Of a stretch of 64,000 nucleotides of DNA, positions 1-64,000 are shown one piece after another. Each line of letters starts with the position of its first letter. Positions within the stretch are counted from its first letter, which is position 1. Origin of the DNA: Porphyrobacter sp. (GTDB taxonomy: Bacteria; Pseudomonadota; Alphaproteobacteria; Sphingomonadales; Sphingomonadaceae); assembly GCA_016125555.1 (NCBI GenBank), contig WGLN01000007.1, positions 1-64,000 of the forward strand, read 5' to 3'. A program made the position numbers and the translations under genes. The notes under the pieces are model-generated. The model ran no database searches. It had not been told where the DNA came from and saw nothing but the letters and a program-made list of their open reading frames with translations.

Positions 1-2
1 CT

Positions 3-152
3 ACGGCGCTGAACCCCTCCGAGAACCTCCGCATGCACGTAGCTCCTGGGATTACTGTCGGTCATATGCCTCACTCTTACATAAGTGTGAGGAACTGTCC
101 GGTCATTTTGGGGGCCGCTTCACTACCTAATCAAGTTAGTCGATCAGATTGA
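3..152 (+). CDS. possible 3' end of an unrecognised upstream gene
   Basis: A reading frame enters from the left edge and stays open to a TGA at 150-152. Its product includes the segment MHVAPGITVGHMPHSYISV, which I do not recognise. It overlaps, one base out of register, the open frame that continues to 759. The two could therefore be two overlapping genes, or one gene split by a single-base shift near 130-150. The DNA is clearly less GC-rich than the rest of the window. Too short and too truncated to name. Confidence 0.25.
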   Translation, partial: TALNPSENLRMHVAPGITVGHMPHSYISVRNCPVILGAASLPNQVSRSD

Positions 153-759
153 TAGCCTTTCTCATCTGACTACACAGATTAAGACCCACATTCACGATAT
201 TCTCCGAGCATTTCAGGCCCAAGGGTTGGCTGGAAATTGGCGTAACACCGCTCCAAGCCATCTAAACTCTGGGAATATCAATCCTATCAGCATGCTCTCT
301 GCGGCAATTCGTCCTCACGTGAGCTACCCTGAAATTTCGGATGAGGAGAGAGAGGAAATTCTCTCCGAGGTGGCGCAGCTACGCGAGTGGCTTGAACAGC
401 ATCAAGTCGCTGATCAGGACTTTCTCCGGCAAGCAATGATTGATGGATTGCGTCAATTTGAGTTCAGGCTTAGCCGAGTCCGCTGGTTTGGGTATGGTTA
501 TGCGCTGAATAGCCTAAAGGATGTAATCGGTGCTTATTTTGCGCTTGAGCGAGGATATCTAGATGATGGTAGTATGCCGATCATCGGCGCTACTCTACAG
601 AAAGTTGGAGAGGGGCTAAAATCAATCTATCAAAAAGCCGGGTTCGCAAAAGATGCGGTTGAACGGACCGATTTCATCATAAGGGCTTATGGTGCAGCGT
701 CTATCTACATGAACGCACACAGTGGTGGGGTCACTGGCCTGCTTACGTTTTCAGGTTAG
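91..759 (+). CDS. hypothetical protein in AT-richer DNA; start unclear, possibly a frameshifted C-terminal part
   Basis: The frame is open from just after a TGA at 88-90 to a TAG at 757-759. The first conventional start inside it is TTG at 226, giving 177 residues, with only a weak AAGGG directly against it. The translation before TTG226 also looks protein-like (for example LTTQIKTHIHDILRAFQAQ), so the true protein probably begins earlier, perhaps in the other frame that ends at 152. The product is mostly helical with a charged stretch (EISDEEREEILSEV) and no signal peptide or membrane segment. I recognise no family. It converges on era with an 8-base gap. Its base composition, roughly half GC by eye, contrasts with the strongly GC-biased neighbours and suggests acquired DNA. 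Confidence 0.5.
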   Translation, partial: GTVRSFWGPLHYLIKLVDQIDSLSHLTTQIKTHIHDILRAFQAQGLAGNWRNTAPSHLNSGNINPISMLSAAIRPHVSYPEISDEEREEILSEVAQLREWLEQHQVADQDFLRQAMIDGLRQFEFRLSRVRWFGYGYALNSLKDVIGAYFALERGYLDDGSMPIIGATLQKVGEGLKSIYQKAGFAKDAVERTDFIIRAYGAASIYMNAHSGGVTGLLTFSG

Positions 760-767
760 TGTCCCAT

Positions 768-1688
768 TCACCGCACCCAGTCCAGCCCGATTTCCTCGAA
801 GATCTCCTTGTCCTCGGCCCAGTTCTCCGAGACCTTGACGTGGAGGAAAAGGTGGACCTTCACCCCCAGCACCTCGGACAACTCCTTCCTCGCCGCCTCG
901 CCGATCGCCTTGATGCGTGAGCCGCCCTTGCCGAGCACGATCGCGCGCTGGTTGTCGCGGGTCACCACGATCTGCTGGTGGATTTCGATGCTGCCGTCCT
1001 TGCGCACCTCGTATTTCTCGGGCCGCACCGCGCTGTCGTAGGGCAGTTCCTCGTGGAGCTGCTGGTAGAGCTGTTCGCGGGTGATCTCGGCGGCGAGCAG
1101 GCGTTCGGAGGCGTCGGAGACCTGGTCTTCCGGATACATCCACACGCCCTCGGGCATCATCCTGGCCAGCGTCTCCTTCATCTCGGGCACGCCCTCGCCG
1201 GTGAGGGCGGAGACGAAGAATACCTCGGCAAAATCGACCTTGCCGGTGAGTTCCTGCGCCAGCGCCAGCAGCGGCTCCTTCTTCGCGCGGTCGACCTTGT
1301 TGAGGACGAGGATCTTGCGCTCCGGACGGGTCGCCAGTGTCTCCAGCAGCGGTTCAAGTTCATGCCGGCGCTGCTTGATCGGATCGACCAGCAGCAGCAC
1401 CGCGTCCGCGGCCTCCGCGCCTTCCCACGCGGCGCTCACCATCGCCCGGTCGAGCCGGCGGCGCGGGGCGAAGATGCCCGGCGTGTCGACCAGGATCATC
1501 TGCACCGGCGTGCCGTCGGCAAGGTCATGCAACGCTATGCCCAGCATCCTTGCGCGGGTGGTCTGCGCCTTGGCGCTGGTGATCGCGACCTTCTGGCCGA
1601 CAAGGCTGTTCACCAGCGTCGATTTGCCCGCGTTGGGGGCGCCGAGCACGGCGACGACGCCGCAGCGGGTGGGGGGAGTGTCACTCAT
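768..1688 (-). CDS. era: GTPase Era
   Basis: Era is an essential GTPase that binds 16S rRNA and helps 30S subunit maturation. The 306-residue product has the G1 loop GAPNAGKS at 16-23, the G3 motif DTPG at 68-71, the G4 motif NKVD at 130-133 and an SAL G5 element. A C-terminal KH domain carries the RNA-binding GKGGSRIKAIG turn. Length is normal for the family (about 300). It is the last gene of the lepB-rnc-era set, all on the minus strand, but it is separated from rnc by about 100 bases holding a parS-like site. Identification is secure. Confidence 0.97.
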   Translation of the reverse strand: MSDTPPTRCGVVAVLGAPNAGKSTLVNSLVGQKVAITSAKAQTTRARMLGIALHDLADGTPVQMILVDTPGIFAPRRRLDRAMVSAAWEGAEAADAVLLLVDPIKQRRHELEPLLETLATRPERKILVLNKVDRAKKEPLLALAQELTGKVDFAEVFFVSALTGEGVPEMKETLARMMPEGVWMYPEDQVSDASERLLAAEITREQLYQQLHEELPYDSAVRPEKYEVRKDGSIEIHQQIVVTRDNQRAIVLGKGGSRIKAIGEAARKELSEVLGVKVHLFLHVKVSENWAEDKEIFEEIGLDWVR

Positions 1689-1724
1689 GCATCATCCATT
1701 GGCGCGCGCGCGGCGGGGCGCAAG

Positions 1725-1740
1725 TGTTTCACGTGGAACA
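1725..1740. other. parS-like ParB binding site
   Basis: The 16-mer TGTTTCACGTGGAACA fits the widely conserved chromosomal parS pattern TGTTNCACGTGNAACA at every fixed position. It is palindromic apart from one base pair. It lies in the gap between era and rnc. By eye I found no second copy in the window. ParB (Spo0J) proteins load at such sites, which cluster near replication origins, so this hints that the window may be origin-proximal. That inference rests on one site. Confidence 0.75.
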
Positions 1741-1759
1741 TCACGAAAACAGCCCCAAG

Positions 1760-1791
1760 TCGGGCGAAATCGGGCCTAACTCGGGCGTAAC
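1760..1791. repeat. three tandem ~10-11 bp units beginning TCGGGC
   Basis: Three consecutive units start with TCGGGC (TCGGGCGAAA, TCGGGCCTAAC, TCGGGCGTAAC) and abut the rnc stop codon. The rnc coding end continues the pattern in inverted form (CCCGA). This is a short repeat of unknown significance beside the parS-like site. Confidence 0.45.
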
Positions 1792-2475
1792 TCACCCGAA
1801 GCGTTCAAGGAAGGCCTTGGCGGCGAGGCGCTCGGCCTCGCCCTTGCTGTTCGCGGTCGCCTCGGCCTCGCCGACATTGCGGATGCTGACGCGGACGGTG
1901 AAGCGCGCCGCGTGGTCGGGGCCGGAGCGGTCCACCACTTCGTAGCTCGGCATCTGGCGCTTGTTGCCCGCGGCCCATTCCTGCAGCGCGCTCTTGGGAT
2001 GCTTGGCCTTGCCGACATCGCCTTCCAGCTCGCGCGCCCACAGGCGATAGACCATCGCCTGCGCGGCATCGAAACCGCTTTCGATGAAGCAGGCGCCGAT
2101 CAGCGCCTCCATCACGTCGCCGAGGATCTTGTCGCTGTCCGCCCCGCCATCGTCGCGCGCCTGCTTGCCGAGGCGGATGTGGGCGGGCAGGCCGATATTG
2201 CGGGCAATCCGCGCACAGGTGGCGCCGCTGACGAGGGCATTCAGCCGCTGCGACAGCCTGCCCTCGGGCGCGTCGCCCGCGCGGTACAGCCAGCTCGCCA
2301 CCGACAGGCCGAGCACCCGGTCGCCGAGGAACTCGAGCCGCTGGTAATCGCGCGCGCCGCCTCCTGCGCCGTTGAAACTGCCGTGGGTCAGCGCCTCGAG
2401 CCACGGCGCCTCGTTGCCGACGGCAAAGCCCTGCGCTTCCAGCCAGTCGCGGGTCGCCGGGTCGAGGCCGCTCAC
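1792..2475 (-). CDS. rnc: ribonuclease III
   Basis: RNase III cleaves double-stranded RNA in rRNA precursors and other structured transcripts. From the GTG at 2475 the product is 227 residues, the usual size. The nuclease signature RLEFLGDRVLGL is at about 46-57 and includes catalytic-region E48 and D52. The second acidic cluster DKILGDVMEALIGA follows, then a C-terminal double-stranded RNA-binding domain (HPKSALQEWA to the end). The GTG start overlaps the lepB stop (GTGA), so the genes are translationally coupled. A much longer open frame upstream exists but is lepB read in another frame. Confidence 0.95.
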   Translation of the reverse strand: MSGLDPATRDWLEAQGFAVGNEAPWLEALTHGSFNGAGGGARDYQRLEFLGDRVLGLSVASWLYRAGDAPEGRLSQRLNALVSGATCARIARNIGLPAHIRLGKQARDDGGADSDKILGDVMEALIGACFIESGFDAAQAMVYRLWARELEGDVGKAKHPKSALQEWAAGNKRQMPSYEVVDRSGPDHAARFTVRVSIRNVGEAEATANSKGEAERLAAKAFLERFG

Positions 2476-3329
2476 AGCGTCTCTCCGATCCGTTCCCAGC
2501 GTGCCGCGGAAAACCACGTCCAGGGCTTCAGCCATTCGGCGCTGCCATCGGTCGACCAGACGACCAGCATCGCGCGGCCCACCAGCAGACTTTCGGGCAC
2601 CATCCCCACCGCATCCCCCGCCGCGGCCGGCCAGCGGCTGTCGCGCGAATTGTCGCGGTTGTCGCCCATCACGAAGATCATGCCTTGGGGCACGGTGCGC
2701 GGCGCGATGTCGTCGCCCGCGGTGGTGCCGAAATCGAGCACGTCGTAGCTCTTGCCGCCGGGCAGCGTCTCGCGCAGGCGGTGATAGACGCAGGCCTCGC
2801 GCCCGTCCGCCGCGCGGCCCGGATCGCCGCCCCACGCGCAGCCGGTATTGGGCGAAAGCGGGACGAGGAAATCGCTGGTTGGGCGCTGGGGCAGCGGCTT
2901 GCCGTTGAGCACCACCCGTCCGCCCGCCGTCCCCACACTGTCACCCGGCAGGCCGATCACCCGCTTGATGTAGTCTCGCCCGTCGACCGGATGCTTGAAG
3001 ATCACGATGTCGCCGCGCTGCGGCGCGTGGCCGAGCAGGCGCCCTTCGGGCAGCGGCAGGCGAAAGGGCAGGGATTCGCGCGACCAGCCATAGGGCCACT
3101 TCGCCGCGAGCAGGTAATCGCCGTTCATCAGCCGCGGCAGCATCGATTCCGACGGGATCGAGAAGGGCGAGAACACCAGCGTGCGGAACACCAGCACCAG
3201 CACCAGCAGCTTGACGATGAACCACGCGAAGCTGCCCCAGCCATCGCGGGCGGCCTCGCGCGGCAGCGGCGCTTCGTCCCGCCCGGCAGGCGGCGCATCG
3301 CCGCCGGAAGATTGGCTCTTAACATCCAT
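2472..3329 (-). CDS. lepB: signal peptidase I
   Basis: LepB removes Sec and Tat signal peptides on the periplasmic face of the inner membrane. The 285-residue product has a hydrophilic N-terminus, one membrane segment at about 34-53, the nucleophile motif PSESMLP with Ser62, and the general base Lys122 in DYIKRVIGLPGD. A later MGDNRDNSRDSR box completes the S26 signature. It is the first gene of the lepB-rnc-era set and overlaps rnc by four bases. It is divergent from pgi with about 50 bases between the starts. Confidence 0.96.
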   Translation of the reverse strand: MDVKSQSSGGDAPPAGRDEAPLPREAARDGWGSFAWFIVKLLVLVLVFRTLVFSPFSIPSESMLPRLMNGDYLLAAKWPYGWSRESLPFRLPLPEGRLLGHAPQRGDIVIFKHPVDGRDYIKRVIGLPGDSVGTAGGRVVLNGKPLPQRPTSDFLVPLSPNTGCAWGGDPGRAADGREACVYHRLRETLPGGKSYDVLDFGTTAGDDIAPRTVPQGMIFVMGDNRDNSRDSRWPAAAGDAVGMVPESLLVGRAMLVVWSTDGSAEWLKPWTWFSAARWERIGETL

Positions 3330-3378
3330 TGCTCATGGCCTTAGTCGCAGCCGCGGACATGCGCAAAGGGGAACGGTG

Positions 3379-4941
3379 ATGAGCGGACGGGGCGGAACAC
3401 GGGACGAGGGCGGGATCGCGGCAGCGTGGGAGCGGCTGCGGGCGCTCGAAACGCCCCGGCTGGCGGCGCTGTTCGCCGGGGACGATGCCCGCGTCGCGGC
3501 GATGACCCGGCGCATTGTCTGGCACGCCGGGCCGGACAGCGACGCCGAGGCGGGGATGCGCATCGATTTTTCCAAGACGCATCTCGGCGACAACGAGCTC
3601 GCCGCCTTCGAGGCGCTGGCCGAGGCATCGGGCTTCGCCGCCGCGCGCGAGGCGCTGTTTTCCGGCGGGATCGTCAACCCCACCGAGGGGCGCGCGGCCA
3701 CCCACGGCGCGCTGCGGGGCAGCGGCACGCCCGCCCAGGTCGAGGAGGCCGAGGCGCTGCTCGCCCGCATGGGGATGCTGGTCGAGGCGATCCACGAGGG
3801 CGCGCTGGGCGAGATCCGCCACTGCATCGCGATCGGCATCGGCGGATCGGCGCTGGGCCCCGCGCTCGCCGTCGACGCGCTGACCCGCGACCTCGCGCTG
3901 GTCGATGTGCACGTCGTCTCCAACATCGACGGGCTGGCGCTCGAACAGGCGTTTGCCGCCTGCGATCCGGCGAGGACGCTGATCGCGGTCGCCTCCAAGA
4001 CCTTCACCACGATCGAGACCATGACCAACGCCGACAGCGCGCTGAAATGGCTCGCGGAAAGCGGCGTCGCGGACCCGGGCGGGCGCGTGGTGGCGCTGAC
4101 CGCCTCGCCCGAGAAGGCGGTCGAATGGGGGGTGGACGAGACCCGCGTTCTGCCCTTCCCCGAAAGCGTCGGCGGGCGCTATTCGCTGTTCTCCAGCATC
4201 GGCTTCCCGGTCGCGCTGGCGGTGGGGATGGAAGAATTCGCCGCGATGCTCGCCGGGGCCAAGGCGGTCGACGATCATTTCCGTTCCGCCGAAGGCCGCG
4301 CCAACGCCCCGCTGCTCGCCGCCTTCGCCGACCAGTTCTACACGCGGCTGAAGGGCTGCCAGACGCGGGCGGTGTTCGCCTATGACGAACGCCTCGCGCT
4401 GCTGCCCGACTATCTCCAGCAGCTCGAGATGGAATCGAACGGCAAGTCCGTGACGGTGGAGGGCGCACCCGTGGACGGGCCGACCGCGCCGGTCACCTGG
4501 GGCGGGGTGGGCACCGATGCGCAGCACGCGGTGTTCCAGCTGCTCCACCAGGGCACGCACCTTGTCCCGGTGGACTTCATCGCTGCAATCGCGCCCGGCG
4601 ACGATCTCGATCCCGCGCATCACCGCACGCTGCTGATGAACTGCCTTGCACAAGGCGCGGCGCTGATGGCGGGCAAGGCCTCGGAGGACCCGGCGCGCGC
4701 CTATCCCGGCGACCGGCCCTCGACCACCTTCCTGCTCGACGATTGCGACGCCGCGGCGCTGGGCGCGCTGATCGCCTTCCACGAACACCGCACCTTCGCC
4801 AATGCGGTGCTGATGGGGATCAACCCCTTCGACCAGTTCGGGGTCGAACTCGGCAAGGCGATCGCCAAGCAGATCGACGCGGGCGAGGGCGATTTCGACC
4901 CGTCAACCCGCGCGCTCATGATGGCGGCGGGGCTGACCTAG
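3379..4941 (+). CDS. pgi: glucose-6-phosphate isomerase
   Basis: This enzyme interconverts glucose-6-phosphate and fructose-6-phosphate. I chose ATG 3379 because AAAGGGGA precedes it and the longer open frame runs back into divergent lepB. The product has 520 residues. It contains the sugar-phosphate binding segments GIGGSALGPALAVDAL and SKTFTTIETMTN, the family signature VGGRYSLFSSIGFP, ESNGK, and the TDAQHAVFQLLHQGTHLVP block with its catalytic His. INPFDQFGVELGK, the second PROSITE-type signature, lies near the C-terminus. It appears to stand alone, followed by a 272-base gap. Confidence 0.96.
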   Translation: MSGRGGTRDEGGIAAAWERLRALETPRLAALFAGDDARVAAMTRRIVWHAGPDSDAEAGMRIDFSKTHLGDNELAAFEALAEASGFAAAREALFSGGIVNPTEGRAATHGALRGSGTPAQVEEAEALLARMGMLVEAIHEGALGEIRHCIAIGIGGSALGPALAVDALTRDLALVDVHVVSNIDGLALEQAFAACDPARTLIAVASKTFTTIETMTNADSALKWLAESGVADPGGRVVALTASPEKAVEWGVDETRVLPFPESVGGRYSLFSSIGFPVALAVGMEEFAAMLAGAKAVDDHFRSAEGRANAPLLAAFADQFYTRLKGCQTRAVFAYDERLALLPDYLQQLEMESNGKSVTVEGAPVDGPTAPVTWGGVGTDAQHAVFQLLHQGTHLVPVDFIAAIAPGDDLDPAHHRTLLMNCLAQGAALMAGKASEDPARAYPGDRPSTTFLLDDCDAAALGALIAFHEHRTFANAVLMGINPFDQFGVELGKAIAKQIDAGEGDFDPSTRALMMAAGLT

Positions 4942-5213
4942 GTCTCTAAGCTCCCCACGGGGAAGGGCTTCACGGTCGGGCGCCGGCCAAGAACAAAGCG
5001 CCTATTCGATTGACTTTTGGCGCGCGCTTCCCCATCTGGCCGCCATCGAAGCGCGCATGCCAGCGTGAAGCGGCGGACATCATGACATCGTCCGCCCCGG
5101 CCGCGCCTCGGTCTTTCCCAAGGACTTCCCTTTTCACGCGGGCGGTTTGAACCCCCGCGCCGCGCGCCCCTGATGGGCCTGCGCGTCGCAGATTATTTGC
5201 GAGTTTCAACACT
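4942..5213 (+). promoter_or_regulatory. long leader of the DEAD-box helicase gene with a hairpin at 5072-5096
   Basis: This is a 272-base gap between pgi and the helicase. It contains a perfect 7-bp stem, GGCGGAC at 5072-5078 and GTCCGCC at 5090-5096, with an 11-base loop. The helicase start codon lacks a recognisable Shine-Dalgarno sequence (TTTCAACACTATG). Long structured leaders are known for some cold-inducible DEAD-box helicases; whether that applies here is inference. No coding sequence is supported in the gap. Confidence 0.35.
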
Positions 5214-6692
5214 ATGACCACTTTCGCCGATCTCGGGCTGTCGCAGCCCGTTCTCCAGGCCCTCGACATGAAGGGCTATTCCACCCCGACCCCGATCCAG
5301 GAACAGGCCATCCCGCCCGTTCTCAAGGGCCGCGACCTGCTCGGCATCGCGCAGACCGGCACCGGCAAGACCGCCGCCTTCATGCTGCCCAGCATCGACC
5401 GGCTGCGCGAGGCGGACAGGCAGATCCCGTTCAAGTCGTGCCGCATGCTGGTGCTCGCCCCGACCCGCGAACTCGCGGTCCAGATCGGCCAGAGCGCCAA
5501 GGACTATGGCGCGCTCGCGGGCCTCAAGGTGCAGGTGATCGTCGGCGGCACGTCTGTCGGCAAGGATCGCAACAAGCTGCACCGTGGCACCGACATCCTC
5601 GTCGCCACCCCGGGCCGCCTGCTCGACCTCGTCGACCAGAAGGCGTTCAACCTGTCTGGCATCGAGGTTCTGGTGCTTGACGAGGCCGACCAGATGCTCG
5701 ACCTCGGCTTCATCCACGCGCTGCGCAAGATCCGCGAACTGGCGCCCAAGGAGCGCCAGACGCTGTTCTTCAGCGCCACCATGCCCAAGGCGATCAAGGA
5801 GTTGGTGAGCGGCTTCTGCAACAATCCCGTGCAGGTTTCGGTCACTCCCGAAAGCACCACCGCCGAACGCATCGACCAGTACCTGTTCATGGTCCAGCAG
5901 GACGAGAAGCTGGCCCTGCTCGAAATGATCCTGAAGGGCCGCCATGCGGTGCCCGGCGAGTTCGAGCGGGTGCTGATCTTCACCCGCACCAAGCACGGCG
6001 CGGACCGCGTGGTGAAGAAGCTGGCGCAAGGCGGCATCGAATCGAACGCGATCCACGGCAACAAGTCGCAGCCGCAGCGCCAGCGCGCCCTGGACGAGTT
6101 CCGCAAGGCGCGTGTGCCGGTGCTGATCGCGACCGACGTCGCCGCGCGCGGGATCGACATCCCGGGCGTTAGCCACGTCATCAATTACGAGCTGCCCAAC
6201 GTGCCCGAGCAATATGTCCACCGCATCGGCCGCACCGCGCGCGCGGGGCGTGACGGGGTGGCGATTGCGTTCTGCGCCGAGGACGAGCGCGCCTATCTCA
6301 AGGACATCCGCAAGACCACGGGTGCGGAGCTCGAACGCCTGCCGCTGCCGGACAATTTCCGTGCGGTGGTGGAAGGCGTCGGCCCCGACAAGCCCGCGCC
6401 CCGCCAGCCGCAAAAGCGCGTCCAGCCTCGCCCGGTGGGCCAGCGTGGGGGCGCCAAGGGCGAACAGCGCGGTGAGCGCCGGCCCCAGCAGGGCGAAGCG
6501 CGCCGCGGCGAGGGCGAACGCCGTCCGCAGCAGGGCAAGCCCGGCGGCGGCCAGCGCCACGCCGGGGGCGGTCGCCCTTCGGCAGAGGGCCAGAGCCGCG
6601 GCGGCAACGGCGGCGGCCAGAACCGCGGCGGGCGCGGCCGGGGTCGCGGTCGCTCGGGCGGCGGCGGACGTTCGCGTTCGGCCAGCGCCTGA
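5214..6692 (+). CDS. DEAD-box ATP-dependent RNA helicase, RhlE-like
   Basis: The product probably remodels RNA structure in ribosome assembly or mRNA turnover. The 492-residue protein has the Q motif region (TPTPIQEQAI), Walker A AQTGTGKT at 46-53, DEAD at 156-159, SAT, and the helicase C-terminal motifs including ARGIDIPGV and HRIGRTARAG. From about residue 390 to the end the sequence is low-complexity, rich in Gly, Arg and Gln with RGG-type repeats (GGGQRHAGGG, RGRGRGRSGGGG), typical of RNA-binding tails. The N-terminal third most resembles RhlE, but RhlE, DeaD and SrmB types are hard to separate by eye. Confidence 0.93.
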   Translation: MTTFADLGLSQPVLQALDMKGYSTPTPIQEQAIPPVLKGRDLLGIAQTGTGKTAAFMLPSIDRLREADRQIPFKSCRMLVLAPTRELAVQIGQSAKDYGALAGLKVQVIVGGTSVGKDRNKLHRGTDILVATPGRLLDLVDQKAFNLSGIEVLVLDEADQMLDLGFIHALRKIRELAPKERQTLFFSATMPKAIKELVSGFCNNPVQVSVTPESTTAERIDQYLFMVQQDEKLALLEMILKGRHAVPGEFERVLIFTRTKHGADRVVKKLAQGGIESNAIHGNKSQPQRQRALDEFRKARVPVLIATDVAARGIDIPGVSHVINYELPNVPEQYVHRIGRTARAGRDGVAIAFCAEDERAYLKDIRKTTGAELERLPLPDNFRAVVEGVGPDKPAPRQPQKRVQPRPVGQRGGAKGEQRGERRPQQGEARRGEGERRPQQGKPGGGQRHAGGGRPSAEGQSRGGNGGGQNRGGRGRGRGRSGGGGRSRSASA

Positions 6693-6721
6693 GGCGTAAC
6701 CGGAAAGCCCCGCGCGGCGAA

Positions 6722-6738
6722 CCTCCCGTAGCGGGAGG
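6722..6738. terminator. hairpin after the helicase gene
   Basis: A perfect 7-bp stem CCTCCCG/CGGGAGG with a 3-base loop lies 29 bases after the helicase stop. No T-run follows, so termination activity is uncertain. Confidence 0.4.
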
Positions 6739-6808
6739 CGCGCCTCGCGGTTGGCATCCCCGTCGCCATCGGCCATAGCGCGCCCAACCGACAGGAGGAC
6801 GCGCGCGC

Positions 6809-8161
6809 ATGGCCGATACATATGACTATGATCTCTTCACCATCGGTGCGGGCTCGGGCGGGGTGCGCGCCAGCCGCGTCGCCGCCGCGCACGGTGCGCG
6901 GGTCGCGGTGGCCGAGGAATACCGGGTCGGCGGCACCTGCGTGATCCGCGGCTGCGTGCCCAAGAAGATGCTCGTCTACGGCGCCCATTTCGCCGAGGAC
7001 CTCGAGGACGCCAAGAGCTTCGGCTGGACCATCGGCGAGAAGCGCTTCGACTGGGCGACCCTGCGCGATCATGTGCAGAATGACGTGACCCGGCTCGAAG
7101 GGCTCTACGGCCAGACGCTCTCCAACCATGATGTCACCGTCTTTCCCGAGCGCGCCACGATCACCGGCGATCACCAGATCACGCTGGCGAGCGGCAAGGT
7201 CGTGACCGCAAAGACCATCCTCATCGCCACCGGCGCGCGCCCGCACGTGCCCGACTTCCCCGGCAACGAGCACGCCATCACCTCGAACGAGGCGTTCCAC
7301 CTCGCGGAAATCCCGCGCCGCATCCTGATCGTCGGCGGGGGCTATATCGCCAATGAATTCGCCGGCATCTTCAACGAGTTCGGCAGCAAGGTGACGATCG
7401 CGAACCGTTCCGACACGATCCTGCGCGGCTATGACGAGAGCCTGCGCGACCGGCTGCTCCAGATCTCGATGGTGAAGGGCATCGAGTTCTGCTTCAACGC
7501 CGAGTTCGAGCGGGTCGAGAAGACCGCCGAGGGGTGTCTCAGGGTCAAGCTGACCGGGCAGGAGGAGCGCGAGTTCGACGTCGTGATGCTCGCCACCGGC
7601 CGGGTGCCGAACATCGAGGGGCTGGGGCTGGAAACCGTCGGGGTGGAATGCGGCAAGCGCGGCCAGATCGTGGTCGACGCATACAGCCGCACCAATGTCG
7701 ATTACATCTATGCCGTGGGCGACGTGACCGACCGCGTGCAGCTCACCCCGGTCGCGATCCGCGAAGGCCAGGCCTTCGCCGATTCCGTCTTCGGCCCCGG
7801 CGAGCCCTATGCGGTCGACCATTCCTGCGTGCCGAGCGCCGTGTTCAGCCACCCGCCCATCGCCGCGGTCGGCATGACCGAGGGACAGGCCCGCAACACG
7901 CTCGGCTCGGTCAAGGTCTACCAAGCCGATTTCCGCCCGATGAAGAACGTCGTCGCCGGGCGCAACGAGCGCAGCCTCTACAAGATGATCGTCGATGCCG
8001 CGAACGACCGGATCGTCGGCATCCACATGATCGGCCCCGAAGCGCCCGAAATCATGCAGGCCGCCGCGGTCGCGGTGAAGGCGGGGCTGACCAAGGCCGA
8101 TTTCGACGCGACGGTCGCGATCCACCCGACCATGGCCGAGGAGCTGGTGCTCTTCAAATAG
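6809..8161 (+). CDS. gor: glutathione-disulfide reductase
   Basis: This FAD enzyme reduces oxidised glutathione with NADPH in the cytoplasm. The 450-residue product begins with an FAD-binding GAGSGG (13-18) and has the redox disulfide GGTCVIRGCVPKK with Cys44 and Cys49. A second Rossmann motif is GGGYIANEFAGIFNEFG. Near the C-terminus is the dimer-interface His-Pro-Thr motif (AIHPTMAEE). RSD after the NADP fold supplies an Arg suited to the 2'-phosphate of NADPH. A good AGGAGG-like sequence (CAGGAGGACG) precedes the ATG. The CVIRGCVPKK form is typical of alphaproteobacterial and plant-type Gor. Confidence 0.93.
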   Translation: MADTYDYDLFTIGAGSGGVRASRVAAAHGARVAVAEEYRVGGTCVIRGCVPKKMLVYGAHFAEDLEDAKSFGWTIGEKRFDWATLRDHVQNDVTRLEGLYGQTLSNHDVTVFPERATITGDHQITLASGKVVTAKTILIATGARPHVPDFPGNEHAITSNEAFHLAEIPRRILIVGGGYIANEFAGIFNEFGSKVTIANRSDTILRGYDESLRDRLLQISMVKGIEFCFNAEFERVEKTAEGCLRVKLTGQEEREFDVVMLATGRVPNIEGLGLETVGVECGKRGQIVVDAYSRTNVDYIYAVGDVTDRVQLTPVAIREGQAFADSVFGPGEPYAVDHSCVPSAVFSHPPIAAVGMTEGQARNTLGSVKVYQADFRPMKNVVAGRNERSLYKMIVDAANDRIVGIHMIGPEAPEIMQAAAVAVKAGLTKADFDATVAIHPTMAEELVLFK

Positions 8162-8221
8162 GTTGCGATGCGAAACCTATCTGCTATGAGGGGGTGAAGG
8201 CGCAAATTGGGGAGCAGGCGC

Positions 8222-9244
8222 ATGGCAGGCACGGTTCTGGTGACGGGGGCGACCGGCTACATCGCCGGAGAGCTGATCCGGCAGTTGCTGGCGAAGGGCT
8301 GGACGGTCCACGGCACGGTGCGCAATGTCGCCAAGAGCGAGGCGGGCCTGCGCGTCCGGCTCGGCAATCCTTCGGCGAGCGCCTTCCGCCTGTTCGAGGC
8401 GGAACTCATGTCCGATAAGGGCTGGGCCGAGGCGGTCGCCGGCTGCACCCATGTCGCCCACGTCGCCTCGCCGATCCCCGCACAGGCCCCGAAGCACGAG
8501 GACGAGCTGATCGTCCCCGCGCGCGAAGGCACGCTGCGCGCCCTGCGCTTCGCGCGCGATGCGGGCGTCAGGCGCTTTGTCCAGACCTCCTCGACCGCGG
8601 CGGTCGTCTACGGGGTCGACCGCGGCACCTACACCTTCACCGAGGCGGACTGGACCAATATCGACCACCCCGACGCCTATCCCTATGTGAAATCCAAGAC
8701 CATCGCCGAGCGCGCCGCGCGCGAATGGGTGGCGGCCGAGGGCGGCGCGATGGAGTTCGTCTCGGTCAACCCCGGCATGGTGCTGGGTCCGGTCGATAGC
8801 GGGGACTTCTCGGCCTCGGTCGAACTGGTCCAGCAATTGCTGTCCGGCGCGATGCCGATGGCGCCCGACCTCGGCTTCCCGATCGTCGACGTGCGCGACA
8901 TCGCGGCGCTGCACGTGCTGGCGCTCGAGGTGCCGGGGCTGGCGGGCGAGCGGTTCCTCGGAGCCGGCAAGTTCCTCACCGCGCTCGAGGTGGCAGGCGT
9001 GCTGCGCGCAAGGCTCGGGGACAAGGCGCGCAAGGCCCCCACCCGGCGGATGCCCGACTGGCTGGTGAGCGTGCTCGCGCTGTTCAACGCCGAGGTTCGC
9101 GGGGTGAAGACCGAGATCGGCAAGGTCCGCCATGTCGATTCCTCCCACGCGAGGGAGCGGCTCGGCTGGACCATGCGTGCCGTCGAGGATACCATCGCCG
9201 ACTGCGGGGAAAGCCTGATCGCGCACGGGGTGGTGAAAGCCTGA
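8222..9244 (+). CDS. extended SDR family oxidoreductase (dihydroflavonol-reductase/epimerase-like)
   Basis: This is an NAD(P)-dependent extended short-chain dehydrogenase of 340 residues from ATG 8222, which is preceded by GGGGAG. An in-frame TTG at 8207 is less likely. The Rossmann motif TGATGYIAG is at the N-terminus. The catalytic triad region shows TSSTAAVVYG and YVKSK (YxxxK), followed by the NPGMVLGP segment common in cinnamoyl-CoA/dihydroflavonol reductase-like proteins. The substrate is unknown; in bacteria such proteins often act on aldehydes or ketones. Its stop overlaps the next start by one base, so it forms a pair with the SDR that follows. Confidence 0.85.
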   Translation: MAGTVLVTGATGYIAGELIRQLLAKGWTVHGTVRNVAKSEAGLRVRLGNPSASAFRLFEAELMSDKGWAEAVAGCTHVAHVASPIPAQAPKHEDELIVPAREGTLRALRFARDAGVRRFVQTSSTAAVVYGVDRGTYTFTEADWTNIDHPDAYPYVKSKTIAERAAREWVAAEGGAMEFVSVNPGMVLGPVDSGDFSASVELVQQLLSGAMPMAPDLGFPIVDVRDIAALHVLALEVPGLAGERFLGAGKFLTALEVAGVLRARLGDKARKAPTRRMPDWLVSVLALFNAEVRGVKTEIGKVRHVDSSHARERLGWTMRAVEDTIADCGESLIAHGVVKA

Positions 9245-9966
9245 TGGATGTGAACGGCAAGGTGGTGCTGCTGACCGGCGGCAGTGCGGGCATCGGGCGC
9301 GAACTCGCGCGGAAGCTCAAGGCGAAGGGCGCGGAGGTGATCCTGACGGGACGCGATGCGGCGCGGCTCGAAGCGATGCGCAGCGAGGGTTTCGCGGTGC
9401 TCGCCGCCGACCTGTCCAACGCGGAGGGCGTCGATGCGCTGGTGGCGGCGCTCGGCGAGCGCGACATCGACATCCTGATCAACAATGCCGGGCAGGGCGT
9501 CGCCCACGATTTCCGCGAGGGGGCGCCCGATCCTGATGCGGCCGACGCCTGCATCTACGCCAACCTGAACGCCCCGATCCGCCTCACCGCCGCGCTGCTG
9601 CCGCGGCTGCGAGCAAGACCGGAGGCCGCGATCGTCAACGTCACCAGCGGCCTCGCCATCGCCCCGCGCGCGGGCAGCCCGGTCTATTGCGCCACCAAGG
9701 CTGCCTTACGGAGCTACACGCTCGCGCTGCGCGCGCAGCTTGCGGGCGAGCGGGTGCTGGTGGTGGAGGCGCTGCCGCCGGTGGTCGACACGCAGATGAC
9801 CGCCGACCGCCCCAAGGGCAAGATGCCACCGCAAGAATGCGCGCGCCAGATCCTCGCCGCGCTCGAGGGCGGGCGGAGCGAGGCGAACGTGGGACTGACC
9901 AAGGTGCTGCGCGCGGTCTATTCGGTTTCCCCCGCGCTCGCCCGGGCGGTGATGATCCGCTACTAG
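9244..9966 (+). CDS. classical SDR family oxidoreductase
   Basis: This 240-residue classical short-chain dehydrogenase has the cofactor motif TGGSAGIG at 11-18, the structural NNAG motif, and catalytic Ser, Tyr and Lys in [10 protein letters not shown] and YCATKAAL. It resembles DltE-type oxidoreductases of unknown substrate. Its ATG shares a base with the stop of the preceding SDR gene (TGATG), which implies coupled translation and perhaps a joint reaction. No substrate can be assigned from sequence. Confidence 0.85.
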
Positions 9967-9971
9967 GCGCC

Positions 9972-9991
9972 CGGCCGCATGGGCGCGGCCG
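9972..9991. terminator. hairpin after the SDR pair
   Basis: CGGCCGC at 9972-9978 pairs with GCGGCCG at 9985-9991 across a 6-base loop, 5 bases after the SDR stop. It has no T-run, so it is a weak terminator candidate. Confidence 0.4.
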
Positions 9992-10090
9992 TGTCGCGGC
10001 GCGCTTCCTCCCCGCTCGCCACTTTGGCACGTTGACGCTCGGGACGCGCTCGGGCAACGCATCGGACAAAGCCAATCGAGAGGGATGCCA

Positions 10091-11623
10091 GTGTCCGCCA
10101 ACATCGCCGAAATGGAACGCCGCCGCGAAGCCGCCCGCATGGGAGGCGGGCAGAAGCGCATCGACGCCCAGCACGCCAAGGGCAAGCTGACCGCGCGCGA
10201 GCGATTGGACGTGCTGCTCGACGAAAGCAGCTTCGAGGAGCTCGACACCTATGTCGAGCATGATTGCCAAGACTTCGGCATGGAAAGCCAGCGAATCCCG
10301 GGCGACGGGGTGGTGACCGGCAGCGGCACGATCAACGGGCGGCTGGTCTACGTCTTCAGCCAGGACTTCACCGTCTTCGGCGGCTCGCTGTCGAAGCGCC
10401 ATGCCGAGAAGATCTGCAAGGTGATGGACACCGCGATGAAGGTCGGCGCGCCCGTCATCGGCCTCAACGATTCGGGCGGGGCGCGCATCCAGGAGGGCGT
10501 GGCGAGCCTCGGCGGCTATGCCGAGGTGTTCCAGAGGAACGTGCTGGCGAGCGGCGTGGTGCCGCAGATCAGCCTCATCATGGGGCCCTGCGCGGGCGGG
10601 GCGGTCTATTCCCCCGCGATGACCGACTTCATCTTCATGGTGAAGGATTCGAGCTACATGTTCGTCACCGGGCCGGACGTGGTGAAGACCGTCACCAACG
10701 AGGTCGTGACGCAGGAGGAATTGGGCGGGGCGGTGACCCACACCACCAAGACCAGCGTCGCGGACTTGGCCTATGAGAACGATGTCGAGGCGCTGCTGGC
10801 GACCCGCCGTTTCATGGACTTCCTGCCGCTGTCGAACCGCGAGGACGTGCCGACGCTTCCGACCAGCGACCCGTGGGACCGTCTGGAAAACAGCCTCGAC
10901 ACGCTGATCCCCGACAACGCCAACCAGCCATACGACATGCACGAGGTGATTTCGAAGGTGCTCGACGAGGGCGATTTCTTCGAAATCCAGCCGGCCCACG
11001 CCGCCAACATCATCTGCGGTTTCGGCCGCATCGAGGGCCGCACCGTGGGGGTGGTGGCGAACCAGCCGATGGTCCTCGCCGGCGTGCTCGACATCAATTC
11101 CTCGAAGAAGGCCGCGCGCTTCGTGCGGTTCTGCGATGCCTTCGAGATCCCCATCCTTACCTTCGTCGACGTCCCCGGCTTCCTCCCCGGCACCGCGCAG
11201 GAGCTGGGCGGGATTATCAAGCACGGCGCCAAGCTGCTCTTCGCCTATGCCGAGGCGACCGTGCCCAAGATCACCGTCATCACCCGCAAGGCATACGGCG
11301 GGGCCTATGACGTGATGGCGAGCAAGCACCTGCGCGGCGATCTCAACTACGCCTGGCCCACCGCCGAAATCGCGGTGATGGGCGCGAAGGGCGCGGTGGA
11401 GATCATCTTCCGGCAGGATCGCGACAACCCCGAGAAAATCGCCGAGAAGACCAAGGAATACGAAGACCGCTTCGCCAACCCCTTCGTGGCGGCGCAACGC
11501 GGCTATATCGACGAGGTGATCCATCCGCACTCGACCCGGCGGCGGATTGCCTTGGGGCTACGCAAGCTGCGGACGAAGCAGTTGGAGAACCCGTGGAAGA
11601 AGCATGACAACATTCCGCTGTGA
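10091..11623 (+). CDS. pccB: propionyl-CoA carboxylase beta chain
   Basis: This is the carboxyltransferase subunit that moves CO2 from carboxybiotin to propionyl-CoA to give methylmalonyl-CoA. I prefer GTG 10091 (510 residues) because GAGAGGG is correctly spaced from it; ATG 10085 is the alternative. Family features include the [15 protein letters not shown]-terminus, [12 protein letters not shown], the acyl-CoA site [23 protein letters not shown], the second site [14 protein letters not shown], and [13 protein letters not shown]. Location beside methylmalonyl-CoA epimerase and mutase supports propionyl-CoA over acetyl- or methylcrotonyl-CoA. The biotin-bearing partner is at 19469-21523. Confidence 0.93.
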
Positions 11624-11895
11624 TAGCTGAACTCGAAAAGCTGAAGGCTCTTCTGTGGGAAGAATGGGACCCCATCGGTCTCAATGACACCGATTGTCCC
11701 AGAGACGAGTACGATAGCTATGCTCTCAGGCTATACTCGATCTTGAAGTCCAACGCCTCCCGCGACGAGGTTCTGAACTACCTGGTTTGGGTGCGAACCG
11801 AGTACATCGGCATAGGGGAGAAGGGCGACCCAGCTATTGAAGCAGATCGGATAGTCGCAGACAAAGCAATGCAAATTCACAAGGATGCGCAATGA
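11620..11895 (+). CDS. small acidic hypothetical protein inserted in the propionate operon
   Basis: This 91-residue protein starts at a GTG overlapping the pccB stop and ends in an ATGA overlap with mce, so it is coupled on both sides. The sequence contains [13 protein letters not shown] and [14 protein letters not shown]. From memory, this WDPIG...DEYDSY pattern recurs in small uncharacterised proteins (DUF1871-like), some found near immunity-type genes. I could not check this. Base composition is about half GC by eye, well below both neighbours, which points to acquisition. It has no signal peptide, membrane segment or metal motif. It is unlikely to be a propionate enzyme. Confidence 0.7.
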
Positions 11896-12344
11896 AACTC
11901 GGCCGCTTGAACCACATCGGGGTCGCCACGCCCTCCATCGCGGACTCGATCGCGTTCTACCGCGACGTCATGGGCGCGACGAAGATCCATGACCCCTTCG
12001 ACCTCGAGGAACAGGGCGTGAAGGTCTGCTTCGTCGACACGCCCGGTGCGGAGGGGGCGATGAACGGGACGCAGATCGAGCTGATCGAGCCGCTGGAGCC
12101 GGACTCCACCCTCGCAGGCTTCCTCGCCAAGAACCCCTTGGGCGGCCAGCATCACCTGTGCTTCGAGGTGCCCGACATCGCCGAGGCGCGCGCCGAGTTC
12201 GAGAGCCTCGGCAAGCGCATCCTCGGCCCCACCCGCATCGGCGCGCACGGCACCCCTATCTTTTTCGTCCATCCCAAGGACATGGGCGGCATGCTTACCG
12301 AGATCATGGAGACGCCCAAAGAGGGCACGCACTGGTCGAACTGA
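11892..12344 (+). CDS. mce: methylmalonyl-CoA epimerase
   Basis: This enzyme interconverts (S)- and (R)-methylmalonyl-CoA between the carboxylase and the mutase. The 150-residue vicinal-oxygen-chelate protein opens with GRLNHIGVATPSI (metal His), has GGQHHLCFEVPDI (second metal region), and ends with FVHPKDMGGMLTEIME carrying the last Glu ligand. The length is typical. Its start overlaps the preceding 91-codon gene. Its position between pccB and the mutase fits the pathway order exactly. Confidence 0.93.
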   Translation: MKLGRLNHIGVATPSIADSIAFYRDVMGATKIHDPFDLEEQGVKVCFVDTPGAEGAMNGTQIELIEPLEPDSTLAGFLAKNPLGGQHHLCFEVPDIAEARAEFESLGKRILGPTRIGAHGTPIFFVHPKDMGGMLTEIMETPKEGTHWSN

Positions 12345-12361
12345 ACCCTTCGGAGAGAAGA

Positions 12362-13147
12362 ATGTCCTACGAAACCATCCGCGTCGAGCGCGAAGGCCCG
12401 CTCACCACCATCACCCTCAACCGCCCCGAGCGCCTCAATGCCATGCCCCCGCAGATGGCGGACGAGCTGGGGCAGGCGTTCTACGACCTGGGCGATGCGC
12501 GCGCGGTGCTGATCACGGGCGAGGGCAAGGGCTTCTGCTCGGGCGCGGACCTCTCGGCGCGCGGGAGCGGCTCGGCGCTCGGCGGCAAGGGCGGCAGCCA
12601 CGAGGCGCTGATCAATCACTACAACCCGGCCATAAGCCAGCTGATCCGCGCGAGTGTGCCGGTGATCTGCGCGGTCAACGGCCCGGCGGCGGGCGTCGGG
12701 TGCAGCCTCGCGCTGGCGGCGGATTTCACCATCGCCGCCAAGAGCGCCTATTTCCTCCAGGCCTTCGTCAATATCGGCCTCGTGCCCGACGGCGGCTCGA
12801 CCTGGCTGCTCACCCGCGCCATCGGCCGCGCGCGTGCCACCCGCATGATGATGCTGGGCGAGAAGATTTCGGGGCAGCAGGCCGAGGAATGGGGCCTCGT
12901 CTACAAGTGTGTCGAGGACGCCGAGCTGATGACCGAGGCCCGCGCGCTGGCCGAGAAGCTGGCGAACGGCCCGACCGTGGCCTACGCGACAATGAAGCGC
13001 AACATCGCCACCGCATTGGACCAGAACCTCCAGATGGTGCTGCTCGCCGAGGCCGAGGGCCAGCGCATCGCGGGCGCCACCAAGGACGCGATGGAGGGCG
13101 GCATGGCCTTCCTCCAGAAGCGGAAAGCCGAATTCAAGGGTCAATAG
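12362..13147 (+). CDS. enoyl-CoA hydratase/isomerase family protein, PaaG-like
   Basis: This is a crotonase-fold enzyme of 261 residues from ATG 12362, with GGAGAGAAG upstream. It has the oxyanion-hole motifs GEGKGFCSGADL and NGPAAGVGCSLALAADF. At the second catalytic position it carries Asp in NIGLVPDGGSTWLL, where classical hydratases have Glu (PGAGGTQ type). That D-G-G/S-T-W pattern, and EEWGLVYKCV after it, resemble PaaG, the ring-epoxide isomerase of phenylacetate degradation. Such PaaG-like proteins also occur outside paa clusters, and no other paa genes are seen here, so the substrate is open. The stop codon sits inside a perfect inverted repeat. Confidence 0.82.
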   Translation: MSYETIRVEREGPLTTITLNRPERLNAMPPQMADELGQAFYDLGDARAVLITGEGKGFCSGADLSARGSGSALGGKGGSHEALINHYNPAISQLIRASVPVICAVNGPAAGVGCSLALAADFTIAAKSAYFLQAFVNIGLVPDGGSTWLLTRAIGRARATRMMMLGEKISGQQAEEWGLVYKCVEDAELMTEARALAEKLANGPTVAYATMKRNIATALDQNLQMVLLAEAEGQRIAGATKDAMEGGMAFLQKRKAEFKGQ

Positions 13148-13166
13148 TCGGCCCGACTATTGACCC
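13138..13166. repeat. 29-bp perfect inverted repeat spanning the crotonase stop codon
   Basis: GGGTCAATAGTCGG at 13138-13151 is followed by one base and then its exact reverse complement at 13153-13166. The TAG stop at 13145-13147 lies in the left arm. In RNA this would form a very tight hairpin (centre bases unpaired) or act as a palindromic DNA site. No T-run follows. Confidence 0.7.
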
Positions 13167-13170
13167 GCAG

Positions 13171-13258
13171 CCCCCGCGAAGGCGGGGGCCCAGCTAAGTA
13201 TTGCGCTATGGATGCTGGAACGGAAGTCACCACAGGTGAAACAAGTTCAGCATGACGG
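13171..13258. repeat. REP-like palindromic intergenic element
   Basis: CCCCCGC/GCGGGGG (13171-13188, 4-base loop) is followed by a second, imperfect inverted repeat, TGGATGCTGGAAC (13209-13221) against GTTCAGCATGACG (13245-13257). The CCCCGCGAAGGCGGGGG and TTCAGCATGACGG strings look like interspersed palindromic repeats common in sphingomonad genomes, from memory. It fills the gap before the mutase gene and could terminate or attenuate read-through. Confidence 0.5.
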
Positions 13259-13270
13259 AATTGTATAGGC

Positions 13271-15424
<2,154 letters not shown>

Positions 15425-15426
15425 CC

Positions 15427-15660
15427 ATGCCGACGGTGATGCGGCTCGGCGCGTTTCGGTTCTACTTCTACAGCCACGAACCGAACGAGCCGCCGCATAT
15501 CCATATCGACAAGGGCGAAGCGACGATCAAGGTCTGGCTCGGCAGCCTCGAGGTCGCCCGCAGCCGGGGCTTTCGCGCGCACGAGATCAATGGCATTGTG
15601 GCGATGGTCGCCGAACATCAGGCGGCGCTGACGGAGGCATGGCATGAATATTTCGGCTAA
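15427..15660 (+). CDS. DUF4160 domain protein
   Basis: A 77-residue protein from ATG 15427, three bases after the mutase stop. It matches the DUF4160 pattern: a start PTVMRLGAFRFYFYS, the HEPNEPPHIHI motif, and KVWLGSLEVA. DUF4160 genes are very often followed by a DUF2442 gene, as here with a 17-base overlap, and the pair has been proposed to be toxin-antitoxin-like. I know of no settled activity. The His-rich PPHIHID motif is the most conserved part. High GC like its surroundings, so not obviously recent. Confidence 0.85.
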   Translation: MPTVMRLGAFRFYFYSHEPNEPPHIHIDKGEATIKVWLGSLEVARSRGFRAHEINGIVAMVAEHQAALTEAWHEYFG

Positions 15661-15904
15661 AGTGACCGACGAGCGCGTGCTCGACGTGCGCTTCGACGAG
15701 GCCAGCCTGATCGTCGATCTGATGGACGGGCGGACGATCGCGGTGCCCCTCGCATGGTATCCGCGCTTGCTCCATGCGACGCCTGAGCAGAGGGCGAAGT
15801 GGGAGAAGGCCGGGGCGGGCTATGGCATCCACTGGCCCGAGATCGACGAAGACCTCAGCACCGAAGGTCTGCTGCGAGGTGCGCCTGCGCCCAAGGCGGC
15901 TTGA
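15644..15904 (+). CDS. DUF2442 domain protein
   Basis: An 86-residue protein with the DUF2442 features VLDVRFDEASLIVDLMDGRTIAVPLAWYPRL split over the N-terminal half, and the closing GIHWPEIDEDLSTEGLL segment. This family is usually encoded just after DUF4160 and is thought to be its partner, possibly an antitoxin or DNA-binding protein; this is not proven. The start overlaps the DUF4160 gene by 17 bases, so expression is coupled. The C-terminal LRGAPAPKAA tail looks like an unstructured extension. Confidence 0.85.
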   Translation: MNISAKVTDERVLDVRFDEASLIVDLMDGRTIAVPLAWYPRLLHATPEQRAKWEKAGAGYGIHWPEIDEDLSTEGLLRGAPAPKAA

Positions 15905-15921
15905 TGCCGGGAGGTCGATGA

Positions 15922-16143
15922 ATGCGCGGCTTTCGGTTATTCATCCTTGCGATGGTGACGGCGGTCGCCACCATGCTCCTATTGGTTTCCTATTTCACTT
16001 GGGGCATGGCTGATTTCGACTGTTTCGACGGTTATCTCGAGTGTCGGCACAACTGGTGGAGCAACGGCGGCCTGATGGCCTTAGGTGCCATTCTTGGCTG
16101 GCTGGCGGCGTTCGCATGGTTCTCCAAAACTCGAAAAAAGTGA
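15922..16143 (+). CDS. small membrane protein with two transmembrane segments
   Basis: A 73-residue protein with hydrophobic stretches at about 6-27 and 48-68, separated by a loop with two Cys residues ([13 protein letters not shown]) that could form a disulfide on the periplasmic side. The C-terminus is basic (SKTRKK), which suggests a cytoplasmic end. I recognise no family. It is less GC-rich than its neighbours. It lies between the DUF2442 gene and bioB with 7 bases to the bioB start. Confidence 0.65.
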
Positions 16144-16150
16144 TTTCCTA

Positions 16151-17161
16151 ATGACCAACCCCCGCACCGACTGGACCCGCGCCGAAATCGCAGGGCTCTT
16201 CGACCTGCCCTTCACCGAGCTGCTGTTCCAGGCCGCCTCGGTCCACCGAGCATACCACCCCGCGACCGAAGTCCAGCTGTGCACCCTGCTCAGCATCAAG
16301 ACCGGCGGGTGTCCGGAGGATTGCGGCTATTGCTCGCAGTCGGTTCATGCCGACAGCGGCGTCGAGGCGACCAAGCTGATGGACGTGCAGGCCGTGCTCC
16401 AGCGCGCGGCGCAGGCGAAGGATGCGGGCTCGCAGCGCTTCTGCATGGGCGCGGCGTGGCGCAATCCCAAGGACCGCGACATGCCCGCGATCGTCGAGAT
16501 CGTGAAGGGCGTGCGCGCCATGGGCCTCGAGACCTGCATGACGCTGGGGATGCTCGAACCGCATCAGGCAGACCAGCTGGCCGAGGCGGGCCTCGATTAC
16601 TACAACCACAATATCGACAGCTCGCCCGAATATTACGAGCGCGTCATTTCTACCCGCGACTTCCAGTGCCGGCTCGACACGCTCGATCACGTCCGCAAGG
16701 CGGGGATCAACGTCTGCTCCGGCGGGATCGTCGGGATGGGCGAGACGCGTGAGGATCGGGTGGGCTTCGTCCACACCCTCGCCACCCTGCCGCAGCATCC
16801 CGAGAGCGTGCCGGTCAACGCGCTGGTGCCGGTCAAGGGCACGGTGCTGGGCAACATGCTGGCCGACACGCCGCTCGCCAAGATCGACGATATCGAGTTC
16901 GTCCGCACGGTCGCGGTCGCGCGCATCACCATGCCGCGCTCGATGGTGCGGCTCTCGGCGGGGCGCGAATCGATGTCCGAGGCGACGCAGGCGCTGTGCT
17001 TCCTCGCGGGGGCCAACAGCATCTTCACCGGCGACAAGCTGCTGACCGCGCCCAATGCGGGCGACGACAGTGACGGCGCGCTGTTCGCGAAGCTGGGACT
17101 GACGGCGCTCAAGGGTGAGGAACCCGCGCGCGCCTGCAAGAGCGCGGTGGCGGCGGAGTGA
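16151..17161 (+). CDS. bioB: biotin synthase
   Basis: This radical SAM enzyme inserts sulfur into dethiobiotin. The 336-residue product (ATG 16151) has the [4Fe-4S] motif CPEDCGYC with Cys54, Cys58 and Cys61. It also has the family blocks [28 protein letters not shown] and [13 protein letters not shown], and later [17 protein letters not shown] and GDKLLT. No other bio genes are in the window. Placement between the mutase and pccA makes metabolic sense, because the PccA subunit carries biotin. The start has no strong Shine-Dalgarno sequence; a longer in-frame start at 16085 would overlap the membrane-protein gene. Confidence 0.96.
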
Positions 17162-17982
17162 TCGCGCTCCTCGCCGCAGCGGCGCTGGCGGCGGCGCCCG
17201 CGCCCGAGCCGCAGCCGCTGATCATCGGCGAGACGGTGAGGCTCGAATCGGTGGGGGCCGAGCGCAGCGTCAACATCGTCCTCCCGCCCGATTACGCCGC
17301 CGACCCGGACCGGCGCTGGCCGGTGATCTACCAGCTCGACGGGGCGCTGAAGCAGGACCTGATGATGGGCGCCGGGCTGATGCGCTGGGGCGCGCTGTGG
17401 GGGCGCAGCGCGGATGCGATCATCGTTGGCATCGAGACCAAGGACCGCCAGCGCGAACTGCTTCCGCCCACCTCCGACAAGGCCGAGGCGAAGCGCTGGC
17501 CCACCGCGGGCGAAAGCGCCGCGTTCCGGGCGTGGATCGCGGATACGGTCAAGCCGATGGTCGAGGCGCGCTACCGCACCGATGGGCGCGCCTTCCTCGT
17601 CGGCGAGAGCGCGGCGGGGCATTTCGTGGTCGAGACGTGGGAGGAAACGCCCGGCCTGTTCACCGGCTACGCCGCGATCTCCCCCAGCCTGCAATGGGAC
17701 TTCGAGGCATTGAGCCGCCATCCCTTGGGCGATGAGAAACGCCCGCCCATCTATCTCAGCCTCGCCAACGAGGGCGGGGCGACCGAAGCGGGCATGATGC
17801 GCCTGCTGGAGAGCCTGCCTGCCAAGCAGCCCTTCTGCTTTTCCGACCGGCGCAGGCAGTTGCTCCATTCCAACAGCCTCCACGGCCTGCTGCCCGAGGC
17901 GCTGCAATATCTGCTGCCGACCAAGGCGGACTGGCTCGACGAATACGGCTTCACGCTGCGATGCGAGCGGCGGGGCGGCTGA
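17158..17982 (+). CDS. putative exported esterase (alpha/beta hydrolase)
   Basis: A 274-residue protein starting at a GTG that overlaps the bioB stop. The N-terminus ([17 protein letters not shown]) is a likely signal peptide. The body fits the putative-esterase (esterase D/Fes-like) fold: [18 protein letters not shown], a nucleophile elbow GESAAG, and a C-terminal His in [15 protein letters not shown]. Ferric-enterobactin esterase relatives and feruloyl esterases share this fold, but the substrate here is unknown. High GC and coupled to neighbours on both sides. Confidence 0.75.
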
Positions 17983-18768
17983 ATGAGCCTGGGCTTCGCG
18001 GTCGACACGCTGCTCCCCAAGGCGCGTGGGGGCGGGCAGCTCAGGATGGGGCTGGTGAAGCTGGAGGAGCGCGAGTGGCTCCAACCCGCGCCTGATCTGG
18101 CGTCCCGCGCCGAGGGCTTCGACGAGTGGCCGGAAGGCGTGCAACTGACGCCCGAGGTGGGCGCACCGGGCCGCGAACTGGCGACGATGCTGGGTGTCGA
18201 CGGCGCGCTCCCCGAGGCGGCGCGCGCTGTCCACGAGGACCTCTGCCTGCTCACGAAACGCGAGGGCGAGGAGGTCTACCGCCTGATCGGCGCGGCGGTG
18301 GCATGGCCTTCGGACTGGCGCCCGGCGCAGAAAATCGGACTGCCCCTGCGCGCGCTCCATGCGCCGATTGCGGGCTATGAGGAGCAGCTTGCCACCGGCG
18401 TCGACCGCTTCATGGCGACGCTGCGCCCCGGCCTCATCTACGGGCGCTGCAACTGGTTCATCGCGGCGACCGGAGAGCGCAGATGGCTGCCCGACAAGCC
18501 GCCGCAGGAAGCCTTCGCCCACGTCACGCCCGGCAACGCCGGCGAGACCCTGTTCGTGCGCTCCGAACGCCAGACGCTGCGGCGGCTTCCGCAGACAGGG
18601 GCGATCCTGTTCACCATCGGGATTTACGTCGAGCCGCTCGGCAAGCTCTCCGCCGCCAACATCGCCATGCTCGGCAAGGCCGTGCAAACCCTCGTCAGTG
18701 GCGAGGGCGACCGGCGAGGCGCACCCGCCTATGCGAAAAGCCTGACCGCCTACGCCGCGACAAAATAA
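17983..18768 (+). CDS. DUF3445 (heme-dependent oxidative N-demethylase-like) protein
   Basis: A 261-residue protein from ATG 17983, directly after the esterase stop. It matches DUF3445 by the blocks VHEDLCLLTKREGEEVYRL, WPSDWRPAQKIGLPL, IHAPI-type LHAPIAGYEEQL and LRPGLIYGRCNW, and by LFVRSERQTLRRLPQTGAILFTI split across the last third. Relatives include the heme subunit of an oxidative N-demethylase, which removes methyl groups from secondary amines. Family membership is fairly clear; the substrate here is not. Confidence 0.78.
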   Translation: MSLGFAVDTLLPKARGGGQLRMGLVKLEEREWLQPAPDLASRAEGFDEWPEGVQLTPEVGAPGRELATMLGVDGALPEAARAVHEDLCLLTKREGEEVYRLIGAAVAWPSDWRPAQKIGLPLRALHAPIAGYEEQLATGVDRFMATLRPGLIYGRCNWFIAATGERRWLPDKPPQEAFAHVTPGNAGETLFVRSERQTLRRLPQTGAILFTIGIYVEPLGKLSAANIAMLGKAVQTLVSGEGDRRGAPAYAKSLTAYAATK

Positions 18769-18922
18769 AATACCTTCCTGAAACCAGATCCTTGGTCATA
18801 GCCTGTCGCATTCCGACAAATGGCCGAATTGCCAATACGCGCCGCAGGCGTAGGATAGTGGCCGCGCAACCCAGCAAGGGGCGTGAGGAAACGGGGTCGC
18901 AAATTCTTGGAGGGGAAGAATT

Positions 18923-19381
18923 ATGCGTAAATCACTTCTTTTGGCCGCCGCTTTTGCTTTGCCGTTCTCGGCTTTTTCGGTGCCCGCAGGCGCCCAGGAC
19001 TCGCCCGAGATGAAGGCCGAGCGCATGGAGGGGGTCACTTGGGCCCGCGTCGTGATGACCAAGTTCAAGCAGGGCAAGCGCGAGCGGGCGCTCGACATCA
19101 TCAAGAACTATTTCGCCAAGGCGGATGCCATGACAGGGAGGGACTCGGGCATCCACGGCATCCACCTCAACACCGGCGAGTGGGACACCATCTACGTGTT
19201 CCCGATGAAGGGCGGACCGAGCGACATGACATGGGTAACCTCGCCCGAGGACGTCGCGTGGATGACCGCGATGATCAAGCTGGTCGGCAGCCAGGACAAG
19301 GCGATGGAACTCATCAACGAGTTCGACACGCTGATCGCCAACCAGACCAGCTATGTGGGCCACGCCCACGCGGATCACTGA
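18923..19381 (+). CDS. exported hypothetical protein
   Basis: A 152-residue protein preceded by GGAGGGGAAG. The signal peptide MRKSLLLAAAFALPFSAFS ends near VPAGAQDS. The mature part (WARVVMTKFKQGKRERAL, GIHLNTGEWDTIYVFPM, DVAWMTAMIKLVGSQDKAM) has the alternating pattern of a small dimeric alpha-beta barrel, but I cannot assign a family. The C-terminus is His-rich (YVGHAHADH). It is likely periplasmic. It lies just upstream of pccA, separated by about 90 bases. Confidence 0.7.
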   Translation: MRKSLLLAAAFALPFSAFSVPAGAQDSPEMKAERMEGVTWARVVMTKFKQGKRERALDIIKNYFAKADAMTGRDSGIHGIHLNTGEWDTIYVFPMKGGPSDMTWVTSPEDVAWMTAMIKLVGSQDKAMELINEFDTLIANQTSYVGHAHADH

Positions 19382-19468
19382 TGCGCCTGCGGACAAATCT
19401 GTCAGGTTGATAGACGGCTCCGGGGGCGGCATAGGCATTGCGTCGTCTGACGCCCCCGGAGGTAGCCT

Positions 19469-21523
19469 TTGTTCTCGAAAATCCTGATTGCCAACCGCGG
19501 CGAGATCGCCTGCCGGGTCATCACCACGGCCCGCAAGATGGGCATCGCGACCGTCGCGGTCTATTCCGATGCCGATGCCCGCGCGCCCTTCGTGAAGATG
19601 GCTGACGAGGCGGTGCATATCGGCCCCTCGCCCGCAGCGGAAAGCTACCTCGTCCCGGAAAAGATCATCGCCGCCTGCAAGCAGACCGGGGCCGAGGCGG
19701 TGCATCCGGGCTATGGCTTCCTGTCCGAACGCGCGAGTTTCGTCGAGGCGCTCGACGCCGAGGGCATCGCCTTCATCGGCCCGCCGGCGGGTGCGATTGC
19801 CGCGATGGGCGACAAGATCGAGAGCAAGAAGCTGGCGAAGGAGGCGGGCGTCAATGTCGTCCCCGGCTTCGTCGGCGAGATCGAGGATACCGACCACGCG
19901 GTGCGCATCGCGAATGAGATCGGCTATCCGGTGATGATGAAGGCCAGCGCCGGGGGCGGGGGCAAGGGGATGCGCCTTGCCTATGGCGAGGCCGACGTGC
20001 GCGAGGGTTTCGAGAGCGTGAAGCGCGAAGGGCTCAACTCCTTCGGCGATGACCGCGTGTTCATCGAGAAGTTCATCCTCAACCCGCGCCACATCGAGAT
20101 CCAGATCCTCGGCGACCAGCACGGCAACATCCTCTATCTGAACGAGCGCGAATGCTCGATCCAGCGCCGCCACCAGAAGGTGGTCGAGGAAGCGCCGTCG
20201 CCCTTCGTCACGCCCAAAATGAGGAAGGCGATGGGCGAACAGTGCGTCGCGCTGGCGCGGGCGGTCGGCTATTACAGCGCGGGCACGGTCGAACTGATCG
20301 TCTCGGGCGCGGACCCGACGGGGGAGAGCTTCTACTTCCTCGAAATGAACACCCGTCTGCAGGTCGAACACCCGGTGACCGAGGCGATCACCGGCATCGA
20401 TCTCGTCGAGCAGATGATCCGCGTCGCTGCGGGCGAGAAGCTCAGCATGACGCAGGACGACATCGGGATCGACGGCTGGGCGATCGAAAACCGCGTCTAT
20501 GCCGAGGACCCCTATCGCGGCTTCCTGCCCTCGACCGGGCGGCTGGTGCATTACAGCCCGCCGATCCCGGGCTGGAGCGAGGATGAGGCCGTCGCCGGCA
20601 AGCCCCGGCGCGGCGTGGCGCGCGGCACGGGCAGCGTGCGGATCGACGACGGTGTTTTCGAAGGCGGCGAGGTGTCGATGTTCTACGACCCGATGATCGC
20701 CAAGCTCGTCACCTGGGCGCCGACCCGCGAGGAGGCGGCCGACCTGCAGATCGCGGCGCTCGACAATTTCCGGATCACGGGGCTGGGGCACAATGTCGAT
20801 TTCCTCTCCGCGATCATGCAGCACCCGCGCTTCCGCTCGGGCGAGCTGACGACGGGCTTCATCGCCGAGGAATATCCCGAAGGCTTCGAAGGCGCAGCGA
20901 CCTCGGACGAGGTGAAGCGCATCCTCGCCGCGATCTGTGCGGGCAACGAGTTCACGCTGCAATCGCGCGCACGGACCATCAGTGGCCAGCTCGACGGGCC
21001 GCTGCCGGTCACGTCCGAATGGCTGGTGAAGCTGGGCGAGGACCGCTTCGAGGTGGTGCTCGGCGCTGGCCATGCGACGGTCGACGGCGTGCGCGTCGAG
21101 GGCACGTGCGACTGGCAGCCCGGCATGGCTGTGGCCGAGGCGACCGGCAGGGTCGGTGGGGGGGAGGAGCTGCGGCTCGGCCTCGTCGTCGAACGGCAGG
21201 GCAACCGCTGGAGGGTGACCACCCGCGGCGCCTCGCACAGCGCGCTGGTGCTGCCGCTGCGGCTGGCGCGGCACGAATCGCTGATGCTCGAAAAGGTCCC
21301 GCCCGACCTCTCCAAGCTGCTGATCTGCCCGATGCCGGGGATGCTGGTGAAGCTCCACGTGGCGGAGGGCGATGCCGTCCAGCCCGGCCAGCCGCTCGCC
21401 ACGGTCGAGGCGATGAAGATGGAAAACATCCTGCGCGCCGAGAAGGAGGGCACGATCGCCAAGATCAACGCCGCCGAGGGCGAAAGCCTCGCGGTCGACG
21501 CGGTGATCCTCGAGCTGGAGTAG
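19469..21523 (+). CDS. pccA: propionyl-CoA carboxylase alpha chain (biotin carboxylase plus biotin carrier)
   Basis: This subunit carboxylates its own biotin using ATP and bicarbonate and passes CO2 to PccB. The start is TTG 19469, well placed after CCGGAGGTAG. The 684-residue product begins FSKILIANRGEIACRVI. It has the ATP-grasp glycine loop KASAGGGGKGMRLAYG, the biotin carboxylase signature FLEMNTRLQVEHPVTEAITG split over about 285-310, RVYAEDPYRGFLPSTG, and a C-terminal biotinyl domain with EAMKMEN where Lys650 takes biotin. Length and domain order match PccA rather than the shorter AccC. Confidence 0.93.
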   Translation: MFSKILIANRGEIACRVITTARKMGIATVAVYSDADARAPFVKMADEAVHIGPSPAAESYLVPEKIIAACKQTGAEAVHPGYGFLSERASFVEALDAEGIAFIGPPAGAIAAMGDKIESKKLAKEAGVNVVPGFVGEIEDTDHAVRIANEIGYPVMMKASAGGGGKGMRLAYGEADVREGFESVKREGLNSFGDDRVFIEKFILNPRHIEIQILGDQHGNILYLNERECSIQRRHQKVVEEAPSPFVTPKMRKAMGEQCVALARAVGYYSAGTVELIVSGADPTGESFYFLEMNTRLQVEHPVTEAITGIDLVEQMIRVAAGEKLSMTQDDIGIDGWAIENRVYAEDPYRGFLPSTGRLVHYSPPIPGWSEDEAVAGKPRRGVARGTGSVRIDDGVFEGGEVSMFYDPMIAKLVTWAPTREEAADLQIAALDNFRITGLGHNVDFLSAIMQHPRFRSGELTTGFIAEEYPEGFEGAATSDEVKRILAAICAGNEFTLQSRARTISGQLDGPLPVTSEWLVKLGEDRFEVVLGAGHATVDGVRVEGTCDWQPGMAVAEATGRVGGGEELRLGLVVERQGNRWRVTTRGASHSALVLPLRLARHESLMLEKVPPDLSKLLICPMPGMLVKLHVAEGDAVQPGQPLATVEAMKMENILRAEKEGTIAKINAAEGESLAVDAVILELE

Positions 21524-21589
21524 CGAGCGCGAAGAATCCCCTGATTTCAGGCGGTCGGCGATTCAGGCCCGAGAGTGGTGCGGACGGGA

Positions 21590-21607
21590 ATTGCGCAGCT
21601 GCGCAAT
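21590..21607. promoter_or_regulatory. 18-bp perfect palindrome in the gap after pccA
   Basis: ATTGCGCAGCTGCGCAAT is an exact palindrome, without spacer, in the 267-base gap between pccA and the 93-residue gene at 21791. Such a site could be an operator for a dimeric repressor controlling the downstream gene. A second copy of the GCGCAGCTGCGCAAT string occurs at 28117-28131 inside accA, so chance in GC-rich DNA must be considered. The rest of the gap shows nothing I can name. Confidence 0.4.
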
Positions 21608-21790
21608 GAACCTGTTCACTGCCGCCTTTATCTTGCGCGACACCATGATGAAATGTCCCAGATTAGTGCTTTGAGGCACAAAATCGCTGGCGGGTCTATC
21701 CTACAAGACTTCCGTTGAGCGACAATCCGTTTCGCCGAGTCGCGGGGCCTCTCCTGCGCGCGGATTGAATCTCTGTGGGAGGATTTGATC

Positions 21791-22072
21791 ATGGCACATA
21801 CGGGTACCGGGTTCTTCGATCGCAAGGGGAACTTCTTCAAGACTGCGCGCGACGCAACCGTCAGCGATCTCGCGGGGTTGCTCGGGCAGATCGGCGAGGG
21901 CGAAAGCCTTGCGCCGGGGATCGCCTACATGCTCCTCGAACGCCGCGCCGAGATCGAGCGCCTGTTCGCCGAACACGACCGCATGCTCGAGGAGGAGGCC
22001 GCGGTCAAAGCCGCGCGCGAGGAGATCGAAAACGGCAAGATCGCCAAGCTGCCGAGCCGCCCGGTCGGCTGA
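21791..22072 (+). CDS. hypothetical protein, 93 residues
   Basis: The start is ATG 21791, placed 7-8 bases after GGGAGGA; an in-frame TTG two codons earlier is less likely. The protein (FFDRKGNFFKTARDATVSDLAGLLG, then a helical, acidic LLERRAEIERLFAEHDRMLEEE region) is soluble with no signal peptide. The second half could form a short coiled coil. I recognise no named family, though the regular pattern suggests a conserved small protein. It converges on the acetyltransferase gene with 9 bases between the stops. Confidence 0.65.
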   Translation: MAHTGTGFFDRKGNFFKTARDATVSDLAGLLGQIGEGESLAPGIAYMLLERRAEIERLFAEHDRMLEEEAAVKAAREEIENGKIAKLPSRPVG

Positions 22073-22081
22073 CCGGCGCGC

Positions 22082-22540
22082 TCAGTCGAGCGCGAGGTGC
22101 AGGCACTGGTTGAAGTCGCTGAGCGTGTAGTCGGCGAAAGCCTCGCCATTGACGAAACCCCGCCTGCGGTAGAGCGCCAGCGCCGCTTCGAATGCCGGGC
22201 CGCTGCCGGTCTCGAGGCTCAGCACCTTGAGCCCCTCGCCACGCGCCGCCGCGATGATCGTCTCGAGCAGCGCGGCGGCGATGCCGCGGCGCAAGAAATC
22301 GGGATGGGTGCGCATCGACTTCACCTCGGCGCGCCCTTCGCCCAGCCGCTTCAGCGCCCCGATCGCCGCCACGCGCTCCCCGACATGCGCCGCCCAGACG
22401 GTGACGTCCTCCCGCTGCAATCCCGACAGGTCGAGCGCGAAGCTGTGCCCCGGCGGCGAGCCTGCAAGCATCGCGCGCTGGTGGAAGGCAATGAGTTCGC
22501 GGACCTGAGGGTCGGCAAGGTCGGCGGGCGCGATCCGCAC
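22082..22540 (-). CDS. GNAT family N-acetyltransferase
   Basis: A 152-residue acetyltransferase starting at GTG 22540, 2 bases after the cyclase stop, with GGAGG 7 bases upstream. The GNAT core shows VAAIGALKRL, the VKSMRTHPDFLRRGIAAALLE motif A with the acetyl-CoA loop RRGIAAAL, and LSLETGSGPAFEAALALYRRRGF as motif B. Relatives act on varied amines, but the substrate is unknown. The longer open frame back to 22819 is the cyclase region read in another frame. Confidence 0.85.
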   Translation of the reverse strand: MRIAPADLADPQVRELIAFHQRAMLAGSPPGHSFALDLSGLQREDVTVWAAHVGERVAAIGALKRLGEGRAEVKSMRTHPDFLRRGIAAALLETIIAAARGEGLKVLSLETGSGPAFEAALALYRRRGFVNGEAFADYTLSDFNQCLHLALD

Positions 22541-22542
22541 GC

Positions 22543-23313
22543 CTAAACCTCCAGGATCGCCACCGCGCGGATCCAGCCGGCGCTCGCGCGTTCGATCTTG
22601 ACCGGAAAGCAGCTGACCGTGAAGCCGTGCGGGGGCAGGGCGGCGAGGTTGGTCAGTTTCTCGATCTGGTAATAGGGCCGGATGCGGCCCGCCTTGTGGC
22701 CTTCCCAGATGATCGACGGATCGCGGGTCTCGGCCCAGCGCCGCGCGGTGTGGCTGAAGGGCGCGTCCCAGCTCCAGGCATCGGTGCCCACCACCTCGAT
22801 ACCCCTTTTGGTGAGCCACAAGGTCGCCTCCGCGCCGAGCCCGACACCCTGATCGGTGAAGTTCTCCGTGCCATAGACCGCCCCCGACTGCACCAGCACG
22901 ATATCGAGCGGTTGCAGATCGTGCCCGATCCGCGCCAGCTCCGCCGCGACCTCGGCAGCGCTGACGACATGGCCGTGGGGGAGGCCTGAGAAATCGAGCT
23001 TCACCCCGGGGCGCAGAAAGCGGTCGAGCGGCGCCTCGTCGATGCTGGGGGCGGCGCGCGCCCCGTCATCGGTGGTCGAATGGTAGTGCCACGGCGCGTC
23101 CATGTGGGTGCCGTTGTGGGTCGAGAGCTCGACCATCTCCACCGCCCAGCCTTCGCCGTCGGGCAGGTCTTCGCGGGTGAGGCCGGGGAAGAACATCGCG
23201 ATCTGCTCCCACGTGCTCTCGTGGGTCATGTAGGTGACCCGGGGCCGCATCACCGCGGGATCGGAGATCACGTCGTTGGTGATCGGGATCGACAGGTCGA
23301 CGAAGCGGGTCAT
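22543..23313 (-). CDS. cyclase family protein (kynurenine formamidase-like fold)
   Basis: This 256-residue metal-dependent hydrolase of the cyclase family has the metal signature [13 protein letters not shown] at about 66-78. It begins with the characteristic [11 protein letters not shown] and has the later [11 protein letters not shown] and [15 protein letters not shown] blocks. Members include bacterial kynurenine formamidase and isatin hydrolase. No tryptophan-degradation neighbours are present, so the substrate is open. The start overlaps the aroB stop (ATGA). Confidence 0.82.
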
Positions 23314-24431
23314 GGGCGAAGCTCCTCGTCGAGGAAGGCGGCCACGTCGGCAAGCGCCACGTCGCGCGCGACATAGGCTTCGCCGAGCCCCCGCAGCAGC
23401 AGGAAGGGGAGGGTGGTGCCTTCGGCCTTCTTGTCGTGGCGCATGTGATCGACCAGCGCGGCGCCGTCGCAGGTCAGACCGAGGTCGGCGAGGCGCGCCG
23501 GAAGGCCGGCAGCGGCAATCGCGCGCGTGGCCCTTTGGGCATCGTCAGCCGAAATCTCCCCGCGCCGCGCCGAATAGCGTGCCGCCAGCACCATGCCCAG
23601 CGCCACCGCCTCGCCGTGGAGCAGCCGGTCGGAAAAGCCGGTCTCGGCCTCGAGCGCATGGCCGAAGGTGTGGCCGAGATTGAGCAGCGCGCGCCGGTCC
23701 AGCGTCTCGCGCTCGTCCTCGGCGACGATCCGGGCCTTCATCGCGATGCTGGTGGCGATGGCGTGTTCGAGCGCCGCCGGTTCGCGTGCCAGCACCCGCT
23801 CGCCGTTCGCCTCCAGCCAGGCGAAGAACGCCGCATCGCCGAGCAGGCCATACTTGAGCACCTCGGCGTAACCGGCCCGCATCTCGCGCTCCGGCAACGT
23901 CGCCAGCACCAGCGGGTCGATCAGCACGAGGCTCGGCTGGTGAAAGGCGCCGATCAGGTTCTTGCCGGCGGCCGTGTTGATCGCGGTCTTGCCGCCGACC
24001 GAGGAATCGACCTGTGCCAGCAGCGTCGTCGGCAGCTGGGCGAAGCCGCAGCCGCGCTTCAGGATCGCGCAGGCGAAGCCGACAAGGTCGCCCACCACCC
24101 CGCCGCCGAGCGCGAAGACATGGTCCGACCGCGTGACGCCCAGCGCCAGCAGCCAGTCGGTGAGCCGCTCGAGCACGGCCCAGCTTTTCGCGTCCTCCCC
24201 GGGTTCGACGACGAACCATTCGGCCTTGAGGCCCACACATGCCAGCCGATCGTCCAGATCCTCGGCGAAAACCGCATGGGTGTTGGTGTCGGCGACAAAG
24301 GGCACGGTTCGACCGGAGCGGCTGTAACGCGCCAGAAAGGGCTCGGCCCGTTCGGCGATCCGGTCGAGCAGCCCTTCCTCGATCACCACTTCATAGGCGC
24401 GGCCGGCGAGCGCGACGGGGATTACAGCCAT
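23310..24431 (-). CDS. aroB: 3-dehydroquinate synthase
   Basis: AroB converts DAHP to 3-dehydroquinate in the shikimate pathway. From ATG 24431 the product is 373 residues. NAD-binding and active-site motifs are [30 protein letters not shown] and [11 protein letters not shown]. The zinc-binding region is [12 protein letters not shown], with H and E ligands, and [10 protein letters not shown]. Its start lies inside the aroK end (10-base overlap), and its stop overlaps the cyclase start. aroK-aroB is a standard bacterial pair. Confidence 0.96.
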
Positions 24432-24997
24432 TGATCGATCGCCTCGATGATGGCGCGGGCGGTGTCGGCGTGGGGGCCGTTCTCGCTCACCACGCGGATG
24501 GGGGCCTCGGCATAGAACGGCCTGCGTTCGCCGGCGAGCCGGGTGAGGATTTCCTTCGGGTCGCCGTTCCTGAGCAGCGGGCGGGTGTTGCGCCTGGCGG
24601 TGCGCTCGACCAGCGTGTCGACATCGGCATCGATCCACACCGCGATGGCCTTGTCGAGGATCAGCGCGCGGGTGGCGGGATCGATGAAGGCGCCGCCGCC
24701 GGTGGCGATCACCCCGTGGCCTTCCTCGATCAGCCGGGCAATCACGCGCCGCTCTCCGTCGCGGAAATAGGCCTCGCCGAACTGCGCGAAAATCTCGGGG
24801 ATCGAAAGCTGCGCGGCCTCGGCGATGGCATCGTCGGCATCGACGAAGTCGCACGCCAGCAGCTTTGCGAGCTTGCGCCCGACCGTCGACTTGCCCGCGC
24901 CCATCAGCCCGACCAGCACCACCGGACGCTCGATCCGCGCCGCGAGGGCGGCGAAGGCAGCGGGAGCCGGATCGGGTGATGCAGGCGCGGCGGACAT
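24422..24997 (-). CDS. aroK: shikimate kinase
   Basis: AroK phosphorylates shikimate at the 3-hydroxyl with ATP. From ATG 24997 the product is 191 residues. It has the P-loop GLMGAGKS at 30-37, the [10 protein letters not shown] shikimate-binding segment, [21 protein letters not shown], and a lid region [11 protein letters not shown] proline/alanine-rich N-terminal extension of about 20 residues precedes the core. The long open frame further upstream is a shadow of a divergent gene. It is the first gene of the aroK-aroB-cyclase-GNAT run. Confidence 0.95.
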
Positions 24998-25035
24998 TGC
25001 CGCATGGCCTATAGATGGGCTAGGGCGCGTGCAAT

Positions 25036-25251
25036 ATGGCAAACCTCTCGCGACCGACCCGTTCTTCCCTGGCGGGGTCCCGGCAGATTCCCGCGCGCGA
25101 ACCCGCGCGGCGTCCGCGTGCAGGCGCGCGCGTTGCAGTGATCGTGACGGTGCTGGTCGCGGCGCTGGCGGTCGTCGCATGGATCGACGGCGGAGAGGAA
25201 CCGCTCCATCCGATCGCGCAGCCGGTCGTTCTGCCCGGAGCCGCCGCGTGA
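25036..25251 (+). CDS. small single-pass membrane protein
   Basis: A 71-residue protein with a basic, Arg/Pro-rich N-terminus (about 1-31), one hydrophobic segment VAVIVTVLVAALAVVAWI at about 33-50 and a short C-terminal tail. This topology puts the N-terminus in the cytoplasm. The start is divergent from aroK, 38 bases away. The stop overlaps the GTG start of the large downstream gene, so the two are coupled. I recognise no family. Confidence 0.6.
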   Translation: MANLSRPTRSSLAGSRQIPAREPARRPRAGARVAVIVTVLVAALAVVAWIDGGEEPLHPIAQPVVLPGAAA

Positions 25252-27155
25252 ACCGCGCGCGCCCTTCGCTGGCGCTTGCGGCGAGTGTGGTGGCGCTCGG
25301 CCTCGCCGGCGCGCTCGGCGGGGCAGGGCTGGCCGGCATGGCCGGGGCGCAGGGCAAGCCCGAATCGATCCTTCCTCCGGGCTTCGACGATCCCGCGCCT
25401 TCGCCGACCCCGTCGGCGCGCCCGGCGCCCGCGCCCTCCGCCGCGCCGCCGCCGATCGCGCGGCCCGCACCGGGCGATGCCGGCCCGGGCGCAGCGCCGC
25501 TCGGACCGCCGCCGCCGCTGCCCTCGATCACCCGCGACGAGCTCGCGCGTCTTCCCAGCATGGATGCGCTCGAGAGCATGTCGACCGAGGAGCTCGACCA
25601 GCTGCTCGGCCTGAAGCCGAAGTTCGACATTCCCCCCGGCGCGCGGCGCGCGATGACCCGCGTGGGCGTGCTGGGAACCGGCGAGGGGGGATTGCCGCCG
25701 CTGGCGCTTGCCAAGCAGTCGCCCGCGCTGGTGCGCGCCGCGCTCGCCGGCAACAAGGGGCCGCTGGTCTCGCGCTGGGGCCACATCCTGCTGCGGCGCG
25801 CGCTCGCCAGCCGTCTCGCCGCGCCCGAAGGCATGGACCCCGCGGAGTTCGCCGCGCTGCGTGTCGGCCTGCTCAACCGGATCGGGGAGTTCGCCGTCGC
25901 GCGCGCGGTGGTGCAGGATGTCGACGCGGCCAATTGGTCGCCCGCGCTCACCGATCAGGGGCTCAAGGCCTATCTCGGCGCGGGCGACATCACCGGCGCC
26001 TGCCCGGCGGTGCGTCTGCAGGGCTCGGCCCGCGAGGACGGCGAGTGGCAGATGTGGCAGGCGATCTGCAATGCCTATGCGGGCGAAACCGCGCTCGCCG
26101 CCTCGCAGCTCGACCGGGCGCTCTATCGCGGGGTGGCGCCGCGCATCGACGTGCTGCTGGCGCGGCGCTTTGCCGGGGCCGCGGGGCGCGGGCAGCGTGC
26201 GGTCGCGATCGAGTGGGACGGGGTTGAGGACCTCAATCCCTGGCGCTTTGGCCTTGCCACCGCGCTCGGCGAACCCGTGCCCGAGGCGCTGCTCGACGGG
26301 GCGCTCGCGGCGCGTGGCGGTGCCTATTACGCCCGTGCCGGCGCCCTGCTGCCGATGCTGCCGGCGAGCGACCGGGCGCCCTTCGCGGCGCGCGCGGCGC
26401 GCGAGGGGATTCTCTCGGCGCAGGCGCTGGTCGATCTCTACAGCGAAATCTACGCCGACCAGGCGACGAACAGCGACGTCGCGACCCGCGCCGCCACCGT
26501 GCGCGAAGCCTATCTCGCCGCCGACCCGTCCGACCGTATCGCGGCGATGCAGCGCCTGTGGGAAGCGGGCGAGGCGATCGGCGGGGGTGATGGCTATGCC
26601 GCACGGGTGCTGACCGCCTATGCCGCGGCGCGCATCCCGGCCGATGCCGCCCACGCGGATGCGGCGGGCGGACTGATCGCGGCGATGCTCACCGCCGGGC
26701 TCGATCGCGATGCGCTGGCATGGCGCGGCGTGGTGGAGGAAGGCTCGCTCGGCTGGGCGCTGGTGGCGCTTGCCGCACCGCGCGGTGGCAACGTGGGTCA
26801 GGGGGCGGTCGACGCCTTCCGCGACGATGATGCCAGCGCGGGCAAGCGCAAGTCGGCGTTCCTCGTCGCCGGGCTGGCGGGCCTCGGCAGGCTTTCCTCG
26901 GGCGACGCTGCGGAGCTTGCCCAGAAGGCCGGCTTCGACCTCGCGCGGCAAACCCGCTGGACCCGCGCCATGTCCCGCGCGGCGGAGGTCGGCAACCCCG
27001 CGCTGGTCGCGCTGCTCGCCGGGCTGGGGATGCAGGGTTCGCGCTGGGAGCAGATGACCCCGCTCCACCTCTACCACATCACCGCCGCGCTCAGCCGCGT
27101 CGGCATGGAGGCCGAGGCCCGGATGATCGCCGCCGAGGCGGTGGCGCGGGGCTGA
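25248..27155 (+). CDS. exported alanine-rich hypothetical protein, 635 residues
   Basis: The start is GTG 25248, overlapping the stop of the small membrane-protein gene. A hydrophobic signal-like N-terminus (LALAASVVALGLAGALGGAG) precedes a proline-rich linker at about 40-90. A long all-helical region follows, rich in Ala, Leu and Arg with repeated short helices, that looks like a TPR/HEAT-type solenoid without a clear consensus. I recognise no named family. It sits between aroK and xerD, a position where a conserved unknown would fit, and probably acts in the envelope together with its upstream partner. Confidence 0.65.
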   Translation: MNRARPSLALAASVVALGLAGALGGAGLAGMAGAQGKPESILPPGFDDPAPSPTPSARPAPAPSAAPPPIARPAPGDAGPGAAPLGPPPPLPSITRDELARLPSMDALESMSTEELDQLLGLKPKFDIPPGARRAMTRVGVLGTGEGGLPPLALAKQSPALVRAALAGNKGPLVSRWGHILLRRALASRLAAPEGMDPAEFAALRVGLLNRIGEFAVARAVVQDVDAANWSPALTDQGLKAYLGAGDITGACPAVRLQGSAREDGEWQMWQAICNAYAGETALAASQLDRALYRGVAPRIDVLLARRFAGAAGRGQRAVAIEWDGVEDLNPWRFGLATALGEPVPEALLDGALAARGGAYYARAGALLPMLPASDRAPFAARAAREGILSAQALVDLYSEIYADQATNSDVATRAATVREAYLAADPSDRIAAMQRLWEAGEAIGGGDGYAARVLTAYAAARIPADAAHADAAGGLIAAMLTAGLDRDALAWRGVVEEGSLGWALVALAAPRGGNVGQGAVDAFRDDDASAGKRKSAFLVAGLAGLGRLSSGDAAELAQKAGFDLARQTRWTRAMSRAAEVGNPALVALLAGLGMQGSRWEQMTPLHLYHITAALSRVGMEAEARMIAAEAVARG

Positions 27156-27164
27156 GCGCGGCCT

Positions 27165-28052
27165 GTGTCCGCCGCGACGGACGCCTTTCTCGCGATGCTC
27201 GCCGCCGAACGCGGCGCGGCGGCCAACACGCTCGCCGCCTATCGCCGTGATCTCGAGGGGGCGGAAGAGGCGATCGGCGACCTCGCCGCCGCGCCGCGCG
27301 ATGCGGTGGCGCGGCTTGCGCAGGTCTGGGCGCCGCTCGCCCCGGCCAGCGTCGCGCGCAAGGCGTCGGCGCTGCGGCAGTTTTTTGGCTTCGCACTGGA
27401 CGAGGGCTGGCGGGGCGACGATCCCTCGGGCGCGCTGCCGTCGCCGCGGCTGCGGCGCCCGCTCCCCAAGGTGCTCGGCCATGAACAGATCGCCGCGCTG
27501 TTCGAACGCGCCGAGTTCGAGGCGGCGGGCGACGAGCCGCGCGCGGTGCGCAGTCTCGCGCTGATCGAGCTGCTCTACGGATCGGGTCTGCGGGCGAGCG
27601 AGCTGGTGAGCCTGCCGCTGGTCGCGGTGCCGCGCGATGCGCCCTTCCTCACCGTCACCGGCAAGGGCGGGACGAGCCGGCTGGTGCCGGTCGGCGCGCG
27701 TGCGCTCGATGCTCTGGGGCGCTGGGTGGCAGTGCGGCCGGGCCTGCCGGCCTCGCGCTACCTGTTCCCCTCGAAGGACGGCAAGCCGCTCACCCGGGTG
27801 CGACTGTTCCAGCTCTTGAAGAGCCTCGCCGCGCGTGCCGGGCTCGATCCGGCGGGGATCAGCCCGCACGTGCTGCGTCACGCTTTCGCCACCCACCTGC
27901 TCGAGGGCGGAGCGGACCTGCGCGTGCTTCAGACCCTGCTCGGCCATGCCGACATCGCCACCACCCAGATCTACACCCATGTCGAGCCTGCGCGGCTGGT
28001 GGCGCTGGTCAATTCGCGCCATCCGCTTGCCACACGCGCAACATCGGACTAG
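27165..28052 (+). CDS. xerD: tyrosine recombinase XerD-type
   Basis: The Xer recombinase resolves chromosome dimers at dif with its partner XerC and FtsK. From GTG 27165 the product is 295 residues. An N-terminal SAM-like core-binding domain (AANTLAAYRRDL) precedes the catalytic domain. All catalytic residues are present: R143, K167, H235, R238, H261 and Y270. Gene order aroB-aroK ... xerD-accA is familiar from alphaproteobacteria and favours XerD over XerC or a phage integrase. It lies 9 bases before accA. Confidence 0.88.
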   Translation: MSAATDAFLAMLAAERGAAANTLAAYRRDLEGAEEAIGDLAAAPRDAVARLAQVWAPLAPASVARKASALRQFFGFALDEGWRGDDPSGALPSPRLRRPLPKVLGHEQIAALFERAEFEAAGDEPRAVRSLALIELLYGSGLRASELVSLPLVAVPRDAPFLTVTGKGGTSRLVPVGARALDALGRWVAVRPGLPASRYLFPSKDGKPLTRVRLFQLLKSLAARAGLDPAGISPHVLRHAFATHLLEGGADLRVLQTLLGHADIATTQIYTHVEPARLVALVNSRHPLATRATSD

Positions 28053-28061
28053 CGCCGCGCA

Positions 28062-29006
28062 ATGATTTCCTACCTCGATTTCGAGAAGCCGGTCGCCCAG
28101 CTGGAAGAGCGCATCGCGCAGCTGCGCAATGTCAACGCGCTGCACGACGTCGATGTCGCGCAGGAGATCGCGCGGCTCGAGGCCAAGAGCACCGAACTCA
28201 TCGCCAGCACCTATGCCTCGCTCACCCCGTGGCAAAAGACCCAGGTCGCCCGGCACCCGCAGCGCCCCCATTTTCGCGACTACGTGGCCCACGCCTTCAG
28301 CGACTTCATGCCCTTGGGCGGCGACCGGCTCTATGCCGACGACCTTGCGATCATGGGCGGTTTCGCGACGCTCGGCGGGCGGCGGGTGATGCTGATCGGC
28401 CACGAGAAGGGCCACGACACGCAGAGCCGCATCCGCCACAACTTCGGCATGGGCAAGCCCGAGGGCTATCGCAAGGCGATCCGCCTGATGGAACTCGCCG
28501 GGCGATTCGGCCTGCCGGTGGTGACGCTGGTCGACACCTCGGGCGCCTTTCCCGGCATCGAGGCCGAGGAACGCGGTCAGGCCGAGGCGATCGCCCGCGC
28601 GACCGAGGCGTGCCTTGCGCTCGAAGTGCCGATGGTCGCCGCGATCGTCGGCGAGGGCGGATCGGGCGGCGCGGTGGCGCTCGCCAGCGCCAATCGGGTG
28701 CTGATGCTGGAGCACGCGGTCTATTCGGTGATCTCGCCCGAAGGCTGTGCCTCGATCCTGTGGCGCACCTCGGAGAAAGCCGCCGACGCGGCGCAGGCGA
28801 TGAAGGTCACCGCGCAGGATCTGAAACGAATCAACGTGATCGACCGCATCGTCAAGGAACCGGTCGGCGGGGCGCAGCGCGATCCGCAGGCGGCGGCTCG
28901 GCTGCTCGGTGCGGCGCTCGGAGAGGAACTCGACGGGCTTTCGGGCCAGACGGGCGAGCAACTGGTCGCCGCGCGTGAGCAACGCTTCCTCTCGATCGGC
29001 GGCTAG
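28062..29006 (+). CDS. accA: acetyl-CoA carboxylase carboxyltransferase subunit alpha
   Basis: AccA is half of the carboxyltransferase that makes malonyl-CoA for fatty acid synthesis. The 314-residue product starts SYLDFEKPVAQLEERIAQL. It contains HPQRPHFRDYV, the GHEKGHDTQSRIRHNFGM block, VVTLVDTSGAFPGIEAEERGQ split over the core, GEGGSGGAVAL, and YSVISPEGCASILWR. All are diagnostic for AccA. The AccBCD partners are not in the window. It follows xerD closely and may be co-transcribed with it. Confidence 0.97.
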   Translation: MISYLDFEKPVAQLEERIAQLRNVNALHDVDVAQEIARLEAKSTELIASTYASLTPWQKTQVARHPQRPHFRDYVAHAFSDFMPLGGDRLYADDLAIMGGFATLGGRRVMLIGHEKGHDTQSRIRHNFGMGKPEGYRKAIRLMELAGRFGLPVVTLVDTSGAFPGIEAEERGQAEAIARATEACLALEVPMVAAIVGEGGSGGAVALASANRVLMLEHAVYSVISPEGCASILWRTSEKAADAAQAMKVTAQDLKRINVIDRIVKEPVGGAQRDPQAAARLLGAALGEELDGLSGQTGEQLVAAREQRFLSIGG

Positions 29007-29104
29007 GCCCGCCAACCCAGGTTAGGCTTCTTCTTGCCAACGCTTTGAGGCCGGCCGCTTTGCCGATAGGCTGGCGGCACAGCAACGAAGCGGGAGAACA
29101 GGCC

Positions 29105-30577
29105 TTGGCACATTTCGCACGCAAGATCCTCCTCGTCGGCGCGGCGCCGCTGGCGCTCGCCGGGTGCGCAGGGATGGGGGGTCCCATTCCCTCCGCCTCC
29201 ACCCCGATCACCGCGCAGGAAGCGCAGATGGGGGCGAAATATCACCCCCAGTTCCTCGAGGAGTTCGGCGGCGCGATGTCGGGGCCGCAGGCGGGCTATG
29301 TCGAACAGATCGGCAAGAATGTCGCGGTGCAATCGGGGCTCGGCAATGCGCGCGAAAGCTTCACCGTGAGCCTGCTCAACTCGCCGGTGAACAATGCCTT
29401 CGCGGTGCCGGGCGGCTATATCTACGCCACCCGCCAGCTGGTGACGCTGATGAACAACGAGGCGGAGCTCGCCGCGGTGCTCGGTCACGAGGTCGGCCAT
29501 GTTGCCGCGCGCCATTCGCAGCGGCGCCAGCAGGCGGCGCAGCGCAATTCGATCCTCGGCGTGCTGGGGGCGATCGGGTCCTCGATCCTGCTCGGCAATT
29601 CAGGGCTGGGCGACACCTTCGCCAAAGGTTTCCTGCAAGGTTCGCAACTGCTGACCTTGAAGTTCTCGCGCGATCAGGAGCTGCAGGCCGATGGCCTCGG
29701 CATCACCTATCTCAACCGCGCCGGTTACGATCCGCGTGCGATGGCGACGGTGCTGGCCAGCCTCGCGGCGCAGAACGCGCTCGACGCGCGGTTGCAGGGC
29801 CGCGATGCGCGAGTGCCGGAGTGGGCCTCGACCCACCCCGATCCGGCAAGCCGCGTGCAGAACGCGCTCGCCAAGGCCGGGGCGGGGGCGACGGGTGTCA
29901 CAAATCGCGACACCTTCCTCACCCGCATCGACGGGCTGCTCTACGGGGACGACCCATCGCAGGGGGTGATCGAGGGAAGCCGGTTCATTCATCCCGAACT
30001 TCGCCTCGCCTTCACCGCGCCCCAGGGCTTCTACATGGCGAACGGGCCCCAGGCGGTGAGCATCAATGGCCAGGCCGGGCAGGCGGAGATGCGGCAAGCG
30101 CCCTATAACGGCGATCTCGAAGCCTATGTGCGCCAGCAATTCACCGCGCTCGGGGGGCAGAACAGTCAGCTCGCGCCGCAGCGCATCCAGCGAACCACTG
30201 TCAACGGCCTGCCCGCGATGGTCGGGGAAGCGCGGGTCAACGGCGGCAACGGACAGGTCGACGTGGTGGTGTTCGCCTACGAATTCGCGCGCGACCGGGC
30301 CTATCACTTCACCGCCATCGCGCCGGCGGGCAAGGCGGGCGTGTTCAATCCGATGTTCCAGTCGATGCAGCGGATCGACGCGCGCGAGGCAGCCTCGGTG
30401 GTGCCGCGCAAGCTGCAGGTGGTGACGGTGCAGCGCGGCGACACGGTGGCGAGCCTCTCGCGGCGGATGGCCTATACCGATGCGCAGGAACAGCGGTTCC
30501 GGGTGCTCAACGCGCTGGGCGGCAACGAGAGCGTGGTTCCGGGTCAGAGGGTCAAGCTGGTGGTCCGCGCCCGCTGA
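29105..30577 (+). CDS. M48 family zinc metalloprotease, lipoprotein, with LysM-like C-terminus
   Basis: This is a BepA/LoiP-type envelope protease of 490 residues from TTG 29105, preceded by GGGAGAA. The signal ends in a lipobox LALAGC (Cys21), so the mature protein is probably lipid-anchored. The catalytic HEVGH is at 128-132, followed by AARHSQRRQQ and, downstream, the third-ligand region QELQADGLGITYL. After a variable middle region, the last 50 residues (VVTVQRGDTVASLSRRM to PGQRVKLVV) resemble a LysM peptidoglycan-binding module. Likely roles are outer-membrane protein quality control or cell-wall-linked proteolysis; this is inferred. Confidence 0.85.
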   Translation: MAHFARKILLVGAAPLALAGCAGMGGPIPSASTPITAQEAQMGAKYHPQFLEEFGGAMSGPQAGYVEQIGKNVAVQSGLGNARESFTVSLLNSPVNNAFAVPGGYIYATRQLVTLMNNEAELAAVLGHEVGHVAARHSQRRQQAAQRNSILGVLGAIGSSILLGNSGLGDTFAKGFLQGSQLLTLKFSRDQELQADGLGITYLNRAGYDPRAMATVLASLAAQNALDARLQGRDARVPEWASTHPDPASRVQNALAKAGAGATGVTNRDTFLTRIDGLLYGDDPSQGVIEGSRFIHPELRLAFTAPQGFYMANGPQAVSINGQAGQAEMRQAPYNGDLEAYVRQQFTALGGQNSQLAPQRIQRTTVNGLPAMVGEARVNGGNGQVDVVVFAYEFARDRAYHFTAIAPAGKAGVFNPMFQSMQRIDAREAASVVPRKLQVVTVQRGDTVASLSRRMAYTDAQEQRFRVLNALGGNESVVPGQRVKLVVRAR

Positions 30578-30612
30578 GGCCGGGGCGCAACCTTCTCGCG
30601 CACAAAAGAAAA

Positions 30613-30636
30613 GCGGCGGAGGTTGCCCTCCGCCGC
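30613..30636. terminator. bidirectional Rho-independent terminator
   Basis: GCGGCGGAGG at 30613-30622 and CCTCCGCCGC at 30627-30636 form a perfect 10-bp stem with a 4-base loop between the convergent M48 and pilin genes. On the minus strand it is followed by TTTTCTTTTG, and on the plus strand by CTCGCTTTT. It can serve both genes. Confidence 0.85.
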
Positions 30637-30662
30637 CTCGCTTTTGCGATGTGATCGCGAAA

Positions 30663-30842
30663 TTACGCGATGTTGTTGTTGGAGTCGAGCTTGGTGCTGA
30701 CGTTGCTGAAGGTTTCGTTCAGCGTGCCACCCAGCGCCTGCATGCCGACGATGGCGGCCACGGCGATGAGAGCGGCGATCAGGCCGTATTCGATGGCGGT
30801 CGCGCCCTGCTCGTCACGAAGAAGCTTGTTGATGAAGGTCAT
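30663..30842 (-). CDS. Flp family type IVb pilin
   Basis: This 59-residue pilin subunit of the Tad/Flp pilus has a short N-terminal leader, the processing-region GATAIEYGLIAALIAV with the conserved Glu and Tyr after the cleavage Gly, and one hydrophobic helix. The C-terminus is Asn-rich (DSNNNIA). AGGAGAC lies 7 bases before the ATG. A strong terminator follows. A second flp gene lies just upstream on the same strand. No tad assembly genes are in the window, so they must be elsewhere. Confidence 0.9.
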   Translation of the reverse strand: MTFINKLLRDEQGATAIEYGLIAALIAVAAIVGMQALGGTLNETFSNVSTKLDSNNNIA

Positions 30843-30961
30843 GTGTCGTCTCCTGGTTTTCGGTCTTCGGTACCCTTGCCGTGCCTGTTGCCTTGGCGCG
30901 GTGTCTGGATGATTAAGAGGCAGCTATTGAGAAATTCCTAATTCCCGTGTCGTTTTTGAAA

Positions 30962-31144
30962 TCAGGTTCCCATCACCTCCTGGACCCTGTCCTTCACGTT
31001 CGTCCACATCTCGATTGTCGAGTCTGCAACGAGTTGCAGCGAGACGAGCATCCCGAGAACGATCAGGGCCGTGATCAGGCCATACTCGATGGCGGTCGCC
31101 GCGGTATTGTCGTCCTTCATGGTCCTGAGAAAGGTCGTCAACAT
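30962..31144 (-). CDS. Flp family type IVb pilin, second copy
   Basis: From ATG 31144 this is 60 residues: MLTTFLRTMKDDNTAATAIE, then YGLITALIVLGMLVSLQLV. It keeps the AxAIEYGLI processing region and hydrophobic helix but has Ala where the other copy has Gly before the T-A-I-E-Y block. Its C-terminus (TIEMWTNVKDRVQEVMGT) differs from the other copy. The two are diverged paralogues, not a recent duplication. The start is divergent from mutT. It may be a minor pilin or pseudopilin; prepilin peptidase usually needs Gly, so processing could differ. Confidence 0.82.
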   Translation of the reverse strand: MLTTFLRTMKDDNTAATAIEYGLITALIVLGMLVSLQLVADSTIEMWTNVKDRVQEVMGT

Positions 31145-31226
31145 TGCGGAAAATCCACCTTCTGGTCGTGGTCTGACATCCACGAGAATCGGTGTTGCGC
31201 GTTAAGAAAAGGTTGATGGGCGGCTC

Positions 31227-31667
31227 ATGGTTGGAAAAAATCCCGACGCGAACGCGCAATGGATGGCGGTGGTGGCCGGGGCCCTGCAAGGCGCGGAGGG
31301 GCGCTGGCTGATGCACCGCCGCCCGCACGACAAGCACCACGGCGGCCTTTGGGAGTTCCCCGGCGGCAAGGTGGAAGCCACGGAAATGCCTAAGGAAGCT
31401 CTCGTTCGCGAATTGGCGGAAGAGCTCGGGATCGCCTGCGTGGAGGGGGCTTTGACGCCGGTGGCCTTCGAAGAAACCCGCGGCGAGGCGGGTGGCCCGG
31501 CGATTGTCATCCTGCTTTACACCATCACCGATTGGACCGGCGAAGCGGCGGCGCTGGAAGGCGGCGCGGTCGGCTGGTTCACGCCCGAGGAGATCGCGGC
31601 GCTCGCCATGCCGCCGCTCGACGCGCGGCTTGCCGCGCAACTCTTCGCGAAATCGCGATTCGGGTGA
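31227..31667 (+). CDS. mutT: Nudix hydrolase, probable 8-oxo-dGTP diphosphatase
   Basis: The 146-residue protein probably removes oxidised nucleotides. It has a complete Nudix box GX5EX7REUXEEXGU, in the segment FPGGKVEATEMPKEALVREL followed by AEELGI. The flanking LMHRRPHDKHHGGLWEFPGGK and C-terminal EGGAVGWFTPEEIAAL are typical of MutT-like enzymes. The substrate cannot be fixed by sequence alone. It lies divergent to the flp genes and 51 bases before tRNA-Arg. Confidence 0.82.
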   Translation: MVGKNPDANAQWMAVVAGALQGAEGRWLMHRRPHDKHHGGLWEFPGGKVEATEMPKEALVRELAEELGIACVEGALTPVAFEETRGEAGGPAIVILLYTITDWTGEAAALEGGAVGWFTPEEIAALAMPPLDARLAAQLFAKSRFG

Positions 31668-31718
31668 AAGGGCCCTTGCCAAGCCCGAAAGGCGCCCCTA
31701 TGTGCCGCCCTCCAGAGC

Positions 31719-31795
31719 GCACCCGTAGCTCAGCTGGATAGAGCACCAGACTACGAATCTGGGGGTCAGAGGTTCGAATCCTTTCGGGTGCGCCA
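31719..31795 (+). tRNA. tRNA-Arg (anticodon ACG)
   Basis: A 77-base cloverleaf with the CCA encoded. The acceptor stem pairs GCACCCG with CGGGTGC, discriminator G. The D-arm is GCTCAGCTGGATAGAGC. The anticodon loop CTACGAA carries ACG at 31753-31755. The T-arm has GGTTCGAATCC. An intrinsic terminator follows directly. The last 19 bases plus one are repeated 134 bp downstream. Confidence 0.96.
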
Positions 31796-31800
31796 AAAAA

Positions 31801-31830
31801 GCCCGTCTCCGCAAGGAGGCGGGCTTTTTT
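31801..31830 (+). terminator. Rho-independent terminator of tRNA-Arg
   Basis: GCCCGTCTCC, loop GCAA, GGAGGCGGGC (one G-T pair) followed by TTTTTT, starting 5 bases after the tRNA CCA. A textbook intrinsic terminator. Confidence 0.93.
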
Positions 31831-31910
31831 GGTGTTCCATGACAGGGAGCGAACTTTCGGAATCGGAGCGCCAAAGGCGCGAAGATGACGGAGCTGCGCA
31901 GCGGCGGAGT

Positions 31911-31930
31911 AATCCTTTCGGGTGCGCCAA
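31911..31930 (+). repeat. 20-bp direct repeat of the tRNA-Arg 3' end
   Basis: AATCCTTTCGGGTGCGCCAA repeats exactly the tRNA-Arg 3' end plus one base (31777-31796). The copies are 134 bp apart. It is followed, like the tRNA itself, by a strong hairpin. It could be an attachment-site scar from an integrated and lost element, or the remnant of a deleted second tRNA gene. Confidence 0.8.
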
Positions 31931-31933
31931 CAC

Positions 31934-31961
31934 CGCCCGCTCCTCGGCAGAGGGGCGGGCG
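31934..31961. terminator. hairpin after the duplicated tRNA 3' end
   Basis: CGCCCGCTCCTC at 31934-31945 pairs with GAGGGGCGGGCG at 31950-31961 (one G-T pair) with a 4-base loop, followed by TTGTCGGTT. It matches the first terminator in layout, so tail and terminator appear duplicated together. It could also serve the minus-strand zincin gene. Confidence 0.7.
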
Positions 31962-31982
31962 TTGTCGGTTCCGGCGTCCGGA

Positions 31983-32372
31983 TCAATCCTCGACGCTGTC
32001 CTCGAGTGCGTGCATGTCCTCGTCAGAGAAGCCGAAGTGGTGGCCCGCCTCGTGGATCACCACGTGGCGCACCAGTTCGGCAAAGCCCACGCCGGTCTCG
32101 CGCATCTCGGCGAGCAGCGGCTGGCGGAACAGGCTGATGACCGGCGGCATGCGCTCGTGGTCCCACAGCGACTGTTCGGGCAGGGCGACGCCTTCATAAA
32201 GGCCGGTCAGTTCCCAGCGGTCCTCCATGCCCACCGCGGCGAGCTGTTCGCGGCTGGCGAATTCCTCGATCCGCAGCACCACGTCGGCGAGGTGTTCGCG
32301 AAACGGGCGCGGCAGGCGGTCGAGAACCCTGCGCGCGGCGCTTTCGAATTCGGCGGGGCTGGGATCGGGCAC
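31983..32372 (-). CDS. small metallopeptidase family protein (zincin-like, PF06262 type)
   Basis: From GTG 32372, with AAGGA about 9 bases upstream, the product is 129 residues. It carries HEAGHHFG at 107-114, followed by DEDM and an acidic C-terminus, in the HExxHxxG...E arrangement of the minimal zincin family. The upstream blocks FREHLADVVLRIEEFA and LTGLYEGVALPEQS also fit that family. These proteins are widespread in alphaproteobacteria, but no physiological substrate is known to me. An in-frame ATG at 32459 would add an unconvincing N-terminus. Confidence 0.83.
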   Translation of the reverse strand: MPDPSPAEFESAARRVLDRLPRPFREHLADVVLRIEEFASREQLAAVGMEDRWELTGLYEGVALPEQSLWDHERMPPVISLFRQPLLAEMRETGVGFAELVRHVVIHEAGHHFGFSDEDMHALEDSVED

Positions 32373-32584
32373 GGGCGCAGTCCTTGCGAGGGGGAAGGGG
32401 GATGAATTGCGGCAAAACCCGCCTACATTAGGATATGGGGCGCAGGCCTCTCGGCGCAACCGGGCAGCCGTGTCACTCTGGCGAGGAACGTCAGGCGGCT
32501 TGGACGGTTGATGTCTCGCGGGATCGACAGGACTGGGGGAGGGGCGCAGGCGCGCTCCGCCAAATCGGAAGAAAGACCATCACG

Positions 32585-33205
32585 ATGAATTATCTTTGTG
32601 CCCACGAGGACGAGTTCGACCCGGACAATCCGCTGGGCAAGCCCGAAGTGCCCGAACACGTCCAGGCGGCGATCCGCACCCTGATCGAATGGGCGGGTGA
32701 TGATCCCGCGCGCGAAGGGCTGCTCGACACCCCCAAGCGGGTGGGCCGCGCGTGGCTCGAATATTGCGAGGGCTACAAGGAGGACCCGGCGATCCACCTC
32801 ACCCGCCAGTTCTCCGAGGTGGGCGGCTATGACGAGATCGTGCTGCTGAAGGACATCCCCTTCCAGTCGCATTGCGAACACCACATGGCGCCGATCACCG
32901 GCAAGGCCGCGATTGCCTATCTTCCCAACCAGAAGGTGGTCGGCATCTCCAAGCTCGCGCGGGTGCTGCACGGCTTTGCGCACCGCCTCCAGATCCAGGA
33001 GCGCCTCACCGCCGAGGTCGCGCAATGCATCTGGGACAATCTCGAACCGCAGGGCGTCGCGGTGGTGATCGAGGCGCAGCACGGCTGCATGACCGGGCGC
33101 GGGGTCAAGACCCATGGGGTCGAGATGGTCACCAGCCGGATCCTCGGCTGCTTCCTCGAGGACCATCGCAGCCGCAAGGAAGTGATGAGCCTGATGGGCT
33201 ACTGA
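32585..33205 (+). CDS. folE: GTP cyclohydrolase I
   Basis: FolE makes dihydroneopterin triphosphate, the first step of folate and pterin synthesis. From ATG 32585 the product is 206 residues. It contains REGLLDTPKRVGRAW, the zinc site FQSHCEHHMAPITGKAAIAY (Cys and His ligands), LARVLHGFAHRLQIQERLT, and the second Cys region EAQHGCMTGRGVK. Its spacing to the divergent zincin gene, 212 bases, is enough for promoters on both sides. No other folate gene is adjacent. Confidence 0.97.
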   Translation: MNYLCAHEDEFDPDNPLGKPEVPEHVQAAIRTLIEWAGDDPAREGLLDTPKRVGRAWLEYCEGYKEDPAIHLTRQFSEVGGYDEIVLLKDIPFQSHCEHHMAPITGKAAIAYLPNQKVVGISKLARVLHGFAHRLQIQERLTAEVAQCIWDNLEPQGVAVVIEAQHGCMTGRGVKTHGVEMVTSRILGCFLEDHRSRKEVMSLMGY

Positions 33206-33303
33206 GCCGCGCGCGAATGCGTCGATCGCGCGATTGACGCATGGCCGCAATGCGGCATAGCGTGACACACGGGGTCTGTCCGATCGCCTTTCCAAGGAGC
33301 TAG

Positions 33304-33816
33304 ATGATGGTTCGCACGATTACGTCCCGAATGCTTCTCGCTGCCGCGCTGGTCGCGGGTCTCGCCGCCTGCGGGAACGAGACTCCCGCCGAGCAGGCAC
33401 CGGCAGACGCCGTTCCCGCCGCCGGTGCGCCGTCTGCGATCAAGGAGCGGCAGGACAACTTCAAGGCAATCGGCAAGGCCTTCAAGGCGGTGCGCGCCGA
33501 ACTGGAGAAGGACACCCCCGACTTCGGCGTGATTTCCACCAACGCGAACGAGATCAACACGCTCGGCGCCAAGATCGAAGGCTATTTCCCGGCCGGCACC
33601 AGCGTCGAGGACGGCTACAAGACCGAAGCCCTCCCGGCGATCTGGGCCAAGCCCGAGGAGTTCAAGGCCGCCAACCAGAAGCTGCTCGACGAAAGCGCCA
33701 AGCTTTCCACCGTCGCTGCGGACGGCGACAAGGCCGCCGTGACCGCGCAGGTCATGGCCCTGGGCGGCGCGTGCAAGGGCTGTCACGAGAAGTTCCGGGT
33801 CGACGACGAGAAGTAG
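33304..33816 (+). CDS. cytochrome c'-type lipoprotein
   Basis: A 170-residue class II cytochrome c with the heme motif CKGCH (Cys157, Cys160, His161) near the C-terminus, as usual for cytochrome c'. The four-helix-bundle body reads IKERQDNFKAIGKAFKAV and so on. The N-terminus is a lipoprotein signal with lipobox LAAC (Cys23), then a Pro/Ala linker, so it is probably membrane-anchored in the periplasm. The start could be ATG 33304 or 33307. The cytochrome b gene follows after 6 bases, suggesting an electron-transfer pair. Confidence 0.9.
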   Translation: MMVRTITSRMLLAAALVAGLAACGNETPAEQAPADAVPAAGAPSAIKERQDNFKAIGKAFKAVRAELEKDTPDFGVISTNANEINTLGAKIEGYFPAGTSVEDGYKTEALPAIWAKPEEFKAANQKLLDESAKLSTVAADGDKAAVTAQVMALGGACKGCHEKFRVDDEK

Positions 33817-33822
33817 GCGCGG

Positions 33823-34518
33823 ATGAGCGAGACGCGCGCCCCGGGGGCCAGGGCGGCGCCCGATATCAGGGTGTGGGACCCGCTGCTGCGGCTCAGCCAC
33901 TGGAGTTTCGCGCTGCTGGTGCCGATCCTGTGGTGGACGGCGGAGAACAAGGTGTGGGCGTGGCACCGGCGACTGGGGCTGGTGCTGCTCGGCATCCTCG
34001 TGTTCCGCATCCTGTGGGGCTTCGTCGGAACCCGGACCGCGCTGTTCGCCGATTTCGTGAAGGGTCCGGGCACCGTGCTCGCCTATCTGCGCGGCGCGTT
34101 GCCGGGCGCGGCGACCCGGATCGGCCATTCGCCGCTTGCCGGGTGGAGCACACTTGCGCTGCTCGCCGCGATGCTCGTGCAGGTCGGCATGGGGCTGTTC
34201 GCGGGCGATCCTTTCGACGGGATGACCGGCCCGCTCAACCCGCTGGTGGGCGTGATGACCGCTGACACGCTGACCGAGTGGCACGAGACCTTCTTCTACG
34301 TGGTCGCGGGTCTTGCGGTCCTGCATCTCGCGGCGATCGTCTACTACGCCTCGTTCAAGGGGCAGGACCTCGTCAGCCCGATGCTGAGCGGGGAGCGCCC
34401 CGCGAGCGAAGGCGTGGAGGGCAACGGGCCGATGCCGTGGCTGCGCGGGCTTGCTGCGGTCGCGGTGGCGGCGGGCTTCGCCTGGTGGATCACCTTGGGC
34501 GCACCGCCGCTGACCTGA
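33823..34518 (+). CDS. cytochrome b561-type membrane protein
   Basis: A 231-residue protein with about five hydrophobic segments: near 28-40, 50-68, 106-124, 150-175 and 205-222. Candidate heme-ligand histidines are in LSHWSFALL, WHRRLGLVLL, EWHETFFY and LHLAAIVYY. It fits the bacterial cytochrome b561 / Ni-Fe hydrogenase-type b cytochrome family, which pass electrons across the inner membrane. It is preceded 6 bases upstream by a cytochrome c' gene, the usual partner, and followed by a terminator. The terminal electron acceptor is unknown. Confidence 0.85.
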   Translation: MSETRAPGARAAPDIRVWDPLLRLSHWSFALLVPILWWTAENKVWAWHRRLGLVLLGILVFRILWGFVGTRTALFADFVKGPGTVLAYLRGALPGAATRIGHSPLAGWSTLALLAAMLVQVGMGLFAGDPFDGMTGPLNPLVGVMTADTLTEWHETFFYVVAGLAVLHLAAIVYYASFKGQDLVSPMLSGERPASEGVEGNGPMPWLRGLAAVAVAAGFAWWITLGAPPLT

Positions 34519-34522
34519 CACG

Positions 34523-34559
34523 AAAAAGGGGCGCGTCCCGATGGGAAGCGCCCCTTTTC
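34523..34559. terminator. bidirectional terminator between cytochrome b and peroxiredoxin genes
   Basis: AAAAGGGGCGC at 34524-34534 pairs with GCGCCCCTTTT at 34548-34558 around a 13-base loop, between convergent genes. A-run before and T-run after the GC stem allow it to work on both strands. Confidence 0.88.
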
Positions 34560-34577
34560 ACATTTGCTGGCGGTGCC

Positions 34578-35057
34578 TCAGAGCTGGCCGAGCATGTGCT
34601 CCGCGCTCGAGACCTTGAAGTCGCCCGGCTCCTCGACATTGAGCTGCTCGACCACGCCGTCGTTGACCACCATCGAGAAGCGCTGCCCGCGCTTGCCCAT
34701 GCCGAAGCCCGAGCCGTCCATGGTGAGGCCGATCGCCTCGACGAAATCGGCATTGCCATCGGCCAGCATGGTGATGTCGTCCGACCCTTGCGCCTTGTTC
34801 CACGCGCCCATCACGAAGGCATCGTTGACGGCGGTGCCGACGATCTCGTCGATGCCCTTGGACTTGAGGTCGTCCGCCTTGTCGACGAAGCCCGGCAGGT
34901 GCTTGGCCGAGCAGGTCGGAGTGAAGGCACCCGGGACCGAGAACAGCGCGACCCGCTTGCCGGCGAAATATTCGGAGGACTTGACCGCCTCGGGGCCGTT
35001 CTCGGTCGCCTTGACCAGGGTGACATCGGGGAGCTTGTCGCCAACGGAAATCGTCAT
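34578..35057 (-). CDS. peroxiredoxin, Prx5 type
   Basis: This thiol peroxidase of 159 residues from ATG 35057 carries the peroxidatic Cys49 in VPGAFTPTCSAKHLPGF, the Prx5 signature. The family reduces hydrogen and organic peroxides, often with glutathione/glutaredoxin in bacteria. Only this one Cys is present, so the enzyme is a 1-Cys type needing an external thiol; glutathione reductase is encoded at 6809-8161. It is divergent from ahcY. Confidence 0.92.
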   Translation of the reverse strand: MTISVGDKLPDVTLVKATENGPEAVKSSEYFAGKRVALFSVPGAFTPTCSAKHLPGFVDKADDLKSKGIDEIVGTAVNDAFVMGAWNKAQGSDDITMLADGNADFVEAIGLTMDGSGFGMGKRGQRFSMVVNDGVVEQLNVEEPGDFKVSSAEHMLGQL

Positions 35058-35135
35058 GTGTGCCTCGTCCTTTGCGAGCTTGGGGAAGGGTTCGCGCAGC
35101 CATAGCACGCGGGCATGCCGGGGCAACAATTAGAC

Positions 35136-35155
35136 ATATAAAGATAAGTTTATAT
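35136..35155. promoter_or_regulatory. AT-rich inverted repeat, candidate operator for ahcY
   Basis: ATATAAA (35136-35142), GATAAG, TTTATAT (35149-35155): a perfect 7-bp-arm repeat in otherwise GC-rich DNA, 80 bases before ahcY and about 80 before the divergent peroxiredoxin start. From memory, ArsR-family SahR regulators of the SAM cycle bind similar ATAAAGATA-like palindromes upstream of ahcY. The match is suggestive only. Confidence 0.5.
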
Positions 35156-35179
35156 TTGCCCTCGCGCGGTTAGGCCGCT

Positions 35180-35217
35180 AGGGGCGTGTTTCATCACTCC
35201 CCCCTCTAAGCGCCCCT
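35180..35217 (+). other. stem-loop in the ahcY leader
   Basis: AGGGGCG at 35180-35186 pairs with CGCCCCT at 35211-35217, enclosing a C-rich 24-base loop, just before the Shine-Dalgarno CAGGAGA. It does not show the conserved core I know for the SAH riboswitch. It may be an unrelated leader structure. Confidence 0.3.
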
Positions 35218-35234
35218 GCGCAGGAGACACACAC

Positions 35235-36659
35235 ATGGCCACCCTCTCCGCCGCCCCGACCCACGAATATGTCATCAAGGACATCGCGCTGGCCCGTTTC
35301 GGCCGCGACGAAATCCAGATCGCCGAAACCGAAATGCCCGGCCTGATGGCGCTGCGCGAGGAATACGGCGCCTCGCAGCCGCTCAAGGGCGCGCGCATCA
35401 CCGGCTCGCTCCACATGACCATCCAGACCGCCGTTCTCATCGAGACGCTGGTGGCGCTCGGCGCCGAGGTGCGCTGGGCGACCTGCAACATCTTCTCGAC
35501 CCAGGACCACGCCGCCGCCGCAATCGCCGCGCAGGGCATCCCCGTCTTCGCGATCAAGGGCGAAAGCCTCGGCGATTACTGGGACTATGTCGCGCGCATC
35601 TTCGACTGGTCGACCGAAGCCGATCCCGATCGCACCGCCAACATGATCCTCGACGACGGCGGCGATGCCACCATGTTCGCGCTGTGGGGCGCGCGCATCG
35701 AGGCGGGCGAGGAACTGCCCGCGCCCGGCAATGCCGAGGAAATCGAGTTCCAGCGTGCCCTCAAGGCCTTCGTGGCCGCCAAGCCGGGCTACCTCACCAA
35801 GAGCGTCAAGACCATCAAGGGCGTCTCGGAGGAGACCACCACCGGCGTCATGCGGCTCTACCAGATCGCCAAGCAGGGCAAGCTGCCCTTCCCGGCGATC
35901 AACGTGAACGATTCGGTCACCAAGTCGAAGTTCGACAACCTCTATGGCTGCAAGGAATCGCTGGTCGACGCGATCCGCCGCGCGACCGACGTGATGCTGG
36001 CCGGCAAGGTTGCCTGCGTCGCGGGCTACGGCGATGTCGGCAAGGGCTCGGCCGCCAGCTTGCGTGACGGCGGGGCGCGCGTGATGGTCACCGAGATCGA
36101 CCCGATCTGCGCGCTGCAGGCGGCGATGGACGGGTTCGAGGTCGTGACCATGGAGGACGCGGTCAAGCGCGCCGACATCTTCGTCACCGCCACCGGCAAC
36201 GAGGACGTGATCACCGCCGAGCACATGGAGAACATGAAGCCGATGGCGATCGTGTGCAACATCGGCCACTTCGACAGCGAGATCCAGATTTCCGCGCTTT
36301 CCAACTACGAATGGAAGGAAATCAAGGAAGGCACCGATCTCGTCACCTTCCCCGATGGCAAGTCGATCCTGATCCTCGCCAAGGGCCGCCTCGTGAACCT
36401 CGGCTGCGCCACCGGCCACCCGAGCTTCGTGATGAGCGCAAGCTTCACCAACCAGACCCTCGCCCAGATCGAGCTGTTCACCAAGTCGGACGAATACGAC
36501 AACGACGTCTACGTCCTGCCCAAGCATCTCGACGAGAAGGTCGCCGCGCTGCACCTCGAAAAGCTGGGCGTTAAGCTGACCCAGCTTTCGGCCAAGCAGG
36601 CGAGCTACATCGGGGTGCCGCAGGAAGGCCCGTTCAAGCCCGACCACTACCGCTACTGA
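35235..36659 (+). CDS. ahcY: adenosylhomocysteinase
   Basis: AhcY hydrolyses S-adenosylhomocysteine to adenosine and homocysteine, clearing the product of methylation reactions. The 474-residue protein has [20 protein letters not shown], the [15 protein letters not shown] block, and the NAD-binding [14 protein letters not shown] followed by [19 protein letters not shown]. It also has ATGNEDVI and [10 protein letters not shown], and ends PDHYRY as is standard. Length is that of the longer bacterial/plant form. A good CAGGAGA precedes the ATG. A candidate operator and a stem-loop lie upstream. Confidence 0.97.
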
Positions 36660-36670
36660 TCGGCTGAAAT

Positions 36671-36712
36671 CGCCCGCCCCGCCCCGTTTCGCAACGGGGC
36701 TGGGGGCGGGCG
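36671..36712 (+). terminator. large hairpin after ahcY
   Basis: CGCCCGCCCC ... GGGGCGGGCG encloses an inner GCCCCGTT/AACGGGGC hairpin with loop TCGC, starting 11 bases after the ahcY stop. It is very stable but has no clear T-run (CTTGCATC follows). Confidence 0.65.
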
Positions 36713-36760
36713 CTTGCATCACCGTTGCCTTGCCGCGCGCGCGCGCATAGCGGTGGCGCG

Positions 36761-39121
36761 ATGGACATCTCTCCGCTTTCGCTCGTGCTCATCGCGCTGG
36801 TGCTCGCCGCCTGGACGGCGGGTGCCGCGCTGGTGGTGCTGCGGGCCAGCAGGAGCGTGAAGCGCGCCCGCGCCCTGAAGGGCAGCGTCAAGCGGATGCA
36901 GACCCTGCTCGACGTCGCCCCCGCGGTGCCGCTGCTGGTGCGGGTCGACGGGCGGATCGAGGCGCCCGACAAGCTGGCGCGGTTGCTCGGGCTTGCCGCC
37001 ATGCCCAAATACCTCAGCGAACTCGCCGCCGTGCCCGGCGACCCGAAGAGTGGCGGGCTCGCGCAGGACCAGCTCGACCAGTTGTGGAGCCGCATCCAGG
37101 CCACGCAGAAGACCGCCGCATCGTTTCGCATGGCATTGAACCCGCCGGGTTCGCGCCGCAGCCTCGCGCTCTACGGGACGCTCGCCGATCCGCAGGTCTC
37201 GCCGGGCGGGGCGGCGCTGGTGTGGGTGTTCGACTTCACCGAGAGCCATGCCGAGATGGCGCGCCTGCGCGCCGCCGCCGCGCGCGCCACCGGCGATTTC
37301 GCCGCACTGGTCGGGCTGATCGAGGCCGCGCCCATGCCGATGTGGTTCCGGAACAGCGACCTGACGTTGCAGCTCGTCAATCAGGCCTATGTCGACGCGG
37401 TCGGGGCGAGCAGCGCGGCCGAGGTGGTGCAGGGCCAGATCGAGCTGCTCGAGCCCGAGGACGGCCGCTCGCCCGCGGAGATCGCCGGGGTCTCGCTCGA
37501 ACGCCAGGAGAAGTTCGAGCGCAACGTCCCCGCCACCGTCCATGGCGCGCGCCGCACGCTGCGGGTCAGCGACCTGCCGCTCGGGCAGGAGGGGGTCGCG
37601 GGCTATGCGATCGACATCGAGGAGCAGCAGCAGGTCGCGCGCGAATTCCGCGCCTTCCGCGATGCGCAGCTTGCCTTGCTCGACCAGCTTTCGGTGGGCG
37701 TGGCGCTCTTCGACGCGGGCGAGCAACTGGTCTTCGCCAACCGCCCGATGCGGCGGCTGTTCGTGCTTTCGGACGAGGCGATCGAGGCGCGCACCCCCTT
37801 CGAGCGCTTCCTCGCCGAGGCGCGCGAGCGCGGGCGCACGCCCGAAGTGCGCGACTTTCCCGAATGGCGCCGCGAACGGGCCGGCTGGTTCGAGGCCAAT
37901 GCCACGCTCGAGGAGGCCTGGCCGCTGCCGGGCGGCACGCACCTGCGCATCGTCGCCCAGCCGCTGCCCGACGGCGGGCTGGTGCTGATCGCGGAGGACC
38001 GCACCGAACAGCTCGCGCTCTCGGCGGTGCGCGACACGCTGCTGCGCACCCGCACCGCCACGCTCGACAGCCTGTTCGAGGCGCTGGCGATCTTCGCGCC
38101 CGACGGTTCGGTGCAGCTCTGGAACCGCAGCTTCGCGGGCACCTGGGGCCTCACTCCCGAACTGCTCGACGCGCACCCGAGCGCCGATGAACTGCTCGGG
38201 GCGATCGGGCGCAACCTGGTGCGGCCCGAGGAGGCGGGACTGATCGGTGCGGCGGTGCGCGCGGCAACGCTCGACCGGCGCGAAAAGGGCGGGCAGGTGG
38301 ACCTCGCCGATGGGCGCACCCTGCGCTTTGCCGGGGTGCCGCTGCCCGACGGTAACGGGCTGCTCACCGTGCTCGACATCACCGCCTCGCAGAAGGCCGA
38401 ACAGGCGCTGCGCGAACGCGCCGAGGCGCTCGACGAGGCCAATGCGGTCAAGGCGCGATTCCTCGCCAACATGTCCTACGAATTCCGCACGCCGCTGACC
38501 ACGATCGGCGGCTATGCCGAAATGCTCAAGGCAGGGATCGCCAGCGATCCCGAGGCCGCGGGCGAATATGTCGACGCGATCCTCTCCGCGGTCGAACGGC
38601 TGACCGAGCAGGTCGAGAACGTGCTCGACCTGTCGCAGAGCGAGGCGGGGCTGCTGCCGATCCGCAAGGAGCGCGTGGACCTGCTCGAATTCCTCACCGC
38701 GCTGGTGCGCGAGCGCGAGGCGGCGATCATCGAGGGCGGCCTCAGCCTCGATCTCAAGGGGCGCCGCGGACGGGTGATCGACGCCGATCCGCGCCAGCTC
38801 GGCCGGGCGCTGGGCAACCTCATCGACAATGCCGTCGCCGGCACGCCTGAGGGCGGGCGCATCGTCATCGAGATCAGGAAGGCCCCCGAAGGCGCGAGTT
38901 GGGGCATGGAGATCGGCATCGCCGACAATGGGCGCGGCATGACGGCGCAGGAACTCGCCCGCGCGCTGGGCGGGCTCAAGCCGGACAAGGAGGGGGCGCC
39001 CGAACGCCGCACCGGGCTGGGCATTCCGCTCGCGCGCCAGTTGGTCGAAGCCCATGACGGCACGCTGGAGATCGTGAGCCGTAAGGGCGCGGGCACCACC
39101 GCGACGATCCGCCTGCCGTGA
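36761..39121 (+). CDS. divL: DivL-like sensor kinase with tyrosine in the H-box
   Basis: DivL controls the CckA-CtrA cell-cycle pathway in alphaproteobacteria. The 786-residue product (ATG 36761) has one N-terminal membrane segment at about 6-28 and PAS-type sensory regions. One PAS starts near PMPMWFRNSDLTLQLVNQAY, another near LLDQLSVGVALFDAGEQLV. A kinase module follows. The H-box reads MSYEFRTPLT: Tyr573 replaces the usual phospho-accepting His, the hallmark of DivL. The ATPase part has NLIDNAVAGT, ADNGRGM and RTGLGIPLARQLVEAH. It is followed by tsaE and amgK as in Caulobacter-type loci, which supports the call. Confidence 0.9.
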   Translation: MDISPLSLVLIALVLAAWTAGAALVVLRASRSVKRARALKGSVKRMQTLLDVAPAVPLLVRVDGRIEAPDKLARLLGLAAMPKYLSELAAVPGDPKSGGLAQDQLDQLWSRIQATQKTAASFRMALNPPGSRRSLALYGTLADPQVSPGGAALVWVFDFTESHAEMARLRAAAARATGDFAALVGLIEAAPMPMWFRNSDLTLQLVNQAYVDAVGASSAAEVVQGQIELLEPEDGRSPAEIAGVSLERQEKFERNVPATVHGARRTLRVSDLPLGQEGVAGYAIDIEEQQQVAREFRAFRDAQLALLDQLSVGVALFDAGEQLVFANRPMRRLFVLSDEAIEARTPFERFLAEARERGRTPEVRDFPEWRRERAGWFEANATLEEAWPLPGGTHLRIVAQPLPDGGLVLIAEDRTEQLALSAVRDTLLRTRTATLDSLFEALAIFAPDGSVQLWNRSFAGTWGLTPELLDAHPSADELLGAIGRNLVRPEEAGLIGAAVRAATLDRREKGGQVDLADGRTLRFAGVPLPDGNGLLTVLDITASQKAEQALRERAEALDEANAVKARFLANMSYEFRTPLTTIGGYAEMLKAGIASDPEAAGEYVDAILSAVERLTEQVENVLDLSQSEAGLLPIRKERVDLLEFLTALVREREAAIIEGGLSLDLKGRRGRVIDADPRQLGRALGNLIDNAVAGTPEGGRIVIEIRKAPEGASWGMEIGIADNGRGMTAQELARALGGLKPDKEGAPERRTGLGIPLARQLVEAHDGTLEIVSRKGAGTTATIRLP

Positions 39122-39582
39122 GCGAGGCGCGCGAGACCCTGCCCGACCTCGCGGCGATGGCGGAATATGGCGCGCGCATCGCGGCGGCGCTGCGGCCGGG
39201 CGACGTGGTCGCGCTCGAAGGCGGGCTCGGGGCGGGCAAGACGACCCTGGCGCGCGCGATCCTCGCCGCGCTCGGTCATGAAGGCGAGGTGCCTTCGCCG
39301 ACCTTCACCATCATCGAGACCTATGCCGCCCCGCCGCTGCGCGTCGCCGTCGTGCACGCCGATTTCTACCGGCTCGAGGACCCTTCCGAACTCGCCGAAA
39401 TCGGCCTCGACGACTATCGCGAGGGCGCGGTGCTGATCGCCGAGTGGCCCGATCATGCCGGCGGTTTCGCGCAGGAAGCGGGGTGCCTTGCGATCACCCT
39501 CGAAGGCGCGGGACAAAGCGGGGAAGGCGGGCGGATTGCGATTGCCCGCGGGGGCGCGGATTGGGTAGGGCGGATGCCATGA
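39118..39582 (+). CDS. tsaE: tRNA threonylcarbamoyladenosine biosynthesis ATPase TsaE
   Basis: TsaE is the ATPase that works with TsaB and TsaD to make t6A at position 37 of ANN-decoding tRNAs. The 154-residue product starts at a GTG overlapping the divL stop. It has the P-loop EGGLGAGKTTLARAIL, the conserved VPSPTFTIIETY segment, HADFYRLEDPSELAEIGLDD and LIAEWPD. The length is usual. Its end overlaps the amgK start (ATGA). Confidence 0.95.
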   Translation: MSEARETLPDLAAMAEYGARIAAALRPGDVVALEGGLGAGKTTLARAILAALGHEGEVPSPTFTIIETYAAPPLRVAVVHADFYRLEDPSELAEIGLDDYREGAVLIAEWPDHAGGFAQEAGCLAITLEGAGQSGEGGRIAIARGGADWVGRMP

Positions 39583-40568
39583 ATCAGCTCCCCCACGGCC
39601 TCGCCGAATTCGTCGCCCGCGCAGGATGGTCCGGGGCGCGGGTCGAGCCGCTGCCGGGCGATGCCTCCTTCCGCCGCTATTTCCGGTTGCTGCGGGGGAG
39701 CGGCGAGAGCGCGATGCTGATGCACGCGCCCCCGCCGCACGAGGACCCGGCGCCCTTTCTCGATGTCGCGCAATGGCTGGGCGACAACGCGATGCGCGCG
39801 CCCGCGATTCTCGCCGCCGAGCCGCAGGCGGGCTGGGTGCTGACCGAGGATTTCGGCAATGACCGAATGCGCGATTGGCTGGAAGCCCACCCGCAGGCCG
39901 AGCGTGAGGCCTATGAAGCCGCGGTCGAGGCGCTGGTCGCGCTCCACCGTCTGCCGCCCGGGCCCTTCGCCCCCTACGACATGGCGACCTACCTGCGCGA
40001 GGCGGCGCTGCTGACCGAATGGTATTGCCCGGCGCAGGGGCTCGATGTCGATGCGAAGGGTTACGCGGCGGCGTGGGAGGAGGTGCTCGCGCCGCTGATC
40101 GCCCGCCAGAGCCCCGGCGTGACCGTGCTGCGCGACTACCATGCCGAGAACATCATGCTGCTCGGCGGCCGGCCGGGCGCGCCGCAGGGGCTGATCGATT
40201 TTCAGGACGCGCTGGTCGGCCACCCGGCCTATGACCTCGTCTCGCTGCTGCAGGACGCGCGGCGCGACGTGGTTGAGGATCTCGAGACCGCGATGCTGCT
40301 GCATTACGCGCACCACGCGGGCCGGGCGGACGAGGATTTCCTCGCCGACTATGCGCGGCTCGGCGCGCAGAGGAACGCCAAGATCGTCGGCATCTTCACG
40401 CGCCTCAACGTGCGCGACGGCAAGCCGCGCTACCTCGCGATGATCCCGCGGGTGTGGGCCGCGCTCGAGCGCGATCTGGCGCATCCCGCGCTCGCCCCCG
40501 TGGCGCGCTGGTTCGATGCCAACATCCCGCAGACCCTGCGTTTCGCCCACGGAGCCTTCGCCGCATGA
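39579..40568 (+). CDS. amgK: cell-wall sugar kinase AmgK (N-acetylmuramate/N-acetylglucosamine kinase)
   Basis: AmgK phosphorylates recycled MurNAc at the anomeric position, part of the fosfomycin-bypassing peptidoglycan recycling route known in Pseudomonas and Caulobacter. The 329-residue aminoglycoside-phosphotransferase-fold protein has PLPGDASFRRYFRL, VLTEDFGNDRMRDWL, the catalytic loop LRDYHAENIMLL and the metal-binding LIDFQDALVGHPAYDLVSLL. The late NVRDGKPRYLAMIPRVW block is also typical. It overlaps tsaE and murU by 4 bases each, and the amgK-murU pair is the functional recycling module. Confidence 0.92.
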   Translation: MNQLPHGLAEFVARAGWSGARVEPLPGDASFRRYFRLLRGSGESAMLMHAPPPHEDPAPFLDVAQWLGDNAMRAPAILAAEPQAGWVLTEDFGNDRMRDWLEAHPQAEREAYEAAVEALVALHRLPPGPFAPYDMATYLREAALLTEWYCPAQGLDVDAKGYAAAWEEVLAPLIARQSPGVTVLRDYHAENIMLLGGRPGAPQGLIDFQDALVGHPAYDLVSLLQDARRDVVEDLETAMLLHYAHHAGRADEDFLADYARLGAQRNAKIVGIFTRLNVRDGKPRYLAMIPRVWAALERDLAHPALAPVARWFDANIPQTLRFAHGAFAA

Positions 40569-41278
40569 GCCTTGCATCCGACACCGCGATGGTGCTCGCC
40601 GCCGGGCTGGGCAAGCGGATGCGCCCGCTCACCGCCAGCCAGCCCAAGCCGCTGGTGCGGGTCGCGGGGCGGCCGCTGATCGATCATGCGCTCGACCGGC
40701 TGGCCGAGGCGGGCGTGGCGCGCGCGGTGGTCAATGTCCACTATCTCGCCGACGCGCTCGAGGCGCATCTCGCCGCGCGCAAGGTACCGGCGGTGACCAT
40801 CTCCGACGAGCGTGCGCAGCTGCTCGAGACCGGCGGCGGGCTCATCAAGGCCCGCGGCGAGCTTCCCGATCCCTTCTTCGCGCTCAACGCCGACAATATC
40901 TGGCTGGACGGGCCGGCCAATGCTTTCGCCGAACTGTCGCGCCGCTGGAACCCGGCAGAGATGGACGCGCTGCTGCTGGTCGTCAGCCACGCGCGGGCGG
41001 CCAATTTCAACGGGCCGGGCGATTTCCACATGGACCCGCTCGGGCGCCTGACCCGACGCCGGGACGGGCGGATCGCGCCCTTCATCTTTACCGGTATCCA
41101 GCTCGTCAGCCACCGGCTGCTGGAGGATGCGCCCGAGGGGCCGTTCTCGACCAACATCCTGTGGGACCGCGCCATCGCCGAGGGGCGGCTTTACGGCCTC
41201 AGCTTCTCGGGGCTGTGGTTCGAGGTCGGCACGCCGCAGGCGATCCGCCCGACCGAGGAGGCCCTGCTGGGTGGCTGA
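40565..41278 (+). CDS. murU: N-acetylmuramate alpha-1-phosphate uridylyltransferase
   Basis: MurU makes UDP-MurNAc from MurNAc-1-phosphate, following AmgK. The 237-residue nucleotidyltransferase has the signature AMVLAAGLGKRMRPLTASQP followed by KPLVRV, then VVNVHYLADALEAHL, the LLETGGGLIKA segment, FFALNADNIW (metal-binding NAD, where many relatives have NSD), and GLWFEVGTPQAI near the end. It overlaps amgK by 4 bases and addB by 8, so it belongs to the same transcript. Confidence 0.92.
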   Translation: MSLASDTAMVLAAGLGKRMRPLTASQPKPLVRVAGRPLIDHALDRLAEAGVARAVVNVHYLADALEAHLAARKVPAVTISDERAQLLETGGGLIKARGELPDPFFALNADNIWLDGPANAFAELSRRWNPAEMDALLLVVSHARAANFNGPGDFHMDPLGRLTRRRDGRIAPFIFTGIQLVSHRLLEDAPEGPFSTNILWDRAIAEGRLYGLSFSGLWFEVGTPQAIRPTEEALLGG

Positions 41279-44200
41279 GCCGCGGCGCACCGGACCGCTC
41301 GTCTATTCGATCGCCGCGCATCGCGGTTTCGCCGATGCGCTGGTCGCAGGGCTGGTGCCGCGTTACCGCGAGGAGGGTTTCGGCCTCGCCCGGTTGACCC
41401 TGCTGGTGCCCTCGAGCCGCGCTGCGCGAACCCTGTCGGAAGCCTTCATCCGCCATGCCGGGGAAACCGGCGAGGGCGGCCTGCTGATGCCGCGCATGAT
41501 CGCGGTCGGCGATCTCGACCTCGACGAGAAGCTGGGCGCGGCGCTCGACCCGCTGGGCGCGGCGGACATCCCTCCCGCCTGCGATCCGGTGCGCCGCTGG
41601 CTGGCGCTCGACCGGCTGATCGCCGAGGAGCGCGCCGAAGGGGGAATGGAACCGCTGCCGGGGCGGGCGCGGCTCAACCTCGCGCGCGAGATGGCGCGCA
41701 CGATCGATCGCCTGCTGGTCGAGGAAAAGCGCCCCGAGGACCTGCTGGGCGAGGCGGTTCTGGACCAGCTCGGCAACCTTGCAGAGCACTGGCAGCATGC
41801 GATCCGCCTGTTCGCGCGGGTCAATGCCCGGTGGCAGGCGGACCTGGCGGCGCGCGGCGAGGTCGATGCCGCGACACGGCGCAACCTCCTGTTCGACCGC
41901 GCGGCGAAGACCTGGAAGGACAGCCCGCCGGCGCATCCGGTGGTTGCCGCCGGGGTCACCAGCGCCGCCCCTGCGCTCGCGCGGCTGCTGCGGGTGATCG
42001 CCGAACTGCCCGAAGGCGCGGTGGTGCTGCCCGATCTCGACCTCGCGATGGACGACGAGGCGTGGGACGAGCTTGGCCGCGCGGGCGCTTCCGAGGAACC
42101 GGGCGGCACGACCTTCGGGGCCGAGGACGCGCTCACCCACCCGCAGTATCACCTCAAGCTGCTCCTCCACCGCATGGGGGTAAACCGCGCGGAGGTGCAG
42201 CCGTGGCACCGCCGCGGGATGGCCGCTGCCGAACCGGCCCGCAGCCGGGCGATCTCCTCGCTGTTCCTGCCGCCGCAGGCGAGCCGCGCCTGGGCCGGGC
42301 TTGGCCCCGACAGGCGGCGCCTGTCCGGCGTGCGGCTGCTTGCCGCGGCCAATATCGAGGAGGAGGCGCAGGCCATCGCGCTGCTGGTGCGCGAGGCGCT
42401 GGAGGTGCCGGCCAAGCGCATCGCGGTGGTCACCGCCGACCGCGGCCTGGCGCGGCGGGTGGTGCAGCATCTTGAACGCTGGAACATCGCCGCCGACGAT
42501 TCGGCGGGGCGGCCGCTGTCGCTCACCCCGGCGGGCCGGCTGTTCGGCCTGATCGCCGAGATTGCCGCGCACGGGGTCGATCCCGCCAACCTGATCGCCG
42601 CCTTCGCGCATCCGCTGGTGCGCGGGGGTGAAGCGGGGGCGCGGCGCGATTGGCTGAGGGGCCTGCGGGCGTTCGACCGGGCGCTTCGCGGCCCTTCGCC
42701 CGCGCCGGGGATGGAGCCGCTGCGCAAGCTGGCGGCCAAGGCCAAGGTCGCGGCGTGGTGGGCCGAGGCCGAGGCGCTCGTCGCACCGCTGTGCAGCTGG
42801 CCGCAGGACATCGCGCTCGCCGAGGCGCTCGACCGGCTCGCCGCCGCCGCGGAGGCCTTTGCCGGGACCGCCGCCTGGGAGCGTGAGGACGGGCGCGCGC
42901 TCGGTGCGCTGATCGAGGAGCTGCGCGCGCCTGCCGAGGCGCTCGGCACGATGGTCGAGACCCGCGACCTCGCAGGCACGCTGCGCGACGCGATGGATGA
43001 GGTCGCGGTGCGCCCGGGCTATGGCGGTCATCCGCGCATCGCCATCTACGGCCTCCTCGAAGCGCGCATGGCCCGCGCCGATCTCGTCATCTGCGGCGGG
43101 CTCAACGAAGGCTCATGGCCGCAGCCACCCGGCGCCGACGCGCTGCTCGCGCCCGCGATCCTGCGCGCACTGGGGGTGCCGGGGGCGGGGTTCCGGATCG
43201 GCCTCGCCGCGCACGATCTCGCCGGCGCGATGGGCGCGCCCGAGGTGGTGCTGACCCGTGCCTTGCGCGATGCCGATGGGCCGACGCTGCCGTCGCGCTT
43301 CCTGCTGCGCGTCGAGGCGCTGCTGGGCGAGGACCTCGCGCGAGAACACCGCGAGACCCGCATCCCCGCGTTGCTGCCGCATCTCGACCGGCAGCGTCCG
43401 GCCGCGCCCGAATATCCCCGACCCGCGCCCGACCCTTCGGCGAAGCTTCGCGACGTGCCGATCAAGGTCACCGCGCTCGACCGGCTGCTGGGCGATCCCT
43501 ACCAGTTCTACGCTCAGGCGATCCTCGACCTGCGCCAGCTTCAGCCGCTCGCCGCCGATCCCTTCTCCGACCCGGCGCTGCGCGGCACGCTGGTGCACGA
43601 CATCCTCGACAAGTGGCACAAGGCGCGGCGTGCGGACCCGGGGCTCGCGATCGCGCCCTTCGCCGCGGCCCATTTCGCCGCAAGCCGCGTGCACCCGCTG
43701 TTCCGTGCGCTGTGGCAGCCGCGCCTCGTCGCCGCGCTCAAGCGCTTCGAAGAGTGGGTTCGCGCGGGCGAGGCGGAAGGGCGCGAAGTGCTGGCGAGCG
43801 AGATTTCGGGCGAGATGATCTTCGACGGGGTCAAGGTGCTGGGCCGCGCCGACCGCATCGACCGGCTGGCCGACGGCAGCCTTGCGATTGTCGATTACAA
43901 GACCGGCGCGCCGCCGGCCAAGAAGCAGGTGCTGGCGGGCTACGCACTGCAACTGGGGCTGCTCGGCCTGATTGCCGAGGGCGGCCGCTTCGCCGACAAG
44001 GACAGCGGACAGGTCGTCACCGGCACGCCAACGCGGTTCGAATACTGGTCGCTCGGCAAGGCGAAGAAGGAAGAGGGCTTCGGTTACTGCGAGACCCCGA
44101 TGAAGGAGGGCAAGGCGAAGACGGGCCTGGAGCCCGAAAAATATCTCCCCTTCCACGCCGACCGGCTGGCCGAGGCAATCGCGAAATACATCAAGGGCAC

Positions 44201-44315
44201 CACCCCGTTCCGCGCCCGCGAAAACCCCGACTACGTGGGTTACAACGAATATGATCAGCTGATGCGGCTCGAAGAGTGGATTTTGCGCGCCCAGGACGGG
44301 GAGGCCGCACCATGA
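41271..44315 (+). CDS. addB: double-strand break repair nuclease AddB
   Basis: AddB partners AddA in resecting double-strand breaks to load RecA. From GTG 41271 the product is 1014 residues. It starts VYSIAAHRGFADAL, without a clear Walker A motif, and carries inactivated-helicase-like domains in the middle. A PD-(D/E)XK nuclease domain lies near the C-terminus: LRGTLVHDILDKWH, GRADRIDRLADGSLAIVDYK. The four-Cys iron-sulfur motif of Firmicutes AddB is not present (only YCETP retains a Cys), which is normal for the alphaproteobacterial branch. Its end overlaps the addA start by 4 bases. Confidence 0.93.
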   Translation: MAEPRRTGPLVYSIAAHRGFADALVAGLVPRYREEGFGLARLTLLVPSSRAARTLSEAFIRHAGETGEGGLLMPRMIAVGDLDLDEKLGAALDPLGAADIPPACDPVRRWLALDRLIAEERAEGGMEPLPGRARLNLAREMARTIDRLLVEEKRPEDLLGEAVLDQLGNLAEHWQHAIRLFARVNARWQADLAARGEVDAATRRNLLFDRAAKTWKDSPPAHPVVAAGVTSAAPALARLLRVIAELPEGAVVLPDLDLAMDDEAWDELGRAGASEEPGGTTFGAEDALTHPQYHLKLLLHRMGVNRAEVQPWHRRGMAAAEPARSRAISSLFLPPQASRAWAGLGPDRRRLSGVRLLAAANIEEEAQAIALLVREALEVPAKRIAVVTADRGLARRVVQHLERWNIAADDSAGRPLSLTPAGRLFGLIAEIAAHGVDPANLIAAFAHPLVRGGEAGARRDWLRGLRAFDRALRGPSPAPGMEPLRKLAAKAKVAAWWAEAEALVAPLCSWPQDIALAEALDRLAAAAEAFAGTAAWEREDGRALGALIEELRAPAEALGTMVETRDLAGTLRDAMDEVAVRPGYGGHPRIAIYGLLEARMARADLVICGGLNEGSWPQPPGADALLAPAILRALGVPGAGFRIGLAAHDLAGAMGAPEVVLTRALRDADGPTLPSRFLLRVEALLGEDLAREHRETRIPALLPHLDRQRPAAPEYPRPAPDPSAKLRDVPIKVTALDRLLGDPYQFYAQAILDLRQLQPLAADPFSDPALRGTLVHDILDKWHKARRADPGLAIAPFAAAHFAASRVHPLFRALWQPRLVAALKRFEEWVRAGEAEGREVLASEISGEMIFDGVKVLGRADRIDRLADGSLAIVDYKTGAPPAKKQVLAGYALQLGLLGLIAEGGRFADKDSGQVVTGTPTRFEYWSLGKAKKEEGFGYCETPMKEGKAKTGLEPEKYLPFHADRLAEAIAKYIKGTTPFRARENPDYVGYNEYDQLMRLEEWILRAQDGEAAP

Positions 44316-47300
44316 GCGGGGGAGGGGAGGTCTACCCGCTGCAGGGCAACCAGCTGCTTGCCGCGGGGCCCGAGGACAATGTCTGGCTGTCCGCCTCGGC
44401 GGGAACCGGCAAGACCCAGGTCCTCTCCGCCCGCGTGCTCAGGCTGCTGCTGCGCGAGGAGGTGGCGCCCTCGCAGATCCTGTGCCTGACCTTCACTAAA
44501 GCGGGCGCGGCGGAGATGGCGAACCGCATCAACGCCGTGCTGGCGCGCTGGGTGCGCCTGCCTGCGGCAAGCCTTGCGAAAGAGCTCCGCGACCTCGGGG
44601 CGGACTACGATCCGGCGACGCAGGAACGCGCGCGCAGCCTGTTCGCCAGCGTCCTCGACTGCCCCGGCGGGGGCCTCCGGATCGATACGATCCACGCCTT
44701 CGCGCAGTTCCTGATCGGCAACTTTCCCGAGGAAGCGGGCCTCGCCCCCGGCGCCCGCGTGATGGACGACCGCAGCCGCGAACTGCTCGCGCGCGAAGTG
44801 CTGACCGAGCTCGTCGAGGAGGCCGAGCGGTCTCACGACGTGGCGGTGCTGGACGGGCTCGAACGCTTCACCATCCGCAAGGACCCGGGCGCGCTTCACA
44901 AGTGGCTGATGCGCGCCGCCGATGCGCAGGACCTGTGGGACGGGCCTTCTGGTTGGCAACCGCCGATGGCGGCGCGGGTCCGGCGCTTGCTGGATATTCC
45001 CGCCGATGCGCACGATGCCTGGGCCTGCGAGACGCTTCACCCGGACCTGTTCCCCGACGACCACCTGCTCGCGATGATCCCCGCGCTCGAGGCCTGGGGC
45101 ACCGCCACGGGCGACAAGTGCCTCGCCTTCCTGCGCGATTGGCTGCAAAGCGATCTCCCGGCGCGTGTTGCGGCGATGCAGGGCTTTCGCGGCACCCTGC
45201 TCAAGGCAGACGGGACGCCGAGCCTCATGCTCAAGAAGCCGCGCGAAACGGTGCCCGGGTTCAGCGAAGGGCAGGACCGGATCGCCGAGGCGCTCGCAAT
45301 CGTCGAGGAACGCCGCGCGCTGCTCGAATGCGCCGAGATCGTCACCTCCGCGCTCGAAATCGGCCGTGCTTTCGCGCTGCGGTGGGGGGAGCGCAAGGCC
45401 CGCGAGGGGCTGCTCGATTTCGGCGACCTGATCCGCAAGGCCGCCGCGCTGCTTTCCAACCGCGAGGCATCGGACTGGATCCGCTACAAGCTTGATCGCC
45501 ATTTCGACCACATCCTGATCGACGAGGCGCAGGACACCAACCGCAGCCAGTGGGACATCGTCGAGGCGCTGATCGACGACTTCTTCGCGGGCGAGGGCGC
45601 GCGCGGCGATCGCCTGCGCACGATCTTCACCGTCGGTGATTACAAGCAGGCGATTTTCGGCTTCCAGGGCACCAGCCCCGAGAACTTCGCCCGCGCCAAG
45701 GAGCGGGTGCACGCACGCATCCGCGCCGCGCAGGAGGGCATCCGCGCCAGCCGCGTCAATCGCCGCGAACCGGGCTGGCGCGATCTCGACCTCGGCAATT
45801 CCTTCCGCACCGCCAACGTGGTGCTCGGCTTCGTCAACCGCATGATTTCCGCGCTGGGCCATGCCGCCTTCGGGCTCGACAAGCCGCCCGCCGAGCACAA
45901 GGGGACCGAGCGGGCGGGCCTTGTCGCGCTCTGGCCCCCCGTGGTGCCCGAGAGCGGCGCGGAGCAGGATGACGAGGCCGAGGCGGGCGAGGGTTCCGCG
46001 GCGCAGGACTGGCTGCCGCGGCACGAAACCATCCTCGCGGAGAAGATCGCCGACCAGGTGCATCGCTGGATCAGCCATACGGAACCTTTCGTGCTGGAGA
46101 AGGGCGGGCGGCGCCACGCGCAGGCGGGCGACATCATGGTGCTGGTGCGCCAGCGCAAGGAGCTCGCCGCGCAGATCGTCGCCAAGCTGCACGCGCGCGG
46201 GGTGCCGGTGGCGGGCGTCGACCGGCTGCGTCTCGGCGCGCCGCTGGCGGTCAAGGATGTGCTCGCCGCGCTGCGCTTCGCCGCGCAGCCGCAGGACGAT
46301 CTCAGTCTTGCCAACCTGCTCGCCTCACCGCTGCTCGGCTGGTCGCAGGAGGACATCCTCGCTCACGTTCCGCGCGACAAGGGCGTGCGCCTGTGGGATC
46401 ACCTGCGCCGCAAGGACGCGCCGGGTTTCGTGGCAGAATCCGCCGAGCGGCTGCGCGACCTGCTGCGCCGCGCCGATTACCAGACGCCGCAGGCGCTCAT
46501 CGCGTGGATCCTCACCGGGCCTTGGCAAGGCCGGGCGCGGCTGGTCGAGCGGCTCGGGTCGGAGGCCAATGATCCGCTCGACGAACTGCTCAACACCGCC
46601 TTCGCATACGAAGCGGAGCACTGGCCGAGCCTCGCCGGCTTTCTCGCGTGGTTCGATGCCGGCTCGGGCGAATTGAAGCGCGATGCCGACGGCGCCAGCG
46701 GACAGGTGCGGGTGATGACCGTGCACGGGTCGAAGGGCCTGCAGGCGCCGATCGTGATCCTCGCCGATGCCGCCGGCGCGCCGGGCGAGGCGGGCGACCT
46801 CGCGCTTGCCGACGATCCGCTCGGGCTGGGGGAGGCGGATGCGCGTGCGGTGCCGCTGCCGCCGCTCTCCAAGGAGGAGCGCAAGGGTCCGATCGCCGCG
46901 GCCGAGGAGGCGAAGAAGGCCGCCGTGCTGCAGGAGCACTGGCGGCTGCTCTATGTCGCGCTGACCCGCGCGGAGGAGGCGCTGTTCATCGGCGGATCGC
47001 TCAACAAGAACGAGGCGAAGAAGGGCGTTCCTCACGAAGACAGTTGGTACGCGCGGCTGCTCCCGCTGTTCGAGGGCGAGCCGCTCGCCGATCCGGTCTG
47101 GGAATGGCGCAAGGAATGGGGCCACCGCGCCGAACCGCTGGTGCCCGACGACAGCGCGGGCCGCGCGGCCGCCGCGCCGGAGCTGCCGCGATGGATGCTC
47201 ACCCCGATCGGCCCCGAGCCGCGCCCGCCGCGCCCGCTCGCGCCCTCTGCCGCGGGCGAGGAGGCCGGAGCCGCGCCGCCGCTCCCGCCCGAGGTGGCGC

Positions 47301-47842
47301 GCGATGCCGCCCGGCGCGGCAGCCTCATCCACAAGCTGCTCGAACGCCTGCCCGAAGTGCCGCCCGAGACCCGCGCCGAGGTGGCGTGGCGCTGGCTCGA
47401 ACGGCAGGCGGGCGATCTCGAGGCAACGGTGCGCGAGGAGATGCTGGCGGCGGCTCTCGGGGTCCTCGATCACCCCGATTTCGCCCCGATCTTTTCTGAG
47501 CAGGCGCTCGCCGAGGTGCCGCTTGCCGCGACCGTCGGCGGCGTGGTTGTGGCGGGCACCGCCGACCGCCTGCTGGTCGAGGAGCGCCGCATCACCGTGG
47601 TCGATTTCAAGACCACACGCCGCCCGCCTGCCGGTCTTTCCGACATCCCGCTCGCGACGCTGCGCCAGATGGCGGCCTATGTGGCGGCGCTCGAGGCGAT
47701 CTACCCGGATCGCGAGGTCCGCGCCGGTGTGCTCTACACCCATGCCCCGGTGCTCTATCCCTTGGCGGGCGATGTGCTGGACCTGCACAAGCAGGCGTTG
47801 CAGGACGCGCAGCAATCCTTGCCGCTACCCGATATTGAGTGA
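44312..47842 (+). CDS. addA: double-strand break repair helicase-nuclease AddA
   Basis: AddA is the UvrD-type motor and nuclease of AddAB. The 1176-residue product has Walker A SASAGTGKT at 27-35, TFTKAGAAEMANRI, and IDTIHAFAQFLI. It also has the Walker B region HILIDEAQDTNRSQW, VGDYKQAIFGFQG, and helicase motifs VMTVHGSKGLQAPIVIL and LLYVALTRAEEALF. The C-terminal nuclease has GTADRLLVEERRITVVDFKT. All expected blocks are present. Likely translated with addB from the same message. Confidence 0.95.
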   Translation: MSGGGEVYPLQGNQLLAAGPEDNVWLSASAGTGKTQVLSARVLRLLLREEVAPSQILCLTFTKAGAAEMANRINAVLARWVRLPAASLAKELRDLGADYDPATQERARSLFASVLDCPGGGLRIDTIHAFAQFLIGNFPEEAGLAPGARVMDDRSRELLAREVLTELVEEAERSHDVAVLDGLERFTIRKDPGALHKWLMRAADAQDLWDGPSGWQPPMAARVRRLLDIPADAHDAWACETLHPDLFPDDHLLAMIPALEAWGTATGDKCLAFLRDWLQSDLPARVAAMQGFRGTLLKADGTPSLMLKKPRETVPGFSEGQDRIAEALAIVEERRALLECAEIVTSALEIGRAFALRWGERKAREGLLDFGDLIRKAAALLSNREASDWIRYKLDRHFDHILIDEAQDTNRSQWDIVEALIDDFFAGEGARGDRLRTIFTVGDYKQAIFGFQGTSPENFARAKERVHARIRAAQEGIRASRVNRREPGWRDLDLGNSFRTANVVLGFVNRMISALGHAAFGLDKPPAEHKGTERAGLVALWPPVVPESGAEQDDEAEAGEGSAAQDWLPRHETILAEKIADQVHRWISHTEPFVLEKGGRRHAQAGDIMVLVRQRKELAAQIVAKLHARGVPVAGVDRLRLGAPLAVKDVLAALRFAAQPQDDLSLANLLASPLLGWSQEDILAHVPRDKGVRLWDHLRRKDAPGFVAESAERLRDLLRRADYQTPQALIAWILTGPWQGRARLVERLGSEANDPLDELLNTAFAYEAEHWPSLAGFLAWFDAGSGELKRDADGASGQVRVMTVHGSKGLQAPIVILADAAGAPGEAGDLALADDPLGLGEADARAVPLPPLSKEERKGPIAAAEEAKKAAVLQEHWRLLYVALTRAEEALFIGGSLNKNEAKKGVPHEDSWYARLLPLFEGEPLADPVWEWRKEWGHRAEPLVPDDSAGRAAAAPELPRWMLTPIGPEPRPPRPLAPSAAGEEAGAAPPLPPEVARDAARRGSLIHKLLERLPEVPPETRAEVAWRWLERQAGDLEATVREEMLAAALGVLDHPDFAPIFSEQALAEVPLAATVGGVVVAGTADRLLVEERRITVVDFKTTRRPPAGLSDIPLATLRQMAAYVAALEAIYPDREVRAGVLYTHAPVLYPLAGDVLDLHKQALQDAQQSLPLPDIE

Positions 47843-47913
47843 ACAGCGCCGCGCACTAGATTGCAATGCGAACCCCGCCGCCCCTATGCTGGCGGGCAAA
47901 AGGAGATTTGAAC

Positions 47914-48234
47914 ATGGCCACCGTCACCGTCACCGACAGCAGCTTCAAGAGCGACGTGCTCGACAGCGACACCCCCGTGCTGGTCGATTTCTGGGCCGAC
48001 TGGTGCGGCCCGTGCAAGATGATCGCCCCGGCGCTCGAGGAGATCAGCGAGGAACTCGCCGGCAAGATCAAGATCGCCAAGATCGACATCATGGAGAACA
48101 CCGACATCGCCGCGCAAATGGGCGTGCAGTCGATCCCGCTGATGGTGCTGTTCAAGAACGGCGAAGCGGTCGCCCGCAAGGTCGGCGCGGCGCCCAAGAG
48201 CCAGCTCAAGGGCTGGATCGAGAGCGAACTGTAA
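47914..48234 (+). CDS. trxA: thioredoxin
   Basis: This 106-residue thioredoxin from ATG 47914, preceded by AAAAGGAGA, has the redox motif WCGPC (Cys31, Cys34) in [16 protein letters not shown], the buried [15 protein letters not shown] region and the cis-Pro SIPLMVLF. It is a general cytoplasmic disulfide reductant. trxA after addAB is a common alphaproteobacterial order. It converges on the suhB-like gene with 3 bases between the stops. Confidence 0.96.
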
Positions 48235-48237
48235 GCC

Positions 48238-49032
48238 TCAGCCCATCACCCGCGCCACGAAGGTGTCCCAGATTGCCGGGCTCGAGGCGCCGACGAGGCC
48301 CGGTTTGCCGTGCTCGTCGACCCGGTAGTCGCTCCCGTCGAGCCGCGCCGCCTTGCCGCCGGCCTCGTTGAGCCAAAGCACCCCCGCGGCGTGGTCCCAG
48401 GCGAAGGTGCGCTTGAAGCTCGATATGTCGTTCTCGCCCAGCGCGAGCCGCGGATATTGCTCGGCGGCGCAGCGCGGGATGTCGACCAGCGTGTAGTGCG
48501 GTGCGAGCTTGGCATCGACCATTGCCGATTGCTCCGGGGTGAGGAAGATGCGGCTGACGGCGGTGACCGGCGGCTCCTGACCCGTGGTGCGCGCGGCGAT
48601 CCTCTCGCCGTTCACGAAAGCGCCTTGCCCCGCGCGGGCGTGGCAGAAGCGGTCCTTGACGGGATCGTAGATCCACCCCGCCACCGCCCGCCCGGCGTCG
48701 GCGAGCGCGACGATGATGCCGAAGGGCTCCTTGCCTTCCGCGAAGTTCGCGGTGCCGTCGAGCGGGTCGATGATCCAGCACTGTCCCGAGAGATGCGCGA
48801 GCACGCCCTCGTCCGCGTGGGCCGCTTCCTCGCCCACCACCGCGACACCCGGCGCGAGGCGGGTGAGGGCCTCGGCGAGGAAGGCCTCGACCTCGCGATC
48901 GACGATGGTGACGGGATCGTCCGCACCCTTCATCTCGACCTCGTGGCTCTCCAGCTGGCGGAAGCGCGGCAGCATCGAGCGCTGCGCGGCGAAGCGCATC
49001 AGATCGCGGATTTCGTCGTCGAGCGCGCTCAC
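48238..49032 (-). CDS. inositol monophosphatase family protein
   Basis: From GTG 49032, overlapping the argJ stop, the product is 264 residues. The metal site is complete: VVGEEAAHADE (GEE), IDPLDGTANFAEGKEPFG, and TFAWDHAAGVLWLNEAGGK. The family includes SuhB, CysQ and histidinol-phosphatase (HisN). The sequence does not settle which; the position after argJ allows an amino-acid role but does not prove it. Mg-dependent phosphatase activity is the safe call. Confidence 0.88.
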   Translation of the reverse strand: MSALDDEIRDLMRFAAQRSMLPRFRQLESHEVEMKGADDPVTIVDREVEAFLAEALTRLAPGVAVVGEEAAHADEGVLAHLSGQCWIIDPLDGTANFAEGKEPFGIIVALADAGRAVAGWIYDPVKDRFCHARAGQGAFVNGERIAARTTGQEPPVTAVSRIFLTPEQSAMVDAKLAPHYTLVDIPRCAAEQYPRLALGENDISSFKRTFAWDHAAGVLWLNEAGGKAARLDGSDYRVDEHGKPGLVGASSPAIWDTFVARVMG

Positions 49033-50255
49033 GAGCGGTAATCCGCGTTGATCGCGATGTAGCCGTGGGTGAGGTCGCAGGTCCAAACGGTGGCGCGACC
49101 TTCCCCGAGCCCGAGATCGACCGCGATGTCGATGTCCTCACCCTTGAGATGCGCGGCAACGGGGGCTTCGTCATAGCCTTCGACCGGCAGGCCGTTCTTC
49201 GCGGTCCAGATGCCGCCGAAGGCGATCGAAAGCGTGTCGCGGTCGGCGGGTTCCCCTGCCTTGCCGACCGCCATGACCACGCGGCCCCAATTGGCGTCCT
49301 CGCCGGCGATGGCGGTCTTGACCAGCGGGGAGTTGGCGATGGCGAGGCCGATGCGGCGTGCGCTGTCGTCGCTCGCCGCCCCGCTCACCCGGATGGTGAC
49401 GAACTTGCGCGCCCCCTCGCCGTCGCGCACGACGAGGTGCGCAAGGTTGCGGCAGACGTCGGCGAGCGCCGCTGCGAAGGCGTCCGCGCCGGGGCTGTCC
49501 CATCCCTCGATCCGCGCATTGCCCGCCTTCCCGGTGGCGAAGACCATCACGGTGTCGCTGGTCGAGGTGTCGCCGTCGACCGTGATGCAGGAGAAGGTCT
49601 GCGCATTGGCGCGTTCGAGCGCCTCCTGCAGGAAGGCGGGCGCGACGGCGGCGTCAGTGAAGATGTAGCCGAGCATCGTCGCCATGTCCGGGGCGATCAT
49701 GCCCGAACCCTTGATGATCCCGGCGAGTTCGACGCGGGTCTCGCCCACCATCGCGCTCGCGCCCGCGCCTTTCGCGAAGGTGTCTGTGGTGCCGATCGCG
49801 TTCGCCGCTTCCTCCCAGCCGCAGGGCTCGGCTGCGAGCGCGGCGGCGATCCCGGCGCGGGCCTTGTCCTTGGGCAGCGGCACGCCGATGACGCCGGTGG
49901 AGGAGACGAACACCTGCTCCTGCGGGCAGCCGAGCGCCTCGGACACCTGCACCATGATCGCCTCGACCGCTTCGCGCCCGCGCCAGCCGGTGAAGGCGTT
50001 GGAATTGCCGGCGTTGACCACCAAAGCCCGCGCGCGGCCCTGCCTGACGTTGGCTCGGCCCAGCTCGACCTCGGAAGAGGCGCAGGCGCTCTTCGTGAAC
50101 ACGCCCGCCACGCTGGTCCCTTCCGCCAACTCGGCGAAGGTCAGGTCGCAGCGGTCCCACGTCTTGTAGTGCGCCCGCGCGACGCGCAGGCTCAGGCCCG
50201 CGATGGCGGGCAGGGCGGGGAAGGGGCGGGCGAGCGGCGAGGTGTCGATCTGCAT
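49029..50255 (-). CDS. argJ: bifunctional glutamate N-acetyltransferase / amino-acid acetyltransferase ArgJ
   Basis: ArgJ transfers acetyl groups from N-acetylornithine to glutamate, closing the arginine-synthesis acetyl cycle. The 408-residue proprotein has VNAGNSNAFTGWRG, VSSTGVIGVPLP, TDTFAKGAGA, and the self-cleavage site KGSGMIAPDMATMLGYIFTD where Thr after Ala becomes the N-terminal nucleophile of the beta chain. The later SDTVMVFATG and EDANWGRVVMAVGKAGE also match, as does the usual C-terminal YIAINADYRS. Length is normal. Confidence 0.95.
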   Translation of the reverse strand: MQIDTSPLARPFPALPAIAGLSLRVARAHYKTWDRCDLTFAELAEGTSVAGVFTKSACASSEVELGRANVRQGRARALVVNAGNSNAFTGWRGREAVEAIMVQVSEALGCPQEQVFVSSTGVIGVPLPKDKARAGIAAALAAEPCGWEEAANAIGTTDTFAKGAGASAMVGETRVELAGIIKGSGMIAPDMATMLGYIFTDAAVAPAFLQEALERANAQTFSCITVDGDTSTSDTVMVFATGKAGNARIEGWDSPGADAFAAALADVCRNLAHLVVRDGEGARKFVTIRVSGAASDDSARRIGLAIANSPLVKTAIAGEDANWGRVVMAVGKAGEPADRDTLSIAFGGIWTAKNGLPVEGYDEAPVAAHLKGEDIDIAVDLGLGEGRATVWTCDLTHGYIAINADYRS

Positions 50256-50343
50256 GGCCAGACGCCTCTAGGCGGGGGAGGAAGCGCAGTAAATCGGCAA
50301 AGCTGGTGGACGAACGCGGCGCAAATGCCTATCTGCGAGCGTC

Positions 50344-50619
50344 ATGACCCGGCATTTCTTCGCCCTTCTGGCCCTGCTTACCGGCCTTGCTGCGATCGGC
50401 AGCCCGGCGCAGGCGTCGCTGGTCGAGGCGCTGGCGAGTGATTGCAGCATCGCCGCGGCCGCCGGGGACGAGGCTTCGGGCAGCGAGCATGCGCCCGCCC
50501 AGCCGGTTCCGGCGACCATCCGTGCAAGCCGCGCGGGCGAAGTGCCCGCCGCGCGCCCGGCGCATCCGGAGGCGCTGCGCCTGCCGGTGCTGATGGGAAT
50601 CGAACGCGCCTACGAATAG
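50344..50619 (+). CDS. small exported hypothetical protein
   Basis: A 91-residue protein with a signal peptide ([22 protein letters not shown], cleavage probably after QA) and a short Ala/Pro-rich mature part with one Cys and no recognisable domain. It is divergent from argJ (88 bases between starts) and 118 bases before secA. Low complexity makes the family unclear; it may be specific to this lineage. Confidence 0.55.
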
Positions 50620-50737
50620 GCACGCTCGCGCTTTCTCCCGATGCACTGCCGCGCCGCCCTCGGGCGTGCGCAACCCCACCGCACAGATTTTCGGCCCCGC
50701 TGGAGGGCCGCACCCGTTCAGAAGGCTCGCCCGACCC

Positions 50738-53500
<2,763 letters not shown>

Positions 53501-53749
53501 TCGGGGGCGACGGCGGGGGCTGCCCACCGAGCAACCTCGCCCCGCTTCACGGGTCTTCGTAAACCGATCGGGCTTTGTGATTGTCCGTCGTCGCATCGAA
53601 CATGAACCGGCGGCTTCCGGGCACCAGTGGGGATGCTAGGAATACGGAAGAAGCGAAGCGGCGGGGCTGGCGCGCGCCCCTCGGCGGCCGGACGCAGTGC
53701 CGGCACTGCTGCGGCCGGGGGAAACCTCCCGTCCTGATCGTCAATTCCT
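53501..53749. other. gene-poor stretch after secA
   Basis: No coding sequence is convincing here on either strand. The open frames across it, including a minus-strand one running over the secA end, have compositional features of GC-rich shadow frames. A GGGGCGA/TCGCCCC pair right after secA is too loosely spaced to call a terminator. The right end leads into the candidate promoter of the 53814 gene. Confidence 0.5.
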
Positions 53750-53778
53750 TTGCTTTCGGCTCGCGGAAGGCGTATTTT
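53750..53778 (+). promoter_or_regulatory. candidate sigma70-type promoter for the lasso-like precursor gene
   Basis: TTGCTT (53750-53755), a 17-base spacer, then TATTTT (53773-53778), ending 35 bases before ATG 53814. Spacing is ideal and both boxes stand out in GC-rich DNA. AAGG at 53797-53800 may serve as a rather distant ribosome binding site. Confidence 0.5.
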
Positions 53779-53813
53779 GCGGCGGGCCGCCGATCCAAGG
53801 CAGACGATACCGC

Positions 53814-53963
53814 ATGGAAGACGCGAAAGCGGGGAGCGTGAAGCTCCCTTACGCGACGCCGATGGTGATCCGCTATGGTTCCGTGCGCCAGCTGACCGGA
53901 GGCAGTTTCGGTCAAAACGGCGATGGGATGGGAACCAAGCGGGGGACCAACGGCCGCCGCTGA
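53814..53963 (+). CDS. putative lasso-peptide-like (RiPP) precursor
   Basis: A 49-residue peptide. The segment YATPMVIRYGSVRQLT (residues 13-28) fits the lasso leader rule YxxPxLxxxGxxxxxT, with Val at the Leu position. Thr28 would be the penultimate leader residue, making Gly30 the first core residue. The core starts GSFGQNGD, so Asp37 is at core position 8, right for a Gly1-Asp8 macrolactam ring. A 12-residue Gly/Arg/Thr tail ending NGRR follows. No lasso cyclase, peptidase, RRE protein, transporter or isopeptidase gene is in the window; a TonB-dependent receptor gene starts 514 bases downstream. It has its own promoter candidate. Peptide identity is inferred from motif only. Confidence 0.6.
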   Translation: MEDAKAGSVKLPYATPMVIRYGSVRQLTGGSFGQNGDGMGTKRGTNGRR

Positions 53964-54477
53964 CCGGTCCAAGGACCGTCGGAGCCCGAGGCTTTCTCAG
54001 CCGGTCCCGCCGGCTCTCCCGTCTGACACCTTGGCCCCTCGTGCGGCCGCGGAACCCCTTTTGCGACCGCTTCTGGACGGGGTCCCCCATGATTGTGAGG
54101 CGTCTCGAGATTGCCGCCCGCGCGTGCGCAACCACCGCGTTTTTGGGGCTGACGCGCCCGTCGCACCGCTCCTTTTCGGGCACCTGTCACTCGACGGATT
54201 TCCTGAGCGCTTGGTCGAGCATGGCCCGCGAATGGGTTGCGAATCTAACCTGAATTGATGTTCATGCACGCCCCTGTAGCTACCTGCTAGTGTGGCAAGT
54301 ATTGCGTCATAAAAACATAGTAAAATCACTGTGTTGCATAATTGTGACTCGCAATAGCCGAATATTCGCAGTCTAACCTTGCGCGTTGCCGAGATGTCGG
54401 CCTCCAGCCATGCTTATGGGGCTGGCCCTTTCTTCGGGTCACCCCCTAAACGAGTATTTCGGAGGCAACTCTCTCTC
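53964..54477. other. intergenic region upstream of the TonB-dependent receptor
   Basis: A 514-base stretch. A small hairpin CGGTC/GACCG (53965-53978) follows the lasso-like stop. Open frames at 53964-54260 look non-coding: Arg/Ser/Pro-rich, no start with a good ribosome site. From about 54250 the DNA becomes AT-rich (for example CATAAAAACATAGTAAAAT), which is likely the receptor's promoter region. The start codon of the receptor is preceded by CGGAGG. I see no lasso maturation gene or remnant here. Confidence 0.5.
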
Positions 54478-57400
54478 ATGAAACGTAATTTGATGAAGCT
54501 TCAGGATGTCCGCCTGATGGTCGGCACCGGTGTGCTGGCGATCGCCATGTCGCTGCCGTCGGTCGCCGCCGCCCAGGAAGCCCCGACCGCTCAGGACAAC
54601 GCCGATGGCGACATCCTGCCCGGCGCCGCGCAGGACCCGGCGGAGAACGCGATCGTCGTCACCGGCACGCGCATCCAGCGGCCCGAAGCCGCCGCCAACA
54701 CCCCGATCGTTGCGGTGACCGCCGAGAACATCGTCCAGTCGGGCGTCACCAACGTCACCGAGCTGCTCACGCAGACCCCCGCGCTGTTCAACTCGGAAAA
54801 CAACTTCGCCGCCGCGGGCTCGCAGGCGCGCACCGGCGCCGCGGGCGTCAACCTGCTCAACCTGCGCAACCTCGGCGCCAACCGCACGCTGGTGCTGGTC
54901 GACGGCCGCCGCCACGTCGCGGGCGTCTCGGGTGAGGCCGCGGTCGACATCAACACCATCCCCGTCGGTCTGATCGAGCGAATCGACGTGCTCACCGGCG
55001 GCGTCTCGTCGGTTTACGGCGCGGACGGCGTCTCGGGCGTGGTCAACTTCATCATGCGCCGCGACTTCGAAGGCGTCGACCTGCGCGCGCAGAGCGGGAT
55101 TTCCGATTTCGGCGACGCCGAAACGCAGTTCCTCTCGGCCACCGTCGGCACCAACTTCGCCGATGATCGCGGCAACATCGCGGTCTCCTACGAATACCGC
55201 AAGAACGACCGCGTCGCCTTCAGCGACCGTCCCTTCGGCCGCGACGATGCCGAGCGCCTCGTGCGCAACCCGGACGACATCCCCGACGATCCGAACGTCC
55301 CCGACCGGGTGTTCTTCCGCAATCTCGGCTATGCCGACAGCTCGCCCGGCGGCGCGCTGGTGCTCGACGGCAGCTACGCGCCGGTGTTCAACGGCAATGG
55401 CACGCCCTATGATCCGGGCATCTTCCTGCCGCAGTCGGGCTTCCTCTCGGTGGGCGGCGACAACACCCCGATCGCCAGCTACCAGGGCGACCTCCAGGCC
55501 GCGACCGAGCACCACTCGTTCAACGCCTTCTTCAACTACCAGCTGACCCCGGCGATCCGCTTCTTCGCCGAAGGCAAGTACGTGAAGAGCGACAACTTCA
55601 CCGTCGCCCAGCCCAGCTTCGACTTCTACACCTACATCTCGCAGGACAACCCGTTCATCCCGGACAATGTTCGCGCAGCGGGGCTGGACGAGTTCGGCGG
55701 GCTGCTGTTCAACCGCGACAACTTCGATTTCGGCACGCGCAACGAGAACTTCAAGCGTGACCTCTATCGCACCGTCGTGGGCTTCGACGGGGACCTTGCC
55801 GATCACGTCCGCTTCGAGGCGAGCTATGTCTATGGCCGCAACGACACGACCTACATCTCGACCAACCAGCGTATCGAGGACCGCTATTTCGCGGCGCTCG
55901 ACGTGGTCGACGTGGGCCAGTTCACCACCGGCACCCCCAACGGGGTCTACGACTGCCGCGTGAATGTCGATGGCGGCGCGATCGTCGATGCCGGCAACGG
56001 CAACTATGGCGAGGCCCCGCAGACCTTCCAGCCGGGCGAGTGCGTGCCGCTCAACATCTTCGGCGAAGGTGCGCCGAGCCAGGCCGCGCTCGACTTCATC
56101 CTCACCGATACCCGCAACAAGTACCTGATCCAGCAGCACGTCGCGAACGCCTATATCTCGGGCGATTTCGGCCGCTTCTTCGAGCTTCCGGGCGGTGCGG
56201 TGAACTTCGCGTTCGGCGGTGAATACCGCAAGGAAAAGAGCGATTTCCGCCCCGACGCGATCTCCACCCAGGTGACCGACTTCGATCCCGACACCGGCGT
56301 GCTCGCCGACCTCGCCCTGCTCGGGAACGAGACCGGCCAGTTCGACGTGTGGGAAGTCTTCGGCGAGCTCAACGTGCCGATCATCGCCGACCGGCCGTTC
56401 TTCGAGATGCTCGAGTTCACCGTCGCGGGCCGCTATTCGGACTACTCCACCGTGGGCAGCACCGAGGCATGGTCGGTCAACGGCCAGTGGGCGCCGATCC
56501 GCGATGTCCGCTTCCGCGGCGGCTATTCGGAGGCGGTCCGCGCGCCGAACATAACCGAGCTGTTCGCCCCCCGCTCGGGCACCTTCGCGTTCCTCAGCGA
56601 TCCGTGCAGCCCGATCAACATCAACCAGGGTTCGGAATTCCGTGCCGCGAACTGCGAGGCGCTGATCACCGGGCTGGGTGCCGATTTCGACACCTTTGAC
56701 TTCGAAAGCGACATCGCCTCGAGCGCGAGCATCGAAGGGGTCTTCTCGGGCAACCGGAACCTGCGCGAGGAATCGGCCAAGACCTGGACCGCCGGCGTGA
56801 TCGTGCAGCCGCGCTTCGTGCCCGGCCTCATCTTCACCGCCGACTGGTACGACATCAGCCTCAGCGATGCCGTGCGCACCCCGGGCCTGCAGGAGACGGC
56901 CGAGTTCTGCGTCGATTCGCCGACGCTCGACAACGTCTTCTGCAACTCGATCACGCGTGAACAGGGCACCGCCTTCGTCACCAACTACCAGCTCGGGCCG
57001 CAGAACGTCGCCTTCATCGACACCGCGGGTCTCGACATGACGGTCAGCTACCGGTTCGAGCCGGGTGACGGGAAGCTGGGGACCTTCAACCTCAGCGGCA
57101 CGGTCGGCTATCTCGACAAGTTCGAGTTCCTGCCGGCGAATGGCGGCACGGTCGACGTGCAGCGCGGCGAGATCGGATATCCCAAATGGAGCGGCGTGGC
57201 CGACCTCACCTGGGAGCTCGACAACGTCAGCGTCAACTACGGTGTACAGTACATCGGCGAACAGCTGCGTTTCGAGAACGACGTGATCGCGGCCGAACCC
57301 GACATCGCGGCGCCCGAGTTCCTGAAGCTCGACGCCCGCTTCGTCCACGATCTGCGCGCCGAGTTCCGCACCGACAACGAGAAGGCGAGCTTCTTCGTCG

Positions 57401-57519
57401 GGGTGAACAACCTGACCAACGAGCAGCCTTCGCGCGGGCTTTCGAACGCTCCGGTGGGCTGGCTCGGCCGGTACTTCTACGCCGGGATCCGGATCAACAC
57501 CGACAGCATCGGTTTCTGA
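54478..57519 (+). CDS. TonB-dependent outer membrane receptor
   Basis: This 1013-residue receptor probably imports a large or scarce substrate using TonB energy. A signal peptide (to about residue 32, SVAAA) is followed by AIVVTGTRIQRPEAAANTPI, a TonB-box/plug start. The plug domain continues VTNVTELLTQTP to VLTGGVSSVYGADGVSGVVN. A large barrel follows and ends AGIRINTDSIGF with the terminal Phe expected for BAM targeting. CGGAGG lies 12 bases before ATG 54478. This size class is abundant in sphingomonads; the substrate cannot be predicted. It sits just downstream of the lasso-like precursor gene and ends at a strong terminator. Confidence 0.93.
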   Translation: MKRNLMKLQDVRLMVGTGVLAIAMSLPSVAAAQEAPTAQDNADGDILPGAAQDPAENAIVVTGTRIQRPEAAANTPIVAVTAENIVQSGVTNVTELLTQTPALFNSENNFAAAGSQARTGAAGVNLLNLRNLGANRTLVLVDGRRHVAGVSGEAAVDINTIPVGLIERIDVLTGGVSSVYGADGVSGVVNFIMRRDFEGVDLRAQSGISDFGDAETQFLSATVGTNFADDRGNIAVSYEYRKNDRVAFSDRPFGRDDAERLVRNPDDIPDDPNVPDRVFFRNLGYADSSPGGALVLDGSYAPVFNGNGTPYDPGIFLPQSGFLSVGGDNTPIASYQGDLQAATEHHSFNAFFNYQLTPAIRFFAEGKYVKSDNFTVAQPSFDFYTYISQDNPFIPDNVRAAGLDEFGGLLFNRDNFDFGTRNENFKRDLYRTVVGFDGDLADHVRFEASYVYGRNDTTYISTNQRIEDRYFAALDVVDVGQFTTGTPNGVYDCRVNVDGGAIVDAGNGNYGEAPQTFQPGECVPLNIFGEGAPSQAALDFILTDTRNKYLIQQHVANAYISGDFGRFFELPGGAVNFAFGGEYRKEKSDFRPDAISTQVTDFDPDTGVLADLALLGNETGQFDVWEVFGELNVPIIADRPFFEMLEFTVAGRYSDYSTVGSTEAWSVNGQWAPIRDVRFRGGYSEAVRAPNITELFAPRSGTFAFLSDPCSPININQGSEFRAANCEALITGLGADFDTFDFESDIASSASIEGVFSGNRNLREESAKTWTAGVIVQPRFVPGLIFTADWYDISLSDAVRTPGLQETAEFCVDSPTLDNVFCNSITREQGTAFVTNYQLGPQNVAFIDTAGLDMTVSYRFEPGDGKLGTFNLSGTVGYLDKFEFLPANGGTVDVQRGEIGYPKWSGVADLTWELDNVSVNYGVQYIGEQLRFENDVIAAEPDIAAPEFLKLDARFVHDLRAEFRTDNEKASFFVGVNNLTNEQPSRGLSNAPVGWLGRYFYAGIRINTDSIGF

Positions 57520-57540
57520 TCGCCGGTCCGATGAAGAATG

Positions 57541-57577
57541 GGGCGCCGCGGGAGCAATCCCGCGGCGCCCTTTCGTT
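57541..57577 (+). terminator. Rho-independent terminator after the TonB-dependent receptor
   Basis: GGGCGCCGCGGGA, loop GCAA, TCCCGCGGCGCCC (13-bp perfect stem, 57541-57570), then TTTCGTTT. It starts 22 bases after the stop. Confidence 0.93.
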
Positions 57578-57673
57578 TCTGCACGGAACCCGCGGGCGGG
57601 GCAGGCGAACGCCGCAAGGCCCCGGCACGCTATGTGCGGCGGGGCGGGTGGCTGTCCGGCGATGGAAGGAAAA

Positions 57674-57748
57674 TGGCTCCCCGAGTAGGATTCGAACCTA
57701 CGGCCATTCGATTAACAGTCGAATGCTCTACCGCTGAGCTATCGGGGA
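57674..57748 (-). tRNA. tRNA-Asn (anticodon GTT)
   Basis: A 75-base cloverleaf on the minus strand. The acceptor pairs TCCCCGA with TCGGGGA, discriminator G and encoded CCA. The D-arm is AGCTCAGCGGTAGAGC. The anticodon stem-loop TTCGACTGTTAATCGAA carries GTT. The T-arm has GGTTCGAATCC. Confidence 0.96.
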
Positions 57749-57942
57749 GCAACCCCGGGACAAGCCCCGGGGCAGAGGCGCGCGTATATGGGGCGGGGCA
57801 GGGGATTGCAAGGGGGTTTTCTTGCCCGCCGGGCATATCGCAAGAACGCTCGCGCAGTGACCGCAAGACCACCCGGCCGCCCGCAGCGGGCGCAGCTTGC
57901 CGCGCGCCTGGCGAGGACTGCGCGCCGGAGGGGGCGCGCAGA

Positions 57943-58737
57943 TCATTCGGTCACGAACTGCTCGGCGACGATCCGCTCCTCAAGGCTCTGGCCCGGGTCG
58001 AACAGCAGCGTGAGCACGGTGTCCTGCGCGATCGCGAGGCGCACCTCGGCGATGTCGCGCAGCTCCTTCTGGTCGGCGACCGCGGCGACCGGGCGCTTGG
58101 CCGGGTCGAGCACCTTGAGCACGATCTTCATCCGGTCGGGCAGGATCGCCCCGCGCCAGCGCCGCGGGCGGAACGGGCTGATCGGGGTGAGCGCGAGCAT
58201 CCTGCTGTCGAGCGGCAGGATCGGACCGTTGGCGGAGAGGTTGTAGGCGGTCGAGCCCGCCGGGGTCGCCACCAGCACGCCGTCGCAGACCAGTTCGGCG
58301 ATCCGCACGCGGTCGCCCACGGTGACCTCGATCTTGGCGGTCTGGCGGGTTTCGCGCAGCAGCGACAGCTCGTTGATCGCGCAGAACTCGTGCGCCTCGC
58401 CATCCTGGGTGATCGCCTCGACCCGCAAGGGCGCGATGGTCCAGCGCCGCGCCTTGGCGACGCGCGCGGCGATCGCGGCGCGGCGGTCGTAGCGGTTCAT
58501 CAGGAAGCCGACCGTGCCGAGGTTCATTCCGTAGGCGGGGATCACGCGCCCTGCGTCGATCATCGCGTGGAGCGTCTGCAGCATGAAGCCGTCGCCGCCG
58601 AGCACCACCGCCGCGTCGGCCTCCTCGACCGGGACCCAATCGCCCTGCGCGGACAGCACGGCGAGGGCCTCCTGCGCGCGCGGGGTGTCCGATGCGAGCA
58701 GCGCAAGCCGCTGGAAAGGTGTGCCGTTGCTCGCCAA
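57943..58737 (-). CDS. nadK: NAD kinase
   Basis: NadK phosphorylates NAD to NADP. I chose the TTG at 58737, which follows GGGGAGG at proper distance and gives 264 residues; a GTG at 58770 would add 11. The GGDGF motif is in AAVVLGGDGFMLQTLH. The NE..., LRETRQTAKIEV and DGVLVATPAGSTAYNLSANG blocks, and the ALTPISPFRPRRWRG segment, are typical. It converges with no close gene; about 190 bases of unremarkable sequence separate it from tRNA-Asn. Confidence 0.92.
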   Translation of the reverse strand: MASNGTPFQRLALLASDTPRAQEALAVLSAQGDWVPVEEADAAVVLGGDGFMLQTLHAMIDAGRVIPAYGMNLGTVGFLMNRYDRRAAIAARVAKARRWTIAPLRVEAITQDGEAHEFCAINELSLLRETRQTAKIEVTVGDRVRIAELVCDGVLVATPAGSTAYNLSANGPILPLDSRMLALTPISPFRPRRWRGAILPDRMKIVLKVLDPAKRPVAAVADQKELRDIAEVRLAIAQDTVLTLLFDPGQSLEERIVAEQFVTE

Positions 58738-58885
58738 ATCTGCCTCCCCCGTGTGCCTGCGCCGGGGCACTTATCCCCGGCGCGGCGCTAGCGGATCGCC
58801 CTGATGTGCCATATCGGCGCGGATTGCAATTGAAGCAAGGCAGCGGCGAATTCGCGCGTTAAGGATGCGGGCGGAAAGGGGAGCG

Positions 58886-59716
58886 ATGCAAGACAGGCGG
58901 TCATCATTGCGCACCACGGGGCGCGGCAGCCTTCCGGGAGTCCGCCCGGGCGTGCTCGAGGGCGACCTGCTGCGGGCGCTCGACCGGTGCGAGATCGAGG
59001 TGCTGTTCCAGCCGCAATTCTCCTGCGCCACCGGTGCGGTGACCGGGGCCGAGGCGCTGGCACGCTGGCGGCACCCGAGCCTCGGCGAAATCGGTGCGCG
59101 CGACCTGTTCGCGATTGCCGAGCGTGCCGCGCTGGTCGCGCCGCTTTCGCGCCACGTGGTCGCCCGCGCACTCGAGGATGCCGCGACCTGGCCCGATAAT
59201 CTGACCCTGTCATTGAACATCACCCCAGAGGAACTGGGCGACCCGCGTTTCGCCGCCGATTTCGCGGCGCTGATCGGGCGCTCTCAGGTCGCGCCGCGGC
59301 GGCTGATGCTGGAGATCACCGAGGACCTGCTGCTGCGCAACCTGCCGCAGGCGGCCTCGGCACTGAAAGCGCTGCGCGGGCTCGGCTTTCGCACTGCGCT
59401 CGACGACTTTGGCGCGGGGTTCTGCAATTTCCGCTACCTGCGCGAGCTGCCGCTCGATGCGCTCAAGCTCGACAAGGCGATGGTCGAGGGGGTGCCGGGC
59501 GACCCGACAGGAACCGCGGTGCTGCGCGCCATCCTGCAACTCGGCAAGGCGCTCGGCCTTGCGGTCTATGCCGAGGGCATCGAGACCGAGATTCAGCGCG
59601 CCGCGATCACCGCGGAGGGCTGCGACTACTGGCAGGGCTTCCTGCGCGCCGAGCCGATGCGAAGCGAAAGCGTGCTCGCGCTTGCCCGCACCGCGCGGGG
59701 GATGGGCCACGGCTGA
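58886..59716 (+). CDS. EAL-domain cyclic-di-GMP phosphodiesterase
   Basis: A 276-residue protein from ATG 58886 (AAGGGGAG just upstream) made of little more than an EAL domain. Catalytic positions appear intact: EALARWRHP, the Asn in SLNITPEEL, LEITED, LDDFGAGF, KLDKAMVEG, YAEGIETEIQ and YWQGFLRAEP. It is therefore likely an active c-di-GMP phosphodiesterase. It has no membrane or sensory domain, only a basic N-terminal tail of about 35 residues. It is divergent from nadK. Confidence 0.9.
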   Translation: MQDRRSSLRTTGRGSLPGVRPGVLEGDLLRALDRCEIEVLFQPQFSCATGAVTGAEALARWRHPSLGEIGARDLFAIAERAALVAPLSRHVVARALEDAATWPDNLTLSLNITPEELGDPRFAADFAALIGRSQVAPRRLMLEITEDLLLRNLPQAASALKALRGLGFRTALDDFGAGFCNFRYLRELPLDALKLDKAMVEGVPGDPTGTAVLRAILQLGKALGLAVYAEGIETEIQRAAITAEGCDYWQGFLRAEPMRSESVLALARTARGMGHG

Positions 59717-59719
59717 TCG

Positions 59720-60823
59720 CTAGTCGGGCGTGCGATAATCGTCGAGCGCGTCGATATCCTCGCGATCGGTGAGCAGCAGCGCAGCCGGCTTGAACCGTTC
59801 GAAATGCGCCATGACAACGGTCACCAGCACCGTCAGCGGCACGGCCAGCAGCGCGCCCACGAAGCCCCACAGCAGCGTCCAGAACACCAGCGCCACCAGC
59901 ACCACCAGCGGCGAAATCGCGAGGCGCCGGCCCATCAGCTTGGGATCGACGAAATTGCCGATGGTCTGCTCGATCACCAACAGGCCCGCGCCGATGATCA
60001 GCGCAGTGCCGATGTCGCGCGTGACGAAGACGTAGATCGTCGGCAGCGTGCCCGAGATGATCGAGCCGACATTGGGAATGAAGTTGAGCAGCACCGTCAG
60101 CAGCCCCCACAGCACCGCGTATTCCACGCCGAACAGCAGCAGGAAGCCGACATAGAGCGCCCCGCTGATGACCCCGAGCAGCAGCCGGGTGGTGAAGTAG
60201 GCGCGGAACTTCGAACCCACGGAGCGCGCGATCACGTGCCATCGGGTGTCGCCGTCGCCCTTGACCAGCGAGCGGACCTTGGCGTTCCAGTTGCCGGCCT
60301 CGGTCAGCATCAGCAGCATCAGGAACAGGATCAGGATGATGGTGCCGGCGGTCGTCGCGGTGATGTTGAGCACGGTGAGCGCGCTCGAGGCGATGTCTCC
60401 GCCCGTCGCCAGCGCCTGGTGATTGGGATCGGGGCCGTCGGCGATGATGTCGGGCATGTCGAAGGGGAGATGGTCAAGCCGTTCGCGCAGCAGCGGGCCG
60501 ACTTCGAGCGCGAGGCTGTAGACCCTGCGGCCCGCATAGCCGATCCCGGCGAAGAAGATCGCGAGGATGCCCACCACGCTCAGCACGCCGGCGAGTGCGC
60601 CGAGCCAGCCGAGCCGGCGCGGCATGCGGTCGCGGATGCTCACGACCAGCGGCCAGACGCCGAGCGCGAGCAGCAGCGCGGTGGTGATCGGCATGAGCAC
60701 CGTGTAGGTTTCGCGCAGCAGCCAGATCAGCGCTGCCGCGGCGATCACGTAGAGCAGGCGGTTGCGCAAGCGATCGGCTGCGGCGTCGGGCGAAGTGGTG
60801 GAGCGGTCGGTGTCTCTTGCCAT
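59720..60823 (-). CDS. AI-2E family transporter (PerM-like permease)
   Basis: A 367-residue membrane protein from ATG 60823, with GGGCGGGG before it. It has about eight hydrophobic segments, for example LLYVIAAAALIWLL, ITTALLLALGVWPLVV, LAGVLSVVGILAIFFAGIGY and IILILFLMLLML, and several in the second half. The family signature is LNFIPNVGSIISGTLPTIY and VDPKLMGRRLAISPLVVLVAL. Members export varied small molecules or ions; the AI-2 name should not be taken literally. It converges on the EAL gene with 3 bases between the stops. Confidence 0.9.
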   Translation of the reverse strand: MARDTDRSTTSPDAAADRLRNRLLYVIAAAALIWLLRETYTVLMPITTALLLALGVWPLVVSIRDRMPRRLGWLGALAGVLSVVGILAIFFAGIGYAGRRVYSLALEVGPLLRERLDHLPFDMPDIIADGPDPNHQALATGGDIASSALTVLNITATTAGTIILILFLMLLMLTEAGNWNAKVRSLVKGDGDTRWHVIARSVGSKFRAYFTTRLLLGVISGALYVGFLLLFGVEYAVLWGLLTVLLNFIPNVGSIISGTLPTIYVFVTRDIGTALIIGAGLLVIEQTIGNFVDPKLMGRRLAISPLVVLVALVFWTLLWGFVGALLAVPLTVLVTVVMAHFERFKPAALLLTDREDIDALDDYRTPD

Positions 60824-60894
60824 GCGCCCCGCCCAACCGGATCGCGGCGCCGCTTGTTCCACGATTTGTCGGTCCGCGGCGTCTTCCGGCCTGT

Positions 60895-63800
60895 TCAGGC
60901 GGCCTTTTTCGCCTTGGCGGCTTTCCTGACGATCCCCGAGAGCCCCTTGGTGAGCTGGAACAGGCCGTTGAGGCGGCTTTGCGGATCGCCCCAGGCGCGG
61001 TTGATCACCAGCTTCATGTCGGGGCGCAGGCGGGCGGTGTCCTTGCCGCCTGCGTTCAATCGCTCGACATAGGCGATGAGCCCCGCCGGATCGGGGAAGT
61101 CGTCATTGTGGAAGGTCACCAGCGTCCCGCGCGCGCCGACATCGATCTTGGCGACGTGGGCGGCAATCGCCTGCTGCTTGATCTCGATCAGGCGGACGAG
61201 GTTCTTGGTCGGCTGGGGCAGGTCGCCGAAGCGGTCGATCATCTCGGCGGCGAGGCTTTCGATCTCGTGCTGCCCCTCGGCCTGGTTGAGGCGGCGATAG
61301 AGCGCCATGCGCACGGCGAGGTCGGGGACGTAATCCTCAGGGATCATGATCGGCGCATCGACGGTGATCTGCGGGCTCACCTTGTCGCGCGGCCGCTCGA
61401 GGCCCATCTCGCCCGCCTTGGCGGCAAGGATCGCCTCCTCCAGCATCGCCTGATAGAGCTCGAAGCCGACCTCGCGGATATGGCCCGACTGCTCGTCGCC
61501 GAGCAGGTTCCCCGCGCCGCGAATGTCGAGATCGTGGCTGGCGAGCTGGAAGCCTGCGCCGAGGCTGTCGAGATCGCCGAGCACCTTCAGCCGCTTCTGC
61601 GCGACTTCCGACAGGGCCACGTCCTTCTCGTGGGTGAGATAGGCATAGGCGCGCAGCTTGGCGCGGCCCACCCGCCCGCGCAGCTGGTAGAGCTGGGCGA
61701 GGCCGAACCGGTCGGCGCGGTGGATGATGATGGTGTTGGCGCTCGGGATGTCGAGCCCGCTCTCGACGATGGTGGTCGAGAGCAGCACGTCATACTTGCG
61801 GTCGTAGAAGGCGCCCATGCGCTCCTCGACCTCGCCCGGGCTCATCTGGCCGTGGGCGGAGACGACCTTCACTTCGGGCACGTGCTCGCGCAGCCATTCC
61901 TCGAGGTCCGCCATGTCGGAAATGCGCGGCACGACGATGAAGCTCTGCCCGCCGCGGTGATGTTCGCGCAGCAAGGCCTCGCGGATTACCATGTCGTCCC
62001 ATTCCATCACGTAGGTGCGCACCGCGAGGCGGTCCACCGGGGGCGTCTGGATGGTAGAGAGTTCGCGCAGGCCGCTCATCGCCATCTGCAGCGTGCGCGG
62101 GATCGGGGTGGCGGTGAGGGTGAGGACGTGGACGTCGGCGCGCAGCTGCTTGAGCTTCTCCTTGTGGGTGACGCCGAAACGCTGCTCTTCGTCGACGATG
62201 ACGAGGCCTAGGTCCTTGAACTTGGTGGACTTGGAAAGGATCGCATGGGTGCCGACCACCAGGTCGACCTGTCCGCTCTCCAGCCCCTCGCGCGTCTCGG
62301 CGGCTTCCTTCGCGGAGACGAGCCGCGAGAGGCGACCGACCTTGAGCGGGAAGCCCGCAAACCGCTCTGCGAAGTTCTGGTAGTGCTGGCGGGCGAGCAG
62401 GGTGGTGGGGGCGACGATCGCGACCTGTTGCCCCGCCATCGCCGCGACGAAGGCCGCGCGCAGCGCCACCTCGGTCTTGCCGAAGCCGACATCGCCGCAC
62501 ACCAGCCGGTCCATCGGCCGCCCGCTCTCGAGATCGCCGAGCACGTCGGCGATGGCGCGTTCCTGATCGTCGGTCTCCGACCACGGGAAGCGATCGACGA
62601 ACTGGTTGAGGCTCGCCTCTTCCGCCGCCAACACCGGCGCCTGCTTCAAGGCCCGCGCAGCGGCGACCTGCATCAGCTCGCCCGCGATCGCGGTGATGCG
62701 CTCCTTGAGCTTGGCGCGGCGGCGCTGCCATGCCTCGCCGCCGAGCTTGTCGAGCGGGACGGCCTGTTCCGAGGAACCGTAGCGGCTGAGAACGTCGATG
62801 TTCTCGACCGGGATGAACAGCTTGTCTCCGCCCGCATATTCGAGCGCGACGCAATCGTGCTGGCTCTTGCCGACGGGGATCGGTTCGAGCCCGAGATATT
62901 TGCCGATCCCGTGCTCGATATGCACCACCAGATCACCGCGCGAAAGCGCCTGAAGTTCGGCGAGGAAGGCATCGGAATCCTTGCGCTTTTTCTTGCGCCG
63001 CACCAGCCGGTCGCCGAGCACGTCGGCCTCGGTGAGGAGGTCGAGGCTGTCGCTCGCAAAGCCGTTCTCGAGCGGCAGGACCAGCACCGCGGTCTTGCCC
63101 TTGGCGGCGATCCCGAGCCCTTCCTGCCAGCTCGCCGCGAGCGCGGTGGGCGCGCCCGCCTCGTCGAGGATCGCCGCGATCCGCCGCGCGCTGCCGGTGG
63201 AATAGGCGGCGAACAGCGGCTTCTTCTTCGCCTTGGCGACGGCCTTCAAATGCGCGGCGGCGGCCTCGTAGACGTTCTCGCCGCGCCCGCGTTCCGGCGC
63301 GAAGTCACGGCCCGAGCGGAAGCCGAAATCGACCGTGCCCGCAGCATCGTCCGCCGCAAAGCCGGTGGCGCGGTGGGCGGGCGCGGCGGCGAGCGCGGCG
63401 TCGAATTCCGCGCGGGTGAGGTAAAGCGCATCGGGTGCGAGCGGTCGGTAACTGCCCGCACGCTCGCCCGCGATCCGTCCGCGCTGCGCGTGGTAATCGG
63501 AAATGTCCGAGAGGCGTTCCTCCGCCGCCCCGAGCGCGCCCTGGTCGATCACCACCAGATCCTGCGGAGCGAGGTGATCGAACAGGGTCGCGAGCTTCTC
63601 CTCGAACAGCGGCAGCCAGTGCTCCATGCCGGCGAGCCGCCGCCCTTCGGACACCGCCTCGTAGAGCGGGTCCTGCGTGGCGTTCGCGCCGAACAGCTCG
63701 CGGTAGCGGGTGCGGAACCGCTTGATCGTCTCCTCGTCGACCAGCGCCTCGGAGGCCGGGAGCAGGAGGTGGCTGTCGATCCGCTCCACCGTCAGCTGGG

Positions 63801-64000
63801 TGGCGGGATCGAAGAGGCGCAAGGATTCGAGCTCGTCGCCGAAGAAATCGAGCCGAAGGCCGCTCTCGAGCGAGGAGGGGAAGATGTCGACGATCGACCC
63901 GCGCACCGCGAACTCGCCGTGGTCGATCACCGTGTCGGTGCGGCTGTAGCCCTGCCGGGTCAGCAGCGCGGCGAGGCTTTCGTGCCCGATCCGCGTGCCG
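60895..64000 (-). CDS. mfd: transcription-repair coupling factor Mfd, N-terminus beyond the window
   Basis: Mfd removes stalled RNA polymerase at DNA lesions and recruits UvrA. About 1034 C-terminal residues are present; the reading frame runs off the right edge. A GTG at 63930 is internal, not the start. The RNA-polymerase-interacting region is near GDLVVHIEHGIGKYLGLEPI. The RecG-type helicase has GDVGFGKTEVALRAAF, APTTLLARQHYQNFAERF, VIVDEEQRFGVTHKEKLK and QLRGRVGRAKLRAYAYLT. The C-terminal TRCF domain (RMALYRRLNQAEGQHE) follows. The gene is minus strand and lies 72 bases before the AI-2E family gene. Confidence 0.96.
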   Translation of the reverse strand, partial: GTRIGHESLAALLTRQGYSRTDTVIDHGEFAVRGSIVDIFPSSLESGLRLDFFGDELESLRLFDPATQLTVERIDSHLLLPASEALVDEETIKRFRTRYRELFGANATQDPLYEAVSEGRRLAGMEHWLPLFEEKLATLFDHLAPQDLVVIDQGALGAAEERLSDISDYHAQRGRIAGERAGSYRPLAPDALYLTRAEFDAALAAAPAHRATGFAADDAAGTVDFGFRSGRDFAPERGRGENVYEAAAAHLKAVAKAKKKPLFAAYSTGSARRIAAILDEAGAPTALAASWQEGLGIAAKGKTAVLVLPLENGFASDSLDLLTEADVLGDRLVRRKKKRKDSDAFLAELQALSRGDLVVHIEHGIGKYLGLEPIPVGKSQHDCVALEYAGGDKLFIPVENIDVLSRYGSSEQAVPLDKLGGEAWQRRRAKLKERITAIAGELMQVAAARALKQAPVLAAEEASLNQFVDRFPWSETDDQERAIADVLGDLESGRPMDRLVCGDVGFGKTEVALRAAFVAAMAGQQVAIVAPTTLLARQHYQNFAERFAGFPLKVGRLSRLVSAKEAAETREGLESGQVDLVVGTHAILSKSTKFKDLGLVIVDEEQRFGVTHKEKLKQLRADVHVLTLTATPIPRTLQMAMSGLRELSTIQTPPVDRLAVRTYVMEWDDMVIREALLREHHRGGQSFIVVPRISDMADLEEWLREHVPEVKVVSAHGQMSPGEVEERMGAFYDRKYDVLLSTTIVESGLDIPSANTIIIHRADRFGLAQLYQLRGRVGRAKLRAYAYLTHEKDVALSEVAQKRLKVLGDLDSLGAGFQLASHDLDIRGAGNLLGDEQSGHIREVGFELYQAMLEEAILAAKAGEMGLERPRDKVSPQITVDAPIMIPEDYVPDLAVRMALYRRLNQAEGQHEIESLAAEMIDRFGDLPQPTKNLVRLIEIKQQAIAAHVAKIDVGARGTLVTFHNDDFPDPAGLIAYVERLNAGGKDTARLRPDMKLVINRAWGDPQSRLNGLFQLTKGLSGIVRKAAKAKKAA

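Follow-up and report, generated by a model that had tools for sequence, protein, structure and literature searches.

A lasso-peptide precursor homologue downstream of secA, encoded apart from the maturation clusters of the same Porphyrobacter genome

Results

The precursor gene and its surroundings

The window analysed here, a 64,000-nucleotide stretch of one contig (C13) of Porphyrobacter sp., contains at 53814..53963 (+ strand) a short open reading frame (ORF), which runs from an ATG at 53814 to a TGA at 53963 and which we list as an unlinked lasso-peptide precursor gene. Its product, MEDAKAGSVKLPYATPMVIRYGSVRQLTGGSFGQNGDGMGTKRGTNGRR (49 residues plus the stop), is divided into a leader (residues 1-29, 53814..53900, +), recognised from the sequence and from the invariant columns of a 21-row alignment, and a predicted core, GSFGQNGDGMGTKRGTNGRR (53901..53960, +), the cleavage site after Gly29 being placed there because a Thr sits at position -2. 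Counting Gly30 as core position 1, the leader has Tyr13 at -17, Pro16 at -14, Gly22 and Thr28 at -2, and the predicted ring extends from Gly30 to Asp37 (core 8), leaving a tail of 12 residues. The first-pass annotation had described this frame with these same residues, and on these points its description is borne out. Its leader rule, YxxPxLxxxGxxxxxT, holds for the Tyr, Pro, Gly and Thr, with residue 18 (-12) being Val where Leu is expected. This is the single deviation from the lasso-precursor motif (YxxPxL...Gx5T, with Thr at -2), and Gly30 and Asp37 supply the ring residue 1 and the Asp/Glu at core 7-9 that such precursors have.

The homology tests agree with this reading. The NCBI lasso-leader model NF033521 scores the ORF at 22.2 bits (cut-off 19), and in a genome-sized search a 19-row profile of related peptides, from which the window peptide and its ortholog had been left out, recovers it at E 1.6e-12; a smaller profile, built from ten rows regarded as cluster-linked, gives E 8e-10. 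A single occurrence of the strict pattern (leader, Gly1 and Asp/Glu8) was found in the window, against zero in 60 order-2 Markov windows. Judged from its sequence, the ORF is a genuine lasso-precursor homologue, that is, a member of a known gene class at an unusual location, and the chemistry that homology assigns to it is ordinary lasso chemistry.

The ORF had also been credited with its own promoter (TTGCTT-17-TATTTT, 53750..53778, +), which we find unsupported: it has 7 of 12 consensus matches (3/6 for TTGCTT and 4/6 for TATTTT), a promoter scan over 53480-54480 listed no site, and the + strand of the window holds 156 promoter-like sites that are equal or better (one per 410 bases). Being no better than chance, it was rejected as evidence for the gene. 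Overlapping it, at 53751-53772, there is a stem-loop followed by TTTT, which is terminator-like (2 found vs 1.2 expected). The upstream neighbour is an ORF at 50738..53500 (+), presumably secA, with its start set by eye at the first Met of the typical SecA N-terminal sequence, and the downstream neighbour encodes a TonB-dependent receptor (54478..57519, +; PF00593, PF07715). A link between this receptor and the precursor was considered and rejected, with no match to the receptor in ten secA regions of relatives, in 15 other unlinked-precursor regions or in the two lasso clusters described below.

Lasso maturation genes elsewhere in the genome

The home genome (3.07 Mb in 20 contigs, 99.99% complete) was searched as a whole with PF13471 and PF00733. 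Matches to PF13471 lie on contigs C19 and C1, each close to a PF00733 match, and contig C13, window included, has no match to either family. An unnoticed lasso cluster inside the window was therefore rejected, and the earlier remark that the window lacks maturation genes stands for the B protease and the cyclase. In both the C1 and the C19 clusters there is a B2 protease over the NF033537 cut-off, together with a PqqD-type RRE; B protease, RRE and cyclase thus occur in the same genome as the precursor, which itself lies apart from them on C13, whereas adjacency is usual for (but not strictly defining of) lasso precursors. Lasso B and C homologues, whose absence the first-pass annotation had named among the grounds for refutation, are in this way found in two B2/RRE/cyclase clusters.

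In the C1 region (L010), an ORF assigned by eye to the ABC type is accompanied by genes for the PqqD protein, for an HPr-kinase-like protein that scores below curated cut-offs, for a precursor, for a cyclase (whose best NCBIfam match is the lasso cyclase NF033535, at 249.7 bits and below the cut-off of 525) and for B2. Its precursor, MIKSEAKAEYKAPKLEAFGSVRNLTGGSTGRNNDGGGTRRV, is the best other match of the window peptide in the genome (54% identity over 35 aa, E 4.7e-7), and the two are alike in both leader and core (GSTGRNNDGGGTRR vs GSFGQNGDGMGTKR), with a core of 15 residues in the C1 precursor and of 20 in the window peptide. When the window core was scored against 31 linked cores (from 30 genomes; the G003, G005, G011, G064 and G096 cores are absent from the list), the home C1 core had the top score (35, the next being 27). 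The home core was never the best match when ten other unlinked precursors were compared in this way (ranks 2 to 20 of 31), so likeness to the home core is no general rule. The C19 precursor is of another type, differing from the window peptide in the leader end and in the core.

Conservation among relatives

In a sample of 114 genomes of the genus, the window peptide as query gave matches in 30 (E<=0.01), and a 21-row profile (A1, with the window peptide among its rows) found 64 places in 44 genomes; the named records of relatives belong to Erythrobacter, Porphyrobacter and neighbouring genera. The 21 rows show no variation at Tyr, Pro, Gly, Thr -2, Gly1, Ser2 and Asp8. The leader motif alone was used to pick out 64 distinct peptides from the fetched loci and the window; 60 of them carry Asp at core 8 and the remaining four at core 9 (taken from the printed rows), as required by a macrolactam ring, and 62 have Ser at core 2. 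Alignment in relatives, which had been proposed as a check, hence finds the leader, Gly1 and Asp8 conserved; with the NF033521 score and the leave-out profile, this keeping of the pattern supports the lasso-precursor reading. B2 (NF033537) is matched in 69 of the 114 genomes, above the cut-off in 67. In a wider family sample, a match at E<=1e-5 was obtained in 14 of 397 genomes, which belong to 3 of the 96 genera, and all eight of the family matches outside the genus adjoin a cyclase.

The secA site and the Erythrobacter fulvus ortholog

The end of SecA was detected in 111 of the 114 genus genomes, 30 of which were examined at the DNA level, and a peptide downstream of secA was found in two of these: the window and E. 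fulvus sf7 (G010). A sensitive profile scan of the other 29 secA stretches (some of which end early at contig ends) returned only the G010 peptide, and none of the remaining A1 places (of 64 in total) lies near secA by coordinates, as compared by eye. The ortholog at the secA site is accordingly present in one of the other 113 genomes. It reads MQNEHHKGAKHAYATPVLSVYGSVRQLTGGSNGPHGDGGGSKRAGTGPK and is located after secA and a TauE-type gene. About half of the residues are common to the two orthologs, and, Val at -12 aside, the other leader residues, Gly1, Ser2 and Asp8 are retained in both; between the genes there are 17, 15 and 26 differences at codon positions 1, 2 and 3 (8, 5 and 16 over residues 13-41). 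The secA tree neither joins nor firmly separates G000 and G010.

In G010 there is no B2 match (NF033537), PF13471 matches are weak only, and the cyclase search gave a sole, cyclase-like match (28% identity, E 4e-28, where linked cyclases reach E 1e-111 or lower). The G010 peptide may be a leftover, may have another role, or its machinery may have been overlooked.

Unlinked precursors across the genus

Defining as linked any A1 place within 15 kb of a B2 match, 38 of the 64 places are linked, and the lasso proteins of the two clusters served as queries against the remaining 26. Seven of these were dropped because they adjoin a cyclase or kinase gene (G005:C1:345182, two in G046, G064:C1:1040803, G062, G066 and G088), one in G095 was excluded as degenerate, and one in G067 because it matches weakly (E 8.7e-5) and its stretch shows no lasso gene. 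What is left is 17 unlinked precursors with an intact leader in 16 of the 114 genomes, two of them in G110. Except for G010, each of these genomes (15 of 16) has in addition a precursor with the same type of leader that is linked to B2 or to a cyclase, the linked status of G064 resting on a precursor beside a cyclase with an internal TAG. Of 17 genomes having an unlinked place, 16 contain a linked precursor, vs 19 of the 97 others (Fisher p 4e-9), in a table that includes G095 and whose linked list omits weaker B2-linked matches (E 3.5e-5 to 0.006, in G017, G037, G047, G057, G078, G079 and G104).

Several of the places set aside deserve a description of their own. The G095 reading (L166:7929-8120, -) is an unlinked, precursor-like one that has lost the leader Tyr, has the leader end FTEGSG and looks decayed. 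In G064 (L173:7977-9857) the precursor adjoins a lasso-type cyclase interrupted by the one internal TAG, probably a decaying cluster, and in G046 (L172, about 9660-10210) two tandem precursor-like ORFs, with Cys in their cores, lie beside a cyclase.

Twelve of the unlinked precursors, in 12 of the 114 genomes (G024, G040, G063, G096, G101, G106, G014, G109, G094, G005, G064 and G011), occupy a single site between a transporter-like gene (assigned by eye) and a TauD-type gene (loci L185-L187, L191, L194, L196, L199-L203 and L211), and their cores vary widely. Within the 43 genomes having the TauD gene, all 12 carriers of the site precursor hold a linked precursor of this type, and the site precursor is found in none of the 19 that lack a linked one (p 3e-4), 10 of which do have some B2 match. 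The site precursor requires 7 changes when mapped on a tree that covers 30 of the 43 TauD proteins, whereas shuffling gave a mean of 9.6, with 36 of 500 shuffles reaching so low a number, and a comparison of independent pairs on this tree gave one supported pair and no significance. Both co-occurrence p values (4e-9 and 3e-4) are weakened by kinship, which is a possible cause of the association between unlinked and linked precursors.

Some precursors carry a C-terminal Peptidase_S74-like domain, both unlinked (L088, L089, L167 and L170) and cyclase-adjoining ones (L137:7890-8333, L142:7980-8354 and L143:7965-8333). PF13884 is over its cut-off in the two that were tested (G064 and L137), the others having been judged by eye, and a literature search on lasso peptides with S74 domains found nothing relevant.

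Discussion

The reading that we consider probable is that the window gene encodes an unlinked second substrate, which the enzymes of the C1 cluster would mature in trans into a 20-residue lasso peptide. The PqqD-type RRE (B1) of that cluster would bind the leader through its YxxP part, the B2 protease of the cluster would cleave after Gly29, the cyclase would join Gly30 to Asp37 to close an 8-residue ring, and the ABC-type transporter would export the product, for which a mass of 2033.956 Da is predicted. The window gene would then be a diverged relative of the C1 precursor, with one enzyme set yielding two related peptides. Maturation in trans, which the first-pass annotation had offered as one option, gains support at the level of sequence from the two B2/RRE/cyclase clusters, one of them with a closely similar precursor. 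The top score of the C1 core against the window core, and the linked precursors found in 15 of the 16 genomes with unlinked ones, point the same way; expression, the cleavage site, trans processing, threading, export and activity are all inferred. Against it stand the E. fulvus ortholog with its missing B2 match, the unsupported promoter, the Val at -12, the ranks of the home core for the ten other unlinked precursors, kinship, and the finding of an ortholog at this site in just one of 113 other genomes.

Several of these points would suit a relic, meaning a lasso-precursor copy that has ceased to be expressed or processed and is degenerating: the lack of a supported promoter, the Val at -12, the occupation of the secA site in just one other of 114 genomes (G010, itself with no B2 match) and the existence, in G095, of a plainly degenerate unlinked copy. 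Yet the other leader residues, Gly1, Ser2 and Asp8 are retained between orthologs that have only about half of their residues in common, third codon positions differ most between them, and the machinery of the home genome looks intact, so we consider decay unlikely. The persistence of the E. fulvus ortholog, with neither a B2 match nor a close cyclase match, would rather fit a leader-like peptide that is used otherwise and does not need lasso enzymes. This new use of the leader motif, also raised by the first-pass annotation, is unneeded in the home genome and possible for the B2-less ortholog; for the window peptide we regard it as quite improbable, since Gly1 and Asp8 are kept along with the leader, which is simply explained only by a lasso role, and since linked precursors accompany the unlinked ones in 15 of 16 genomes.

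Maturation by the C19 cluster instead of C1 has in its favour that RRE, B2 and cyclase genes are present there too; the different leader end and core of the C19 precursor, and the C1 precursor being the best other match of the window peptide, make it very improbable. As for a chance ORF, the short length and the absence of a listed promoter would allow it, but it was rejected on the NF033521 match, the leave-out profile E-value and the Markov control, to which the ortholog at the same site can be added, and its probability is negligible.

Beyond the proposed C1-matured substrate of the home genome, we tentatively suggest, with slightly less than even confidence, that the Erythrobacter group has a split lasso system, in which one cluster would serve precursors at fixed, unrelated chromosomal sites (after secA, and between the transporter-like and the TauD-type genes), some of these precursors carrying an S74 chaperone-like domain. 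If so, different peptides would be under different local controls, with one knot-tying machine in common. If unlinked precursors are processed in trans, a cluster taken alone does not reveal its full range of products, and precursors may acquire new regulation independent of the enzymes. The E. fulvus ortholog, with no B2 match, offers a natural test of the role of the peptide once the machinery is gone. What is novel is the arrangement, with substrates at sites apart from one enzyme set.

Lasso mining generally starts at the cyclase or the protease and then inspects the neighbours, so that unlinked precursors would escape it. In a search of mostly open-access literature, passages of PMC13352647, PMC4289311 and PMC12710340 included, we found nothing on unlinked lasso precursors. 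According to PMC11006600, a Sphingomonas lasso B2 mutant is impaired in phenanthrene use, which indicates that lasso clusters can matter to sphingomonads.

The arrangement proposed here can be compared with three known systems. Prochlorosins are lanthipeptide precursors that are scattered and served by one synthetase; like them, the window-type precursors are remote from a single enzyme set, but the chemistry and the enzymes differ and there are far fewer such precursors per genome. A second likeness is to lasso clusters of the A B1 B2 C K D type, in which B is split and a kinase is present (PMC5067487 and PMC8498205): the window precursor has the leader motif with Thr at -2, Gly1 and an acidic residue 8, and the C1 cluster has a PqqD-type B1, B2, a cyclase, an HPr-kinase-like gene and an ABC-type ORF. 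Unlike that type, the window gene lies on C13 beside secA, with the enzymes on C1 and C19, and its core is longer than that of the C1 precursor (20 vs 15 residues). Roles in B1 binding and leader removal are described for the leader residues at -17, -14, -12 and -2 in PMC10368454, where Ser3 of BsfA is the target of the kinase BsfK, and because of this the Ser at core 2, near kinase-like genes, suggests by analogy that it may be phosphorylated. In citrulassin, according to PMC12971885, the deiminase is encoded elsewhere in the genome, so that there too one part of a lasso pathway is unlinked from its cluster, although what is unlinked is a tailoring enzyme, whereas in the home genome it is a substrate.
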